Of a DNA stretch of 64,000 bases, positions 1 through 64,000 are shown piece after piece. How positions within the stretch are numbered: position 1 is the first letter of the stretch; every line of letters begins with the position of its first letter. The notes below the pieces were generated by a model, which was given only the letters and a program-made list of their open reading frames with translations, had not been told where the DNA came from and searched no databases. The DNA lies in the NCBI RefSeq assembly GCF_015244675.1, contig NZ_JABCQO010000004.1:62001-126000 (forward strand), written 5' to 3'. Source of the DNA: Gluconobacter cerevisiae. Its GTDB lineage: Bacteria; Pseudomonadota; Alphaproteobacteria; Acetobacterales; Acetobacteraceae. Position numbers and translations under genes: made by a program.

Positions 1-799
1 ACAGCGCCAGAACGCCCAGAAGCAACGCCACAATCACGCCGAGCACGCTCCAGCCCTCGACACCCGCCGCCATACCCAAGGCCGCATGAATCCCAAGCCA
101 CAACACAACCAGTCCGGGCAAAGGCGGAAACGGCAGCCGCAATACGGTCAGTGCCGGAAACCGAGGCTCCAGTGATGCCATCAAAACCAGCGTTGCGAGA
201 TCAAGAAGCGCGGCTTCCAGCGCAATCCGGGCACAGACCGCAAGCCCCTCATTCTGCGCGGCCACCACGAGAACCATCAACAGAACGGGACGCAAAAGCC
301 CCAGATTTCCCGGCCGATGCGCTCCCAGAACGGACCATCCGATCAACCCGAGCACACACACGCCCAGACCCGCAACCAGCTCCACCGATACCGCCCCCGG
401 AGCATGCCACACCAGCGACACGCCCAGAATGCTCATAACGGCGGACCAGCCCCCGTCTCTGCGACGCACGAGCGCAGGCCAGAACAGAACAGGCAGCAGC
501 CCCAGCAGAACAGGCGTCTGGGCGGGAAACAGAACGCTCAGCAGCAGAACCGGAACGCTCCACACCGCCGGACAGCCATCCCGCTCCTGCGCCGCAATCA
601 CACCCAGCGCCACAGCCAGCACGGCAGGCGAAAGCGCCAGTACCGCAGCCAGAGCCGCCAGACACACGACTACGGCCTTCCCGAGCCGCCCCGGCTGGAT
701 CGCCAGCACACAGGCGGGCACCACCAGAACCGCAAGGCAGAGGGAAACCGGATCAGTATGGAACAGGGACGTGAAAATATGCAGGGCGCGGTCCGCAGG
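1..799 (-). CDS. Multi-pass membrane protein, 3' part beyond the window, start unclear
   Basis: Read on the minus strand, one frame stays open from base 799 to the window edge. It encodes about 265 strongly hydrophobic residues with many predicted membrane segments, so the gene is cut by the window edge. The segments are separated by short Arg/Asp/Gly-rich loops. A late segment containing PFPPLPGLVVLWLGIH faintly recalls the 'PP..GF..K' helix of NuoM/NuoN/MrpD-type proton-pump subunits, but the match is too weak for a name. The start is a problem. An ATG at 823, eight bases after the aldo-keto reductase stop, is in frame but meets TAA at 800-802 after seven codons. The next in-frame candidates are GTG codons near 724 and 721, without a clear ribosome site. 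It may be a gene with a nonsense mutation or a late start. Confidence 0.6.
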
Positions 800-831
800 T
801 TAGGAAAAACGGACCGCAACCATCACGACCG

Positions 832-1677
832 TCAGATCATGGCGAGAGATAGCTTGCGTTTCGGAGAAGGGAAAGCGCCGTCAAGCGTTTTGAGATCCGC
901 ATCCGTCAGGCTGATCTCCAGACTGGCCAGATTTCCCGCCACATGCTTCTCAGACGCGGCCTTCGGAATGGCCAGAACATTTGGCCGACGCAACACCCAG
1001 GCCAGAGCAATCTGGGCCGGATCGGCAGGCCCAAGCGACGTTTCATGCCGTGATGCCACCTCTTTTAGTGCCGGATGCTCCAGAAGCTCCCCACCCTGCC
1101 CAAGCGGCGAATAAGCCATCGTCACCGTCCCGGATTTCAGATCATGGTCCAGAAGATCGAACTCCGTCCCCCGGTGCTCCAGATTGTACAGAACCTGATT
1201 AACCAGACAGTTTTCGGACAGGCTTTCGATCTCTTCCATGTCATCGACATCGAAGTTCGACACCCCCCAGCCCCGGATCAGACCGTCGTCCTTCAGATCT
1301 TCAAAGGCGCGGATCGTTTCCTCAAGTTGCGTCCCCCCGTGCCAGTGCAGCAGATACAGATCCAGCCACTCCGTTCCCAGATGCTTCAGAGAACGCCGGC
1401 ACGCCTTGTGAACCCCGTCATAAGACGCATTGGACGGCACGATCTTGCTGACGAGATAAACATCCTCTCGCACATCCGTGATCGCCTCACCCACCAGATC
1501 TTCCGAACGCCCGTTTCCATACATCTCAGCGGTATCAATAACCCGCAGACCGGCCTCCAGCCCCTTGCGCAGGCTCTCGATTTCGCTGCTGCGCCGTGAG
1601 GCACTATCGCCAATACTCCAAGTTCCCATTCCCAGTGCAGGAACCGTAACACCATTCCTGAGCGTGACTGTTTTCAT
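832..1677 (-). CDS. Aldo-keto reductase
   Basis: This 281-residue cytosolic NAD(P)H-dependent oxidoreductase of the AKR superfamily would reduce aldehydes or ketones (or the reverse) in a TIM barrel. The opening is typical (LRNGVTVPALGMGTW). The catalytic tetrad can be read as Asp48 and Tyr53 (IDTAEMYGNG), Lys78 (LVSKI) and His111 (LLHWHGG). A WGVSNF motif follows, and a C-terminal segment with AWVLRRPNVLAIPKAAS forms the nucleotide-binding end. It lies 43 bases downstream of the Rieske gene on the same strand, so the two may share a transcript. The substrate cannot be told from sequence. Acetic acid bacteria carry many such enzymes for sugar, polyol and carbonyl metabolism. Confidence 0.9.
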   Translation of the reverse strand: MKTVTLRNGVTVPALGMGTWSIGDSASRRSSEIESLRKGLEAGLRVIDTAEMYGNGRSEDLVGEAITDVREDVYLVSKIVPSNASYDGVHKACRRSLKHLGTEWLDLYLLHWHGGTQLEETIRAFEDLKDDGLIRGWGVSNFDVDDMEEIESLSENCLVNQVLYNLEHRGTEFDLLDHDLKSGTVTMAYSPLGQGGELLEHPALKEVASRHETSLGPADPAQIALAWVLRRPNVLAIPKAASEKHVAGNLASLEISLTDADLKTLDGAFPSPKRKLSLAMI

Positions 1678-1720
1678 GACCGTCTCCTGTCCTCAGACCC
1701 GTTTTTTCAGACCCATGTCC

Positions 1721-2809
1721 TCAAACAACGACAGGATCGGCAGTCTGTTCCTTCACAATGCCATTGACCTTCAGAAGGTCTCGCAACTTCCGCACGATGG
1801 GGAAAACTTCGATGTTATGATCGCCACCCAGTTCGCGCCACGCAGCCTGTTCCAATTCCATGATCTCGCGATCCTCCTCAAAGATCCGGTTCGTGAAAAT
1901 GCCCAGCGCAGGCCAGATCACATCAATCAGGAATGGCGTTTTCGGACGCAGCACTGAAAGCAGACCGAATGTCTGCGTACTCGCGCCATCAGCACTGTTG
2001 GGGACATAAACACTGAACAGCTCCATAATCAGATCACCGTCCTTGTCATGGATTTTCAGGCTCTGATACGGGTAAGTCGTACGGATACTGACGATTTCCT
2101 CAACCGGCTGCTCCCGACCCGGATCATCGTGGTGCTTGCCGAAAATCAGCCGCTCCGCCAGTGGCTGCTGGCTCCCGCTTCGTGCGAAACTGTAGCGCGC
2201 CTCAATAAAGCCTTCGCCCTCATCCTGCCCCAGAAAACGCGCCTTGATCTGCCCCATCTGGCGACGGTGCAGAAACTGATGGTTCATATCCATCAGGTTC
2301 TCATGCATGAACGTGTAATGGCATTTCACGACAGGGCTGAAATGCCGCGTCTTGAATGCCGGATTGTCCACCTGCGCCAGTGGCGGCAGGGGCACGCTTT
2401 CCGCTTTCGCAGCATCACCGGGAAAAATGAAAATCATCCCGCCTGCTTCACGACAGGGATAGGTTCTCACACCGTTCGGCAGTTTGCCTTTGCCGAGATA
2501 TGGCACGTCAATGCACCGCCCCGAGCGGCCATACGCCCAGCCGTGATAACAGCACTGCACAGCCTCACCGCTGACCTTGCCCAAACTGAGCGGGACCTGA
2601 CGATGGGCGCAGCGATCCTCCAGCGCAAAAACGCTGCCCTCCTCAGGGCGGACCAATGCTATCGGATGGCGTCCGAACCGACGCCCGATCGTCTTTCCAC
2701 GTTTGAGATCCTTCGACCACGCCAGCGGATACCAGAAGTCCGGATTAATATCGACGCGACGCAGATCGGTTTTCAGAGGATCAGGGGAAGAATTCGTGGG
2801 GTCCGGCAC
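1721..2809 (-). CDS. Rieske non-heme iron oxygenase, large subunit type
   Basis: The product is 362 residues. The N-terminal Rieske domain carries the [2Fe-2S] ligands Cys67, His69, Cys86 and His89 (DRCAHR and CCYHGW). The catalytic domain shows the mononuclear iron motif around Glu170-Asn171-Asp174-His177-His181 (ENLMDMNHQFLH). Such proteins hydroxylate or demethylate ring or lipid substrates with O2 and electrons from a separate reductase. No reductase or ferredoxin gene is adjacent, so the electron donor must be encoded elsewhere. The start is GTG at 2809, with GGAGAGG about 11 bases upstream. The substrate is unknown. It sits between holC and the aldo-keto reductase on the same strand. 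Confidence 0.87.
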   Translation of the reverse strand: MPDPTNSSPDPLKTDLRRVDINPDFWYPLAWSKDLKRGKTIGRRFGRHPIALVRPEEGSVFALEDRCAHRQVPLSLGKVSGEAVQCCYHGWAYGRSGRCIDVPYLGKGKLPNGVRTYPCREAGGMIFIFPGDAAKAESVPLPPLAQVDNPAFKTRHFSPVVKCHYTFMHENLMDMNHQFLHRRQMGQIKARFLGQDEGEGFIEARYSFARSGSQQPLAERLIFGKHHDDPGREQPVEEIVSIRTTYPYQSLKIHDKDGDLIMELFSVYVPNSADGASTQTFGLLSVLRPKTPFLIDVIWPALGIFTNRIFEEDREIMELEQAAWRELGGDHNIEVFPIVRKLRDLLKVNGIVKEQTADPVVV

Positions 2810-2893
2810 AGTCAGGCGTCCTCTCCAGTGACATGAAAGGCGCCCCCGTTATCGAGCGTCTTCCACCAATGGCTTCAGACATACTTTGAAACC

Positions 2894-3370
2894 TTACCCG
2901 GCCTTTTTCCAGCCCCGCTCTTCCTGTTTCCAATACACGAGATTGTGACCCGAGGATTTCATCGCAACCCAGCGCTCTCTTGCCCGCTGTACGGATTGCG
3001 GATTGCCGCCGTCGAACAGGTCGAAAATCCGGGTGAACGGCGCGAAATCATCATCCCCCGCGCCATCGACCCGAAACAGGAAACGCGCCCCATTCGGCAC
3101 GTCTCCGCTTTCCGTCAGCCAGATCGGCTGGCGGACTGCATGACCGCTCTTTGCACTCCCGTGAGGAAGCCAAACCGGGTCCCGGCACGCCCAGAGCGCC
3201 GTATCCAGCGCCATAACCGCCGCCGCATCGGGACAACGCACAAGCGCGCGCTCTCCCGCATCCAGCGTCCGGCCCAGAAGGGCCGGAAGCGCTTCTTCAA
3301 GCGGCGTGCGCGTCAGATGATAGAACCCGACATCCACAGCGTGATCCCGATCTTCAGACGCTGGCTTCAT
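2894..3370 (-). CDS. holC: DNA polymerase III chi subunit
   Basis: This 158-residue protein matches the HolC family: it starts with a VGFYHLTRTPLEEALPALL strand-helix and ends with the short R.RWVAMK..GHNLVYWKQ segment. In the replisome chi pairs with psi and links the clamp loader to single-stranded DNA binding protein. The family is about 145 residues long in E. coli, so the length fits. The start ATG at 3370 lies inside the 3' end of pepA (17-base overlap). The pepA-holC order is common in proteobacteria and implies translational coupling. Confidence 0.9.
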   Translation of the reverse strand: MKPASEDRDHAVDVGFYHLTRTPLEEALPALLGRTLDAGERALVRCPDAAAVMALDTALWACRDPVWLPHGSAKSGHAVRQPIWLTESGDVPNGARFLFRVDGAGDDDFAPFTRIFDLFDGGNPQSVQRARERWVAMKSSGHNLVYWKQEERGWKKAG

Positions 3371-4826
3371 GCGCCTTCACAAACCGGTCCAACAGACGCA
3401 CACCGAAACCCGTTGCACCCTTCGGCGCAATGGCAGACGCCTTGGTCTTCCAAGCCGTCCCGGCGATATCGAGATGCGCCCAGTCCGTGTCGCCCACAAA
3501 GCGCTTGAGGAACTCCGCAGCCAGGATCGCACTGCCCGGACGGCCGCCGATATTCTTCATGTCGGCAATATCGGAATCAATTTCGCGGTTATAAGCCTCG
3601 CCCATCGGCATCCGCCACAGCCCCTCGCCGACCTGCGTTCCAGCTTCCGAAAGCCCTTTGGCCAGCGCATCGCTGTTGCTGAACAGACCGGCGTTTTCAT
3701 AGCCCAGGCTGACCACGATCGCGCCCGTCAGCGTGGCCAGATTGACCATGAGCTTCGGGCTGAACCGCTTGCGCGTGTAGGACAGCACATCCGCCAGAAC
3801 GAGACGCCCTTCCGCATCGGTATTGAGGACTTCGATCGTCTGCCCGTCATAGGCCCGCACGATATCGCCCGGACGCTGCGCCCCGCCCGACACCATGTTC
3901 TCAACCAGCCCGACCACACCGATCGCATTAACCGGCGCCTTGCGACGGGCCAGCGCACTCATGAGACCAATCACGGTCGCGGCCCCTCCCATGTCAGTCT
4001 TCATCTCGTCCATGCCAGCCGCAGGCTTGATGGAGATGCCACCACTGTCGAACGTCACACCCTTGCCGATGAACGCCAGAGGCGCCTCACTGCCACTGCC
4101 ATTGTGACGGACAATCACCGTCCGTGGCTTGTGCACACTGCCCTGCGCCACGCCCAGAAGCGCACCGAACCCAAGCTCTGTCATGGCTTTTTCGTCAAGA
4201 ACCTCAACCGTCAGGCCAAGCTCACGAAGGTCTTCGATCCGCTGCGTAAAGCTCTGAGGATAAAGCACATTCGGCGGCTCGCTCACGAGGTTCCGCGTCA
4301 GGATCACACCTTGGGACACCGCATCCAGAGCTGTCCAGCGCGCCTGGGCTGCCGCCACGTCCGAGACTGCAACAGTCAGCGACTTCAGAACCGGACGCGC
4401 ACCGGGCTTCTTGCTGCGATACAGATCGAAATCATAAGACGCCAGACGCGCACCCAGCCCCGCTTCTGGAGCAAACTGCTCCAGTGCCCCGGACACGACC
4501 AGAACCGCGCTTTCAACGCCATCCAGCAGTCGCACAGCCCGACCCGCAGCATTCTCAACCGCCACAGCATCCACAGCCGCGCCGCCCTTCGGCGTCACCC
4601 CGGCGAGAACGATCTGCGACAGCCCTTCAGCCGGAGCGGGCAGCACCACGCTCTGTCCGGCCTCTCCTTTGAACCCCTTCAGAGCAACAGCGCGCGACAC
4701 CGCACCTGCCGTCGCCTTGTCTAACGTCGAGAACGCCTCGCCACCCGCAGTCTCGCACAGCAGCACGACCGCCTTGGGCGCATCCGCGGAAAAAGCAGGA
4801 AGGGAATCGAAAATCACTGAAAGCAT
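3354..4826 (-). CDS. pepA: Leucyl aminopeptidase (M17)
   Basis: This 490-residue cytosolic aminopeptidase removes N-terminal residues from peptides using two divalent metals. The catalytic domain contains the M17 hallmark NTDAEGRLVLAD, and upstream GKGVTFDSGGISIKP supplies metal ligands and the catalytic lysine region. The N-terminal third is the variable macro-like domain. In E. coli PepA also acts as a DNA-binding co-regulator of carAB. A carAB operon lies 20 kb away here, but nothing in this sequence shows a link. The gene is first in a minus-strand run (pepA, holC, Rieske, AKR) and diverges from the gene at 4918. Confidence 0.95.
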   Translation of the reverse strand: MLSVIFDSLPAFSADAPKAVVLLCETAGGEAFSTLDKATAGAVSRAVALKGFKGEAGQSVVLPAPAEGLSQIVLAGVTPKGGAAVDAVAVENAAGRAVRLLDGVESAVLVVSGALEQFAPEAGLGARLASYDFDLYRSKKPGARPVLKSLTVAVSDVAAAQARWTALDAVSQGVILTRNLVSEPPNVLYPQSFTQRIEDLRELGLTVEVLDEKAMTELGFGALLGVAQGSVHKPRTVIVRHNGSGSEAPLAFIGKGVTFDSGGISIKPAAGMDEMKTDMGGAATVIGLMSALARRKAPVNAIGVVGLVENMVSGGAQRPGDIVRAYDGQTIEVLNTDAEGRLVLADVLSYTRKRFSPKLMVNLATLTGAIVVSLGYENAGLFSNSDALAKGLSEAGTQVGEGLWRMPMGEAYNREIDSDIADMKNIGGRPGSAILAAEFLKRFVGDTDWAHLDIAGTAWKTKASAIAPKGATGFGVRLLDRFVKAHEASV

Positions 4827-4917
4827 GATGGGCCTGTCGTCTGGAACATGAAATCGTCAGCTCCGTTATCGGAAACACCGCCCCGGCATACAAGCCCTCC
4901 CCCGAGAAAGACCTTCC

Positions 4918-5556
4918 ATGCGCCGCATCGCCCTGAAGATCCTGCTCTGCTCCGCCGTCATGCTCGGCCTCCCGAAAGGACATGCCGCTCCCACAGCGCC
5001 TCGGATCACAGACATCGCGCCCATTCTGATCGGCAACAGCCCCGTCACCCTGCACCCAACCGGCTTTCCCACTGTAACGATCACGCCATTCTGGCGCGGG
5101 AACGGAAACGCATGGGGCTATCATCTGTATGCCGTCACCACACCCGACGTCGAACAGCCCGATCAGGCCGACCTTGTGGATACGCAGAACGCAACCCCTA
5201 ACGGTCCACTCACCGATATGCTTGCGGACAGTCCCCACACCGGCGAAGACGCAATCCAGACCGTCCATTTCGCCACGGCCCGCGTGAACGGAAAACCCGG
5301 TTTTCTGCTGTTCATCGCAACACGCGACATGGGTCCCCAGCCCGTCCCACAGCCTAGCGCGGCGCATGTCCGGATCTATCAGTTGACACAGGAAGACGGC
5401 GAGCCCGGCACAACGGCGTTCACCTTCAGGCTCCTGTCCACAATCGCCTCCCCGGTCACGACCTGCCATGCGGACATCGGCCTCAGCGCCGCAACGAAAA
5501 TCCCGTTCGCAACATGGAACGGCCCTCATGAACCTGTGCCGACCTGTCCGCAGTGA
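4918..5556 (+). CDS. Exported protein of unknown function
   Basis: This 212-residue product has a Sec signal peptide (basic MRRIALK, hydrophobic core, cleavage probably after GHAA near residue 24). The mature part is beta-rich and polar. It has a WRGNGNAWGYHLYAV segment and a late CHADIGL...CPQ pair of cysteines that could form a disulfide in the periplasm. I do not recognise the family. GAGAAAG precedes the ATG. It is divergent from pepA and followed by cysQ 53 bases on. Confidence 0.72.
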   Translation: MRRIALKILLCSAVMLGLPKGHAAPTAPRITDIAPILIGNSPVTLHPTGFPTVTITPFWRGNGNAWGYHLYAVTTPDVEQPDQADLVDTQNATPNGPLTDMLADSPHTGEDAIQTVHFATARVNGKPGFLLFIATRDMGPQPVPQPSAAHVRIYQLTQEDGEPGTTAFTFRLLSTIASPVTTCHADIGLSAATKIPFATWNGPHEPVPTCPQ

Positions 5557-5609
5557 GACCGCCCGTATCAGCACATGACGCAAAAGCCATCTTGGAGTAG
5601 TCTGACCGA

Positions 5610-6407
5610 ATGACTTCCGCTTTCCCCTTTACCGTCTCCGCGAGCGATGACCGTGCCCTGCTGGATCTGGCGTTCCGGCTTGCTTCCGAAGCCTCGGACA
5701 TCATTAACGCCATCCGCGCGCGCGGCTTTCGCACGGACATCAAGGACGACGCCTCCCCCGTCACGGAAGCGGACCATGCCTCCGAACATCATATCCTCTC
5801 CGGCCTGCGCGCCGCCTGCTCGTCCATTCCCGCGATCGGCGAGGAAGAAATGTCGGCTGGGATCAGGGTCACCGCAGGAGACGCCTACTGGCTGGTCGAT
5901 CCGCTGGACGGCACGCGGGGGTTTGCATCGGGTGGCAGGGATTTCACGGTCAATATCGGCCTCGTCCGCCATGACCGACCGGTTCTGGGCGTTGTCGCGC
6001 TTCCCGGCTACGGACTGATTTATAGCGGTGGTCAGGGCCTTGGCGCCCATCGCTGGGACGGCACCCACAACACCCCGATCCAGACCGCAATGCCGTCCGC
6101 CGAAGGCCTGCGCGTGCTGGCCTCCAGCCATCATGGCGACCCGGAACTGCTAGAACGCTGGCTGGCGGGACGAAAAGTCGTGTCCATCGACAAACTATCC
6201 TCTTCGGTCAAATTCATGCGCATTGCAGAGGGATCGGCGGATTTCTACCCGCGCTTTGGCCCCACCATGGAATGGGACACCGCCGCCCCGCAAGCCATTC
6301 TCGAAGCGGCAGGCGGCGCCCTTCTGGACGCGGACAGCCAGCCCCTGTGCTATGGCAAGCCGGGCCGACTGAATTCGTCCTTTTACTGCACGGGAGGTGC
6401 ATCTTGA
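5610..6407 (+). CDS. cysQ: 3'(2'),5'-bisphosphate nucleotidase CysQ
   Basis: This 265-residue enzyme of the inositol monophosphatase fold hydrolyses 3'-phosphoadenosine 5'-phosphate, a by-product of sulfate assimilation, to AMP. Metal-site motifs are visible: IGEEEM, then WLVDPLDGTRGF, and the C-terminal EWDTAAPQAILEAAGG. The ordering and the 'GTRGF' form favour CysQ over inositol monophosphatase or histidinol phosphatase, though family members are hard to separate by eye. Its TGA overlaps the TTG start of the next gene. Confidence 0.88.
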   Translation: MTSAFPFTVSASDDRALLDLAFRLASEASDIINAIRARGFRTDIKDDASPVTEADHASEHHILSGLRAACSSIPAIGEEEMSAGIRVTAGDAYWLVDPLDGTRGFASGGRDFTVNIGLVRHDRPVLGVVALPGYGLIYSGGQGLGAHRWDGTHNTPIQTAMPSAEGLRVLASSHHGDPELLERWLAGRKVVSIDKLSSSVKFMRIAEGSADFYPRFGPTMEWDTAAPQAILEAAGGALLDADSQPLCYGKPGRLNSSFYCTGGAS

Positions 6408-7417
6408 GCGACACGCCACATACCGAACGCCTGACTGCCACGCCCGAAGGCATCCGCCGCGCGGCGGAGCTTCTGAAAGCCGGAAAGCTGGTCGCCTTCG
6501 GTACCGAGACTGTTTACGGCCTTGGGGCCATCGCTTCGTCCGACACCGCCGTCGCCCGGATTTTCGCCGCCAAGGGGCGCCCGCGTTTTAATCCCCTCAT
6601 CAGTCATCTCCCCGATGCCGAAAGCGCTTTCGCACAAGCGTCCCTCAGCGGCAGGATGAAAGAAATCGCCCATACGCTGGCCGAGCGGTTCTGGCCCGGC
6701 CCGCTAACGATGGTGCTCCCCCGTTCTCCAAATTCGACCGTCTCGGACCTCGCCGCCGCCGGGCTTTCCACGCTCGCCCTGCGCGTACCCCGCGGACGAA
6801 CGGCACTGGCCCTCCTGCGCGAAGTGGGCGCGCCGGTCGCCGCACCATCAGCGAATGTCTCGGGCACCGTCAGCCCCTCCGATGCGTTCCACGTCCTGCG
6901 CTCGCTTGATGGCCGGATCGACGCGGTTCTGGATTCTGGCCCCTGCTCCATCGGCGTGGAAAGCACGGTTCTGGATCTGACCCGAAACGTGCCCGTTCTT
7001 CTGCGTCCGGGAGGGGTTACGCTCGAAGAACTGAACGATCTCTGCGGCCCGATCCGCCATCCGGACGATTTCGCTGAAATCGCGCCCGCCTCCCCCGGCA
7101 GACTGGCCTCACATTATGCCCCTAGCCTGCCCGTCAGGCTGGACGTCACCTCCATTGCGCCCGACGAGGCGCAGCTTGCTTTCGGCCGTCCATTCCCCGG
7201 CGCGGGCCTGACATGGAACCTGAGCGAAAGCGGCAATCTTGAAGAAGCAGCCGCCCGTCTTTTCGCCGGACTGCGCTTTCTGGACGCGGAAGGCACACGG
7301 CGCGGCCTTAAAACCATTGCGGCCCAGACAATCCCCCGTCATGGGCTTGGCCTCGCGATCCGTGACCGCCTGCGCCGCGCGGCCGAACCCCGCACAGACA
7401 CGATGGCAGCGTCCTGA
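6404..7417 (+). CDS. L-threonylcarbamoyladenylate synthase, Sua5 type
   Basis: This 337-residue enzyme makes threonylcarbamoyl-AMP from threonine, bicarbonate and ATP, the first step of the t6A37 tRNA modification. The YrdC core shows GTETVYGLGA and AAKGRPRFNPLISH. APSANVSG follows, and then a C-terminal Sua5 domain (RPGGVTLEEL, then GRLASHYAP). The length matches Sua5 rather than the shorter TsaC. I chose the TTG at 6404 because GGAGG lies at 6393-6397, six bases upstream, and the codon overlaps the cysQ stop. An open frame further upstream runs inside cysQ and has no support. Confidence 0.92.
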   Translation: MSDTPHTERLTATPEGIRRAAELLKAGKLVAFGTETVYGLGAIASSDTAVARIFAAKGRPRFNPLISHLPDAESAFAQASLSGRMKEIAHTLAERFWPGPLTMVLPRSPNSTVSDLAAAGLSTLALRVPRGRTALALLREVGAPVAAPSANVSGTVSPSDAFHVLRSLDGRIDAVLDSGPCSIGVESTVLDLTRNVPVLLRPGGVTLEELNDLCGPIRHPDDFAEIAPASPGRLASHYAPSLPVRLDVTSIAPDEAQLAFGRPFPGAGLTWNLSESGNLEEAAARLFAGLRFLDAEGTRRGLKTIAAQTIPRHGLGLAIRDRLRRAAEPRTDTMAAS

Positions 7418-7419
7418 GT

Positions 7420-7917
7420 ATGGGACGCACGCCGGACCCAAGGGACGTAGACCCCAAGGAAATCAAGATTCTTTCCGATATTCTGGCTCTTGTGCTGGAT
7501 GAGCAGCCCGGCCACGCCGCCACGGCGCTGGAACGGATCCGCCAGATGGCCCGGCGTGACGTCGTCACAGGTGGTGCGCTGAAAAACCTGTTCATCACGC
7601 GCATCGGAACAGTCTCCTCACAAAACGTCATCGCCCGAGAAAAAGCACTGCGTGATCGCGTCCGCGATCTGGAACGCCGCCTCAGCCAGAGCGAAAGCGA
7701 TACCCGCACAGCCCAGTCACGGCTGGGGCGATGCCAGATGGACATGGGGCTGCTCCAGATGGAAGTGGCCACGTTCCGCATGCAGAAACCCTGGCGTTAT
7801 GCAGCCGTGGCCTTTGCAACAGGCGCGGGTCTTCTGGTCGGCATTGCCGGAACCCAATTCTATCACAGCCTGTCGCCCCCAGAGGCAGTCGTCGACCGGG
7901 CTGCCTATCTGCGATAG
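7420..7917 (+). CDS. Coiled-coil protein with one membrane segment
   Basis: This 165-residue protein of unknown function begins two bases after sua5. The N-terminal 55 residues are a helical domain (PKEIKILSDILALVLDEQPG, then ALERIRQMARRD). Residues 75-120 form a heptad-like coiled coil (REKALRDRVRDLERRLSQSE). One membrane segment lies near residues 128-147 (AVAFATGAGLLVGIAGTQF), followed by a short tail outside the membrane. It is probably a bitopic inner-membrane protein. Its position between sua5 and lptF is suggestive of envelope work, but this is not evidence of function. Confidence 0.7.
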   Translation: MGRTPDPRDVDPKEIKILSDILALVLDEQPGHAATALERIRQMARRDVVTGGALKNLFITRIGTVSSQNVIAREKALRDRVRDLERRLSQSESDTRTAQSRLGRCQMDMGLLQMEVATFRMQKPWRYAAVAFATGAGLLVGIAGTQFYHSLSPPEAVVDRAAYLR

Positions 7918-7975
7918 AAAACTGTTTCGTTTTTTCGCCTTCCTCCCGCCACGCGCTAGGGATAGATGAAGGGTT

Positions 7976-9145
7976 ATGGCCTCATCCTCCGGTACTTCTG
8001 GGCGGCAGATCCTGCCTCTGCTCGACCGCTACATCCTCCGTCAGCTCCTCATCGCCCTGCTGGCGCTGACCGGAGGTGCAACAGCCCTGATCTGGCTGAC
8101 CCAGTCGCTGCATTTCGTCTCGATGGTGGTCCAGCACGGCCTGTCCCTGCGCGTGTTCATCCAGCTCACCTCGCTGATGCTGCCGACTTTCATTGCCGTC
8201 ATTCTTCCCATCACGACATTCCTCGTCGTGCTGTTCACCTATCAGCGGATGGTCGGCGACCGGGAACTGACGGTCATGCGCGCCGCTGGGCGTTCCCCGC
8301 TGGAACTGGCCCGACCGGGGCTGCTCTGCGCGTTTTTCTCCGTGGCGCTGTGCTATACTCTGACACTGTGGCTTGCGCCCGTGTCCTATCATGCGTTTCA
8401 CCGCTACGAGTTCCAGATCCGCAACCGCATGGCAGCCTTCCTGCTTCAGGACGGCGTCTTCACCAGTCTTTCGGGAGACATGACCGTCTATGTCCGCGGA
8501 CGCACCAGTGACGGCCAGCTTCACGGCGTTCTGGTCGAAGACGACCGCAACCCCGATTCCCACACCACGATCCTCGCCGAGCGCGGCACCATGGTCGTGG
8601 TGAACGACCAGCCCCGCGTTGTTCTCTACGACGGCTCGCGCGAAGAAATCGACCGCCATACCGGACGGCTGAACGTCCTGACCTTCGGACGCAACACCAT
8701 CGACCTGACATCAGGACGACGCAACAGCCACGAAGACCGCGACCCGGACGAAATGTCGCTTCATGAACTGTTCCATCCCGACCCTCATGAAGTCTCCGAA
8801 CGCGATCGCGGCAAGAACATCGTCGTGGGCTGGCGACGGCTCACCTCTCCACTGACCGCCCTGTCCTTTGCCATGATCGGATTGGTCACGGTGCTGCGCG
8901 GCGCTTTCTCCCGTCATGGAAACATTACCCGCCCATTGACCGCGATCCTCACGGTCGTCGGACTGCTGGCCCTCTCGCTCATGCTCCAGAACCTCGCCGG
9001 ACGGCATCTAGCGCTGGTGCCGCTCATCTGGCTTGAAGCCCTCCTGCCCGCAGTCGTCTGCGCTGTCCTACTGTTCCTTGAACAATGGACCGGAAGCGTG
9101 AAGCAGCCCGTCCCCATGACGCCGTCGCCGGAGGCCTCCCGATGA
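7976..9145 (+). CDS. lptF: LPS export ABC transporter permease LptF
   Basis: This 389-residue inner-membrane protein of the YjgP/YjgQ family has an N-terminal pair of membrane helices (LDRYILRQLLIALLALTGG), a large periplasmic beta-jellyroll domain and C-terminal helices. With LptG and the ATPase LptB it extracts lipopolysaccharide from the inner membrane and passes it to LptC/LptA. The ELTVMRAAGRSPLELARPG stretch is the typical cytoplasmic coupling helix. The ATG at 7976 has GAAGGG just upstream. Its stop overlaps the lptG start (ATGA). Confidence 0.93.
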   Translation: MASSSGTSGRQILPLLDRYILRQLLIALLALTGGATALIWLTQSLHFVSMVVQHGLSLRVFIQLTSLMLPTFIAVILPITTFLVVLFTYQRMVGDRELTVMRAAGRSPLELARPGLLCAFFSVALCYTLTLWLAPVSYHAFHRYEFQIRNRMAAFLLQDGVFTSLSGDMTVYVRGRTSDGQLHGVLVEDDRNPDSHTTILAERGTMVVVNDQPRVVLYDGSREEIDRHTGRLNVLTFGRNTIDLTSGRRNSHEDRDPDEMSLHELFHPDPHEVSERDRGKNIVVGWRRLTSPLTALSFAMIGLVTVLRGAFSRHGNITRPLTAILTVVGLLALSLMLQNLAGRHLALVPLIWLEALLPAVVCAVLLFLEQWTGSVKQPVPMTPSPEASR

Positions 9146-10332
9146 GAACCGCCACCTCTCCGCGACCGGGTTCGTGGCTCACCTCGCTGTTTCAGATCTT
9201 CAGCACCCGTGATGATCATGCCGGGTTCTCCACGACGCTGGCCATCTATATCGCCCGCCAGTTCATGCTCAGTACCCTGTCAATGGTGCTGGCCCTGACC
9301 GGACTGGTCTCGCTGTTCGATTTCATCGATCTCCTGCGTCGCGCGGCGACACGGCCCAATGTTCCGGCCAGTCTCGTCGTCAAAATCGCAGCGTTGCATG
9401 TGCCGTACTACATCATTTACGTCCTGCCCTTCGGCATCCTGCTGGGCGGAATCGTCTGTTTTTCGCGCCTGACACGCTCGTCCGAACTCATCGTCGCCCG
9501 CGCCGCCGGCATTTCCGCCTGGCAGTTCCTTGCCAGCCCCCTGGCCTGCGCCCTGCTCACAGGCCTGCTGACCACAACCGGCATTTCCTCCCTGTCGTCG
9601 AGCATGTTCCGCAGTGCGGAAATGCTGGATCAGACCTATCTGCGCACCGGCGGAGGCCCCCTGACGCTCAACGGGGGCGCCCTGTGGCTCAGGCAGTCCG
9701 ATGACGGGCTGGTCCCTCACGGCGTTGCCATCCTGCACGCCCAGGACGTCCATCTCATTGACGGCGCGCTGAAAGTTTCCGGCGTCTCGATCTTCCGCCT
9801 CGACGACCGGGACCGCCTGATCCTCCGTGTCGAATCTCCCAATGGCGCTTTGGGTGATCATCAGTGGCTCCTGCACGACACATCCGTGCTGCATCCCGAT
9901 CATCTGCCCGAGCGGGTCGGCGACATGACCCTCCCCTCCGACCTGACAGTCGGCCGTGTGCAGGAAAGTTTCGCATCGCCCGACACGCTGTCGGTCTTCG
10001 CGCTTCCGGGGTTCATCAACCTTCTTGAACGCTCGGGATTTCCTTCGATCCGACACAGACTTCATTTCCAGTCGCTGCTGGCCCTTCCCATTCTGGCCGG
10101 GACCATGGCATTGGTATCCGCAGGCTTCTCGATGCGTCCGACACGGCGCGGCGGCGTAGCCCGGATGCTGGGATCGGGAATTGCCGCAGGCTTTGCGCTG
10201 TTCACCATCTCGAAAGTGGCCGAACAGTTTGGTGAATCCGGTGCCTTGCCACCGGTTCTTGCGGCATGGGCGCCGACGGGTGCGGGGCTCTGCCTCGCCG
10301 TGGCGCTTCTGCTGCACATGGAGGATGGTTGA
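9142..10332 (+). CDS. lptG: LPS export ABC transporter permease LptG
   Basis: This 396-residue partner of LptF has the same architecture: ATLAIYIARQFMLSTLSMVL-like first helix, coupling helix SSELIVARAAGISAWQFL, periplasmic domain, and three C-terminal helices. The start ATG at 9142 overlaps the lptF stop by ATGA, favouring translational coupling. An open frame from 9085 lies within lptF and is unlikely to be used. Its stop overlaps the lptD start in the same way, so the three transport genes form one translational unit. Confidence 0.93.
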   Translation: MRTATSPRPGSWLTSLFQIFSTRDDHAGFSTTLAIYIARQFMLSTLSMVLALTGLVSLFDFIDLLRRAATRPNVPASLVVKIAALHVPYYIIYVLPFGILLGGIVCFSRLTRSSELIVARAAGISAWQFLASPLACALLTGLLTTTGISSLSSSMFRSAEMLDQTYLRTGGGPLTLNGGALWLRQSDDGLVPHGVAILHAQDVHLIDGALKVSGVSIFRLDDRDRLILRVESPNGALGDHQWLLHDTSVLHPDHLPERVGDMTLPSDLTVGRVQESFASPDTLSVFALPGFINLLERSGFPSIRHRLHFQSLLALPILAGTMALVSAGFSMRPTRRGGVARMLGSGIAAGFALFTISKVAEQFGESGALPPVLAAWAPTGAGLCLAVALLLHMEDG

Positions 10333-12656
10333 TGACGGTGCCCCTGTGGCTCCCAACGCGCGCCCGCAGACGCGCTTCGTTCGTCGGTGCCACGCTGATG
10401 GCTGGAACCGCGCTCGTGGCGCCGCAGAAGATGTCTGCCAACACGATGCAGCGCGACAACTCCCATGTCATCGTCATCGGAAAACCTACGTCACAGACCG
10501 ATCCCCTGACCTATCTCGCCGATAGCGAAAGCTACGCGAAAAACGGCCTGGTCACATGGGACGGCAATGTCCGCGTCTGGCAGGGGGATCACGCCCTGCG
10601 CGCGGACCGCGTGACCTATGACCGCAGCACCGGCATCCTGTCAGCGAAAGGCAATGTCGCAGTCGTGGAGCCCGACGGCAGCACGACCTATGCCGATTAT
10701 GTCGAGTTCAGCCATGGCATGCATGACGGTATTGGCAGCGGCATCTACATCCGCATGGAAGACAACGCCAAGCTCGCCGGCAACGGCATGCGCCGCACGA
10801 ACGGAATGCTGAACGACCTGACGCATGCCGTCTATACGGCCTGCAAAATCTGCGAAAAGAACCCGGATCTACCGCCGTTCTGGCAGTTTCAGGCTTTCGA
10901 CGCGACACAGGACGTGCAGCATAAGCGGCTCGAATTCGATCACGCCTGGCTCAAGATGCTCGGCCTGCCGGTCTTCTATTTCCCGTTCTTCTCCATGACC
11001 GATCCGTCCGTGAAACGTCAGAGCGGCTTCCTGATGCCGGGCATCAGCCCGCATGACCGCTATCTCGGAACCTATTTCACACTTCCCTATTTCTGGGCGA
11101 TCGACGAACAGCAGGATCTGACGGTCCGTGGCCTGGTCTCCACAAAAACCGGCCCCGAGTTGACTGCGCAGTACCGCAACCGCCTCAACTTCGGCTCCAT
11201 CGACGTGACGGGCGGTGTCGCTTACGACACCCATAACGAAAACCGCTACACCAACACCTTTGGCAACAATGTCGGTTCGTCCAACGAATACGGTATTCAG
11301 GGCTATGTGTTCGGCCGCGGCAATTTCGCCCTCAACCGCAACTGGCAGCTCGGCGCCAATATCAACGTCGCCAGTTCCGCCAACTACATGCGTGACTACC
11401 GCGTTCCCGGCTACGGTCAGGAAATGCTGAACTCCAACCTGTACCTCGAAGGCTATGGCGTTGGCTCCTACCTGCGCTTTGACGGACAGGCCTATCAGGG
11501 CCTGAACCAGGGCGTCATCCGCAATTCGGATCTGCCTTGGGCACTGCCACGACTGACCTACGCGTTTCAGGGACAGCCGGACATGTTCGGCGGCCGTCTC
11601 AGTGTGAAGACGACCAACTTCAACCTGTATCGAAAGAACGGCATCAACGATCAGCGTGGTCAGGCCGCCATCCAGTGGGATCGTCCGTTCCACAACAAGC
11701 TTGGCCAGCAGTTCCTGCTGACGGCGCGGATCGATTCGATGGTCTATCACGCCACGCAGGCCTACCAGCAGCCGACCTATTACATGAACGCCGGCGGCAA
11801 CCACCTCGTGGGGCAGGTCCAGCCGACCATTGCCCTCCGCATGAACTGGCCGTTCCTGCGCAGCTTCGCCAAGGGCCACGGCTCGCAGATCCTGGAACCC
11901 ATCGCCCAGATCATCGCCTCACCCAATACCGGCAACTCGCAGAACCGCCACCTGCCTAACGAAGACAGTCTGTCCTACGAATTCACGGACACGACGCTGT
12001 TTTCCCTCAACCGCTATCTCGGGACCGATCGCCTTGATGGCGGCCTGCGCGCCAACGTGGGCATCCATCAGAACTGGTCATGGAACGGCCATGCGATCGA
12101 CATGCTCGTCGGCGAGAGCTTTCAGGAACACATCACCCGTAACCGCCTGCCCTATTCCGGCCTCGACCATCACCTGTCAGACCCGGTGGCCCGCCTGCGC
12201 GTCAGCCCGAACCAGTATGTCGATGTCACAGCCCGTGGCCGTTACAACCCCTGGACTCACCAGTTCGATTACGGCGAAGGCCTGATCAGCACAGGCGTTC
12301 CGATGTTCCGCCTGACAGGCGGCTACGTCTATGCTCCCGTGACGCCGTATTATTATTACGCGACGGACTTTCGCGAATCAGGCCCCAACGCTCCCTACAT
12401 GGTCAAAACCAGCGAAGTGACAGGCGGTTTTTCAACCCACTGGCGCAATTACCATGCATCGGGTTTCTTCCGCCGCAGCCTGTCCCGGAAACAGTTCGTC
12501 GCCAACGGCGGCACAATCGGCTATTCCAATGACTGTTTCGGGCTGGATATCATGTATATCAAACAATACACCCGTATCGGCGGCGAACAGCGTAACGAGA
12601 CGATCCTCTTCAACTTCACGTTCAAGACGATCGGCACCTTCGGAATCAACGGTTGA
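10332..12656 (+). CDS. lptD: LPS-assembly outer-membrane protein LptD
   Basis: This 774-residue protein inserts LPS into the outer leaflet with LptE. The N-terminus carries a signal peptide (RRRASFVGATLMAGTALV). Residues ~45-150 form the OstA/LptA-like beta-jellyroll (LVTWDGNVRVWQGDHALRAD). The rest is the large barrel (PVFYFPFFSMTDPSVKRQSG, a well-conserved LptD segment). One cysteine pair near KICEKNPD could join a disulfide. The start ATG at 10332 overlaps the lptG stop. surA follows immediately; SurA is a known chaperone for LptD assembly, so co-expression makes sense. Confidence 0.95.
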   Translation: MTVPLWLPTRARRRASFVGATLMAGTALVAPQKMSANTMQRDNSHVIVIGKPTSQTDPLTYLADSESYAKNGLVTWDGNVRVWQGDHALRADRVTYDRSTGILSAKGNVAVVEPDGSTTYADYVEFSHGMHDGIGSGIYIRMEDNAKLAGNGMRRTNGMLNDLTHAVYTACKICEKNPDLPPFWQFQAFDATQDVQHKRLEFDHAWLKMLGLPVFYFPFFSMTDPSVKRQSGFLMPGISPHDRYLGTYFTLPYFWAIDEQQDLTVRGLVSTKTGPELTAQYRNRLNFGSIDVTGGVAYDTHNENRYTNTFGNNVGSSNEYGIQGYVFGRGNFALNRNWQLGANINVASSANYMRDYRVPGYGQEMLNSNLYLEGYGVGSYLRFDGQAYQGLNQGVIRNSDLPWALPRLTYAFQGQPDMFGGRLSVKTTNFNLYRKNGINDQRGQAAIQWDRPFHNKLGQQFLLTARIDSMVYHATQAYQQPTYYMNAGGNHLVGQVQPTIALRMNWPFLRSFAKGHGSQILEPIAQIIASPNTGNSQNRHLPNEDSLSYEFTDTTLFSLNRYLGTDRLDGGLRANVGIHQNWSWNGHAIDMLVGESFQEHITRNRLPYSGLDHHLSDPVARLRVSPNQYVDVTARGRYNPWTHQFDYGEGLISTGVPMFRLTGGYVYAPVTPYYYYATDFRESGPNAPYMVKTSEVTGGFSTHWRNYHASGFFRRSLSRKQFVANGGTIGYSNDCFGLDIMYIKQYTRIGGEQRNETILFNFTFKTIGTFGING

Positions 12657-12658
12657 GC

Positions 12659-14017
12659 ATGTCCAAGACCCATTGCACCGCATCCACGGCCCTGGCTGTC
12701 CTTCTGGCTTTCTCGGCCACTGTCCCGGCCATGGCCGCACCGCATCACAAGGCGGCCGCGAAACCTGCCGCCACCAAAGAGGCTGCAGCCCCGGTCAAGC
12801 CCCCCGAAGACCAGATTCTGGCCGTCATCAACGGACAGGTTCTCACGCAGCGTGACGTGGACAACCGGGCAAAGCTCTTCGTGCTTTCGACCGGCCTGCC
12901 CATCAGCCCGGAAATCATGGGACGCATGCGTGGCCAGATCATCCATCAGCTGATCGATGAGCGCCTGAAAACGCAGGAAATCCTCAAGCGTCACATCAAC
13001 GTGGAACCGGATCAGATCGCAGGCGCCATCGCCAATATCGAACAGCGCAACGGGATGCCCAAGAACGCCCTGCGCAACCGCCTGGCTTCGGACGGCGTCT
13101 CGCTGACAACGCTGATCGATCAGATCCGCGTCCAGATCGGCTGGATGCAGGTTCTGCGTGAAAAACTCGGTGAAGAAGGACGAATCACCGCAACCCAGAT
13201 CAGCCAGCGCGAACAGGCGCTTCAGGCAGAACAGGGACGTGCGCAGTATTTCATGAGCGAAATTTTCGTTCCCGTGGCCGACCCGCGCCATGACGAAGCC
13301 GAACTCGCCTTCACCAAAACAATCATTTCCCAGCTCCGCGAAGGCGCGCCGTTCCCGATCGTGGCAGCGCAGTTCTCGCAGGCCCAGTCCGCCCTTGATG
13401 GTGGCTCCATGGGCTGGGTGCAGGAAGACAACCTCGATCCGCAGGTCGTCAACATCGTGCGCCAGATGCCAATCGGTGCCATCTCCAACCCCATCCAGGT
13501 CGCGGGCGGTTTCGTAATCGCCACCGTTCAGGCCAAGCGCGTGGTCGGCAAGCAGATGGGCACGATGCTTGAACTTAGACAGGCGTTTTTCCCGTTCGAC
13601 GCCCCTCTGAACCCGCAGAACCCGACCGAACAGCAACGTGCGGCCCTGCAAAAAGCTACAACCGCAGTTCAGACGATCCATAGCTGCGATGCCATGGAAG
13701 CGCTCAACAAGTCTCTGGGTGAAAAACGCCCCAGCAATCCCGGCTCGCAGATTCTGGAACGCCTGATGCCGCAGATGAAGTCAGTTCTCGAATCACTCCC
13801 GCCCAACCAGGTCAGCCGCCCGCTGGTCTCGATGGACGGCATCGCCCTGCTCATGGTCTGCGATCGGCAGCAGAAAAATCTGGCACAGCAGAGCCCAAGC
13901 GAAATCGCCGACCAGCTCATGAACGAGCATGTCGAGCAGGCTTCACGCCAGCTTCAGCGCGACCTCCAGCGCCGTGCCATCATCGAGATGCGCCCTGCCG
14001 CCAAGGCCACCAACTGA
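12659..14017 (+). CDS. surA: Periplasmic chaperone / peptidyl-prolyl isomerase SurA
   Basis: This product of about 452 residues has a signal peptide ending near AMAAPHHK, a SurA N-domain (DQILAVINGQVLTQRDVDNR, then QLIDERLKTQEILKR) and one clear parvulin domain around residues 195-300 (MSEIFVPVADPRHDEA, GGSMGWVQEDNLDPQ). The second parvulin-like region is degenerate. It helps outer-membrane proteins fold. The start is ambiguous: TTG at 12653 overlaps the lptD stop, while ATG at 12659 lies two bases after it. I prefer the ATG. In E. coli pdxA separates surA from rsmA; here rsmA follows directly. Confidence 0.92.
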   Translation: MSKTHCTASTALAVLLAFSATVPAMAAPHHKAAAKPAATKEAAAPVKPPEDQILAVINGQVLTQRDVDNRAKLFVLSTGLPISPEIMGRMRGQIIHQLIDERLKTQEILKRHINVEPDQIAGAIANIEQRNGMPKNALRNRLASDGVSLTTLIDQIRVQIGWMQVLREKLGEEGRITATQISQREQALQAEQGRAQYFMSEIFVPVADPRHDEAELAFTKTIISQLREGAPFPIVAAQFSQAQSALDGGSMGWVQEDNLDPQVVNIVRQMPIGAISNPIQVAGGFVIATVQAKRVVGKQMGTMLELRQAFFPFDAPLNPQNPTEQQRAALQKATTAVQTIHSCDAMEALNKSLGEKRPSNPGSQILERLMPQMKSVLESLPPNQVSRPLVSMDGIALLMVCDRQQKNLAQQSPSEIADQLMNEHVEQASRQLQRDLQRRAIIEMRPAAKATN

Positions 14018-14018
14018 C

Positions 14019-14837
14019 GTGTCCCTCCCCTCACTGCGCGACACCATCCAGGCCCATGGTCTGGATGCCAAGAAATCCCTCGGTCAGCACTTCCTTCTCG
14101 ATCCGGGCATCTGCGCCCGGATCGCAGCCCTCGGCGGCGATCTGACCGGACGCAGCGTCGTCGAAATCGGCCCCGGCCCTGGCGGCCTGACCCGCGCGTT
14201 ACTCGACACGCCCGCCAGCCGCGTCGATGTCGTGGAAATCGACGAACGCGCCTGGCCCCTGCTGGACGAACTGGCGACTCACTATCCAGGCCGCCTTCAC
14301 GTCGTCCGTGAAGATGCCCTGAAGCTGGACGCCGCAACCCTCGCTCCCGCGCCACGACAGATCGTCGCCAATCTGCCTTACAACGTTGCCACGCCTCTCC
14401 TCGTGGGCTGGCTACGGCAGGCGGCACAGTGGGAACGTCTGTCCCTGATGTTCCAGCTCGAAGTTGCCGAGCGGATCTGCGCGACGCCGGGAAGCTCGGC
14501 TTATGGTCGCCTCGGCGTACTGGCCCAGTGGTGCGCCACATGCTCGGTCGCCCTGCGTATCCCGCCGGAAGCCTTCTTTCCGCCACCCAAAGTCCATTCC
14601 GCGGTAGCTGTCATCATCCCACATGCCGAGCAGCCGTCTCCGCAACTGTTCCGCGCCATGGAGCAGGTCACAGCCGCCGCTTTCGGGCAGCGCCGCAAAA
14701 TGCTTCGTTCGTCGCTGAAATCCATTGGCGGCGAACGGCTTCTGGAAAAAGCCGAAATCGAGCCGACCCGCAGGGCGGAGACCCTCTCAGTCGCCGAATT
14801 CGCACGACTGGCGGAACTTAATCTCGCCAGCCGCTAA
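14019..14837 (+). CDS. rsmA: 16S rRNA dimethyltransferase RsmA/KsgA
   Basis: This 272-residue enzyme dimethylates A1518 and A1519 of 16S rRNA using SAM. The family opening KKSLGQHFLLDPGI is present, as are the SAM-binding VVEIGPGPGGLTRALL, the acidic DVVEIDERAW and the catalytic NLPYNVATPLL. The length equals the usual 268-280 only with the GTG start at 14019, one base after the surA stop; a longer in-frame ORF begins inside surA and is not credible. It ends the lpt-surA operon and is convergent with cfa. Confidence 0.94.
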   Translation: MSLPSLRDTIQAHGLDAKKSLGQHFLLDPGICARIAALGGDLTGRSVVEIGPGPGGLTRALLDTPASRVDVVEIDERAWPLLDELATHYPGRLHVVREDALKLDAATLAPAPRQIVANLPYNVATPLLVGWLRQAAQWERLSLMFQLEVAERICATPGSSAYGRLGVLAQWCATCSVALRIPPEAFFPPPKVHSAVAVIIPHAEQPSPQLFRAMEQVTAAAFGQRRKMLRSSLKSIGGERLLEKAEIEPTRRAETLSVAEFARLAELNLASR

Positions 14838-14846
14838 AAGCCCTTA

Positions 14847-16064
14847 CTAGGCTACGCCTTCCCGTTCACGCGCGAGCATGTAATCCCGCGTGAACGGCAC
14901 AGCATCAATCGACCGGGTCAGCTGAAGCTGAAAATTCATGTGCCCCTGAACCCGGAACGACAGCTCGGCCCCCACAAGATAGAACTCGAACATCCGGACA
15001 AACCGCTCGTCATACAGCGCGCGGATCTTCTCACGGTTGGCATCAAAACGCTTGCGCCATTCCGCCAGAGTGCGCGCATAATGCAGACGCAGCACCTCAC
15101 AGTCGGTCATCCACAGCCCCGACCGCTCGATCGCTGCCATCGTCTCGCTCAAAGCAGGTGAATACCCGCCCGGAAAAATGTATTTCTGGATCCAGGGATT
15201 GGTCGTTCCCGGCCCGTCCATCCGCCCAATCGAATGGATCAAAGCCACGCCATCCGGCTTGAGACAGGCCTTGACCTTCTGGAAAAAAGCTTCGAACTGC
15301 GGCGGCCCCACATGTTCGAACATGCCTACCGAAACAATCCGGTCAAACTGCTGATGCAGATTACGATAATCAATCAGTTCAAACCGGACCTGCCCGTCAA
15401 GCCCTTCATCCTTCGCCCGCTGCCGCGCCACAGCAAGCTGCTCGCGTGACAGCGTGATACCCAGAACCCGTGCGCCGTAATCTTTCGCCAGCGTTAGCGC
15501 CATTCCGCCCCAGCCACAGCCGATATCCAACACGTCCAGCCCCGGGCGATCCAGATTGAGCTTGGCCGCGATGTGGCGTTTCTTGGCAATCTGCGCCTCC
15601 TCCAGCGTCATGTTCTCACGCTCGAAATACGCGCAGGAATACTGCCGGTCTTTGTCGAGAAACAGATCGTAAAGCGTGCCGTTCAGATCATAATGATGCG
15701 CCACGTTGTTTCGGGATGTCTTGAGAGAATTCAGCGTCTTCCAGGCGCGAGTGACATAACGCAGACGGTCCTCGATTTCCTCAAAGACATGCCCATGACT
15801 GTTAATGTTTTCCATCAACACCGTCAGCAGCGTCTCAAGCGTACATCCGTCGGGCACAATACTGCCCGCCATGTACTCTTCGCCAAAGGCAAGGCCGGAA
15901 TTGACGATCAGGGCCCGCTCGGCCTGCTTCGTCCGAAGATGCAAGCCTGCTTCAAGTCCCGGTTTCGATCCGCGATACGTCCGGACAATACCATCACTGA
16001 ATGTGACCCGCAGGCGTCCCGTCTGAATGAATTTCCGCAAGACAAAATCCAGAATCCGCTTCAT
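14847..16064 (-). CDS. cfa: Cyclopropane-fatty-acyl-phospholipid synthase
   Basis: This 405-residue SAM-dependent enzyme adds a methylene bridge to unsaturated acyl chains of membrane phospholipids, a known acid and solvent tolerance trait. Motif I reads LDIGCGWGGMALTLA, followed by GITLSREQLAVAR, FDRIVSVGMFEHVG and IQKYIFPGGYSPAL, all typical of Cfa. The ATG at 16064 has AGGAGAT upstream. It lies downstream of the ribosomal-protein operon but after a strong terminator, so it has its own promoter. Confidence 0.93.
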   Translation of the reverse strand: MKRILDFVLRKFIQTGRLRVTFSDGIVRTYRGSKPGLEAGLHLRTKQAERALIVNSGLAFGEEYMAGSIVPDGCTLETLLTVLMENINSHGHVFEEIEDRLRYVTRAWKTLNSLKTSRNNVAHHYDLNGTLYDLFLDKDRQYSCAYFERENMTLEEAQIAKKRHIAAKLNLDRPGLDVLDIGCGWGGMALTLAKDYGARVLGITLSREQLAVARQRAKDEGLDGQVRFELIDYRNLHQQFDRIVSVGMFEHVGPPQFEAFFQKVKACLKPDGVALIHSIGRMDGPGTTNPWIQKYIFPGGYSPALSETMAAIERSGLWMTDCEVLRLHYARTLAEWRKRFDANREKIRALYDERFVRMFEFYLVGAELSFRVQGHMNFQLQLTRSIDAVPFTRDYMLAREREGVA

Positions 16065-16139
16065 TCCGATCTCCTGTTTCCAATACCGGGAAAAACCCTC
16101 AACGGGCCTGTAGTTGTATCCTGCCAGTCAAATGGACAT

Positions 16140-16181
16140 AAAAGAACCCGGCTCGGGAATAATCCCGGCCGGGTTCTTTAG
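16140..16181 (-). terminator. Intrinsic terminator after rpsF-rpsR-rplI
   Basis: A near-perfect hairpin (AAAGAACCCGGC pairing with GCCGGGTTCTTT) with an inner CGGGA/TCCCG stem lies 22 bases past the rplI stop. The A-rich left edge gives a short U run on the minus strand. It separates the ribosomal operon from cfa. Confidence 0.85.
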
Positions 16182-16203
16182 AACGAGGTCAGCGCTAGAA
16201 GCC

Positions 16204-16794
16204 TTACGCTTCTTCCGATACCTCGGCAGCTTCGGCAGCAGCCTCTTCGGCGGCGTTCTCAGCCTGCAGGTCACCAAGGATGTTCTCATCCTCGTCCTGC
16301 ACGCCAATCTCTTCGCCACGAGCCTGACGCTCGGCTTCTTCAGCAGAACGGGCAACGTTAACCGTCAGCGGAATGGACACTTCCGGATGCAGCACAACGC
16401 GCGCTTCCGTCAGGCCAAGCTGCTTGATCGGGTGTGCCAGAACAACCTGCTGACGCGAAATCGTCAGGCCGGCATCCGTAGCAGCAACTGCGATGTCGCG
16501 GGTGCTGACGGAACCATACAGGCTGCCACTGTCGCCAGCCTGACGGATGACAACAACGGACAGCTCATGCATGCGCTCGGCAAGGCGCTCGGCCTCTTCA
16601 CGCTTCTTGAGGTTCTGAGCCTCAAGCTGCGCGCGCTCGGTCTCGAAACGCTTTTTGTTGGCAACCGTGGCGCGCATGGCCTTGGCTTGGGGCAGCAGGA
16701 AGTTACGGGCATAACCCGGCTTCACGTGCACCAGGTCGCCCATCTGGCCGAGATGCTCGACCCGCTGCAGCAGGATCAGTGCGGTCTGGGACAT
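16204..16794 (-). CDS. rplI: 50S ribosomal protein bL9
   Basis: This 196-residue protein begins with the canonical bL9 N-domain: [20 protein letters not shown], then [16 protein letters not shown] long connecting helix and a C-domain ([11 protein letters not shown]) follow. An extra acidic, Ala/Glu-rich tail ([20 protein letters not shown]) makes it longer than the 148-residue E. coli protein; such tails are usual in alphaproteobacteria. GAGGAGAG precedes the ATG. It is the last gene of the three-gene ribosomal operon. Confidence 0.96.
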
Positions 16795-16804
16795 GATGCT
16801 CTCC

Positions 16805-17095
16805 TCAGTTCACAACGTAGGGGAGCAGGGCGAGGAAACGGGCGCGCTTGATCGCCTGTGCCAGCTCACGCTGCTTCTTGGCCGAAACGGCCGTGATGCG
16901 GCTCGGCACGATCTTACCGCGCTCCGAAAGGAAGCGGCTCAGAAGGCGCACGTCCTTGTAGTCGATCTTCGGCGCATTGGCACCGGAGAACGGGCAGGAC
17001 TTGCGACGACGGTAGAACGGACGACGTGCGCCAACTGCCGTACGACGGGCAGCCGGGTTCACTTCGCCGACGTCAGGAGTGTTTGTCTCGGACAT
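16805..17095 (-). CDS. rpsR: 30S ribosomal protein bS18
   Basis: This 96-residue protein has the signature [12 protein letters not shown], then [19 protein letters not shown] and [20 protein letters not shown]. An extended N-terminus of about 25 residues precedes the core. bS18 binds bS6 on the small-subunit platform, and the gene sits between rpsF and rplI as in most bacteria. Confidence 0.96.
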
Positions 17096-17100
17096 GATTC

Positions 17101-17583
17101 TTACTCCGCTCCAGCCGTCTCGCGAACATCGTCATGCTCGCCGCGTGCACGATATTCTTCACGGTCTTCGCTGCTGCGACGGGGACCGCCACGGCCGCTC
17201 TCGAAACGACCAGCCGGCTTGGAGCCGCCACGGAAGTTGCCGCGATCGCCACGATCGTCGCTCTTGCGCGCCAGAACCGGAGAGGGGTTCTCGTCGATTT
17301 CGTCAACGCGCAGCGTGAGAACGCGCAGCACGTCTTCGTTCAGGCCGAGCTGACGCTCTACTTCACGCAGCGTGTCGGGGGTGCAGTCAAGACCCAGCAG
17401 GACGTAATGGCCCTTGCGGTTCTTCTTGATGCGGTATGCGAGGGAACGCAGGCCCCAGAACTCGCGCTTCTGGATAGAACCGCCGTTGTCCTTGAGCAGG
17501 GTTTCGATGGTCTCGACCAGGGTTTCCACCTGAGCCTGCGACACATCATTACGTGCAATGAGCACGCTTTCATACAATGGCAT
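17101..17583 (-). CDS. rpsF: 30S ribosomal protein bS6
   Basis: This 160-residue protein starts [20 protein letters not shown] and contains [20 protein letters not shown] and the [10 protein letters not shown] region. A long Arg/Gly-rich C-terminal tail ([19 protein letters not shown]) is charged and probably disordered. AAGGGAG lies before the ATG. It is first in the operon; the 159-base gap before it is the place for the promoter and any S6:S18-type autoregulatory leader, which I could not confirm by eye. Confidence 0.95.
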
Positions 17584-17742
17584 GAAGACTCCCTTCGGAT
17601 TGGGTCAACCCGCAACTGGCTCCGACCCATGCCGGAAACAGGGCCCATGTTTCAGGGCGCGGGTATAGCCGGCGCGATGCCACATCGCCCGGCAGGGAAA
17701 GGCGGCATTAATCACGCACCGCCCCCAAAAGCAAGCCTTAAC

Positions 17743-18324
17743 TCAGAGTCGTCTCAGCCTTTCCGGCACATATTCGTCCGGAACGTCCCAGGTTTCAGAC
17801 ACGACATGCCGGACTGCAAACCCCGCCTTCCGATAATTCGGCAGCGCATTGGGATGGTCCAGTGTGCAGGTATTGACCCGCAGCCGCCAGCTTCCCGCCC
17901 CGAACGCCCGCGCAACGGCATGGTCCAGAAGCGCCCGCCCCAGCCCGCGCCCCATCGCCTGCGGCAGAAGACCGAAATAGGCCAGATTGGCATCCCCCCC
18001 CTGCCGCAGATCCAGCTCATAGAAACCCGCTGGCTCGCCGCTGCTGTCACGCAGAACCATGAAGTGAACAGCAGGATCGTGGAGGATTTCTCCCAGTTCA
18101 GCATCCGGCATCGACCGGCGCATCCACCAGCAGTACTCCTGCCCGACTGTCAAATACAGAAAACGGTAAAGCGAAAGAGCTTCGTCCCCCGTCACACGAG
18201 ACAGGGAAAATCCTTCCGGCAAAACTGGAGACGGACGGGAAAAAGACGTCTCCAAAAAGGTAACATCCACCGCAAGACGGGTGGATGCCCCTTTCGGCCT
18301 GAGCCAGTCGGGCAACATTGCCAC
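17743..18324 (-). CDS. GNAT-family N-acetyltransferase
   Basis: This 193-residue protein has a C-terminal acetyl-CoA binding fold: LAYFGLLPQAMGRGLGRALL is the GNAT motif A loop, followed by LRVNTCTLDHPNALPNYRKAGF (motif B). The family acetylates amines, antibiotics or protein N-termini; the substrate is unknown. Start is GTG at 18324 or ATG at 18318. It begins 16 bases after the rpoD stop on the same strand, so it is probably co-transcribed with rpoD. Confidence 0.85.
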   Translation of the reverse strand: MAMLPDWLRPKGASTRLAVDVTFLETSFSRPSPVLPEGFSLSRVTGDEALSLYRFLYLTVGQEYCWWMRRSMPDAELGEILHDPAVHFMVLRDSSGEPAGFYELDLRQGGDANLAYFGLLPQAMGRGLGRALLDHAVARAFGAGSWRLRVNTCTLDHPNALPNYRKAGFAVRHVVSETWDVPDEYVPERLRRL

Positions 18325-18339
18325 GCGCTCTCAGACGGC

Positions 18340-20298
18340 TCAGTTGTCGTCGAGGAAGGAGCGCAGTTTGCGCGAACGGCTCGGGTGCTTGAGCTTGCGC
18401 AGCGCCTTCGCCTCGATCTGACGGATACGCTCACGTGTCACGTTGAACTGCTGGCCCACTTCCTCAAGGGTGTGGTCCGTGTTCATGCCAATGCCGAAGC
18501 GCATCCGCAACACGCGCTCTTCACGCGGCGTCAGGGACGCCAGAACGCGGGTCGTGGCTTCACGCAGGTTGGTCTGGATCGCTGCATCCAACGGAATAAC
18601 AGCCGTCTTATCCTCGATGAAGTCACCGAGATGGCTGTCTTCTTCATCACCGATCGGCGTCTCAAGCGAGATCGGCTCCTTGGCGATCTTCAGGACCTTG
18701 CGGACCTTCTCCAGCGGCATACCGAGCTTCTCAGCCAGCTCTTCCGGAGCAGGCTCACGCCCGATCTCATGCAGCATCTGGCGCGACGTCCGGACCAGCT
18801 TGTTGATCGTCTCGATCATGTGGACCGGAATACGGATCGTCTTGGCCTGATCCGCGATGGAGCGCGTGATCGCCTGACGGATCCACCAGGTCGCATAGGT
18901 CGAGAACTTGTAGCCACGACGATACTCGAACTTGTCCACAGCCTTCATCAGGCCGATATTGCCTTCCTGAATCAGATCCAGAAACTGCAACCCACGGTTC
19001 GTGTATTTCTTGGCAATCGAGATCACCAGACGCAGGTTCGCTTCGATCATTTCCTTCTTGGCGCGCGTAGAATCACGCTCACCACGGGAAACGGTCGCAT
19101 AAACGCGACGGAACTCACCAACCGGCAGACCCGTCTCATGCGACAGAGCCGCAATCTCGCCACGCAGGTTGCGCAGCTGGTCCATGTGCTTGGTCGTCAG
19201 GTTCTTCCAGCCCTTGCCAGGCAGCGCGGAAATACTCTCCAGCCAGGTCGGGTCCAGTTCGCGGCTGCGATACTTGATGAGAAAGTCATCACGCGAAATC
19301 TTGCAGCTCTCAGCCAGACGCATCATCCGGCCTTCAACGCCGTTCAGCTTCTGGACCTGCATCTTGATCTGCGCGACCAGTTCCTCGATCCGGTTATTGT
19401 GCAGATGAACCTGCTCAACCAGACTGACCAGTTCGTGACGCAGCTTCTCATAGGTCTGCTCGGACTTGTCCGAGTGATCCTCGCCACCCGTCAGGGCCTC
19501 AATACGCTTGATCTGGATCTTGCGCAGCTTGTGGTACAGCGGCTCGATGGCTTCGAAACGGGCGAGAATTTCGGGCTTCAGCTTTTCTTCCAGCGCGGAC
19601 AGGGACAGGCCACTGCCTTCCTGCTGCTCGCCGTCACCTTCTTCGCTCTCGTCCTCGGCCTTGTCGTCCTCTTCGGACGCTTCATCGCCTTCTTCGCCTT
19701 CGACCGCATCCGGATCGGGACCACCGCCCTGACTAGCCTCCAGATCGACGATGTCGCGCAGAAGCATCTCGCCGTCCTTGAGGCGCTCATGCCAGGAAAT
19801 GATGGCGCGAATCGTCAGCGGGCTCTCGCACAGACCGCCGATCATCTCGTCGCGACCAGCCTCGATGCGCTTGGCAATTGCGATTTCGCCTTCACGCGAC
19901 AGCAGCTCGACCGAGCCCATTTCGCGCAGATACATCCGGACCGGATCATCCGTGCGGCTGGCAGCCTCGGCGTCAACGTTACCGCCCTGAGGACCTTCGG
20001 CCTCCTCAGTCTCGGCTTCGCTTTCCTTTTCAGCCGGCCCCTCGGCTTCGTCCTGATCCTCGTTTTCGAGAACCTGAATGCCCATTTCCGACAGGGCCGC
20101 CATGACATCTTCGATCTGCTCGGAAGACATCTGGTCCTGCGGCAGGACCGCATTCAGTTCATCAAAAGTGATGTGCCCGCGTTCACGCCCTTTGGCGATC
20201 AGCCGCTTGACGGCAGCGGACTGCGTGTCGAGGAGAGTGGTATCCCCCTCCTGTTCCTGCGCGTTCCGATCCGTTCCAGAGGCTGTTTTCGTCGCCAT
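18340..20298 (-). CDS. rpoD: RNA polymerase primary sigma factor RpoD
   Basis: This 652-residue housekeeping sigma factor shows region 1.1, region 1.2 ([20 protein letters not shown]), a long non-conserved region, region 2 ([19 protein letters not shown]), region 3 and region 4.2 ([20 protein letters not shown]). Between regions 1.2 and 2 lies a run of Glu/Asp (around residues 185-215), typical of large alphaproteobacterial sigma-70 proteins. I prefer the ATG at 20298, which has GGAGAG eight bases upstream, over a TTG at 20313. dnaG lies upstream, as in the macromolecular synthesis operon, but a 166-base AT-richer gap suggests an internal promoter. Confidence 0.97.
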
Positions 20299-20464
20299 TC
20301 GTCTCTCCGTCAACTCCGCCGCGAGTTAGCAATCCGGCAGCGTGCAGGTGGTCGATCCTTCGCCCGAAGTCAAGATTAACACCCCAAAGAATGCAACCTT
20401 TCGGGAATAAAAGTCATTCCGATTTCGTTTCTTTATGACAGACCGAACAGTTACGCCCTCACAT

Positions 20465-22312
<1,848 letters not shown>

Positions 22313-22524
22313 GGGCAGAAAGAGCCTTTCATGCGCGTCAGAGAGAAAAGATCCACGAGCGCATACAGCGCCAGCGCTCTTGTTTAAAGGAAACTTTCCA
22401 CCGAAATCCACACCCGTCACATCGGACCGCTGTTCCCATTGTTCCAGATGCGAGGTTAAGGCATGCTTAAAGCCATCTCTCTGCTGCCGGGTACTCCGAC
22501 AGCTTTGAAAAACAGGAAGTGTTC

Positions 22525-22896
22525 ATGAAAAAGTATCTGATGCTTGCAGCCGCAACCGGCCTGCTGGCGACGTCACTCACGACAGCACAGGCCGAACCGG
22601 GCGGATGCCTCAAATATGGGGCCGCTGGCGCCGTCGGCGGCCATGTTGCCAACCACCACGGCGTTCTGGGCGCCATGGGCGGCTGCGTGACCGGCATGTA
22701 TGTGCGTCACCGTTACCGTAAGGAAGCCCGGGCCAAGGCTGCCCTGTACGATCAAGAACATCCGGGCGCCAAGGGCTCTTACGAACAGAAAGCCACGGCC
22801 TACGACGTGGAACACTCCACAAGCCCCGGCCAGATGCACAGCACAGCACCTGCAACCTCTGCACCGAACGCGACAGCTCCCGCACAGCCCGAGTAA
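22525..22896 (+). CDS. Small exported glycine-rich protein
   Basis: This 123-residue protein has a signal peptide (MKKYLMLAAATGLLATSLTT, cleavage near AQA) and a glycine-zipper-like stretch, YGAAGAVGGHVANHHGVLGA then MGGCVTGMYV. It ends with a charged and Thr/Pro-rich tail. Similar small periplasmic or outer-membrane-associated proteins occur in acetic acid bacteria, with no assigned role. GGAAG precedes the chosen ATG. It is divergent from dnaG and is followed by a terminator. Confidence 0.75.
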   Translation: MKKYLMLAAATGLLATSLTTAQAEPGGCLKYGAAGAVGGHVANHHGVLGAMGGCVTGMYVRHRYRKEARAKAALYDQEHPGAKGSYEQKATAYDVEHSTSPGQMHSTAPATSAPNATAPAQPE

Positions 22897-22907
22897 AATA
22901 TCCTGCA

Positions 22908-22936
22908 CCGGCCTTTCCTTAGCGGAAGGCCGGCCT
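22908..22936. terminator. Hairpin between convergent genes
   Basis: CCGGCCTTTCC at 22908-22918 pairs with GGAAGGCCGG at 22924-22933 around the loop TTAGC, with one bulge. T runs are weak on both sides. It lies between the converging glycine-rich and cation efflux genes and could serve either strand. Confidence 0.55.
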
Positions 22937-22943
22937 GCTTTGA

Positions 22944-23894
22944 TTAAATCGGAACCGGCACACCATCCTTGTGGTCCTGTGCCTCGACATACATCCGCAT
23001 GACCGACGGATACCGCGCCCGCGTCACCCGCTCCAGCGCCGAAACCCCCTGCTCGACCTGCCCGGCCGTCAGCGTATCGTCCCAGTCCAGCGACAGCAAA
23101 ACGATGATGCTCCCCGGCCCCCGCGTTTCGGTCACAACCTCGTTCACCCCGACCACGCCCGGCAGCTTCATCGCCTCCACACGCACATATGCGTCAATTT
23201 CCGGATTGCTCTCCCCGACCAGCAGAGAGCGCGTCTCGTTCGTCAGCAGCACCGCCACGATCACCAGAACCATTCCGATCAGCAGCGACGCCACTCCATC
23301 CAACACATGCCATCCCGTCACGACGGAAAGCACGGTAAAGACCAGCGCGATCACAAGACTGACCAGCGCCGCGCCGTCTTCGAACAGCACGACAAACAAC
23401 CCCGGGTCGGTACTGCGCCGGATCATGGTCCACAGCGATCCCTTGCCCGATGGCATGGACTTCATGGCCGCCAGAAAACCATACCCTTCCAGACATCCCG
23501 AAATCCCGAGAATGGTGACATTCAGCCACCAGCCGGGCAGGACATGTCCCAGAATGTGAACAGGCTCCATCGCGGTCGGATGCCACACCTTTTCCCAGCC
23601 CTCATGCAGGGAGGCGACACCACCGCCGACAAACAGCGCGCCTGCCACAACCAGCGTCCAGAAATAAAGCTCCCGGTGATGCCCCAGAGGATGCTCTTTC
23701 GTCGCCGGAGCCGCTGCCCGCTTCATCCCCACCAGCAACAGGATCTGGTTGCCGCAATCCACAAACGAATGAACCGTTTCCGCCAGCATGGCCGCCGAAC
23801 CGGTCAGCAGCGCGGCAGCCCCCTTCACGCAGGCAATCCCGAAATTCACCCCCAGGGCAATAAAAACGACCTTCGCTGAACCACCTGCGGACAT
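22944..23894 (-). CDS. Cation diffusion facilitator efflux protein
   Basis: This 316-residue inner-membrane metal/proton antiporter has six predicted helices. The metal site of helix 2 is visible as HSFVDCGNQ (H...D) and matched in helix 5 by HVLDGVASLLIG. The cytoplasmic C-terminal domain (ARYPSVMRMYVEAQDH) is a ferredoxin-like fold. Likely substrates are Zn, Fe, Mn or Co; sequence alone does not settle this. The gene is alone on the minus strand, convergent with the glycine-rich gene. Confidence 0.88.
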   Translation of the reverse strand: MSAGGSAKVVFIALGVNFGIACVKGAAALLTGSAAMLAETVHSFVDCGNQILLLVGMKRAAAPATKEHPLGHHRELYFWTLVVAGALFVGGGVASLHEGWEKVWHPTAMEPVHILGHVLPGWWLNVTILGISGCLEGYGFLAAMKSMPSGKGSLWTMIRRSTDPGLFVVLFEDGAALVSLVIALVFTVLSVVTGWHVLDGVASLLIGMVLVIVAVLLTNETRSLLVGESNPEIDAYVRVEAMKLPGVVGVNEVVTETRGPGSIIVLLSLDWDDTLTAGQVEQGVSALERVTRARYPSVMRMYVEAQDHKDGVPVPI

Positions 23895-23967
23895 TCTGGC
23901 CTCATTCGTAAAATCCAGAGATCAGACTGATGACCTCGACGCCCTGCTGTCAAACGTCCGCCCAACA

Positions 23968-23997
23968 AAAAAGCCGCCCCTGAAGGAGCGGCTTTTT
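23968..23997 (-). terminator. Intrinsic terminator after yqeY
   Basis: AAAAAGCCGC (23968-23977) pairs with GCGGCTTTTT (23988-23997) around a ten-base loop. On the minus strand a U run follows, 26 bases past the yqeY stop. Confidence 0.85.
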
Positions 23998-24022
23998 GCA
24001 TCATCGTATTCTGATCGACGAA

Positions 24023-24478
24023 TCAGGCCGAAAGATGCGCCTTCACCAGCGCACTGGCCTTCGCCGGGTCCAGATCCGCGCCGAAGCGCTCTTTCAGAGC
24101 CGCCATGACCTTACCCATATCCTTCATGCCCGCCGCTTCGGTCTTCTGAACTGCTTCGGCAATCCCGGCCTTCAGCGCGGACTCATCAAGTTCCGGCGGC
24201 AGGTAGGACTTGATCGTGGCGATCTCGCCCTCTTCCTTTTCCGCCAGTTCCGGACGGCCACCCTCACGATACATCGTGGCGGATTCCGTGCGGGACTTGA
24301 TCATGGAGCGCAGGGCGGAAATGATGTCCTTATCCGTCACTTCGCCCGTCTTGGCACGGGCAGCGACATCCAGATCCTTGATCTTGGCCGTAATCCCGCG
24401 GATCTGTGCCACCGTCTCGGACTGACCGGCCTTCATCGCCGTCTTGAGGTCATCCATGATCTGCTTGCGAAGCGACAT
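24023..24478 (-). CDS. GatB/YqeY domain protein
   Basis: This 151-residue cytosolic protein consists of the all-helical YqeY domain related to the tail of the GatB amidotransferase subunit. Typical text includes LKTAMKAGQSETVAQIRGI, EGEIATIKSYLPPELDE and KDMGKVMAALKERFG. The role is uncertain; a link to tRNA-dependent amidation has been suggested for the family. It is divergent from carA across a 247-base region holding the tandem dyads. The carA-yqeY-dnaG neighbourhood is common in alphaproteobacteria. Confidence 0.9.
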   Translation of the reverse strand: MSLRKQIMDDLKTAMKAGQSETVAQIRGITAKIKDLDVAARAKTGEVTDKDIISALRSMIKSRTESATMYREGGRPELAEKEEGEIATIKSYLPPELDESALKAGIAEAVQKTEAAGMKDMGKVMAALKERFGADLDPAKASALVKAHLSA

Positions 24479-24602
24479 CGCCGTTCTCCTTCATCGGACA
24501 GCCCGCATGAAGCCGTCCCTCATTCCGTGAATGGCGGCAAAATCGCACAAAAGCCGGTTTGCAACAATCCGGCAGGCCCTGTGGCTCCAAAACAAGCCAT
24601 TC

Positions 24603-24661
24603 GGAAAAAACTTCCCACCCTTTCCGATGACGCAAAACGGGCAGTGGGAAAAAACTTCCCA
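24603..24661. promoter_or_regulatory. Two tandem operator-like dyads upstream of carA
   Basis: The 15-base string GGAAAAAACTTCCCA occurs at 24603-24617 and again at 24647-24661, 44 bases apart (about four helical turns). With the preceding G the second reads GGGAA-AAAAC-TTCCC, an inverted repeat with 5-base arms; the first has GGAA/TTCC arms. Both copies are followed by TTTCCGAT after a few variable bases, so the repeat unit is about 28 bases. They lie 65-123 bases before the carA ATG. Repetition plus dyad symmetry suggests binding sites for a dimeric regulator; this is inference. Confidence 0.65.
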
Positions 24662-24725
24662 TTCCGTTTCCGATCCCGTATTCAGAGGCTCCAGAGCCTA
24701 TCCGACAGTCAGCAACGGGGCGACC

Positions 24726-26120
24726 ATGGACATCGACAGAATCATTGAAAAAGCCGGAGGCGCGGACGAAATCGCCGCTCTCGCCGGCGTTGGGCTGGAG
24801 GCCGTGCGCAAATGGCGCCAGTCCCGCATGGTCCCTACCAAACACTGGCCAGCCCTGCTGCGCGTGCCGGGAATCGCCCTTCAGGATCTGACAGCGGATC
24901 TCACCGCACCTCAAACCCCACAAGAACAAGCCCCGCAAGAACAAGAAAGAGAGACGGACGTGTCCAATCCCTGCCCTCCCGGCGCCAACGCCGCCCTTGT
25001 CCTTGCAGACGGGACAGTCCTGTGGGGCCGCGGCTTCGGCGCCCATACGGAAGGCGCCGTCGGTGAACTGTGCTTCTCCACCGGCATGACCGGCTATCAG
25101 GAAACCCTGACAGACCCGTCCTTCGCCGGACAGATCGTGACCTTCACCTTCCCGCATATCGGCAATGTCGGCACGAACGTCGATGACAACGAGGCCCCGA
25201 AAATGGCCGCCCTCGGTGCCGTTGTGAAGGAAGACATCACCGCCCCCGCAAGCTGGCGCTCCAACGAGCCCCTCGCGGCATGGCTGAAGCAGCACAATCG
25301 TGCGGGCATCAGCGGCGTCGATACCCGCGCCATCACCCGCACCCTGCGCGACAACGGCCCGCAGACCGCCATCCTCGCTTTTCCGGAAAATGGTCGCATC
25401 GACACGGACAGCCTGCTGAACCGCGCCCGCCAGTGGCCCGGCCTCGAAGGCATGGACCTCGCCAAAGAGGTGACGCAGCCCAAGCGCGTCTGGACACAGG
25501 GTGTATGGGAAACCACCCGCCCGGCCCGGACCGAAAACCGCCGCCGCGTTGTCGCCATGGATTACGGCGCCAAGGATAACATCCTGCGCTGCCTCGTGAC
25601 CGCCGGATGTGACGTCACCGTCCTGCCCGCCACGGCCACCGCCGAAGAAATTCTGGAACTCAAGCCCGAAGGCGTGTTCCTCTCTAACGGCCCCGGCGAT
25701 CCGGCCGCGACCGGCACCTATGCCGTCCCCGCGATCCGCACGGTGCTGGACGCGAACGTCCCCGTCTTCGGCATCTGCCTCGGTCACCAGCTTCTCGCGC
25801 AGGCTTTGGGCGGCAAGACCTACAAGCTGGAGCGCGGCCATCGCGGCGCAAACCAGCCGGTCAAGGACGTCGAGACCGGCCGCGTGGAAATCACCAGCCA
25901 GAACCACGGCTTCGCAGTGGACGAAAAGTCCCTTCCGGCTGATGTGAAGGTGACGCATGTGAGCCTGTTCGATGGCTCCAACGAAGGCATCGCCTCCACC
26001 ACGAAGGACGCCTTCTCCGTCCAGTACCATCCCGAGGCGAGCCCCGGCCCGTCCGACAGTTTCTATCTTTTCGAGCGTTTCGTCGCGGTCATGGACCGTC
26101 GCGCTAAAGCAGGAGCCTGA
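24726..26120 (+). CDS. carA: Carbamoyl-phosphate synthase small subunit with N-terminal HTH-like domain
   Basis: This 464-residue protein is the glutaminase subunit that feeds ammonia to CarB for pyrimidine and arginine synthesis. Residues 79-464 are a full-length CarA: ALVLADGTVLWGRGFG, CFSTGMTGYQETLTDPS, the nucleophile loop VFGICLGHQLLAQALGG and the catalytic QYHPEASPGPSD. Ahead of it are 78 extra residues. Residues 12-37 read as a helix-turn-helix (ADEIAALAGVGLEAVRKWRQ), followed by a Gln/Glu/Pro-rich linker. No stop separates the parts. I recall a family called 'carph-isopro' fused to CarA in related bacteria, but cannot verify it here. A GTG at 24960 (codon 79), preceded by AAAGAGAG, could start an unfused CarA. 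Confidence 0.93.
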   Translation: MDIDRIIEKAGGADEIAALAGVGLEAVRKWRQSRMVPTKHWPALLRVPGIALQDLTADLTAPQTPQEQAPQEQERETDVSNPCPPGANAALVLADGTVLWGRGFGAHTEGAVGELCFSTGMTGYQETLTDPSFAGQIVTFTFPHIGNVGTNVDDNEAPKMAALGAVVKEDITAPASWRSNEPLAAWLKQHNRAGISGVDTRAITRTLRDNGPQTAILAFPENGRIDTDSLLNRARQWPGLEGMDLAKEVTQPKRVWTQGVWETTRPARTENRRRVVAMDYGAKDNILRCLVTAGCDVTVLPATATAEEILELKPEGVFLSNGPGDPAATGTYAVPAIRTVLDANVPVFGICLGHQLLAQALGGKTYKLERGHRGANQPVKDVETGRVEITSQNHGFAVDEKSLPADVKVTHVSLFDGSNEGIASTTKDAFSVQYHPEASPGPSDSFYLFERFVAVMDRRAKAGA

Positions 26121-26123
26121 GCC

Positions 26124-29378
<3,255 letters not shown>

Positions 29379-29396
29379 CAGGAAGAACCCGGTATC

Positions 29397-29430
29397 AGCC
29401 CCGTCGGAGCGACTTTCGACGGGGCTATTC
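29397..29430. terminator. Terminator between carB and the XRE gene
   Basis: AGCCCCGTCG (29397-29406) pairs with CGACGGGGCT (29417-29426) around a ten-base loop; ATTCTTCTT follows on plus. The right arm overlaps the last bases of the convergent XRE gene, whose stop is at 29425. Confidence 0.8.
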
Positions 29431-29634
29431 TTCTTCGGAAAATCCGAGAATATCCCCCGGCTGGCACTCCAGCACACGACACAGCGTTTCAAGCGTTGAA
29501 AACCGGACGGCCTTGGCCTTCCCCGTTTTAAGAATGGACAGGTTGGCCAGTGTCAGCCCAACCCGTTCCGACAGTTCCGTCAGGGTCATGCCGCGCTCAC
29601 GCAATAATGCGTCCAGATTAATGGCAATGGGCAT
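29425..29634 (-). CDS. Small XRE-family HTH regulator
   Basis: This 69-residue Cro/CI-type DNA-binding protein is nearly all helix-turn-helix: LDALLRERGMTLTELSERVG, then LTLANLSILKTGKAKAVRF, then TLETLCRVLECQPGDIL. It resembles the YozG-like regulators that often sit beside a DUF2975 membrane gene; none is present here. The ATG at 29634 directly follows a stop codon of a 39-codon ORF. Two dyads lie 80-150 bases upstream of the start and may be its own operators. Confidence 0.88.
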   Translation of the reverse strand: MPIAINLDALLRERGMTLTELSERVGLTLANLSILKTGKAKAVRFSTLETLCRVLECQPGDILGFSEEE

Positions 29635-29754
29635 TCAGGGGACCTCGTCCAGTTCTTGACTTTCGTCCAGATCACGTCCGATCCCAACCCGGCGCTGAAA
29701 AGCGGAAGTGAAATTATTATTGTTTTTCAATAAGAGAATATCTGCTCTGCGCAT
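29635..29754 (-). CDS. 39-codon ORF directly upstream of the XRE gene
   Basis: ATG at 29754 opens a frame of 39 codons whose TGA abuts the XRE ATG. The product starts MRRADILLLKNNNNF and ends GRDLDESQELDEVP. The charged ending loosely resembles the C-terminus of DUF2975 proteins, which commonly precede such regulators, so it may be a remnant of a lost partner. It may equally be chance or a leader peptide: no ribosome site is evident and it contains one of the dyads. Confidence 0.3.
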   Translation of the reverse strand: MRRADILLLKNNNNFTSAFQRRVGIGRDLDESQELDEVP

Positions 29755-29780
29755 ATAACAGATTTATCGCTTTTCAATAA
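29717..29780. promoter_or_regulatory. Two dyads between the XRE gene and greA
   Basis: TTATTG-TTTTT-CAATAA at 29717-29733 is a perfect inverted repeat. TTATCG-CTTTT-CAATAA at 29764-29780 is the same with one arm mismatch, 47 bases further. They lie in an AT-rich stretch unlike the surrounding DNA. Candidate operators for the adjacent XRE protein. Confidence 0.55.
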
Positions 29781-29795
29781 CAAATTTTCCAACTC

Positions 29796-29824
29796 TTGCA
29801 AAAATCGCTAAAAAACCTTATTAT
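29796..29824 (+). promoter_or_regulatory. Sigma-70-like promoter for greA
   Basis: TTGCAA (29796-29801), a 17-base spacer and TATTAT (29819-29824) match the primary sigma consensus at 4/6 and 5/6 positions. Transcription would begin near 29831, about 44 bases before the greA GTG. Confidence 0.6.
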
Positions 29825-29874
29825 TTGGTACTTATGCGCATTTAGTCGCAATGATTTTTCCCAAGGATTGCAGA

Positions 29875-30348
29875 GTGCAGAAAATCCCCATGACCGCAAA
29901 GGGACTGCAGCGTCTCGAAGACGAACTGCGGAATCTCAAGAGCGTTGAACGCCCTGCTGTCATCCGCGCCATCGCAGAAGCCCGCGAGCATGGCGATTTG
30001 TCCGAAAATGCCGAATACCACTCAGCACGGGACCGCCAGTCCTTCATCGAAGGGCGCGTTCTGGAACTGGAAAGTATCGTCTCCAGTGCTGAAGTCATCG
30101 ACCCGTCCACGCTGACAGGAACGCGCGTCCGTTTCGGTGCACATATCGAACTCGTGGACGAAGAAACCGACAAGGAAGCCCTGTACCAGATCGTCGGCGT
30201 CCATGAAGCTGACATCAAGCAGGGCCTGATTTCGATTTCCTCGCCGCTCGCCAAGGCACTGATCGGCAAGGATGTCGGTGATACCGTGTCTGTCCCCGCT
30301 CCCGGCGGAGACCGGACTTACGAAATCCTCAAGGTCGCATATCGCTGA
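29875..30348 (+). CDS. greA: Transcription elongation factor GreA
   Basis: This 157-residue factor restarts backtracked RNA polymerase by stimulating transcript cleavage. The N-terminal coiled coil contains AIAEAREHGDLSENAEYH with the conserved Asp and Glu tip residues. The C-terminal FKBP-like domain shows GLISISSPLAKALIGKDVGD. I use the GTG at 29875 (VQKIPMT) because it aligns with the usual GreA start and follows AAGGATT; an ATG at 29851 would add eight residues. The stop overlaps the ilvA ATG. Confidence 0.95.
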   Translation: MQKIPMTAKGLQRLEDELRNLKSVERPAVIRAIAEAREHGDLSENAEYHSARDRQSFIEGRVLELESIVSSAEVIDPSTLTGTRVRFGAHIELVDEETDKEALYQIVGVHEADIKQGLISISSPLAKALIGKDVGDTVSVPAPGGDRTYEILKVAYR

Positions 30349-31574
30349 TGTCTGACGTCCTGACGTCCACCACCCCTGTCGTGACCATTGCGGATATCGA
30401 GAGCGCCCACGAGCGCATCGCCTCCACGGTGGTCCGCACACCGACGATTTCCTGCCCTGCCCTGTCCAAACTGACAGGCGCGGAGATTACGCTCAAGCTC
30501 GAAAACCTTCAGGCGATCGGTTCCTTCAAGGAGCGCGGAGCGGCCAATAAAATGGCCCTCCTGACGCCGGAAGAGCGGGCACGCGGCGTGATTACCGTCT
30601 CGGCAGGCAATCACGCACAGGGTGTGGCCCGTCAGGCCAGTCTTCTCGGTATTGATGCCACCATCGTCATGCCGCGCTTCACGCCCGCCACCAAGGTCGC
30701 GGCAACGCAGGCCTGGGGCGCGAACGTTGTGCTCGCAGGTGACGACTTCGCGCAGGCCAGCGAAACAGCCGCCGAGCTTCAGAAGCAGGACGGACGCGTT
30801 CTCGTGCATCCGTTCAACGACCCTGCCGTCATTGCCGGTCAGGGTACGGCGGCACTTGAACTCCTGCAGGACGCACCGGATATCGACACAGTTGTCGTTC
30901 CCGTGGGTGGTGGCGGCCTGATTGGTGGGTTTGCCACGGTCATGGCAGCCTTGCGCCCAGACGTTGAGGTGATCGGCGTGCAGGTCGAGGCCTATGCCTC
31001 ACTGTCCGGCTATCCCAAGGAAGACGGCCCGACACTGGGCGGATCGACCATTGCGGAAGGCATCGCAGTTACAAAACTCGGCGACCACTGCCTGAGTGCG
31101 TTCCGTAACCGGATTTCCAAAGTTCTCGTCGTCAGCGAGCTTCAGGTCGAAAGCGCCGTCACGACACTGGCTGAAAAAGCCAAGCAGGTCTGCGAAGGCG
31201 CAGGCGCCACGGGCCTTGCTGCCGTTCTGGCCTATCCTGAACTGTTCAGGGGCCGCCACGTCGCCCTGCCGCTTTCTGGCGGTAACATCAACGCGCGCAT
31301 TCTCGCCAATACGATCCTTCGCTCCCTGCTTCGGGATGGACGGATCCTGCGGCTGATCTTCCAGATCCCCGATCGTCCGGGCATGCTGGCGGATATCTCC
31401 ACCCGTATCGGCAATTACGGCGGGAACATCATCGAGGTTTCTCATCACCGCCTGTTCGCCTCCCCGTCTGTTCAGACGGCCGAACTACTAGTGATGGTAG
31501 AAGCTCGCGATACCGAACATGCCCACCAGATCGAGACCGATCTGGCGCGGCATTACATCGTCCGGCGGGACTGA
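30348..31574 (+). CDS. ilvA: Threonine ammonia-lyase
   Basis: This 408-residue PLP enzyme converts threonine to 2-oxobutanoate, the entry to isoleucine synthesis. The PLP lysine lies in GSFKERGAANKM. SAGNHAQGVARQA and the glycine-rich VPVGGGGLIGG hold the cofactor phosphate. A single C-terminal ACT-like domain (FQIPDRPGMLADISTRIG) gives allosteric control. The single-ACT, ~400-residue form is shared by biosynthetic and catabolic enzymes. It overlaps greA by one base and is translationally coupled to it. Confidence 0.93.
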   Translation: MSDVLTSTTPVVTIADIESAHERIASTVVRTPTISCPALSKLTGAEITLKLENLQAIGSFKERGAANKMALLTPEERARGVITVSAGNHAQGVARQASLLGIDATIVMPRFTPATKVAATQAWGANVVLAGDDFAQASETAAELQKQDGRVLVHPFNDPAVIAGQGTAALELLQDAPDIDTVVVPVGGGGLIGGFATVMAALRPDVEVIGVQVEAYASLSGYPKEDGPTLGGSTIAEGIAVTKLGDHCLSAFRNRISKVLVVSELQVESAVTTLAEKAKQVCEGAGATGLAAVLAYPELFRGRHVALPLSGGNINARILANTILRSLLRDGRILRLIFQIPDRPGMLADISTRIGNYGGNIIEVSHHRLFASPSVQTAELLVMVEARDTEHAHQIETDLARHYIVRRD

Positions 31575-31577
31575 TCC

Positions 31578-31865
31578 TCAGACCCCGTCCACGATCACGA
31601 CATTATACGGCCCGGCCTTCCAGCGATGCTCTGCAGCCTTCTGGTAGGCCGGGCTTTCGTACCACGCGCGGGCCGAAGCCGCGTCCGGGAACTCGATAAT
31701 CACCACACCATCAGGCTCGGTGCCTTCGAGTTTTTCCTGCTTGCCATAGGCGGCGAGGATTTTGGCCGGAAACCCTTTGAAGGTTTCAGCCACGACCTCC
31801 GAATATTTCTTGAATTCAGCGGGATCGGCCAGTTTTTCACGAATGAACAGGGCATAGGCAGGCAT
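31578..31865 (-). CDS. DUF1330 family protein
   Basis: This 95-residue protein has a ferredoxin-like alpha-beta fold related to dimeric barrels (YALFIREKLADPAEFKKYSE, then VIIEFPDAASARAWYESPAY). Function of the family is unknown. GGAGAG lies before the ATG at 31865, which I prefer to the longer frame from 31925. It is convergent with ilvA, only three bases apart. Confidence 0.85.
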   Translation of the reverse strand: MPAYALFIREKLADPAEFKKYSEVVAETFKGFPAKILAAYGKQEKLEGTEPDGVVIIEFPDAASARAWYESPAYQKAAEHRWKAGPYNVVIVDGV

Positions 31866-31946
31866 GAAATGCTCTCCACAGGATGAGCCCCCATACCCGC
31901 CACAAAACGCCTGACATTTCAGCACACAAGACCGTGTGCCCGTGCT

Positions 31947-32585
31947 TTAGCGCGTTCCGAACAGACGGTCGCCCGCATCTCCAAGGCCCGGAACAATATA
32001 GCCATGCTCATCCAGATGGCTGTCGATCGAACAGGTCACGATCTGCACATCAGGATGCAGTTCCGCCATATGGGCAATGCCTTCCGGAACGGCCAGCAGG
32101 CAGGCAAAGATCGGGTTCGTTGCCCCGGCAGCCTTTACGCGGGTCAGCGCAGCCGCAGCAGAGTGCCCTGTCGCGAGCATCGGATCGAGCACGATGCAGG
32201 TCCGGCCTGGAACATCGCTCGGCATATTGAAGTAGTATTCACTCACTTCAAGCGTCTCATGATCCCGACGCAACCCGATATGCCCCACACGCGCGGACGG
32301 AACCAGATCCAGCATCCCGTCCAAAAGACCGTTTCCTGCCCGCAGGATGGAGACAAAACACAGCTTCTTGCCGTCCAGCTCTTCGCCTTCCATCGGTCCG
32401 CTCGGCGCTTCGATATGACGCGGAGCCAGCGACAGGTTCCGTGTGGCTTCATAAGCCAGCAGCAGGCTGAGTTCGCGCGTCAGACGACGGAAACCTGCCG
32501 TGGATGTGTTGTGGTCACGCAGACGGGTCAGCTTGTGGCGCACCAGCGGATGGTCGAGAACGATAGGCGGCAGCGCCTTGCTCAT
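31947..32585 (-). CDS. upp: Uracil phosphoribosyltransferase
   Basis: This 212-residue salvage enzyme makes UMP from uracil and PRPP. The PRPP loop is [16 protein letters not shown], and the uracil-binding C-terminus reads [39 protein letters not shown] is the usual start. The ATG at 32585 has GGAGAAAAAGC upstream and overlaps the msrB stop, so upp is translated after msrB on one transcript. Confidence 0.95.
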
Positions 32586-32998
32586 GCTTTTTCTCCTTCG
32601 GCCGGGCGGAAATCGAGCGCCAGACCGTTCATACAATAACGCAACCCCGTGGGCGGCGGCCCATCGGGAAAGACATGCCCCAGATGACCCTTGCAGTTCG
32701 CACAGTGAACTTCCGTGCGGACCATGCCATAGCGGCTGTCCTGCGTGGTTTCGACACCGCCGGAGAGAGGCTGGAAAAATGACGGCCAGCCACTGCCGCT
32801 GTCATATTTGGCCTCCGAGGAGAACAACGGGCGTCCACAGGCCGCACAGGCATAGATTCCCGCGCGTTTCTCGTCATTGAGCGGGCTGGAACCAGGGCGT
32901 TCCGTGCCGTGCTCGTGAAGAATACGCCATTGCTCGGGTGTCAGGCCAACGCCGCAACCACTGCCGGTCTGCCCATTCGGGTCGCAACTCTGGGTCAT
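32582..32998 (-). CDS. msrB: Peptide-methionine (R)-S-oxide reductase MsrB
   Basis: This 138-residue enzyme repairs oxidised methionine. Two CxxC zinc motifs are present (CAACGRPLF and CANCKGHLG). The core [11 protein letters not shown] and [20 protein letters not shown], with the catalytic cysteine in RYCMN, are complete. A Cys/Gly-rich N-terminal extension ([14 protein letters not shown]) precedes the domain. It is probably cytosolic and co-transcribed with upp. Confidence 0.94.
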
Positions 32999-33100
32999 AC
33001 TGGTTCTCCGGAAACTCTGAGGGACGTCTTCTGGGAATGGATCTTGGTGGATGTATGAAAGCGCGGCCGTATTTTGTCACGCATCTTAAACTGTCACGAC

Positions 33101-33125
33101 GCAACCCGGCACGGCGAAACCCGTT
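33101..33125 (+). promoter_or_regulatory. EcfG-like stress promoter for csbD
   Basis: GCAAC (33101-33105), a 16-base spacer and CGTT (33122-33125) match the alphaproteobacterial EcfG consensus GGAAC-N16/17-CGTT with one mismatch. The -10 ends 36 bases before the csbD ATG, like the perfect match at 53564-53589. Confidence 0.5.
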
Positions 33126-33161
33126 AATATCTGCACAACATCAAGACGGAAGGATCCGGTC

Positions 33162-33353
33162 ATGAGTTCCATCGAAGACAAGATCAAAGGCGTTGCCAAT
33201 CAGGTGACGGGTAAGATCAAGGAAGAAGTCGGCCACGTGACGAACGATGAGAAGCTTGAGGCTGAAGGCATTGCCCAGAACCTCAAGGGCAAAGTCCAGA
33301 AGGGCGTCGGAGACGCCAAGGATGCGGTCAAGAGCGGCGTCGACAAACTCTGA
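33162..33353 (+). CDS. CsbD family stress protein
   Basis: This 63-residue highly charged protein has the CsbD pattern: DKIKGVANQVTGKIKEEVG, then NLKGKVQKGVGDAKDAV. Family members are abundant under general stress control in many bacteria, but the molecular role is unknown. GGAAGG precedes the ATG. An EcfG-like promoter lies upstream and a terminator follows 25 bases on, so it is a single-gene unit. Confidence 0.9.
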   Translation: MSSIEDKIKGVANQVTGKIKEEVGHVTNDEKLEAEGIAQNLKGKVQKGVGDAKDAVKSGVDKL

Positions 33354-33378
33354 AGCCAGCCTCCCGATCACAATGCAG

Positions 33379-33405
33379 CGCCCGCCTTCACGGCGGGCGT
33401 TCGCA
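33379..33405 (+). terminator. Hairpin after csbD
   Basis: CGCCCGCC (33379-33386) pairs with GGCGGGCG (33392-33399) around TTCAC. The following TTCGCATTTG is only weakly T-rich, so termination may be partial, with gpmI 65 bases on. Confidence 0.6.
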
Positions 33406-33468
33406 TTTGCGGGGAATGGTGGCATGATGAACGACAGTTCACTCCTTCCTTCCCTTCAGGAGACTGCC

Positions 33469-35001
33469 ATGTCTGCATCCTCAACGCCCCGCCCCGTCAT
33501 GCTGGTCATTCTCGACGGCTTCGGCTGGCGCGAGGATGCATCAGACAACGCAGTCCGCCTCGCCAATACCCCAACATTCGACACGCTCTGGGCCACAAGC
33601 TCTCATGCGTTTCTGAAAACATCAGGCGAGGATGTCGGTCTTCCTGACGGACAGATGGGCAATTCCGAAGTCGGACATCTGAATATCGGTGCCGGTCGCG
33701 TCGTCATGCAGGAATTGCCTCGCATTTCCCGCAGCGCCCGGGATGGCTCCCTGGCTCAGAACCCTGTCCTGCTGGAGCACATCGCAGCGCTGAAAGCCTC
33801 GGGCGGAACCTGCCATCTCATGGGTCTGATCTCGCCCGGCGGCGTGCATGCCCATCAGGACCATGTCGTTGCATTGGCCAAAATTGTCAACGCAGCAGGC
33901 GTTCCCGTCGCCGTTCATATCTTTAGCGATGGCCGCGATACGGCTCCGCGCTCCGGTGAACAGTTCATCGGAAAATTCCTCACGGATCTGCCAGCCACCG
34001 TAAAAATCGCCACACTCAGCGGCCGCTATTATGCCATGGACCGGGACCGCCGCTGGGAACGTGTTGGGCTGGCCGTCGCGGCCATTCGGGATGCGAAGGG
34101 GCCTCACGCCACGGATGCACTCTCCGCGCTTCAGGCCAGTTACGACAGCGATAAGGGTGATGAGTTCGTGCTTCCCACCGTGCTGGGCGACTACGCTGGC
34201 ATGAAGGACGGAGACGGCATCCTCTCCTGCAACTTCCGCGCAGACCGTATCCGCCAGCTTCTGGACGTTCTGGTCCTTCCGGATTTCGCAGAATATGAGA
34301 GCGGACGGAAGATAAAGTTCGCGTCTGTCTGCGGCATGTCCCGCTATTCCGACCATCTGGCCCCTTACATGAGTGTGCTGTTCTCCAAGGTGCCGCTCGA
34401 TGATCTACTGGGGGATGTGGTAGCCAAAGCGGGCAGAACGCAACTTCGCATGGCGGAGACAGAAAAATATCCGCACGTCACCTACTTCCTCAACGGAGGC
34501 CGCGAAGTCCAGTTCGAGGGTGAGGAGCGCATTCTGGTCCCGTCCCCCAAGGTAGCGACCTACGATCTCCAGCCCGAAATGTCCGCACCCGAACTGACGG
34601 ACAAGGCTGTTGCCGCCATCGAGAGCGGCAAATTCGACATGATCGTCCTGAATTTCGCCAATCCGGACATGGTCGGCCACACAGGCTCCCTGCCCGCCGC
34701 CATCAAGGCCTGCGAAACGGTCGACCAGGGGCTGGGCCGCATCAATACCGCCATTGCCGAAGCCGGCGGGGCCCTGCTCGTCACGGCGGATCATGGTAAC
34801 TGCGAAACCATGCGAGACCCTGTGACGGGCGGCGCTCATACGTCCCACACACTGAATGTCGTCCCAGTCATTCTGGCCCATGCTCATGGCAAAACCATTC
34901 ATGACGGTCGTCTGGCAGATCTCGCTCCAACCATGTTGGCCCTCATGAACATCAGGCAGCCTGACGCAATGACGGGTGTCTCCCTGCTTGAAAGCCCCTG
35001 A
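33469..35001 (+). CDS. gpmI: Cofactor-independent phosphoglycerate mutase
   Basis: This 510-residue dimanganese enzyme interconverts 3- and 2-phosphoglycerate. The N-terminal metal site reads MLVILDGFGWRED and the catalytic serine lies in PDGQMGNSEVGHLNIGAGR. The transferase domain shows HIFSDGRDTAP and the C-terminal metal site VTADHGNCE. AGGAG precedes the ATG at 33469; longer frames extend back into csbD and are not credible. The last 26 bases overlap the next gene. Confidence 0.95.
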   Translation: MSASSTPRPVMLVILDGFGWREDASDNAVRLANTPTFDTLWATSSHAFLKTSGEDVGLPDGQMGNSEVGHLNIGAGRVVMQELPRISRSARDGSLAQNPVLLEHIAALKASGGTCHLMGLISPGGVHAHQDHVVALAKIVNAAGVPVAVHIFSDGRDTAPRSGEQFIGKFLTDLPATVKIATLSGRYYAMDRDRRWERVGLAVAAIRDAKGPHATDALSALQASYDSDKGDEFVLPTVLGDYAGMKDGDGILSCNFRADRIRQLLDVLVLPDFAEYESGRKIKFASVCGMSRYSDHLAPYMSVLFSKVPLDDLLGDVVAKAGRTQLRMAETEKYPHVTYFLNGGREVQFEGEERILVPSPKVATYDLQPEMSAPELTDKAVAAIESGKFDMIVLNFANPDMVGHTGSLPAAIKACETVDQGLGRINTAIAEAGGALLVTADHGNCETMRDPVTGGAHTSHTLNVVPVILAHAHGKTIHDGRLADLAPTMLALMNIRQPDAMTGVSLLESP

Positions 35002-36268
35002 TTCACGACACATTCTGCCGCTTGCCCTGCTCCTGTCGTCCCACTGGGCGGCAGCGCATCATGCGGCACACCATCATGCCGCGAAATCAACGCTGACAGC
35101 ACCAAGCGCGGGGCAGAGAGCCCTCGCACGCGCACAGGCCGCGCGTCGCGCGCTGGAACAACAACAGGCCTCTGAAGCCGCAACCCTGCGGGCCAAGCAG
35201 ATCGCGTCGGCACAGGCCGAAGCAAAAGCCAAGCAGGACACAGCCCGGACGCTCGCCTACACCGCCCAGACTCATACGGCCCAGTCTGCTCTGGACAACA
35301 CTCAGAGCCGCATCCAAACCCTGCGAAACACTATTGCAGAACTACAAAACAAACGGACGGCCGTTCAGGCAGACATCCGTCAGCAGAATGCCGCCCTGCA
35401 ACCCCTGCTCCCCATCGCAGCGCGCCTGTCCATCGCACCTGACGCCGCCTTGCTGGCATCGCCGGAAACGGCATCTGAAAGCGTCACCGCCCTGTCCATT
35501 CTCGGCGGCTTTTCCCAGCTCACTCGGCAGCGCGCCCAGACCCTTCAGTCCCGCGAAGACGAACTCCATGCCATCGGCAACGATCTGGAACAGCACCAGA
35601 AGGAGCTTTCGACCCTGCTGACGCAACAGACGCATGAACGCAATACCGCTGCCACCCGGACCCGAATTGCAGCGCATCAGGAAGCCGTCGCAGATCAGGG
35701 CGCGCAAAAAGCCCGCAAAGCCGTTGCCGATGCCATGCAGGCCGCAGCGGATCTGTCTGCGGAAATCACCAGTCTGGTACGGCAGGAAGCACAGGCCCGC
35801 GCCGAACTTGAAAAAGAAGCCGCAGCCCTCGCCCGCCAGCACGAGTTCGAACGTGCCCGTCATGCGCGCTCGCAGGCCCAGTCTCTCTCCTCCGCCGGAC
35901 AGGGCGTTTCCAGCACCGGCGGCCACGCCCCGGTTCCGGGCCATGTTGCGATCCGCTGGGGGCAGGCAACAGAAGCCGGTCCGGCCACCGGCATCACCTA
36001 CGCCGCCCTCTCCTCCGCTCCCGTGCAAGCTCCGTGTACAGGCCGAGTCGAATTTGCCGGTCCTTTCCGCTCTTTCGGACAGATGCTGATCCTTGATTGC
36101 GGGCGCAACTATCGTTTCGTGCTGTCCGGGCTAGGCCAGCTGACTGTTTCGGGTGGCCAAAGCATCAGGAAAGCTGCCACACTCGGCCAGATGCCTGCGG
36201 CGGAAGGAATGCTTTTTGTCCAGCTCCGCCACGGCGCACAGGTGGTCAGCCCGGCTCCTTTCCTCTGA
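34976..36268 (+). CDS. EnvC-like murein hydrolase activator
   Basis: This 430-residue periplasmic protein has a signal peptide (ILPLALLLSSHWAAAHH), about 250 residues of coiled coil (from QRALARAQAARRALEQQQ) and a C-terminal LytM/M23-like domain (APCTGRVEFAGPFRSFGQML). The zinc-ligand histidines of active M23 peptidases are not visible, as in EnvC, which activates amidases at the division site instead of cutting peptidoglycan. The start GTG at 34976 lies 26 bases inside gpmI. It precedes ctpA and the deacetylase gene, a common alphaproteobacterial cell-wall cluster. Confidence 0.87.
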   Translation: MSPCLKAPDSRHILPLALLLSSHWAAAHHAAHHHAAKSTLTAPSAGQRALARAQAARRALEQQQASEAATLRAKQIASAQAEAKAKQDTARTLAYTAQTHTAQSALDNTQSRIQTLRNTIAELQNKRTAVQADIRQQNAALQPLLPIAARLSIAPDAALLASPETASESVTALSILGGFSQLTRQRAQTLQSREDELHAIGNDLEQHQKELSTLLTQQTHERNTAATRTRIAAHQEAVADQGAQKARKAVADAMQAAADLSAEITSLVRQEAQARAELEKEAAALARQHEFERARHARSQAQSLSSAGQGVSSTGGHAPVPGHVAIRWGQATEAGPATGITYAALSSAPVQAPCTGRVEFAGPFRSFGQMLILDCGRNYRFVLSGLGQLTVSGGQSIRKAATLGQMPAAEGMLFVQLRHGAQVVSPAPFL

Positions 36269-36396
36269 GCCGGTTTGCCGAGCGCGTCTGACCTTGTAGG
36301 ATCATATCTTAGTAATTTGGCAACCTGAACCGGCCTAGTCTCCCCACGGAGCACCGTCGGCCAGCAGGTTCCTTCGTGCCCGAGGATGGAGATCAC

Positions 36397-37854
36397 ATGA
36401 AGTTTCGCAGTGGCCTGTTGCTGGGCACCGCCTTTCTGGCCGGACTGGCTGTCGGACCGGGCGCCCTGCGTCTTGCTGGCTCCAGCGACTTTCCGGGCGC
36501 AGCCTTCGCCCGTGAGATTTCTCATGACAACAGCGCGGAAACCGTCCGCCTGCTGACGTTGCTGGGAACGGTCATGGACGTGGTGAAGGCGGAATACGTC
36601 CACCCCGTGTCTGACAAAGACCTCATCAATAACGCGCTGGATGGCATGGTCGGCAACCTCGACCCCCATTCCTCCTACATGACCGCAGCCCAGTTCCACG
36701 ACATGCAGACCGAGATTTCGGGCAAGTTCGGCGGTCTAGGCCTTCAGGTTCAGGGCGAATCCGGTCATGTCCGCGTCGTCTCCCCGATCGACGGCACCCC
36801 GGCCGCGCGCGCTGGCATCCAGCCGGGCGATTTCATCACGATGGTCGACCACAAGAGCATCGACGACCTGACGCTGGATCAGGCCGTCCGCAAGATGCGT
36901 GGCGATCCGGGCACCAAAATCAGCCTGACAGTCGTGCGCCCCAAGACCGGCAAGACGCTGACCTTCGACATGACGCGTGAAATCGTCCATGTTCAGATCG
37001 TAAAGTCGGCACTTTATGGCAGCACAGGCTATATTCGTCTGACCGAATTCGATGACGATCTCGAAGGCGCCATGCATGCCGCGTTCGACAAACTCAAGGC
37101 AGAAGCCGCCAAAACTCCCGGCGGCAAGCTGACCGGAATCATCCTCGATCTGCGCTCCAATCCGGGCGGCAAGCTCGATCAGGCCATCGCGGTTGCGGAC
37201 GACTTCATCAAGGACGGAGAAATCGTCTCCATTCGTGGTCGCCATGCGGAAAATAACCAGCGCTGGGATGCGAAAGGCACGGACATTACCAACGGCCTTC
37301 CGATCGTCGTTTTGACGAATGGCGGCTCAGCCTCGGCCAGTGAAATCGTGGCTGGCGCACTGAAGGACCATCACCGCGCCATTATCCTCGGCGAAAAGAC
37401 TTTCGGTAAGGGTTCGGTCCAGACCCTGATCCCGATCGGAGATCAGGGCGCAGTCCGCCTGACGACAGCCCGCTACTACACGCCATCCGGGCGTTCCATT
37501 CAGGGCCTTGGGATCACTCCCGATATTCCCGTCTCCGAAACGAAGGATGACGACGCTTTCGGATATCGTGAAGCGGATCTGTCCCACATTCTGACGAATA
37601 TCGGCGGCAACCGGACAACCGAAACGCCGCGCACCGATATTCCGCCGATTGCGAAATCCATTCCCAAGATGCCGGATGCCAACTGGCCCGCATTTGACGT
37701 GACGAAGCCTGCGACGGATTTCCAGCTTCAGCAGGCCATCAAGGTCATCAACGCCATGGCAGGTATTTCAAATCCGGCTCCGGCGACAGCACCGGCAACC
37801 GAAGTCAAAGCTGCCACTCCTGCTACCCCCAAACCGCCTGAAGCACATCACTGA
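36397..37854 (+). CDS. ctpA: S41 C-terminal processing protease
   Basis: This 485-residue protease has an N-terminal signal or anchor (GLLLGTAFLAGLAVGPGAL), a PDZ domain (GGLGLQVQGESGHVRVVSPI) and the S41 catalytic domain. The serine lies in NGGSASASEIVAGAL and the lysine in GEKTFGKGSVQTL. Such enzymes trim C-termini of envelope proteins and control cell-wall hydrolases. GGAGAT precedes the ATG. A Thr/Pro/Ala-rich tail ends the chain. Confidence 0.94.
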   Translation: MKFRSGLLLGTAFLAGLAVGPGALRLAGSSDFPGAAFAREISHDNSAETVRLLTLLGTVMDVVKAEYVHPVSDKDLINNALDGMVGNLDPHSSYMTAAQFHDMQTEISGKFGGLGLQVQGESGHVRVVSPIDGTPAARAGIQPGDFITMVDHKSIDDLTLDQAVRKMRGDPGTKISLTVVRPKTGKTLTFDMTREIVHVQIVKSALYGSTGYIRLTEFDDDLEGAMHAAFDKLKAEAAKTPGGKLTGIILDLRSNPGGKLDQAIAVADDFIKDGEIVSIRGRHAENNQRWDAKGTDITNGLPIVVLTNGGSASASEIVAGALKDHHRAIILGEKTFGKGSVQTLIPIGDQGAVRLTTARYYTPSGRSIQGLGITPDIPVSETKDDDAFGYREADLSHILTNIGGNRTTETPRTDIPPIAKSIPKMPDANWPAFDVTKPATDFQLQQAIKVINAMAGISNPAPATAPATEVKAATPATPKPPEAHH

Positions 37855-37871
37855 CAAGGACATCCCGGATC

Positions 37872-39032
37872 GTGCAGAACCGTCCCGCCTCCAGCCGTGC
37901 AGGGCTCTGGCAACGACTTCCCGTTATCGGACGCCTTCTGATCGCGTTCTGGGCCGTCCTTCTCGCAGGAGGGGCCGGAGCAGCGGCGTTCCTGTTCCAT
38001 CATCAGAAACCTGTCGTTCTGGCAACAATTACTCCCTCGGCGCGACCGGAAGTGCCCTCTGCACAAAACGCTTCCTCAATCGTCTCCACACCGGTGCCGA
38101 AAGAGGCGGCACGCCCTGTCAGTCCATCTGAGGTGCCGCAACCTGCAACGCCGGTTGCGGCACCGACAGTTATTCCCGCCAAAGCCGTTCCGCCCACACC
38201 GACAGCACCTTCAACTGCCGTGACGCAGCAGGCCCTGCCGTCGGTGTCGTCGTCTGCCGCCGCCAGTTCAGCAGCCGTCGTCAGACCGCCTTCACCCGCA
38301 GTTCCAGCCGACAAAACCGCCATTGCAATCGTACTTCAGGGTTTTGGCTATTCCGACGCGCTGACCTACGATGTTCTTTCGCGCATTCCAGCCCCGGTCG
38401 CGGTCGGGATTTCGCCTTATGTGAGCAATATCGGCGACATTGCTGCCCGCGCCCATGCCAGCCATCGTGAAGTCTATGTCACGCTTCCGATGCAGAGCGC
38501 GCATCCCGAACGCGTGGATGAGGGCTCGCACGCACTGGGATATGGCAACTCCGCCGCCGATGATCAGCGTGAACTGGAATGGTGTCTTTCACGGGCCACA
38601 GGCGCGGAAGGCCTGACGGATGCTTCTGAAAACGGAGACGATCAACCGGGCGGCGGTTACGCGACCTCGCCGGATTTTGCTCCGATTGCCAGCATCATTA
38701 GCAATAAAGGGCTTCTTTATCTGGCTGGCTCTGCACAGGATGGTCGCCGCACGCGCGGCATGACCGCGACGTCCTGGATTGATGGCGATGCGGATGCTGC
38801 CACTGTAGACAGCCGCCTTGCCGCTCTACTGCCCCAGGACGGAAAGCCCACGAAAATTCTGCTGATGGTCGGTCCTGTCACCCCCGTCATGATCGACCGT
38901 CTTGCAAACTGGCTCAAGGGCCCGGCAGCAGGCAGCTTTGTTCTGGTGCCGCCGTCCAGTTTCGTCGATAGCGGCATTGGAAATGATCAGGCCACCAATC
39001 TGCTGTCTTCCAGCCCGGTTGCCCCTTTATGA
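37872..39032 (+). CDS. Divergent polysaccharide deacetylase family protein
   Basis: This 386-residue protein has one N-terminal membrane helix (LLIAFWAVLLAGGAGAAAFL), a 110-residue Pro/Ala/Thr/Ser-rich linker and a C-terminal divergent deacetylase domain. That domain begins IAIVLQGFGYSDALTYDVLS, and then GISPYVSNIGDIAARAHASH. The first aspartate of the usual DDxG site is replaced (LQGFG), so catalysis is doubtful. Its place between ctpA and rppH is conserved in alphaproteobacteria. The start is GTG at 37872 with AAGGA upstream. Confidence 0.82.
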   Translation: MQNRPASSRAGLWQRLPVIGRLLIAFWAVLLAGGAGAAAFLFHHQKPVVLATITPSARPEVPSAQNASSIVSTPVPKEAARPVSPSEVPQPATPVAAPTVIPAKAVPPTPTAPSTAVTQQALPSVSSSAAASSAAVVRPPSPAVPADKTAIAIVLQGFGYSDALTYDVLSRIPAPVAVGISPYVSNIGDIAARAHASHREVYVTLPMQSAHPERVDEGSHALGYGNSAADDQRELEWCLSRATGAEGLTDASENGDDQPGGGYATSPDFAPIASIISNKGLLYLAGSAQDGRRTRGMTATSWIDGDADAATVDSRLAALLPQDGKPTKILLMVGPVTPVMIDRLANWLKGPAAGSFVLVPPSSFVDSGIGNDQATNLLSSSPVAPL

Positions 39033-39541
39033 GCGATTGCATGACCCTGCCCTATCGTCCGAATGTCGGAATTGCGCTCTTTAATCGGGAGGGCAAGCTG
39101 TTCATCGCCTGCCGGACGGATCTTCCGGGCCGTGTCTGGCAGTGCCCACAGGGCGGCATTGATGAGGGCGAGACGCCCGAAACAGCCGCCATACGAGAGA
39201 TGGGTGAAGAAATCGGCACAAGCAACGCCCGCATTCTTGCCGAACGTGAGGGGTGGCTGTCCTATGATCTGCCATCTGCCCTGATCGGCAAGGCTCTGGG
39301 TGGCCGCTTCCGGGGGCAGACCCAGAAGTGGTTCGTGATGGGATATGAAGGACAGGATTCCGATATTCGGCTGGATCTTCATGAGCCAGCAGAATTCGAC
39401 TGTTGGGAATGGGTTGAGCCGAATGATGTTCTGGAACGCGATCTGGGCTTCAAGAAAGACCTGTATGCCGCATTAATCCCAGAACTGACGGCCCTGTTTC
39501 AGGCCGCCGCCAAAGACTGGGTTCGTACCAGCCGTGCATAA
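39029..39541 (+). CDS. rppH: RNA pyrophosphohydrolase RppH
   Basis: This 170-residue Nudix hydrolase removes pyrophosphate from mRNA 5' ends and starts RNase E-dependent decay. It opens LPYRPNVGIALFNREGKLFI, and the Nudix box reads GGIDEGETPETAAIREMGEEIG, complete in its Glu ligands. WFVMGYEGQDSDIRL is also typical of RppH. It starts inside the deacetylase stop (ATGA). Its last 43 bases overlap the convergent ABC transporter gene. Confidence 0.93.
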   Translation: MSDCMTLPYRPNVGIALFNREGKLFIACRTDLPGRVWQCPQGGIDEGETPETAAIREMGEEIGTSNARILAEREGWLSYDLPSALIGKALGGRFRGQTQKWFVMGYEGQDSDIRLDLHEPAEFDCWEWVEPNDVLERDLGFKKDLYAALIPELTALFQAAAKDWVRTSRA

Positions 39542-41253
39542 AGACCATCTTGCCTGAGCAGTTCCGCATGTGTCCCCGCTTCGGCGACAGCGCCGTGATC
39601 CATGACGACGATGAGATCTGCCGCCTGCACCGTGGAGAGCCGATGTGCGACAATCACGGTCGTGCGGCCTGAACGCAGATTGGCCAAGGCCTTCTGAACC
39701 CGCGCCTCACTTTCAGAATCCAGAGCACTCGTTGCTTCGTCAAGAAGCAGCACCCGCGGATTGCGCAAAAGGGCACGGGCCAGTGCCACACGCTGACGCT
39801 GGCCGCCCGACAGTCGACGTCCACCCGGTCCCACCCGTGTTTCCAGTCCCGCAGGCAGATTATCGAGAAAATCGACCGCCGCCATGGCGCATGCTTTTTC
39901 GACGTCATCCCGCGATGCAGAAGGACGCCCGATCCAGATATTCTCGATCAAAGACATATCAAACAGGGTCGTATCCTGACTGACATAGGCGATGGCATCG
40001 CGAAGGGATGAGAGTGTCAGATCGCGCAGATCCACGCCTTCCAGCCGGATACTCCCTTCACTCACGTCATGCAGGCGCGGGATCAGAGACAGTGCCGTGG
40101 ATTTTCCAGCCCCGCTGGGGCCGACAAGCGCCACGGTTTTTCCGGGTTGCACGTCGAAAGTCAGGCCCCGCAACGCGACCCGGCCGTCTTCATAACGATA
40201 CCCCGCCTGTTCGAAAACCAAGTGCCCCTTGCCTGCTGGAAGAGGTTTCGCCCCCGCCCGCTCCATCACGGCCGGGGGTTCGTCAATCACAGCAAAAACA
40301 CGCGATAGTCCGGCCAAACCTTCCTGAAGAGCCGTGTTAAGAGAACCCAGCGCGCGGATGGGTCGGGATGCAGTCAAAAGGGCTGCGATAAAAGCCGTAA
40401 AGTCTCCGAGTGTTGCGCCGCCTTGCGCTGCCCGCCATCCCGCAAACCCCAGCACGGCAGCCACCGCTGCACCACCCAGAACTTCAAGCACTGGATCAAC
40501 GCGAGCACGACCTTTGGCAATACGCAGAAATGCAGAATGGAGCAGATCAAGAGAATGATCGACCCGCGTGCTTTCTCGGTCTTCCATGCGGTAGATACGG
40601 ATCTGTCGGGCCAGAGCGAAACTTTCGTTTAGCAGCGCCGAGGTCTCGCCAATCTGCTCCTGCATACCGCCCGAAGCACGACGCACTTTTTTGCCCAGCT
40701 TCTGGATAGGAACAGCCGCGATAGGGTAGAGCACGAGCGCGATCAGGCTCAGTTCCCAGTCCGTTACGATCATGGAAATCACCAGCCCCACTACCGTTAC
40801 GGCGTCTCCGAGCGCGTTGACCACACGGATCATGGCCTCGCGGATCGAAATAGCGTCCGTGGTGAAGCGGGCCGCCCATTTAGCGGGCGCGTCCTTTTCG
40901 ATCGTCGAGACATCCGCCTGAAGCGAATGGGCGAACATGCGGGATTGCAGCCCGCGAATCACCGTCAGAACCAGCCCCTGTACGGCAATAGTCTGTCCAT
41001 ACTGGGAAGCGGCCTTAAGTCCGGTCACGATCACAACAAGCGCCGGAATTTGATACAAAATTCGGGAATCATGCGCCGCGAACATATCCACAGCCCGTTT
41101 GATGACGGCAGGATAAAGCGCGGTCAGTGCTGCCATCAGAACGGTCAGGACAACAACGGAAATGATCCGTCCGACATGCTGGCGCATTTCCTCGCGCCAG
41201 ATGCGTTTCATCAGGACGCGGCTATCCGTATCAAGGGCTGTGGTTTTCGTCAT
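39499..41253 (-). CDS. MsbA-type ABC exporter (membrane and ATPase domains fused)
   Basis: This 584-residue half-transporter has six N-terminal helices and a C-terminal ATPase: Walker A GPSGAGKSTALSL, signature LSGGQRQRVALARALL and Walker B LLLDEATSALD. Order, length and the IEKDAPAKWAARFTTDA segment fit MsbA-like lipid A flippases or drug exporters. In a window rich in LPS export genes a lipid substrate is plausible but unproved. The C-terminus overlaps rppH tail to tail. Confidence 0.88.
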   Translation of the reverse strand: MTKTTALDTDSRVLMKRIWREEMRQHVGRIISVVVLTVLMAALTALYPAVIKRAVDMFAAHDSRILYQIPALVVIVTGLKAASQYGQTIAVQGLVLTVIRGLQSRMFAHSLQADVSTIEKDAPAKWAARFTTDAISIREAMIRVVNALGDAVTVVGLVISMIVTDWELSLIALVLYPIAAVPIQKLGKKVRRASGGMQEQIGETSALLNESFALARQIRIYRMEDRESTRVDHSLDLLHSAFLRIAKGRARVDPVLEVLGGAAVAAVLGFAGWRAAQGGATLGDFTAFIAALLTASRPIRALGSLNTALQEGLAGLSRVFAVIDEPPAVMERAGAKPLPAGKGHLVFEQAGYRYEDGRVALRGLTFDVQPGKTVALVGPSGAGKSTALSLIPRLHDVSEGSIRLEGVDLRDLTLSSLRDAIAYVSQDTTLFDMSLIENIWIGRPSASRDDVEKACAMAAVDFLDNLPAGLETRVGPGGRRLSGGQRQRVALARALLRNPRVLLLDEATSALDSESEARVQKALANLRSGRTTVIVAHRLSTVQAADLIVVMDHGAVAEAGTHAELLRQDGLYARLVRTQSLAAA

Positions 41254-41298
41254 GTCCGGGGGTTTAGCAAACCTTGCGAAAAGGACGAAACCGCGATC

Positions 41299-42489
41299 TC
41301 ACGGATGCGCGACAAGATAGGCCAGACACTGCGCCCGATCCGGCAGACATCCCTGCGCCATCCACCAGTCCCGGCCTTTTTTTAACCACTGCCCTATGCC
41401 CGGTCCCGGCAGAATGCCGTGAGCAAGGGCATCCTTGCCCGATAATGGGAACTGCGGCTGTGGCAGCGCCTGCAATCTGGAGCGAAAACCGTCCCAAATT
41501 CTGTCAGGTCCGCCCGTAAGACGGGCCTGTTGCAGCCAGCTCCGTTCCACAAGCGGGTCCAGATCCTGCTCCGCGCGCAGTCGTCTCAGGTCATCGTCAG
41601 ACATGCCCGGAGACAAGGCCGGTTTGTCTGAGGCCCAGACTGCAATTCTTGCCGCATCCGCATTGGAAAGTTTTAGTCGTCCGAACAACACCCGGCTGCT
41701 CTCGTGGCAAAGAGCGAATAACCTGAGCAAAGGCTTTCCCGGAGCACCGCAGTTCAGCAACCGATTCAAAGCAGCAGGGTCCGGGTTCGGCAGGATCACC
41801 TGCAACAGTCCAACCGCCGCCATTGCTGCGATTGTTTCCGCAAGGCGCGGCCCCGATAGGATTCTAAAGAGTTCAGACGCGACCCGTTCGGCAGAAAGCG
41901 TCCCAATCAACCCAAGTTGTTCGGACACAGCTTCACATGCTGCCGTGTCAGGACGTCCACTTCCATAACGCGCGTCGAACCGGAAAAAACGCAGTGCTCT
42001 CAAAGCGTCTTCTGCAATCCGGCGGGATGCGTCTCCGACAAAACGGACCTGACGGCTTCTCAGATCCTCTTGTCCTCCAAAGTAGTCATGGAGACGATCA
42101 TGACGATCCAACGACATGGCGTTGATCGTGAAATCGCGTCGAGCCGCGTCTTCCGTCCAGTCCTGCGTCCAGACTACGACCGCGTGACGTCCATCCGTTT
42201 CTTCATCCCGGCGCAGGGTCGTGATCTCATATGTAACACTATCCAGCACCGCTGTTACCGTTCCATGGGACAGGCCAGTCGGGATCACACGGATTCCCGC
42301 ACCTTCCAGCCGACGCTGAACTTCCTCGGGAGGCTCCGGAGTCGCAAGGTCCAGATCATGGACAGGAACCCCTGCGAGCAAATCACGGACCGAACCGCCG
42401 ACAAGACGCGCTTCAGGCAGGACACTCCAGATCCGGTCCAGACCTTTCCGATCCGGCAGACGCTCCAGCAGACCAGAGCTCTGTATCAT
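41299..42489 (-). CDS. CCA tRNA nucleotidyltransferase / poly(A) polymerase family
   Basis: This product of about 396 residues has the class II nucleotidyltransferase head: ARLVGGSVRDLLAGVPVHDLDLAT. FTINAMSLDR, then GQEDLRSRQVRFVGDASRRI and EDALRALRFFRF complete the domain. In alphaproteobacteria this form usually serves as the CCA-adding enzyme that completes tRNA 3' ends. I start at ATG 42489, which overlaps the preceding gene's stop; an upstream ATG at 42516 is inside that gene. Confidence 0.88.
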   Translation of the reverse strand: MIQSSGLLERLPDRKGLDRIWSVLPEARLVGGSVRDLLAGVPVHDLDLATPEPPEEVQRRLEGAGIRVIPTGLSHGTVTAVLDSVTYEITTLRRDEETDGRHAVVVWTQDWTEDAARRDFTINAMSLDRHDRLHDYFGGQEDLRSRQVRFVGDASRRIAEDALRALRFFRFDARYGSGRPDTAACEAVSEQLGLIGTLSAERVASELFRILSGPRLAETIAAMAAVGLLQVILPNPDPAALNRLLNCGAPGKPLLRLFALCHESSRVLFGRLKLSNADAARIAVWASDKPALSPGMSDDDLRRLRAEQDLDPLVERSWLQQARLTGGPDRIWDGFRSRLQALPQPQFPLSGKDALAHGILPGPGIGQWLKKGRDWWMAQGCLPDRAQCLAYLVAHP

Positions 42490-43103
42490 ACAGGCCGCGA
42501 AAGCGGGAAAAAGCAATCCTGACTCCAGACACCGAGACAGGGCTTTCCTTTTACATGACCGGGAACGGCGAGAGCCGCGAGTTCATAATGGACCGCGCGC
42601 GTCACCCGAGCCTGGATTGGAAAGGCGCCTTCGCCGTCGCGCATATGGATGTAAGGCACACCGGCACACTCTTCCGAAGGCCGGTCCCAGTCACACGACA
42701 GGGGGTGTTCGGGGCCAATGCAGATCAATTCGTCCATATTGGTGCGGAAACAGAGATTTTGTTGGCGACCGCAGGTTCCACGAAAATCCAGTTCGACCGC
42801 TACGAACGGGACGTCCTCGACCTGAATGATCCCCTGCTCCATCGGGGTTTTCAGCCAGTAGATTCCTTCGGGGTCGCGGGTCAGCATGGACGAGAACATG
42901 CATAGCATGGCTTTGCGCTTCACCGCCGAGCCACGATACAGCCACGTGCCGTCGCGCTGGATCAGGAAGGGCAGCTTTCGAGGGCTCGTGGACGAGCAGT
43001 CGGGAAAGGAAGACGGTGGCACCAGCGGATCTGGAGCCGCGAAGACGTCAGGCCGGGCCGCCTGCCGGAACTGATGATCGCTCAATTTTCCCTCCAACTG
43101 CAT
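42486..43103 (-). CDS. DUF1285 family protein
   Basis: This 205-residue protein of unknown function has the family's text: LPFLIQRDGTWLYRGSAVKR, then YWLKTPMEQGIIQVEDVPF and a late VTRAVHYELAALA. It usually accompanies the moxR-DUF58 cluster and the CCA-type transferase in alphaproteobacteria, as here. I prefer ATG 43103, preceded by GAGAAGAGAG, over TTG 43136. It is divergent from moxR across 74 bases and coupled to the downstream nucleotidyltransferase by ATGA. Confidence 0.83.
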   Translation of the reverse strand: MQLEGKLSDHQFRQAARPDVFAAPDPLVPPSSFPDCSSTSPRKLPFLIQRDGTWLYRGSAVKRKAMLCMFSSMLTRDPEGIYWLKTPMEQGIIQVEDVPFVAVELDFRGTCGRQQNLCFRTNMDELICIGPEHPLSCDWDRPSEECAGVPYIHMRDGEGAFPIQARVTRAVHYELAALAVPGHVKGKPCLGVWSQDCFFPLSRPV

Positions 43104-43177
43104 AAAAACTCTCTTCTCACACCAACTTGGGTGCAATCGAGCCTTGATGAAACCCCCACACCTGTCAGACTGGTGTT

Positions 43178-44206
43178 ATGAGCGAGCAGCAATATTCTTC
43201 CGGCATCTCCGCCGGCACCCTGCGGGGCGAGGCGGACGTGGCTGAAGCCGATCGTCTGGCTCCGGTTCTCCATCATGTCCGTCAGGCCATCGGCAGCATT
43301 GTTCTGGGCCAGGACAGCGTCATCGAACAGGTTCTTGTCACGATCCTGTCAGGTGGTCACGCACTTCTGATGGGCGCGCCCGGTCTGGGCAAGACCCTGC
43401 TGGTCAACACGGCCTCACAGGTTCTGGGTCTGGACGCCACGCGCATCCAGTTCACGCCCGATCTGATGCCGTCGGACATCACCGGGGCGGAAATTCTGGA
43501 TCAGGATGCTGACGGACGACGCGCCTTCCGCTTCCTGCCCGGCCCGATCTTCGGCCAGTTGGTCCTTGCTGACGAAATCAACCGCGCCAGCCCCCGCACC
43601 CAGTCCGCGCTGTTGCAGGCCATGGCGGAACGTCGGGTCACACAGGGGGGCAAGGATTATGCCCTGCCGCGCCCCTTCCATGTTCTCGCGACCCAGAATC
43701 CGATCGAGCAGGAAGGCACCTATCCCCTGCCCGAAGCCCAGCTCGACCGGTTCATGCTTCAGATCAGCCTCGGTTTTCCGAACCGGGACGCGGAACGGCA
43801 GATGCTGCTTCAGACGACAGGCGCCACGACGCCGACGGTCTCCGCCCTGATGAATGCCGAAAGTCTGCTCGCGGCCCAGAACCTCGTCCGGCGTCTGCCG
43901 GTCGGCGATCAGATCGTGGATGCAATCCTGAGCCTGACGCGTTCGCTGCGTCCGGAAGATCCGTCCGCATCGCCGGAAGTCCGGGACGCCGTGTCCTTCG
44001 GCCCCGGCCCTCGCGCAGCTCAGGCACTGATGATCGCGACCCGCGCCCGCGCGCTGCTTGATGGCCGTCTGGTGCCGAGCCTTGATGACGTCGTGGCGCT
44101 TGCAAGCCCGGTCCTGTCCCATCGTATCGGGCTGGGCTTTGGCGCCCGCGCCGCAGGAACGGACAGCGAAGTCCTGATCCGCAAGCAGGCTCAGGCCCTC
44201 CTCTGA
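43178..44206 (+). CDS. MoxR-family AAA+ ATPase
   Basis: This 342-residue ATPase has Walker A GAPGLGKTLL, Walker B LVLADEINRASPRTQSALLQAM and sensor NPIEQEGTYPLPEAQLDRF. MoxR proteins act as chaperones that mature metal- or complex-containing partners and are encoded with DUF58 and vWA-type proteins. That is the case here: DUF58, BatA/DUF4159 and vWA-like genes follow with overlaps or gaps of a few bases. The actual client is unknown. Confidence 0.93.
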   Translation: MSEQQYSSGISAGTLRGEADVAEADRLAPVLHHVRQAIGSIVLGQDSVIEQVLVTILSGGHALLMGAPGLGKTLLVNTASQVLGLDATRIQFTPDLMPSDITGAEILDQDADGRRAFRFLPGPIFGQLVLADEINRASPRTQSALLQAMAERRVTQGGKDYALPRPFHVLATQNPIEQEGTYPLPEAQLDRFMLQISLGFPNRDAERQMLLQTTGATTPTVSALMNAESLLAAQNLVRRLPVGDQIVDAILSLTRSLRPEDPSASPEVRDAVSFGPGPRAAQALMIATRARALLDGRLVPSLDDVVALASPVLSHRIGLGFGARAAGTDSEVLIRKQAQALL

Positions 44207-44211
44207 TCGCC

Positions 44212-45138
44212 GTGAAAAGTCCGTCCGATACCCTGCGCAGTTTTTTCCGCCGCAACCGGGGCGCCAGCTCCGGCGCTCCGACCGCGCAGGCGGAAAGCCT
44301 ACCCCTGCCCGCGCTTGTTCTTGAAGCCGAAAAGATCGCCGCCAGCCTGCAAAGCGGTGTTCATGGCCGCAGACGTTCAGGACCGGGCGAGGATTTCTGG
44401 CAGTTCCGGCCCTATCATGTCGGCGAGCCCGCAACATCCATCGACTGGCGACAGTCTGCCCGTTCGCCAGTTGAAGACACGTTCTGGGTCCGTGAGCGCG
44501 AGCGCGAGAACGCCCAGTCGCTGATGCTGTGGTGTGACCCCTCGCCCTCCATGCAGTGGCGCTCGTCCGATGCCTTGCCGACCAAGGCGGAACGCGCACA
44601 ACTCTGCACGCTGGCGCTGGCGTCCGCATCCCTGCGCGGCGGCGAACGCGCGGGTCTGCTGACCGGAATCGAGGCCGGACGCGCCCTTGCCGGACGTCAA
44701 GTTCTCCCGAGACTGGCGGCATCCCTTCTGCGTCAGGATGCAGATGAGCCCGAATTTCCCCGCATGTCTTTAGTTCCGCCACGGTCCGATCTGGTGGTGA
44801 TCAGCGATTTCCTGTGGGACGAAGACCGGATCGACACGTTCCTCAAAGCCTGCGCCAGCCGTCCGGTGCGGACCCATCTTCTCTGTGTTCTCGACCCAGC
44901 CGAACGAGAGCTGAAACGCTCCGGGCGTATCCGGTTCGAAGGGCTTGAGGGGGGTGTTCTGACCCTTCCCGCCATGGAAAGCCTTGGTCCGGCCTATGAG
45001 CAGGCGATGAACGCGCATCTCGCGGCCCTCAAACAGAGTGCGGCGTCGCTCCATGCCGACTGCATCGTGCATGACACGTCACAGAATCCGCTTCCGGCCC
45101 TTCTGGCGTTGCACATGGCGCTCGGAGGCGGCCGATGA
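44212..45138 (+). CDS. DUF58 domain protein
   Basis: This 308-residue cytosolic protein shows the DUF58 core: GRRRSGPGEDFWQFRPYHVG, then ATSIDWRQSARSP and WVRERERENAQSLMLWCDPS. The fold is vWA-like and the family pairs with MoxR ATPases. GTG at 44212 starts it five bases after moxR, and its stop overlaps the next ATG, so the cluster is one operon. Function is inferred only from partnership. Confidence 0.9.
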   Translation: MKSPSDTLRSFFRRNRGASSGAPTAQAESLPLPALVLEAEKIAASLQSGVHGRRRSGPGEDFWQFRPYHVGEPATSIDWRQSARSPVEDTFWVRERERENAQSLMLWCDPSPSMQWRSSDALPTKAERAQLCTLALASASLRGGERAGLLTGIEAGRALAGRQVLPRLAASLLRQDADEPEFPRMSLVPPRSDLVVISDFLWDEDRIDTFLKACASRPVRTHLLCVLDPAERELKRSGRIRFEGLEGGVLTLPAMESLGPAYEQAMNAHLAALKQSAASLHADCIVHDTSQNPLPALLALHMALGGGR

Positions 45139-47867
45139 TTCTTCTTGCCCCGTTCCTACTGCTCGGTCTGCTTACACTGCCTGCGCTGTGGTGGCTGGTG
45201 CGGGCGACGCCGCCTGCTCCGCAGGAACAGTCTTTTCCGTCCTTGCTCATCCTGAACCGGCTCACGGCCCGGCGGGAGGACGCCGCCCGTTCCCCGCTCT
45301 GGCTTCTGATTCTGCGCATGGTGGCCGTGGCCCTCGTCATTTTCGGGCTGGCCCGCCCCATCCTGACGCCGCATCAGACCGAAACCGGCAACGGACCGCT
45401 GACCCTCATCCTCGATGATGGCTGGGCCGCCATTCCACACTGGACTGACCGTATTTCCGCAGCGCTCGCACTTGGCGAAACCGCGATCCGCAACGGTCAG
45501 GACGTCACGTTCCTCCATGCCGCGCGCGCGCCGGACGGCGCGATTCCCGAAGCCTTCACGACGCATGACCCCCATGCGCTGTCCGAGCATCTCTCACATT
45601 TACGTCCGCAGCCCTGGCCGACGGACCGTCAGGCGCTGGCCGCGCTGCTCGGGGGCCGGGATCTGTCCGGCCAGCGCGTGATGGTGCTCTCGGACGGTCT
45701 GGCTGCGACGGGAGACGATGCGCTGCGTGGCGCGCTTGCGAAGGCGCGGTCCGTTCAGGATATGCGCTGGAACGGCTGTGACATCCTGCGCCTTGATGCC
45801 GCGACAGGTCAGGACGGCGCGCTTCATGCGACAGTCGACACGCTGCCCTGCCCGACCCGGACCGTGACGCTGCATGCTGTCAACGCCAATGGCGGCACGC
45901 TTGCGGCCTATCCCCTCACGACCGGAAAAGACCAGACGCTCTCCCTCCCGGCTCTGCTGCGGAACCAGCTCGATCGTCTGACACTTGAAGGCGCGACCGG
46001 TCCTGCTGCTGTGCATCTGATGGGACAAGCTGACCACCGCCGTCCGGTCGGTATTCTCCAGACGCCCGGCGACGCCACGCCTCTTGTCGGCTCGGCGTTC
46101 TTCCTCAATCGCGCCCTGCAACCGATTGCGGACCTGCATAGCGGCGATGCCACGGCCCTGCTGGGCGCGCCCCTGTCGGTTCTGATTGCTACGGATGGGG
46201 CGCTTTCGGGCGAGCAGACGCGCCATCGCGTTCTGGACTGGGTGCGTCATGGCGGAATGCTCGTCCGCTTCGCAGGCTCCGGTCTCGCGGCCGATCAGAC
46301 CGCCACGTCCGACGCGACCTCCGATGCGCTTCTTCCCGTCCATCTCATGAGCGGGATGCGTCAGTTAGGCGGCCCGATGTCATGGGGGAAACCCCAGACG
46401 CTGGCACCCTTCCCCGAAGCCTCGCCGTTTTCGGACCTGACGATTCCGCCCGATGTCACCGTCTCGCGACAGGTTCTGGCCAAGCCCGAGACAGGATTGA
46501 CGGATCATGTCTGGGCGGCCCTGAGCGACGGCACCCCTCTCGTGACCGCGCGCGCCGAAGGCAATGGAGAGATCGTCCTGTTCCATGTCACGCCCTCGCC
46601 CGACTGGTCCAATGTGCCGCTTTCGGGTCTTTTTCCCGACATGCTGGAACGTCTGATCCAACGGTCCGCTGGTGTGGCGGGCGGTGGCCCTTCGGAACTG
46701 GCGCCGTGGCGTATTGTCGGGAGCGATGGTGGACTCGTCATGCCGCCACAGGCTGCGCGCTCAATCCGCGCTTCGGATCTGGCACATATGGATGTTTCCG
46801 TTACGCATCCTGCCGGGCTCTATGGTCCTGCCCGTGGAACGCGCGCGCTCAATCTCGGCGATGCTGCTTCGCCGATGGTGGAGGAGCCTTTGCTCGGCAC
46901 CCGGATTCTGCCCGATGGCGCGCATGCGGATCGTCCGGTTGGTCCTGCGCTGATGGCGGCGGGTCTGCTGCTGCTGCTGCTGGATCTGATCCTGTCCCTA
47001 CGACGGCGCGGTCTGCTTGGCGCTCTGGCGATCGCAGGTCTGCTGCTTCTGCCGATGGCTCACGCCCAGACGCAGACACCCGCTCCTCTTCCGGCAACCG
47101 TGCCGCAGGCCGCGCTCGAAACGCGGCTGGCTTATGTTCTCACGGGTCATGACGATATCGATGCCGTCTCCCGCGAAGGGCTTCAGGGCCTTTCCGACTA
47201 TACGAGCGCCCGCAGTTCCGCGACGCTCGGCCACCCTGACGGCGTTGTTCCGGGCAAGGACGATCTGGCGTTCTATCCGCTTCTGTACTGGCCAATTACG
47301 CCGGACATGCAGCCTGATCCCGAACGCACGAAAGCGCTCAATACGTTCATGGAACACGGCGGGATCCTGCTGATCGACGAACAGGGCGCTGGCACCGACA
47401 CCGATTCTGGCACAAGCGCCGCCGCCCGGGCCGCGTTGCAGCGCGTGACCGATGGTCTCGTCGTGCCGCCGCTTGCCAAGCTGACGGACAAGCACGTTCT
47501 GGCCCACACCTTCTATCTATTGCATAGCGGCTTTCCCGGTCGCGTTGCCGGGCAGCCGGTTTATGTGGCACGCAACGGGGACGAGGCGAATGATGACGTC
47601 AGCCCCGTCATCATCGGCAATGGCGACTGGGCACATGCCTGGGCCGTGGACGGGTCGGGCAACCATCCTTTTGCCGTCATTCCCGGGGGCGAAGACCAGC
47701 GCACGCAGGCCTATCGTTTCGGCGTGAATATGGTGCTCTACGCCCTGACCGGAAACTACAAGAACGATCAGGCCCAGTATCCTGAAATGCTCCGCCGCCT
47801 CGGCAGCCCGGATGCGACACCTGCCACAACCAGCCCCGACACTGCCGACGAGGGGGACGCGCCATGA
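45135..47867 (+). CDS. BatA-type / DUF4159 membrane protein
   Basis: This 910-residue protein begins with a BatA N-terminal domain of two helices (LLLGLLTLPALWWLVRATPP, then LILRMVAVALVIFGLARPIL). A long vWA-like and amidotransferase-like region follows (TLILDDGWAAIPH, then HRVLDWVRHGGMLVRFAG). Two central helices come near residues 600-640 and a C-terminal DUF4159 domain (RLAYVLTGHDDIDAVSREG, then YPLLYWPITPDM) ends it. It is probably anchored in the inner membrane with large periplasmic or cytoplasmic parts. It overlaps both neighbours by 4 bases. Confidence 0.85.
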   Translation: MILLAPFLLLGLLTLPALWWLVRATPPAPQEQSFPSLLILNRLTARREDAARSPLWLLILRMVAVALVIFGLARPILTPHQTETGNGPLTLILDDGWAAIPHWTDRISAALALGETAIRNGQDVTFLHAARAPDGAIPEAFTTHDPHALSEHLSHLRPQPWPTDRQALAALLGGRDLSGQRVMVLSDGLAATGDDALRGALAKARSVQDMRWNGCDILRLDAATGQDGALHATVDTLPCPTRTVTLHAVNANGGTLAAYPLTTGKDQTLSLPALLRNQLDRLTLEGATGPAAVHLMGQADHRRPVGILQTPGDATPLVGSAFFLNRALQPIADLHSGDATALLGAPLSVLIATDGALSGEQTRHRVLDWVRHGGMLVRFAGSGLAADQTATSDATSDALLPVHLMSGMRQLGGPMSWGKPQTLAPFPEASPFSDLTIPPDVTVSRQVLAKPETGLTDHVWAALSDGTPLVTARAEGNGEIVLFHVTPSPDWSNVPLSGLFPDMLERLIQRSAGVAGGGPSELAPWRIVGSDGGLVMPPQAARSIRASDLAHMDVSVTHPAGLYGPARGTRALNLGDAASPMVEEPLLGTRILPDGAHADRPVGPALMAAGLLLLLLDLILSLRRRGLLGALAIAGLLLLPMAHAQTQTPAPLPATVPQAALETRLAYVLTGHDDIDAVSREGLQGLSDYTSARSSATLGHPDGVVPGKDDLAFYPLLYWPITPDMQPDPERTKALNTFMEHGGILLIDEQGAGTDTDSGTSAAARAALQRVTDGLVVPPLAKLTDKHVLAHTFYLLHSGFPGRVAGQPVYVARNGDEANDDVSPVIIGNGDWAHAWAVDGSGNHPFAVIPGGEDQRTQAYRFGVNMVLYALTGNYKNDQAQYPEMLRRLGSPDATPATTSPDTADEGDAP

Positions 47868-49903
47868 TGTTCGATCTTTCTCCGATGCTTCCCATCTGGC
47901 TGCTGGCAACGCTGGCCGCACTCAGTGTTGCAGGCGCAATTTACGGCGCACTGCGCGGAGCGCGCGGGATGATCTGGCGCGCTCTCGCTGTTCTAGCCCT
48001 TCTGGGGTGGCTGTCCGGACCGCGTGCGCTTCATCCGGTGCTCCGCCCGGTGCCGCAGGATGCGCTGCTGGTCGTGGATCGCTCGGCCTCGATGCAGGTC
48101 GGCCCCCGCACGGCTATCGCGGACCAGACCGCACGGCAGATCATGCAGGACGCGGCCCATCTTCCGGGCCTGACGCTCCATCGCGTCGATGTTCCGGGTG
48201 GCATGGGCCACGGCACACGCCTGTTCGAAGCGCTGGACCACGCCGATCTGCCGCAGGGCCGTTTTGCAGGTGCCATCGTCGTGACGGACGGTATGGATCA
48301 TGACGTTCCAGCCCATCTCCCGGCGCGCTTTCAGGGACCGGATGGGCAGAAACTGCCTCTGCATCTTCTGCTGACAGCTCGCGGGGAAGAACAGGACCGT
48401 CGTCTGCGCATCCTGAGCACGCCGCCTTATGCCATCGTTGGGCAGAACGCCACGCTCCGCGTGCAGGTGGACGATCTCGGTGCTCCGGATGCCGCCGACG
48501 CCGTTCTCACGATCCGATCGGGCGATGCCCCGTCGCAGACCCGCCCGATCCGGACCGGTACGCCGCAGGACATCACGGTTCCCGTACAACATCCCGGCGA
48601 AACGCTTGTCGGCCTGTCTGTTTCTCCGCTAGCCGGGGAAGCCTCTACGGAAAACAACAGCGACGTTGTACGGATCCGGGGCGTGCGCGACCGGCTGCGG
48701 GTGCTTCTGGTCTCCGGCGTTCCCAATCAGGGAGAGCGCGTCTGGCGCAGGTTGCTGAAGGCCGATCCGTCCGTGGATCTCGTGCACTTCACCATTCTGC
48801 GCTCTCCCAACACCGATGATGGCACGCCGCTATCGGATCTGGCGCTGATTCCGTTTCCGATCCGGGAACTGTTTCAGGAAAAGATCCGCAGCTTCGATCT
48901 CATCATTCTGGACGGTTTTCGCAACAGCAACATCCTTCCGGACGAATACCTGACCAATATCGCCGATTATGTCCGTAACGGCGGCGGCCTGCTGGTGACG
49001 GCAGGACCGGAATTCACGCAGGACGGCACGCTTCAGGATACGAGCCTCGCACAGATTCTTCCGGCCCATGTGGGGACGGACGGAGTGGCCACGCGCGCTT
49101 TTCGACCAGCCCTGACCGATCTGGGCAAAACCCATCCTGTCACAGCAGGTCTGACGCAGGATTGGGGCCCTTGGTATCGTGCCCTCCGGCCAGACCAGTC
49201 GCATGGCGAAGACCTGATGCATGGCCCGGACGGTGCGCCGCTTCTGCTTCTGGACCGGGTGAATCGCGGGCGCGTGGCCATGCTCATGTCGGACCAGCTC
49301 TGGCTGTGGTCGCGGGGTGAAGGCGGTGGCGGCCCGCAGGCCGAGCTTCTGCGGCGCCTGTCACACTGGCTCATGAAAGAGCCGGATCTTGAGGAAAACC
49401 GCCTCACTGCCCGGATCGAAAACGGCCAACTTGATGTCGAACGCCATGCGGCGGGACAGACTGTTTCGCCTGAAGCTTTCGTCACTGCGCCGGACGGAAA
49501 GCGCACGCCCGTTACCCTGAAACAGACTGACGGCGTCTGGCACGCCACGCTGGCGGCCACGACACCCGGCATCTGGAGTGTTCGGCAGGATGGCTTGGTC
49601 GCTTTCGCCAGTCCCGTCTCCCACGATCCGGTCGAACGGCAGGATCTGCGCGCCACCGCAACCGTTATGGGTGCTAGCGCTCAGGCATCGGGAGGGACTG
49701 TGGCGTGGGTCGCGGAGCACACGCCACGTCTGAAACAGGTTTCCGTCGGTTCAGCCATGAGCGGCTCGGACTGGATGGGGTTGCCTGTCACCACGGCGGC
49801 CGTCGCAGGCGAAACACGGACAACAGACCTCGTTCCGGCATGGGGAGCCCTGCTTGCGACGCTGATTTTCCTCGCAATGGGCTGGTGGCGGGAAGGTCAT
49901 TGA
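47864..49903 (+). CDS. Membrane protein with vWA-like and amidotransferase-like domains
   Basis: This 679-residue protein has two N-terminal helices and a vWA-like domain whose metal site reads LLVVDRSASMQVG (DxSxS). A beta-sandwich segment (TLRVQVDDLGAPDAADAVLT) and a class-I-amidotransferase-like domain without the catalytic Cys follow (LIILDGFRNSNILPDEYLT, GGGLLVTAGPEF). It ends in a single C-terminal helix (WGALLATLIFLAMGWWREG). Homologues close the MoxR-DUF58-DUF4159 cluster in alphaproteobacteria; no biochemical role is known to me. Confidence 0.82.
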   Translation: MMFDLSPMLPIWLLATLAALSVAGAIYGALRGARGMIWRALAVLALLGWLSGPRALHPVLRPVPQDALLVVDRSASMQVGPRTAIADQTARQIMQDAAHLPGLTLHRVDVPGGMGHGTRLFEALDHADLPQGRFAGAIVVTDGMDHDVPAHLPARFQGPDGQKLPLHLLLTARGEEQDRRLRILSTPPYAIVGQNATLRVQVDDLGAPDAADAVLTIRSGDAPSQTRPIRTGTPQDITVPVQHPGETLVGLSVSPLAGEASTENNSDVVRIRGVRDRLRVLLVSGVPNQGERVWRRLLKADPSVDLVHFTILRSPNTDDGTPLSDLALIPFPIRELFQEKIRSFDLIILDGFRNSNILPDEYLTNIADYVRNGGGLLVTAGPEFTQDGTLQDTSLAQILPAHVGTDGVATRAFRPALTDLGKTHPVTAGLTQDWGPWYRALRPDQSHGEDLMHGPDGAPLLLLDRVNRGRVAMLMSDQLWLWSRGEGGGGPQAELLRRLSHWLMKEPDLEENRLTARIENGQLDVERHAAGQTVSPEAFVTAPDGKRTPVTLKQTDGVWHATLAATTPGIWSVRQDGLVAFASPVSHDPVERQDLRATATVMGASAQASGGTVAWVAEHTPRLKQVSVGSAMSGSDWMGLPVTTAAVAGETRTTDLVPAWGALLATLIFLAMGWWREGH

Positions 49904-49968
49904 AAAAATGTCATAATCCGGCACCTCCGAGAGGCATCTGCAGACTCGCGCAGGACGAGCGATCACAG

Positions 49969-49974
49969 TATATT
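49969..49974 (+). promoter_or_regulatory. Possible -10 element seven bases from an ATG
   Basis: TATATT ends at 49974 and the ATG of the ankyrin gene begins at 49981. If used, transcription would start at or beside the A of the start codon, giving a leaderless mRNA. No good -35 is seen and no ribosome site precedes the ATG. Confidence 0.35.
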
Positions 49975-49980
49975 GGCATC

Positions 49981-50598
49981 ATGCGACTGCTCCCCACCCT
50001 GCCCCGCCTGCTGCTCGTTGCCGCTCTGGCAATGACGCCGACGATTCTCGTACCCTGGCATCACGCCCAGGCTCAGGATGCCGACGACGCCGAGGCTGAA
50101 CAGGAAGCCGAAGCCAATCAGAAGAAAGCTGAAGCCCGCAAGGCCGCCCAGCGTGCCGCGCCGCCTTCCGCCCTTCCTGGAGCAGACGCATCCGACGACG
50201 ACGCCGGTCATGCCCGCGCCGACGTGAACCCGACAGTTGCCCTGTTCGATGCCATTAACCGTGGCTCCCTCAATGCAGCCAAAGAAGCCCTCAACCGCGG
50301 TGCCGATATGGGTGGACACAACGTTCTGGACCAGACGCCTCTGGACATGGCCATCGACCTGAACCGCAAGGACATCATGTTCCTGCTGCTGTCGATGCGG
50401 ACCTATAATCCGGACGGAAAGATCGAGAACAGCGTGTCCGATCAGGGCGTGGAAATGAAGAACGGCAGCGGCCATCTGACGATCGGCGGAAAATCCGTCA
50501 CACCCAAACGTTCCGCCGTCGTCGCCTCCCCGCATTTCGATGCAAGTGGCGGTAAAGCAGATCCTTCAATTGGCTTCCTTGGCTTCGCAGGGCATTAA
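49981..50598 (+). CDS. Exported ankyrin-repeat protein
   Basis: This 205-residue protein has a signal peptide (LPRLLLVAALAMTPTILV, cleavage near AQA), a Glu/Ala/Lys-rich charged stretch and about two ankyrin repeats at residues 80-140 (TVALFDAINRGSLNAAKEAL, then DQTPLDMAIDLNRKDIMFLL). The tail is Gly/Ser-rich. It is likely a periplasmic protein-binding module; no partner is known. It follows the DUF4159 cluster by 77 bases and is closed by a strong terminator. Confidence 0.82.
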   Translation: MRLLPTLPRLLLVAALAMTPTILVPWHHAQAQDADDAEAEQEAEANQKKAEARKAAQRAAPPSALPGADASDDDAGHARADVNPTVALFDAINRGSLNAAKEALNRGADMGGHNVLDQTPLDMAIDLNRKDIMFLLLSMRTYNPDGKIENSVSDQGVEMKNGSGHLTIGGKSVTPKRSAVVASPHFDASGGKADPSIGFLGFAGH

Positions 50599-50617
50599 CC
50601 GTTCGTGATCCAGACAT

Positions 50618-50653
50618 AAAAAAAAGCCGGAGAAAGTTCTCCGGCTTTTTTTA
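50618..50653. terminator. Strong bidirectional terminator
   Basis: GCCGGAGA (50626-50633) and TCTCCGGC (50638-50645) form a hairpin around AAGT, flanked by eight A and seven T. It serves both the ankyrin gene and the convergent methyltransferase gene. Confidence 0.93.
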
Positions 50654-50670
50654 TGGGCGATGGCCTTCCG

Positions 50671-51756
50671 TCAGCCGACGTTACGCAGCGCCTGACTTTC
50701 CTGACGCAGGATGTCGATCTGAACGAACTGGCCATCGCGCTCGAAATACCAGAACGTCCAGCCATTGCAGGACGGCGCGCCGGTTAGACCTGCACCGAGT
50801 TTATGAATGGAGCCGCGCTGGTTGCCCGATACGAGGGTGCCGTCAGGTGTTACGGTCGCTTTCAGACGCTTCTGCCGGTCATACAGCACCGTTCCTGCTG
50901 GCAAGACACCCGTTTCTACGAAACTTCCGAACGGAATACGCGGCATTTCGCGCCGGGCGGGGGTCGTCGCCAGTTGTTCGGAGGTCAGGCGTTCTTCACG
51001 CGCCACACGCTCGCGCGCGGCCTTGACGTAATCCGGGTGCCGTTCGATGGCGATGTAATGACGGCCCAGACGCTTGGCCATTGCCGGGGTCGTGCCACTT
51101 CCGCAGAACGGGTCCAGCACCACATCATTGGCGTTGGTTGACGCTACCAGAACGCGATGCAGCAGACTTTCCGGCTTCTGTGTCGGATGCAGCTTCAGGC
51201 CGTGTTCGTTCTTCAGACGCTCATTGCCCGTGCACAGCGGCAGATACCAGTCCGAGCGCATCTGAAGGTCGTCGTTCAGAGCCTTCATGGCCTGATAATT
51301 GAAGCGATATTTGCTCTGCGGACCACGCGCGGCCCAGATCAGCGTCTCATGCGCATTTGTAAAGCGCCGCCCACGGAAATTCGGCATCGGGTTGGACTTG
51401 CGCCAGACGATATCATTCAGAATCCAGAACCCCAGATCCTGCATGATCGCGCCCAGACGGAAGACATTGTGATAGGAGCCAATGACCCAGATCGTGCCGT
51501 CCTTGTGCAAAATCCGGCGCGCTTCTCTGAGCCAGTCGCGCGTGAAATTGTCATAGGTCGCGTAATCCGCGAACTTGTCCCAGTCGTCGTCCACACCATC
51601 CACGACAGTCTCGTCCGGACGGCGCAGTTCACCGCGCAACTGAAGATTGTACGGCGGATCGGCGAAAATGCAGTCCACGCTCCCATCTGGCAGCGTCTTC
51701 ATCGTTTCGATGCATTCTCCACGCAGGATCTGGTCGACGGGAAATTCACCGCTCAT
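50671..51756 (-). CDS. ccrM: CcrM-type DNA adenine methyltransferase (GANTC)
   Basis: This 361-residue beta-class N6-adenine methyltransferase has the catalytic [12 protein letters not shown] ahead of the SAM motif [18 protein letters not shown]. The C-terminal RAMA-type domain ([20 protein letters not shown]) is characteristic of CcrM, the solitary cell-cycle methyltransferase of alphaproteobacteria that modifies GANTC and times replication-linked gene expression. No restriction gene is nearby. The start ATG overlaps the rnhB stop. Confidence 0.93.
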
Positions 51757-52376
51757 GCTGCGTGTACCTCTGCTTCAATCATATTTCGTATCGGCGCGAA
51801 CCCGCGCCTGTGATGGGGTGTCACCCCACGGAGTTTCAGCCCCTGCATGTGTGCGGCCGTGCCATATCCGGCATTGCGCTCCCAACCATAGGCATCGTGA
51901 CGCATGGCCAGACGCGCCATCAGGCGGTCGCGCGTTACCTTGGCGATGATGGAGGCTGCGGCAATAGACAGGCTTATCCCGTCGCCACCGATCACCATTT
52001 TGACGGGACAGGGCAGTTTCGGGGCATGTTTGCCGTCTACGAGAGCAAGGTCCGGCATCCGGCCGAGCCGGGACAACGCCCGGCGCATGGCCAGATAACA
52101 AGCCTGGGCGATATTGATCTGCTCGATTTCCAGAACGGATGCCGCGCCAATGCCGATCAATGCCTGATCGTCGGCCATAAGGGCCTCATAGGCGAGCAAC
52201 CGGCGTCGGGCCGTCAGCTTCTTGGAATCATCAAGGAGAGCGGACAGGGTGGCAGACGGCGGAGCCGTAAAGGCCACGGCAGATGCCACGACCGGTCCGG
52301 CCAGAGGACCACGCCCGACTTCGTCGATCCCGACGACCAGCCCCCCATGGGCAGCTTCCAGGGCGTAATCCGGCAT
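51753..52376 (-). CDS. rnhB: Ribonuclease HII
   Basis: This 207-residue enzyme removes ribonucleotides from DNA-RNA hybrids. The active-site strand reads [15 protein letters not shown] (Asp-Glu), with further aspartates in [10 protein letters not shown] and the [13 protein letters not shown] helix. The tail [18 protein letters not shown] is typical. It is the first gene of the rnhB-ccrM pair and overlaps ccrM by ATGA; the pairing is frequent in alphaproteobacteria. Confidence 0.94.
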
Positions 52377-52522
52377 TTATGAGCGTCTCCCCGACAGATC
52401 ACCGCGAAATCAGGTGACCGAATCGGTTTTGAATCATGGCGACTCGAAAGGGAAGCCTAAAAATGCATTGTCTCTAAGTTTAATATGTCAAGTGTGGTGG
52501 GAAAGACTCTTCACCTGAAGCG

Positions 52523-53158
52523 TCAGAGGTCTTCCTGCTGGTTCTCCTGACCGGCCACTGGCGGCGGCGATGGAACAGGCTGTTCCGTCTGTCCATGCTG
52601 CATCTGAAGCTCTTTCTCTATCTGAGGGAATTGATAGATTTTCTCCGTCACATTGACGGCGAGAAGAAGCAGACTGACAATCAACAACGACAGTCCCCGA
52701 CCGACGATCTGTCGCCTTTTCCAGAAATATCCCGGCAAAAACAGCCACCACCAGAAGCCCGGCGGGGTCTTTCCACTTTCGCGGATCGAGTTTCGGTCCA
52801 GCATGAAGGAAATGAAAAACAATAGCAGCGACATCATCGCGACGATCGAAAAGGGTCCCATCCGATCACGTTCCGGGATATGGCGCCAGACCAGGATCAA
52901 CAGCGTCAGACGCTGGATCAGCCATGGCCCAACCAGAAGCACCCAGGCCCAGTGTTCTGCACTTCCTGAAGACATCCGCAGAAGCCCTGTCAGCGGAGAG
53001 ACAAGTCCCGCTGCGCTGGCGGGTCGCCACGTCTCCCCGAATTCCGACGTCCAGACAAGTGTTTCGGGCTTGATCTGCCGCTGCATGATCAGGCGCAGGA
53101 TTTCCTCACGGGAGACTGGACCGGCCTGCTGCCCGTTATTGTCGTAAAACCATTCCAT
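52523..53158 (-). CDS. GYF_2 (DUF4339) domain membrane protein
   Basis: This 211-residue protein starts with a GYF_2 domain (MEWFYDNNGQQAGPVSREEI, then LVWTSEFGETWRPA). Four or so hydrophobic segments follow (MSLLLFFISFMLDR, WWWLFLPGYFW, LLIVSLLLLAVNV). The tail is Gln/Pro/Glu-rich. Function is unknown. The ATG at 53158 comes directly after the T run of an intrinsic terminator whose right arm supplies GGGAGG; an alternative GTG at 53179 lies in the hairpin loop. Expression therefore seems tied to that structure. Confidence 0.8.
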   Translation of the reverse strand: MEWFYDNNGQQAGPVSREEILRLIMQRQIKPETLVWTSEFGETWRPASAAGLVSPLTGLLRMSSGSAEHWAWVLLVGPWLIQRLTLLILVWRHIPERDRMGPFSIVAMMSLLLFFISFMLDRNSIRESGKTPPGFWWWLFLPGYFWKRRQIVGRGLSLLIVSLLLLAVNVTEKIYQFPQIEKELQMQHGQTEQPVPSPPPVAGQENQQEDL

Positions 53159-53191
53159 AAAAAAAGCCTCCCGGATCACTCCGGAAGGCTT
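53158..53191 (-). terminator. Terminator hairpin overlapping the next gene's ribosome site
   Basis: On the minus strand AAGCCTTCCGGA, a GTGA tetraloop and TCCGGGAGGCTT form a 12-bp stem with one G-U pair, followed by seven U. It lies 43 bases after the CsbD-like gene. The right arm contains GGGAGG and the U run touches the ATG of the GYF_2 gene. Confidence 0.85.
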
Positions 53192-53233
53192 CTAGCACAA
53201 AGACGTCCGTCCGGTCGAAACGCCTGTTGCGCT

Positions 53234-53524
53234 TCAATCGCTTTTGCGGCCGAACAGCAGTCCACCCACAATCATTCCCACGACCGTCGCGATCACGAGC
53301 GAAATCAGAGGGCGATCCTGCACAAACGCCGTTGCAGCTTCGAGCTTGGTTTCGCCTTCATCGTACAGATCGGCAAAATCCTGCTGCGCCATGCCGGAAA
53401 GCTGGTCGAACTTGCCTTCGGCCTGAAGCTTTGCGTCGCCGGTCAGGCCACCAAAACCGTCCTTGATCTTGCCCTTGGCGTCATCCAGGAGGCCTTCGAC
53501 TTTGGTCTCAGTTGTATCAGCCAT
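53234..53524 (-). CDS. CsbD-like protein with C-terminal membrane anchor
   Basis: This 96-residue protein joins a CsbD-like half (KVEGLLDDAKGKIKDGFGGL, then AKLQAEGKFDQLSG) to a half like the ElaB/YqjD/DUF883 tail: an amphipathic stretch, DRPLISLVIATVVGMIVGGL and a basic end (FGRKSD). E. coli proteins with that tail are inner-membrane anchored, stationary-phase induced and reported to bind ribosomes. GAGGAGA precedes the ATG, and a perfect EcfG-type promoter lies 40 bases upstream. Confidence 0.85.
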   Translation of the reverse strand: MADTTETKVEGLLDDAKGKIKDGFGGLTGDAKLQAEGKFDQLSGMAQQDFADLYDEGETKLEAATAFVQDRPLISLVIATVVGMIVGGLLFGRKSD

Positions 53525-53563
53525 TTTATTCTCCTCTGTCCGGATTAACCTGTCTTCAGTTCA

Positions 53564-53589
53564 AACGCACGACGGAGGCATCCGGTTCC
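53564..53589 (-). promoter_or_regulatory. EcfG-type general stress promoter
   Basis: On the minus strand GGAAC (53585-53589), exactly 17 bases and CGTT (53564-53567) match the alphaproteobacterial EcfG consensus perfectly. The -10 ends 39 bases before the ATG of the CsbD-like gene. Confidence 0.7.
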
Positions 53590-53797
53590 GGTCCGATATG
53601 ATCTCTGGTTGGGGAAGAGACAAGCCCCAGGAAAAACTATCGGGCAGAACAGTAACGAAACGTATCATTTTCGGTCATTTTAATTTTCATTACCAAAACT
53701 GAACAGGATTTAAGGTCGCGTCATGGCAGGCGCTGGCCTCCTGCCGTATAAGCATGAAAACACATAACATCGTCGCCTGAGAGCCCTGCGCTCTGCT

Positions 53798-55162
53798 ATG
53801 CGGAAAGACAGAACCACCATGGATCAGCAGACGGCCAGCTCCAGCGACCGCCTTACGAACAACACCGCCCAGTCCTCTCCCCCTCCCGCACGGTCACGTC
53901 GGCGCTGGGTCCTCTGGGGCGTTGTTCTTCTGATTGCTCTTCTGATCCTGTTCGCAATCTTCCGCCCGCATGGTGCGACCCACAAACATGGTCGTGGCGC
54001 TGCGGCTGACGGAAACGTGCAGCCCGTTGCCGTCGCAACGGTCCATAGCGGCGATATGCCCGTGATTTTTCAGGAACTCGGTACTGTCGTCCCCGTGACG
54101 AACGTGACGATCACGCCGCGCGTCAACGGCCATATCTCGGCTGTCTATTACAAGGAAGGCCAGCACGTTCATAAGGGTGATGAGCTCGAACTGATCGATC
54201 CGCGTCCGTATGAAGCCACGCTCTCTCAGTATCGCGGCACGCTGGCCGCCGATATGGCGCAGCTTGAAAAGGCCCGCGTGGACAACGCCCGCTACCAGCG
54301 CCTGATCAAGCAGAACTCGACCTCCGCCATGACCGCGCGCGATCAGGAATTCACGGTGCAGCAGCTTGAAGGTCAGGTCGAATTCGACCGGGCCAATGTC
54401 CGCAATGCCGAACTGAACGTGATGTACTGTCACATCATTGCGCCGGTCGAAGGCCGCGTCGGTATTCGCGTGCTCGACGTCGGCAACTATGTGACGGCTG
54501 GCCAGTCCGGCGGCCTGACCATCCTGACGATGATGCAGCCCATTTCCGTGATCTTCACGGTTCCGCAGAACCAGCTTCAGGAGGTCATGAAATATCTGGG
54601 ACAGACCGGCGAACTGTCCGTCGAGGCCTGGGACAGCGACAACACTCACAAAATCGCCACCGGCACCGTCAAGGCGCTCGACAGCCAGATCGACACGGCA
54701 ACCGGCACGGTCCGGATGCGTGGCATCTTTGCGAACGAAGACGAGCATCTCTTCCCGAATCAGTTCGTCAATCCGCATCTGCTGGTCACGACGCTACATG
54801 ATGCTCTGCTCGTTCCTGCAAATGCCCTGCAAACCGGCCCTGACGGCCGCTTCGTCTATCGCATCAAGCCTGACATGACCGTGGAAGTCGTGCCCGTTAC
54901 GGTCGGCACGACCGACGGCACGAATGCCGTGATCGAAAAGGGTCTGAGCAACGGTGATCGTATCGTAACGGATGGTGTCAGCCATCTGCGTCCCGGTCAG
55001 AAGGTCTCCATCCCCGATACGTCTTCCGCAGCAGCGCAGACTACTGAAGCAGAGCACAAAAGCGCCAGCCAGCACCGTCACCATCGCGACGGACAACAGA
55101 GTTCCGATGCGCCCCAGCAGAAGAACGACCCGTCCTCGCCCGCCGACACCGGCAACCACTGA
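53798..55162 (+). CDS. mdtA: RND efflux periplasmic adaptor, MdtA type
   Basis: This adaptor of about 454 residues connects the RND pump to the outer-membrane channel. It has an N-terminal helix (WVLWGVVLLIALLILFAIF), a lipoyl/hairpin region (GHISAVYYKEGQHVHKGDEL, then APVEGRVGIRVLDVGNYV) and the barrel-sandwich domains. A long Ser/Thr/His-rich tail after residue 410 is unusual. The start may be ATG 53798 or ATG 53819; neither has a strong ribosome site. It is first of a four-gene operon. Confidence 0.92.
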   Translation: MRKDRTTMDQQTASSSDRLTNNTAQSSPPPARSRRRWVLWGVVLLIALLILFAIFRPHGATHKHGRGAAADGNVQPVAVATVHSGDMPVIFQELGTVVPVTNVTITPRVNGHISAVYYKEGQHVHKGDELELIDPRPYEATLSQYRGTLAADMAQLEKARVDNARYQRLIKQNSTSAMTARDQEFTVQQLEGQVEFDRANVRNAELNVMYCHIIAPVEGRVGIRVLDVGNYVTAGQSGGLTILTMMQPISVIFTVPQNQLQEVMKYLGQTGELSVEAWDSDNTHKIATGTVKALDSQIDTATGTVRMRGIFANEDEHLFPNQFVNPHLLVTTLHDALLVPANALQTGPDGRFVYRIKPDMTVEVVPVTVGTTDGTNAVIEKGLSNGDRIVTDGVSHLRPGQKVSIPDTSSAAAQTTEAEHKSASQHRHHRDGQQSSDAPQQKNDPSSPADTGNH

Positions 55163-55200
55163 TCGCCGTCCAGAACAGCAAAACAGGGAACAGCAAGATC

Positions 55201-58200
55201 GTGAATCCGTCCCGCCTGTTCATCGAGCGCCCGGTTGCCACCAGCCTTCTGATGTTCGCCATCCTGCTGAGCGGCCTGCTCGGCTACCACTTTCTGGCCG
55301 TCTCAGCGCTGCCGCAGGTCGAATATCCGACGATCACGGTCTCAACGTTCTATCCGGGTGCCGGGCCGGACGTCATGAGCACGTCCGTCACCGCGCCTCT
55401 GGAAACCCAGCTCGGCCAGATGGCCGGACTGGACCAGATGACGTCCCAGTCTTCGGGAGGCGCTTCGGTTCTGACGCTGCGTTTTGGGCTGGACATGTCG
55501 ATGGATGTGGCCGAGCAGGAAGTGCAGGCCGCAATCAACAACGCCACATCCCTGCTACCCAGCGATCTGCCCGCCCCTCCAATTTATGCGAAGGTCAATC
55601 CGGCAGACACCCCCGTCCTGACGCTGGGCATCACGTCAAAAACCCTGCCGCTTCCTGAGGTCGAAGATTACGTCAACACGCGGCTTGAACAGAAGATCAG
55701 CCAGATTTCCGGCGTCGGTCTTGTCACGCTATCAGGCGGCAACCGCAAAGCGTACCGGATTCAGGTCAACATTCCGAAATTGACGTCTTACGGCATCGCG
55801 ATCGACACGCTGCGCACCATCATCAGCACGGTGAACGTCAATTCCCCGACCGGCACGTTCGACGGCCCCAAGCGCTCCACCTCTCTGCGCATCGATGGCC
55901 AGATCCAGTCCGTCGAACAGCTCATGAATCAGGTGATCGCGTATCAGAACAACGGCCCGATACGCGTGCGCGACATTGCGACGGTGGTTGAAGGGGCGGA
56001 GAACGCACAGCTTGCCGCCTGGGCCAACCGCACGCCTGCGCTGATTCTGAACGTGCAGCGTCAGCCCGGCGCGAACGTCATCGGCGTCGTGGACAACGTG
56101 CTGCGGGTCCTGCCGCAGCTCAAGCTCGATCTGCCGCCGGGCATTGATGTCACCCCGCTGACCGACCGCACCACCACCATCCGCGCTTCGGTCAATGACG
56201 TGGAATACGAACTGGCGCTCGCGATGCTTCTCGTCGTGGGCGTGATCTTCGTGTTCCTGCGGAATATCCCGGCGACGATTATTCCCAGCCTGTCCGTTCC
56301 GCTATCGCTGATCGGGACGCTGGCAGCGATGTATCTACTGGGCTTCTCGCTCGACAATCTGTCACTGATGTCCCTGACGATTGCGACCGGCTTCGTTGTC
56401 GACGACGCCATCGTCGTGATCGAGAACATCGCCCGTTACGTCGAGGCTGGTGAAGACCGCTACACCGCTGCGCTCAAAGGCGCGGGGGAGATCGGCTTCA
56501 CCATCATCTCGCTGACGGTTTCGCTGATCGCCGTGCTGATCCCCCTGCTGTTCATGAAGGACGTCGTCGGGCGTCTGTTCCATGAATTCGCGATGACGCT
56601 CTCCATCACCATCATCATTTCCGCTGTCGTCGCCCTGACGCTGGTGCCGATGATGTGCGCGCGCCTGCTGTCCGACACGCATGCGCCATCCACGAAAAAC
56701 ACAGTCTGGAGCCGCCTGTCCAATCGCACCGAGCGCGGCATCAACGCCCTGATCGCGGGTTACGGGCGCTGGCTCGATGTCGTGCTGCGCTTTCGTGTCA
56801 CGACCCTTCTGGTCACGCTCGGCACGATCGTCCTGACCGGTGTTCTGGCGTGGACCATTCCCAAGGGCTTTTTCCCGACACAGGATACCGGCGTCATTCA
56901 GGGCATCTCCGTGATGTCGCAGGCCATTTCTTTCGAGGGCATGAAGGACCGTCAGGCCGCTCTTGGAGACGTGATCCTGAAAGACCCCGACGTCGCCAGC
57001 ATTTCGTCTTTCGTGGGCATCGACGGCCAGAACATGACGTTGAATGTCGGGCGCTTCCTGATCAACCTCAAGCCGCGTGAGCAGCGCACGTCCAGCCTTG
57101 AGGCAATCATGCGTCGTCTCTCCTCCACCGGAGATCAGGTGATCGGGGCACAGCTTTACGTCCAGCCGATTCAGGATCTGTCTCTGGATTCCTCGATTTC
57201 TGCCACGCAGTACCAGTTCATGCTGGAAAACCCGGATTACGACACCTTCAAGACCTGGGTACCGAAATTCGTGGAGGCTCTGCGCAAGGAGCCGTCACTG
57301 ACTGATGTAACGTCCGATCTTCAGGCCGAGGGTCTGGTCGCACAGCTTTCGCTCGACCGTCCGACCGGTGCGCGATACTCCATCACGCCGCAGACGGTCG
57401 ATAATCTGCTGTATGACAGCTATGGCCAGCGTCAGATCACGACGATCTACACGCAGTCTAACCAGTATCGCGTCATTCTGGAAGCCGACCCCAAACTCCA
57501 GACTGATCTCACGTCCCTGAGCCAGCTTTACCTGCCGGGCATTTCTTCGCAGGCCGGTGGCAGCACGTCCGGCCCGACGCGCCAGCCGACATCGGGGCTC
57601 GTACCGCTGTCTCAGGTGACGACGATGACGCATGTCCTTGCCCCGCTGCTCATCAGCCATTTCGGCCAGTTCCCGGCCACGACCGTGTCGTTCAACGTGG
57701 CCAGCGGCTATTCGCTGGGCGCTGCGACCAACGCCATCGAGCGCGCAGAAAAGCAGATCGGTCTGCCACGGGAGTTCCAGACCGCCTTCCAGGGCACGGC
57801 GGCAGCGTTCCGTTCCTCGCTGTCCAACGAGGTCTGGCTGGTCATGGCGGCTGTGGTTGCGGTCTATATTGTGCTGGGCATTCTCTATGAGAGCTATATC
57901 CACCCGATCACGATCCTTTCCACCCTGCCATCCGCCGCCATCGGTGCGCTGATCGGGCTTTATCTGTTCGGGATGGATCTCGACATCATGGGCATCATCG
58001 GCATCGTGCTGCTGATCGGCATCGTGAAAAAGAACGCCATCATGATGATCGACTTCGCGCTCGAAGCCGAGCGTCTGGAAGGTCATACGCCACTTGAATC
58101 CATCAAGCAGGCGGCGATGCTCCGCTTCCGTCCGATCCTGATGACCACGCTGGCCGCCCTGTTCGGCGCCCTGCCCCTGCTGATCGGCACGGGTGTGGGC

Positions 58201-58401
58201 TCCGAACTGCGCCGTCCGCTGGGTGTGGCCATCGTTTTCGGCCTGATGATGTCCCAGCTTCTAACCCTGTTCACCACGCCCGTCATCTATCTGTTCATGG
58301 ATGAACTGGGGACGAAAACACGCGCCTTCATACAGCGTCACCGCCGACATAGCCCGCCGTCGCAGCCCCAGACTCCAAGCCCCAATACAGGCGCTCCGTG
58401 A
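55201..58401 (+). CDS. mdtB: RND multidrug efflux permease, MdtB type
   Basis: This 1066-residue inner-membrane proton/drug antiporter has 12 helices in two repeats with large periplasmic porter loops. It opens NPSRLFIERPVATSLLMFAI and the proton-relay helix 4 reads GFVVDDAIVVIENIARY (paired Asp). GIVKKNAIMMIDFALEAER marks the second repeat. In E. coli MdtB and MdtC form a B2C heterotrimer, and the tandem here implies the same. The start is GTG, and its stop overlaps the mdtC GTG. Confidence 0.93.
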   Translation: MNPSRLFIERPVATSLLMFAILLSGLLGYHFLAVSALPQVEYPTITVSTFYPGAGPDVMSTSVTAPLETQLGQMAGLDQMTSQSSGGASVLTLRFGLDMSMDVAEQEVQAAINNATSLLPSDLPAPPIYAKVNPADTPVLTLGITSKTLPLPEVEDYVNTRLEQKISQISGVGLVTLSGGNRKAYRIQVNIPKLTSYGIAIDTLRTIISTVNVNSPTGTFDGPKRSTSLRIDGQIQSVEQLMNQVIAYQNNGPIRVRDIATVVEGAENAQLAAWANRTPALILNVQRQPGANVIGVVDNVLRVLPQLKLDLPPGIDVTPLTDRTTTIRASVNDVEYELALAMLLVVGVIFVFLRNIPATIIPSLSVPLSLIGTLAAMYLLGFSLDNLSLMSLTIATGFVVDDAIVVIENIARYVEAGEDRYTAALKGAGEIGFTIISLTVSLIAVLIPLLFMKDVVGRLFHEFAMTLSITIIISAVVALTLVPMMCARLLSDTHAPSTKNTVWSRLSNRTERGINALIAGYGRWLDVVLRFRVTTLLVTLGTIVLTGVLAWTIPKGFFPTQDTGVIQGISVMSQAISFEGMKDRQAALGDVILKDPDVASISSFVGIDGQNMTLNVGRFLINLKPREQRTSSLEAIMRRLSSTGDQVIGAQLYVQPIQDLSLDSSISATQYQFMLENPDYDTFKTWVPKFVEALRKEPSLTDVTSDLQAEGLVAQLSLDRPTGARYSITPQTVDNLLYDSYGQRQITTIYTQSNQYRVILEADPKLQTDLTSLSQLYLPGISSQAGGSTSGPTRQPTSGLVPLSQVTTMTHVLAPLLISHFGQFPATTVSFNVASGYSLGAATNAIERAEKQIGLPREFQTAFQGTAAAFRSSLSNEVWLVMAAVVAVYIVLGILYESYIHPITILSTLPSAAIGALIGLYLFGMDLDIMGIIGIVLLIGIVKKNAIMMIDFALEAERLEGHTPLESIKQAAMLRFRPILMTTLAALFGALPLLIGTGVGSELRRPLGVAIVFGLMMSQLLTLFTTPVIYLFMDELGTKTRAFIQRHRRHSPPSQPQTPSPNTGAP

Positions 58402-61400
58402 ATCTGGTTCGCCTCTTTGTCCTGAGGCCCGTTGGCACGACGCTGCTGGCGGTCGCTCTCGTGATCGGCGGCGTTATGGGCTATTTCGCCCTGCCCGTCG
58501 CCGATCTGCCGGACGTGGACTTTCCGGTCATCATGGTGACCGCAAACCAGCCCGGCGGCTCCCCCTCCGAAATCGCGAGCACGATCGCAGGGCCTCTGGA
58601 GCGACATCTGGGGGCGATTTCCGGCGTCACGGAAATGACCTCGGAATCCATGGTCAACCAGACGCGCATCACCCTTCAGTTCGACCTGTCGCGCGACATC
58701 AACGGCGCTGCGCGTGACGTGGAAGCCGCTTTGCAGGGCGCGCGGCAGGATCTGCCCACCAGTCTGCGCAGCAACCCGACCTATATGAAGGCGAACTCCA
58801 ACGGCCCGCCCATCCTCGCTTTGACGCTATCGTCCAGCACCCGAACGCCGCAGGAACTTTACGATTTCGCAAGCAATATCCTCATCCCGCAGCTCAGCCA
58901 GATCCAGGGCGTCGGTGATGTAGAAATCCGTGGAGCGTCCCTTCCGGCCGTGCGTGTTGAAATCAATCCGCTGCGCCTGTTCCATTACGGGATCGGTTTC
59001 GAGGATCTGCGCGCCGCCCTCGCCTCCGCCAATGCTCATACGCCCAAGGGTTTTCTGGACGCCAATGGCGAGCGCATGATGCTCTCCACCAACGATCAGG
59101 CGACGGATGCGGAGGAGTATCGTGATCTGGTCATTGCCTATCGCAACAACCAGCCCGTCCGCCTGACGGATCTGGCGGACGTCAGGAACAGCGTCGAAGA
59201 TCTCCGGCAGGCGGGGTATCTGAACGGGAACGCCGCCATTATCTGCACCGTCTTCTCGCAGGGTGGCGCAAACGTCATCAAGACGATCGACGGCATCCGC
59301 AGCCGCCTGCCAGCCCTTCAGTCCGCCTTGCCCGGCAATACCAATATTTCGATCCTGATCGACCGTTCCAAGACAATCCGCGCCTCGCTAGACGATACGA
59401 AACAGACCCTCGTCATCGCCGTCGTGCTCGTGGTGGTTGTCGTTCTGCTGTTCCTGCGCAGTCTGTCCGCCATCATGGTTCCAGCCATCGTGGTTCCAGT
59501 TTCGATCGTGGGAACCTTCGGGGTCATGGCTTTGATGGGATACCAGCTCGACAACATGTCGCTGATGGCCCTGACGATTTCGACGGGCTTCGTGGTCGAT
59601 GATGCCATCGTCGTTCTGGAAAACATCGCCCGCTACATGGAGATGGGCTACGACCGACAGGATGCCGCTATCAGAGGCACGACCGAGGTCGCGTTCACGG
59701 TCGTTTCGATCACGGTTTCGCTGATCGTAGTGTTTGCGCCAATCATGCTCATGGGCGGGATCGCGGGGCGGCTGTTCCATGAGTTCGCGATGACCATGGT
59801 CATCACACTCTGCATTTCGCTGCTTCTGTCCCTGACGCTGACGCCCATGATCAGCGCCCAGCTCCTGACCCACACGGACGATAACGGTCCGGGTCTGTGG
59901 AAGAAGATCGGCCGTTTCCTCGAACGTATGATCAGCGCCATCACGTCGGGTTACGGAAAATCGCTGGACTGGGCTCTGGGGCATCAGTTCCTGATCGCGA
60001 TGTCCCTGCCCGCCACACTGGTGTTGGCAGGTGTTTTGTATGTGAAAATGCCTAAGGGTTTCTTTCCTTCCGAAGACACCGGACAGATCATGGGACGACT
60101 GGTGGCCGATCAGTCGATCTCGTTTCAGGCGCTTCAGAAAATCGTGGTCAAAGCCATGAAGAGCGTCGCGTCCGACCGGGATGTCGTTGGCGTTATGGGG
60201 GGTGTCGGCGGGCGTTCGGCCAACTCGGCGAACATGTTCATTGCACTCAAGCCCAAATCCGAGCGGACGGACGATCTCGCAACCACCATCCAGCGTCTGA
60301 CGCGCAGGTTCTCCCATATTCCCGGCGCGCAACTCCGCCTGATGGCCCCCGGCAGCGTCCGAACGGGCGCACGACCCGGGGACGCCGCCTATCAGTATTC
60401 GCTTGAGGGGCCTTCCGCCGAAGACCTGTTCGAATGGACCCCCAAGATCGTGGCCGCGCTTTCCAAACTGCCGGAACTCATGGACGTGACATCGGACGTG
60501 GAACAGGGCGGTCAGGGGATCAACATCGCCATCAACCGTGACACGGAAGCCCGCTATTCCGTCACGCCGCAGCTCATTTCCAACACGCTCTATGACGCGT
60601 TCGGCCAGCGCGCGGCGTCCATTATTTATGGCAATCTCAACCAGTACCGCGTCATCATGGAAGCCGCGCCCCGCTACTGGCAGGACCCGTCGATGCTGCA
60701 ACAGATGTGGATCAGCACCTCCGGCGGGACAGCGGCAGGCGGTACGGCGTCGAACAATATCCGCGCCCGCGCCACAACGGCTGTCACGACCCTGTCGCAG
60801 AGTGAGCAGTCCTATCAGAACTCCGTCGCCAACGCGCTGGCAGGCGGAAAATCAGCGTCAAGCGGCGCAGCGGTTGCAACGAGCATGGCTACCATGGTGC
60901 CCCTGTCCGTTCTCTCACGCCAGCGCAACACCAATACAGCCCTGGCCGTCAGCCATGAAGGACAATCCGTCGCAACGACCGTGTCCTTCAACCTTGCGCC
61001 CGGCGTCTCGCTCGGTCCTGCTGTGGATGCCGTGCAGGCTGCCATGGTGAAGCTGCATGTTCCGTCAGACATTCATGGTGGGTTTGCAGGCAATGCGGCG
61101 GCTTTCCAGAAGTCTGCTGGGAGTGAGGTTTTGCTGATTCTTGCCGCACTCGCAGCCGTCTATATTGTGCTGGGTATCCTGTATGAAAGCCTGATCCATC
61201 CTTTGACGATCCTTTCGACGCTGCCATCCGCAGGCGTCGGCGCCATTCTGGCTCTTCAGGTCTGTGGTGAGGAATTCTCCCTCATGGCCATGATCGGCGT
61301 CATCCTGCTGATCGGCATCGTCAAGAAAAACGCCATCATGCTGATCGACTTCGCCCTCGTGGCACAGCGTGAAGGGCTGTCGGCCAGAGAGGCCATCCGT

Positions 61401-61676
61401 CAGGCCAGCCATCTGCGTTTCCGTCCCATCCTCATGACGTCTCTGGCGGCGGCTTTCGGTGCCGTGCCCCTCATCATCGGCAACGGATATGGCTGCGAAC
61501 TCCGCCGACCTCTGGGAATCGCCATTCTCGGCGGCCTCGTGGTCAGCCAGTTGCTGACGCTCTACAGCACGCCCGTCATTTTCCTGTATCTCGACCGGTT
61601 CGGACGCGCCATGGGCCGTCTACGCGCCCATATCGCCTCCTTTTTCCATCTCTCAGCCCGGGGAACACAGTCCTGA
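58398..61676 (+). CDS. mdtC: RND multidrug efflux permease, MdtC type
   Basis: This 1092-residue partner of MdtB opens NLVRLFVLRPVGTTLLAVAL and has GFVVDDAIVVLENIARYMEM in helix 4 and GIVKKNAIMLIDFALVAQRE in helix 10-11. It is about 67 residues longer than E. coli MdtC. Most of the excess is a Gly/Ala/Ser/Thr-rich insertion at residues ~775-832, between WIST and MVPLSVL, where E. coli has only a short loop. GTG start overlaps the mdtB stop. Confidence 0.93.
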   Translation: MNLVRLFVLRPVGTTLLAVALVIGGVMGYFALPVADLPDVDFPVIMVTANQPGGSPSEIASTIAGPLERHLGAISGVTEMTSESMVNQTRITLQFDLSRDINGAARDVEAALQGARQDLPTSLRSNPTYMKANSNGPPILALTLSSSTRTPQELYDFASNILIPQLSQIQGVGDVEIRGASLPAVRVEINPLRLFHYGIGFEDLRAALASANAHTPKGFLDANGERMMLSTNDQATDAEEYRDLVIAYRNNQPVRLTDLADVRNSVEDLRQAGYLNGNAAIICTVFSQGGANVIKTIDGIRSRLPALQSALPGNTNISILIDRSKTIRASLDDTKQTLVIAVVLVVVVVLLFLRSLSAIMVPAIVVPVSIVGTFGVMALMGYQLDNMSLMALTISTGFVVDDAIVVLENIARYMEMGYDRQDAAIRGTTEVAFTVVSITVSLIVVFAPIMLMGGIAGRLFHEFAMTMVITLCISLLLSLTLTPMISAQLLTHTDDNGPGLWKKIGRFLERMISAITSGYGKSLDWALGHQFLIAMSLPATLVLAGVLYVKMPKGFFPSEDTGQIMGRLVADQSISFQALQKIVVKAMKSVASDRDVVGVMGGVGGRSANSANMFIALKPKSERTDDLATTIQRLTRRFSHIPGAQLRLMAPGSVRTGARPGDAAYQYSLEGPSAEDLFEWTPKIVAALSKLPELMDVTSDVEQGGQGINIAINRDTEARYSVTPQLISNTLYDAFGQRAASIIYGNLNQYRVIMEAAPRYWQDPSMLQQMWISTSGGTAAGGTASNNIRARATTAVTTLSQSEQSYQNSVANALAGGKSASSGAAVATSMATMVPLSVLSRQRNTNTALAVSHEGQSVATTVSFNLAPGVSLGPAVDAVQAAMVKLHVPSDIHGGFAGNAAAFQKSAGSEVLLILAALAAVYIVLGILYESLIHPLTILSTLPSAGVGAILALQVCGEEFSLMAMIGVILLIGIVKKNAIMLIDFALVAQREGLSAREAIRQASHLRFRPILMTSLAAAFGAVPLIIGNGYGCELRRPLGIAILGGLVVSQLLTLYSTPVIFLYLDRFGRAMGRLRAHIASFFHLSARGTQS

Positions 61677-63220
61677 TGCCCGCCCTCCGTAAATCCACCC
61701 TGCGCACTGCCCTGCTGGGGGCGTCGACCCTGCCTTTCCTGAGCGGCTGTATCGGCGGCATGGTCGGGCCGAACTATCATCGTCCGAAAGCCATCATCTC
61801 CGCCAAGTTCAAGGAAGCACCTCCGCCGCCGGGCTGGCAGATGGCTGCCCCCGATCTTGCGAAAATGCCCAAAGGAGACTGGTGGACGATCTTCAACGAT
61901 CCCGTTCTCAACGACCTTGAAGAACGCGTGGCCACGTCCAACCAGAGCCTGAAAGAATATGAAGCGCAGTACCGCAAGGCGGCCGCGACGATTGATTCGA
62001 TCCGCGCGCAGCTTTTCCCGACGCTGAGCGGCAAATTCAGCTTCAACCGCAACTCACAGGGCGGCAGCACGTCGAATGCCAGCAACGGTATTCCCTACAC
62101 GTCCAGCCAGTCCTACACATCCAACACATGGACCACCGGACCGTCCGCAAGCTGGACCGTAGACGTCTGGGGCATGATCCGCCGACAGGTTCAGCAGCAG
62201 GTTGCCGCCACACAGGCCGACGCCGCACTCGTTGCGAACATGCGACTGTCCTATCAGCTCCAGCTCGCGCAGGATTACTTTGATCTGCGCTATCAGGACA
62301 GTCTGATTGCGCTTTATGCTCGCAATGTGGAGCTGTATCGCCACAATCTGGAAATTCTCCAGAACCAGCTTGATGCCGGCGTCGCAGATCCGACGAGCGT
62401 CCTTCAGGCCCGCTACCTGCTGCAATCGACGCAGGCCAACCTGTCCAACGCCCATATTGCCCGCGCGCAGTACGAACACGCGATTGCGATGCTGACAGGC
62501 CGCGCTCCTGTGGAACTCACTCTGGCGGCATCGCCCCTGCCCGATACTATCCCAGCCGCCCCCGTCGCCGTACCCTCCATGTTGCTTCAGCGCCGTCCGG
62601 ACGTGGCGCAGGCCGAGCGCAACATGGAAGCCTATAATGCGGAAATCGGGTATGAGATCGGTGCTTTTTTCCCGCAAGTGACCCTCTCCGCGTCTTACGG
62701 CTATAGCGGCAATCCTCTTGAACAGCTGATCCAGGCCGCTACCCGCACTTGGAGCCTCGGCGCAGCGGCGAGCGAAACCATCTTCCAGGGCGGCGCGCGT
62801 TCCGCTGCGGTACGCAGTGCAGAAGCCGATTACGACAATGCCGTGGCCACCTACCGCCAGACGGTTCTCGCAGCCCTTCAGGACACCGAAGATCAGATGT
62901 CCGGCCTGCGCTATCTCGATCAACAGCTTGCCTTGCAGAATGCTGCCGTGAAAACCGCCGAAAGCGCCGTTCAGGTGTCCATGAACGAGTATCTCGCCGG
63001 AACGCAGATTTACACGACGGTCATCACCGCCGAACAGAACGCCCTTCAGTATCAGGAAACCCAGCTCAGCGTGCGGCAGCAGCAGTTTCTTGCCGAGGTC
63101 AAGCTCATGACGGATCTGGGCGGAGGCTGGACGACGCAACAGCTTCCAAGCAAAAACTCGCTTCAGACGGACAATCCGTTCCTGCCCTCCTTCATCCAGA
63201 GGGACAAGAACGGGAACTGA
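61676..63220 (+). CDS. Outer-membrane efflux channel lipoprotein (NodT/OprM family)
   Basis: This 514-residue TolC-like channel has a lipoprotein signal ending LPFLSGC, so it is acylated. Two OEP repeats follow: NQSLKEYEAQYRKAAATIDS with the porin-loop region, and RRPDVAQAERNMEAYNAEIG with QVTLSASYGYSGNPLEQLI. It completes the pump with MdtABC and starts at the mdtC stop. A Ser/Thr/Asn-rich loop near residues 120-155 probably faces outward. Confidence 0.93.
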   Translation: MPALRKSTLRTALLGASTLPFLSGCIGGMVGPNYHRPKAIISAKFKEAPPPPGWQMAAPDLAKMPKGDWWTIFNDPVLNDLEERVATSNQSLKEYEAQYRKAAATIDSIRAQLFPTLSGKFSFNRNSQGGSTSNASNGIPYTSSQSYTSNTWTTGPSASWTVDVWGMIRRQVQQQVAATQADAALVANMRLSYQLQLAQDYFDLRYQDSLIALYARNVELYRHNLEILQNQLDAGVADPTSVLQARYLLQSTQANLSNAHIARAQYEHAIAMLTGRAPVELTLAASPLPDTIPAAPVAVPSMLLQRRPDVAQAERNMEAYNAEIGYEIGAFFPQVTLSASYGYSGNPLEQLIQAATRTWSLGAAASETIFQGGARSAAVRSAEADYDNAVATYRQTVLAALQDTEDQMSGLRYLDQQLALQNAAVKTAESAVQVSMNEYLAGTQIYTTVITAEQNALQYQETQLSVRQQQFLAEVKLMTDLGGGWTTQQLPSKNSLQTDNPFLPSFIQRDKNGN

Positions 63221-63227
63221 AGACCAT

Positions 63228-63262
63228 AAAAAAGGGCGGGGCCATTGGCACCCGCCCTTTTC
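63228..63262. terminator. Terminator of the efflux operon
   Basis: AAAAGGGCGGG (63230-63240) pairs with CCCGCCCTTTT (63251-63261) around a ten-base loop, flanked by A and T runs. It can also end the convergent DUF1328 gene on the minus strand. Confidence 0.9.
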
Positions 63263-63284
63263 GTATCAGCCTTGTATCAGGCGA

Positions 63285-63455
63285 TCAGAGTGCGTGCAGT
63301 CCCGCAACACCTGCGAGAATGGCCAACACTGCCAGAACCAGGAAGATAATGAAAAACAGCTTGGCAATGCCTGCTGTAGCGGCAGAGATGCCTGAAAAGC
63401 CGAAAACACCGGCAATGATGGAAATAATGAAGAAAACAATCGCATAGTGCAGCAT
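63285..63455 (-). CDS. DUF1328 small membrane protein
   Basis: This 56-residue protein has two hydrophobic helices: [20 protein letters not shown], then [18 protein letters not shown] and a VAGLHAL end. The pattern is that of DUF1328/YtjA proteins, which are stress-associated and of unknown function. AAGGGACC lies before the ATG. Its small size makes it easy to overlook. Confidence 0.88.
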
Positions 63456-63516
63456 GACGGTGGTCCCTTGGACAAGAGTTCGTGGTCATGTCGTAACGTC
63501 ACGCAGCTGCGGAAGT

Positions 63517-63735
63517 TTAATTTTTCCTTACAAGACGTTTTCCTAACAAAAAACCTACAAAAGATGCTGCCAGAAGCCAGAACAGCGGCTGATCCACCAT
63601 CAGATCACTGACAAGTGCTTCCGTTTCTCTTGCCGCCCGAGAGAGTTTTGTTCCCAGAATGCCTTTCCCGGAACACCCATCGGCATCCTCCCGCAAACAT
63701 TCCAGACTGGCGTCCATAGGTCTTTCTCCTGACAT
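63517..63735 (-). CDS. Small C-tail-anchored protein, DUF883/ElaB-like end
   Basis: This 72-residue protein has a polar N-terminal half (LECLREDADGCSGKG, with two cysteines) and a helix (LSRAARETEALVSDLM). It ends with DQPLFWLLAASFVGFLLGKR and a basic tail. The C-terminal pattern is that of ElaB/YqjD-type ribosome-associated membrane proteins and of the gene at 53234. GGGAGAA precedes the ATG. It lies between DUF1328 and a terminator, possibly co-transcribed with DUF1328. Confidence 0.68.
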   Translation of the reverse strand: MSGERPMDASLECLREDADGCSGKGILGTKLSRAARETEALVSDLMVDQPLFWLLAASFVGFLLGKRLVRKN

Positions 63736-63753
63736 GACATTCTCCCAACGCAG

Positions 63754-63785
63754 AAAAGGCAGCCCGGTAGCGGACTGCCTTTTTC
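63754..63785 (-). terminator. Terminator after the gene entering from the right edge
   Basis: AAAAGGCAG (63754-63762) pairs with CTGCCTTTT (63775-63783), with an inner CCG/CGG stem. On the minus strand a short U run follows. Confidence 0.8.
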
Positions 63786-63833
63786 TTTATATCGTCAGAG
63801 CGACGAATGAATGCCTTAAATCAGGGCGTCCAC

Positions 63834-64000
63834 TCAGTGGCCGACAGCAGGAGCGTCCTCGCCCCGGCGTGCAGCTTCTTCATTGTAGCGCTGCGCTTCG
63901 GGGGAAATGGTCAGAGCCATCGTCATTCCGGCGGACAGCAGATAGATCGCTGCAAACGTCCAGATCACATACTGCATGCCCGGTCCAAAAACCGCCTCAC
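63834..64000 (-). CDS. C-terminal end of a probable membrane transporter
   Basis: On the minus strand the last 54 codons of a gene enter from the right edge. They encode one membrane helix (MQYVIWTFAAIYLLSAGMTM) and a polar tail (ISPEAQRYNEEAARRGEDAP). This looks like the final helix of a 12-helix transporter, perhaps of the major facilitator superfamily, but the fragment is too short to name. Confidence 0.55.
   Translation of the reverse strand, partial: EAVFGPGMQYVIWTFAAIYLLSAGMTMALTISPEAQRYNEEAARRGEDAPAVGH

Follow-up and report, generated by a model that had tools for sequence, protein, structure and literature searches.

An N-terminal Cro-type domain on CarA of Acetobacteraceae and conserved palindromes upstream of carA suggest autogenous repression of the carAB operon

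The stretch of DNA analysed here, referred to as the window, comprised 64,000 nucleotides of a Gluconobacter cerevisiae contig (NZ_JABCQO010000004.1, positions 62,001 to 126,000). The carA gene is located on its forward strand, from an ATG at 24726 to a stop codon at 26118–26120, and translation gave a frame that was open throughout and coded for 464 residues. A longer alternative frame (ATG 24531, 529 amino acids) was present in the mechanical ORF list; the start kept among relatives is the one at 24726. The CarA profile TIGR01368 matched residues 89–457 (24990–26096, forward strand) with 445 bits against a cut-off of 307, which identified a complete carbamoyl phosphate synthase small subunit, and the motifs GICLGHQ and QYHPE were both found in this part of the protein. 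An earlier note on this DNA had described an extension in frame ahead of a complete CarA, and the frame open from 24726, together with the start of the profile match at residue 89, bears this out. The extension consists of a small domain (residues 3–56, 24732–24893, forward strand) and a linker rich in Gln, Glu and Pro (residues 57–88, 24894–24989, forward strand). The gene for the large subunit, carB, was recognized by eye in the ORF list at 26124–29378 on the forward strand, three bases after carA, and is presumed to share an operon with it. Upstream, an intergenic control region of 247 bp (24479–24725), delimited from the ORF list, separates carA from a divergent gene at 24023–24478. Two operator-like palindromes lie within this region, a distal one (CGGAA-AAAAC-TTCCC, 24602–24616) whose pattern is kept in relatives, and, 44 bp from it, a near-identical proximal one (GGGAA-AAAAC-TTCCC, 24646–24660). 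Just past carB, a 69-aa frame on the minus strand (29425–29634) resembles by eye a small XRE-type helix-turn-helix regulator.

The N-terminal domain was matched over residues 3–56 by the NCBIfam entry NF046037, 'carph-isopro', at an E value of 4e-17. The score was 62.1 bits for residues 1–78 and 56.7 bits for the whole CarA of the window, both above the curated cut-off of 38, and the two are the identical domain; the name, which the earlier note had put forward, was right. The library entry supplies the name only, without a stated function, operator or target. On the same protein the Pfam families YdaS_toxin (PF15943) and P22_Cro (PF14549) reached 26.3 and 13.3 bits, below their gathering cut-offs of 30 and 30.2, respectively. 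A YdaS-type toxin was rejected as the identity of the domain on the first of these scores, and from the second it follows that its likeness to Cro is one of fold and distant sequence only.

Residues 1–67 were modelled with AlphaFold2 from a 38-row alignment (mean pLDDT 82, pTM 0.61). Five helices were assigned in the model using DSSP (residues 3–10, 13–20, 24–33, 38–44 and 52–55), and the helix at 24–33 (24795–24824, forward strand) occupies the place of a recognition helix. The best Foldseek match of the model was Xfaso1 Cro (3bd1; TM 0.70–0.74, probability 1.00, best E 0.018), followed by XPH1, N15 Cro on DNA (6on0) and P22 Cro; no match of the domain model was obtained at E 0.001. A sequence profile of 38 relatives was compared with solved structures and found the same Cro proteins, with 5w8y, 3bd1 and 2hin/6on0 at E values of 0.001 to 0.005 and P22 Cro (1rzs) at 0.25. 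The domain was assigned to the Cro/lambda-repressor-like helix-turn-helix fold on the basis of the model and its Foldseek matches to Cro structures. Column counts over the predicted recognition helix showed E25, A26, K29 and W30 to be invariant across 150 loci, R28 to be kept in 149 and residue 31 in 148. By this model, CarA opens with a Cro-type DNA-binding domain of 56 residues. The earlier note had read a helix-turn-helix of this type from the letters and had held that a structural model of residues 1–60 without one would speak against it; the library score and the model both agree with that reading, and the model shows the helix-turn-helix. The phage Cro proteins (Xfaso1 3bd1, N15 2hin/6on0, P22 1rzs) are alike in fold and sequence but are small and free-standing, whereas here the domain is the head of an enzyme. 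To our knowledge, CarA of E. coli carries no such DNA-binding domain.

NF046037 was found over its cut-off in 189 of 200 Acetobacteraceae genomes drawn, and at any score in 190; in a second, overlapping draw from the family, an N-terminal query matched 373 of 397 genomes. In the class the cut-off was passed in 73 of 385 genomes, family members counted in, and in the phylum in 8 of 299. A single copy passing the cut-off was present in the window's own genome. Among named organisms, the closest matches to its domain were in Gluconobacter species, and 12 of the 80 loci returned were identical over 58 residues. A total of 150 family loci, the window's included, was analysed; a non-CarA hit (L172) was left out of all counts. 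The CarA motif NGPG[DNS]P was present in frame in 141 of these loci, and a variant of the motif was present in a full-length CarA in 4. The gene was cut by a contig end in 3 loci, and in the remaining 2 the frame joining domain and carA was broken, inside CarA in L050 and near the linker in L144, which may be assembly error. The protein sequence of the extension was conserved in all 150 loci, with the frame intact, as far as visible, in 148.

The palindrome GGAA-N5-TTCC was found exactly within 250 bp upstream of 145 of the 150 domain-bearing carA genes, compared with 22 of 3000 dinucleotide shuffles. With at most one mismatch it was found upstream of all 150 (434 of 3000 shuffles), and two exact copies were present at 83 loci. 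A wider set of 229 distinct loci, the named ones included, was obtained after 31 duplicates among 260 loci were dropped; 224 of these had an exact palindrome, all 229 had one with at most one mismatch, and 207 had two or more sites. The best two sites were 37–41 bp apart in 158 of the 207 and 44 bp apart in 22. The consensus of the exact sites was tGGGAA-N5-TTCCCa, with a centre that was mostly A or T. A strict tandem score was passed by 176 of the 229 carA genes; L042 was a relative for which the tandem test failed.

At the level of whole genomes, an exact tandem pair was present in 101 of the 200 from the family and the backwards pattern in 5 (counted by eye). Among the matches listed, which comprised 75 places in 69 genomes, 56 tandem pairs were at a domain-bearing carA and 7 were elsewhere, while 12 were not assigned by the script; 3 of these 12 (in G172, G176 and G133) were seen by eye to be at the domain. 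Four of the 7 off-carA places are explained by an array of GGAACGAGGTTCC-type repeats (G032:C1:2413-2536), and one was at a contig end. The exact GGGAA-N5-TTCCC occurred 7 times in the window's genome, and the 6 occurrences other than the carA site were inside long ORFs, by which a regulon beyond carA was ruled out for this exact pattern in that genome. Of the remaining sites some were inspected, among them L012 and L021, which were inside ORFs. Operator-like DNA that matches the CarA domain appears to be the new part of the finding.

In 124 of the 229 loci the proximal palindrome ended 14–15 nt before the ATG. A TTG was present at −35 distance in 116 of these 124, and the −10 element had A as its second base in 117; TTG plus TA at promoter spacing was found around the proximal palindrome in 84 of the 124, whereas across these regions the combination occurs at 0.22% of positions. 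The palindrome thus placed appears to fill the spacer of a promoter-like element, and the transcript start would be expected at or beside the ATG. Since a fixed promoter-like element is located so near the ATG in these 124 relatives, the domain should be translated and CarA should start at this codon. The proximal site was 61–67 nt from the ATG in the window and in 20 Gluconobacter loci (L210–L228 and L232), and no sigma-70 consensus promoter was found in the window's carA upstream region, so that the promoter overlap is a property seen in other genera and not in this genome.

CarA loci of the class from outside the family (28 in number) were used as controls; L311 was unparsed and was left out of the palindrome count. 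The palindrome was present in none of the 27 parsed controls, whose CarA is without the domain, even when one mismatch was allowed. A profile search at E 1 gave no domain match in the 28 control loci or in seven further loci lacking the domain (L054–L059 and L350). Within the family, 17 genomes that lacked the domain or carried it off CarA were queried for CarA. Seven matches were obtained, 4 of them fragments and 3 reaching the N-terminus, and because of this the joint absence within the family is a count of three genomes. In two members of genus g30 (G029 and G116), CarA lacks the domain and the palindrome is absent even with one mismatch allowed. In a genome of another genus (G590), CarA is without the domain, and no exact palindrome and two scattered one-mismatch sites were found in 520 bp; its sisters G030, G117 and G169 retain both the domain and the tandem pair. 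One genome of genus g30 has a stand-alone carph-isopro frame of 82 aa (L362, G116:C1:2074574-2074711). Extra small frames (74–160 aa) with weak carph-isopro or YdaS-like matches, most of them below the cut-off, were observed in family genomes (L364–L367, L369–L375).

The outer bases of the palindrome vary, and in some relatives C replaces G at ±7 (CGGAA...TTCCG). Half-sites belonging to a CarA with Q32 had G at this position in 673 of 772 cases, and those belonging to a CarA with S32 had C in 63 of 70; exceptions were L041 and L046 (Q32, few G) and L204 (S32, mostly G). Phylogenetic least squares were applied to 344 variable columns of the whole CarA in 225 rows, after removal of 4 sequences in the tree of 229 whose CarA bodies were short and of all columns with fewer than 4 departures from the majority. 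For the ±7 base, residues 32 and 23 ranked first and second at all five settings (t 5.5–8.8 and 4.3–5.4, respectively). For the ±8 base, residues 24 and 27 ranked first and second (t 3.6 and 3.1) at one setting. Residues 24, 27 and 32 are within the predicted recognition helix and residue 23 is directly ahead of it; in the window, the two residues that best predict the ±7 base are Gln32 (codon 24819–24821, forward strand) and Gly23 (24792–24794, forward strand). No recognition-helix residue was among the top five columns for the ±2 base. When discrete events were counted on a tree of CarA bodies, residue 32 changed about 6 times and operator class about 5 times, and independent pairs of residue 32 and operator class gave means of 2.4 in agreement, 0.0 in disagreement and 1.6 without a difference. 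The independent-pairs count points in the expected direction but, with so few discrete changes, cannot reach significance, and the least squares are the main evidence.

Since a Cro-type head on CarA is accompanied by matching palindromes at the carA promoter region, the enzyme very probably represses its own operon. On this comparative evidence we put the probability that CarA is an autogenous repressor of carAB, acting through the Cro-type head and the two palindromes, at about 0.84. That CarA might control its own operon, possibly as a sensor of carbamoyl phosphate or glutamine, had been suggested in the earlier note, and the idea of self-control is supported by the palindromes, their joint absence with the domain, their promoter position in many relatives and the covariation. 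The CarA domain would bind the two 15-bp palindromes (tGGGAA-N5-TTCCCa), likely with one dimer per site, and the presence of two sites suggests cooperation between dimers. CarA so bound would keep RNA polymerase off the carAB promoter. Our best guess for the signal is the amount and assembly of CarA, such that CarA outside the active CarAB would occupy the sites; alternatively, UMP and ornithine would set the oligomeric state of the complexes that occupy them. The oligomeric state of E. coli CarAB changes with these two compounds. As an outcome, the level of the CarA subunit would track the demand for arginine and pyrimidines.

A separate regulator of the family might bind the palindromes, with the CarA domain doing other work such as subunit contact. 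A structural role is conceivable for the domain, whose absence together with the palindrome is known in the family from three genomes. We nevertheless regard this explanation as unlikely: domain and palindrome are missing together, among the variable columns of CarA it is those of the recognition helix that are tied most closely to the outer operator bases, and most of the listed tandem pairs are at carA, which would be unusual for a pathway regulator. It is quite improbable that the domain binds the sites but activates carAB, or that it chiefly controls the divergent gene at 24023–24478. The location of the sites between two divergent genes would allow for this, but TTG and TA flank the proximal site, facing carA, in 84 of 229 loci, and this is the classical place for a repressor.

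We also considered that the palindromes form an RNA hairpin, or attenuator, in the carA leader, as inverted repeats can fold and the sites in the window are at least 66 nt from the ATG. The region 24595–24730, however, folded little better than its shuffles (z −1.0; an equally good fold in 33 of 200), and the attenuator was rejected for this reason; no terminator-like site was found in the window's carA upstream region, and in many relatives the site is upstream of the expected transcript start, all of which makes a hairpin very improbable. Hardly any credence is given to an extension that is untranslated or dispensable, with CarA starting near codon 79, in view of its conservation in 150 loci with a frame intact as far as visible in 148, and of the constant distance of 14–15 nt from the proximal palindrome to the ATG in 124 of 229 loci.

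The proposed autogenous repression by CarA was compared with known systems. The carAB operon is reportedly among those autoregulated by an sRNA from their own 3' UTR. The likeness is that a product of carAB limits its own operon; the RNA acts after transcription, whereas CarA is proposed here to act on DNA. Autoregulation by an sRNA from the 3' UTR of an operon is described in PMC7398697. The nearest precedent is PutA, a metabolic enzyme in which an N-terminal DNA-binding domain represses the enzyme's own genes (PMC5293562), and the same is proposed for CarA; PutA differs in having another DNA-binding fold and in being an enzyme of proline catabolism and not CarA. Of the features of a PutA-like autogenous trigger enzyme, a DNA-binding domain and a complete enzyme in one chain were found in CarA by sequence and model, and candidate operator sites at its own promoter were found by comparison only. 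In E. coli, two trigger enzymes, PepA and PyrH, control carAB transcription (PMC6245113). That system is similar in that control is exerted by enzymes with a second role, but these are other enzymes acting in trans, with ArgR, PurR, RutR and IHF (PMC6245113). In a literature search the name 'carph-isopro' was found in no paper, and no report of a DNA-binding CarA or of autoregulation of carAB by CarA was found; neither 'carA' nor 'carbamoyl' occurs in the main text of a G. oxydans RNA-seq paper (PMC5756330).

The carAB operon occupies the branch point of arginine and pyrimidine synthesis, and if CarA is its repressor, a bacterial family controls this branch point by a one-protein loop. The carph-isopro domain, so far a name without a stated function, can now be paired with a conserved candidate operator, which in many relatives lies in a promoter-like element, and with residues that may determine its specificity; operator and residues make the function of the domain cheaply testable.

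The same domain was found on other proteins. Outside the family it was N-terminal on mitofilin-like proteins (5 of 6 tested), and it was present on NAD(P)H-hydrate epimerase/dehydratase (NnrE/D, L084), crotonyl-CoA reductase (L380), SerA (L389), PyrB (L407), HisZ (L404 and L409) and ArgB (L410). In L409 and L410 the protein scan scored it at 35.0 and 34.8 bits, slightly short of the cut-off, and L088, L388, L394, L405, L406 and L411 were assigned by their resemblance to identified fusions. One genome of another class carries it on 2-isopropylmalate synthase (LeuA, L416), in keeping with the isopropylmalate enzyme that the earlier note had named as a partner. Tandem 5-N5-5 palindromes, which share the geometry of those at carA but have other half-sites, were found upstream of ArgB in both loci (half-site TTACT, spacing 34 bp, matched by 0 of 500 shuffles), of HisZ L409 (half-site TTCAT, 39 bp, 0 of 500 shuffles) and of PyrB (half-site TTGCG, 22 bp, 2 of 500 shuffles). 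The tandem test failed upstream of HisZ L404–L406 (family f121) and of the NnrE/D, SerA and crotonyl-CoA reductase fusions, and a single, weak 7-N5-7 palindrome was present upstream of LeuA (40 of 1000 shuffles). We give about even odds to the broader proposal that carph-isopro is a portable self-repression module that was repeatedly fused to biosynthetic enzymes, with fitting tandem palindromes arising each time. Such a module, fused N-terminally to CarA, PyrB, ArgB, HisZ, LeuA and SerA, often at early or committed steps, would act on tandem 15-bp palindromes in its own promoter, and each enzyme would report its state to its own gene without a separate regulator. The fusions form a natural series of putative enzyme-repressors, some with candidate operators, in which the way enzymes become regulators could be followed, and which may be of use for building self-limiting pathways. 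CGTACG or GTAC words were noticed by eye upstream of several of the mitofilin-like fusions (among L060–L087) and could be the operator of these proteins.
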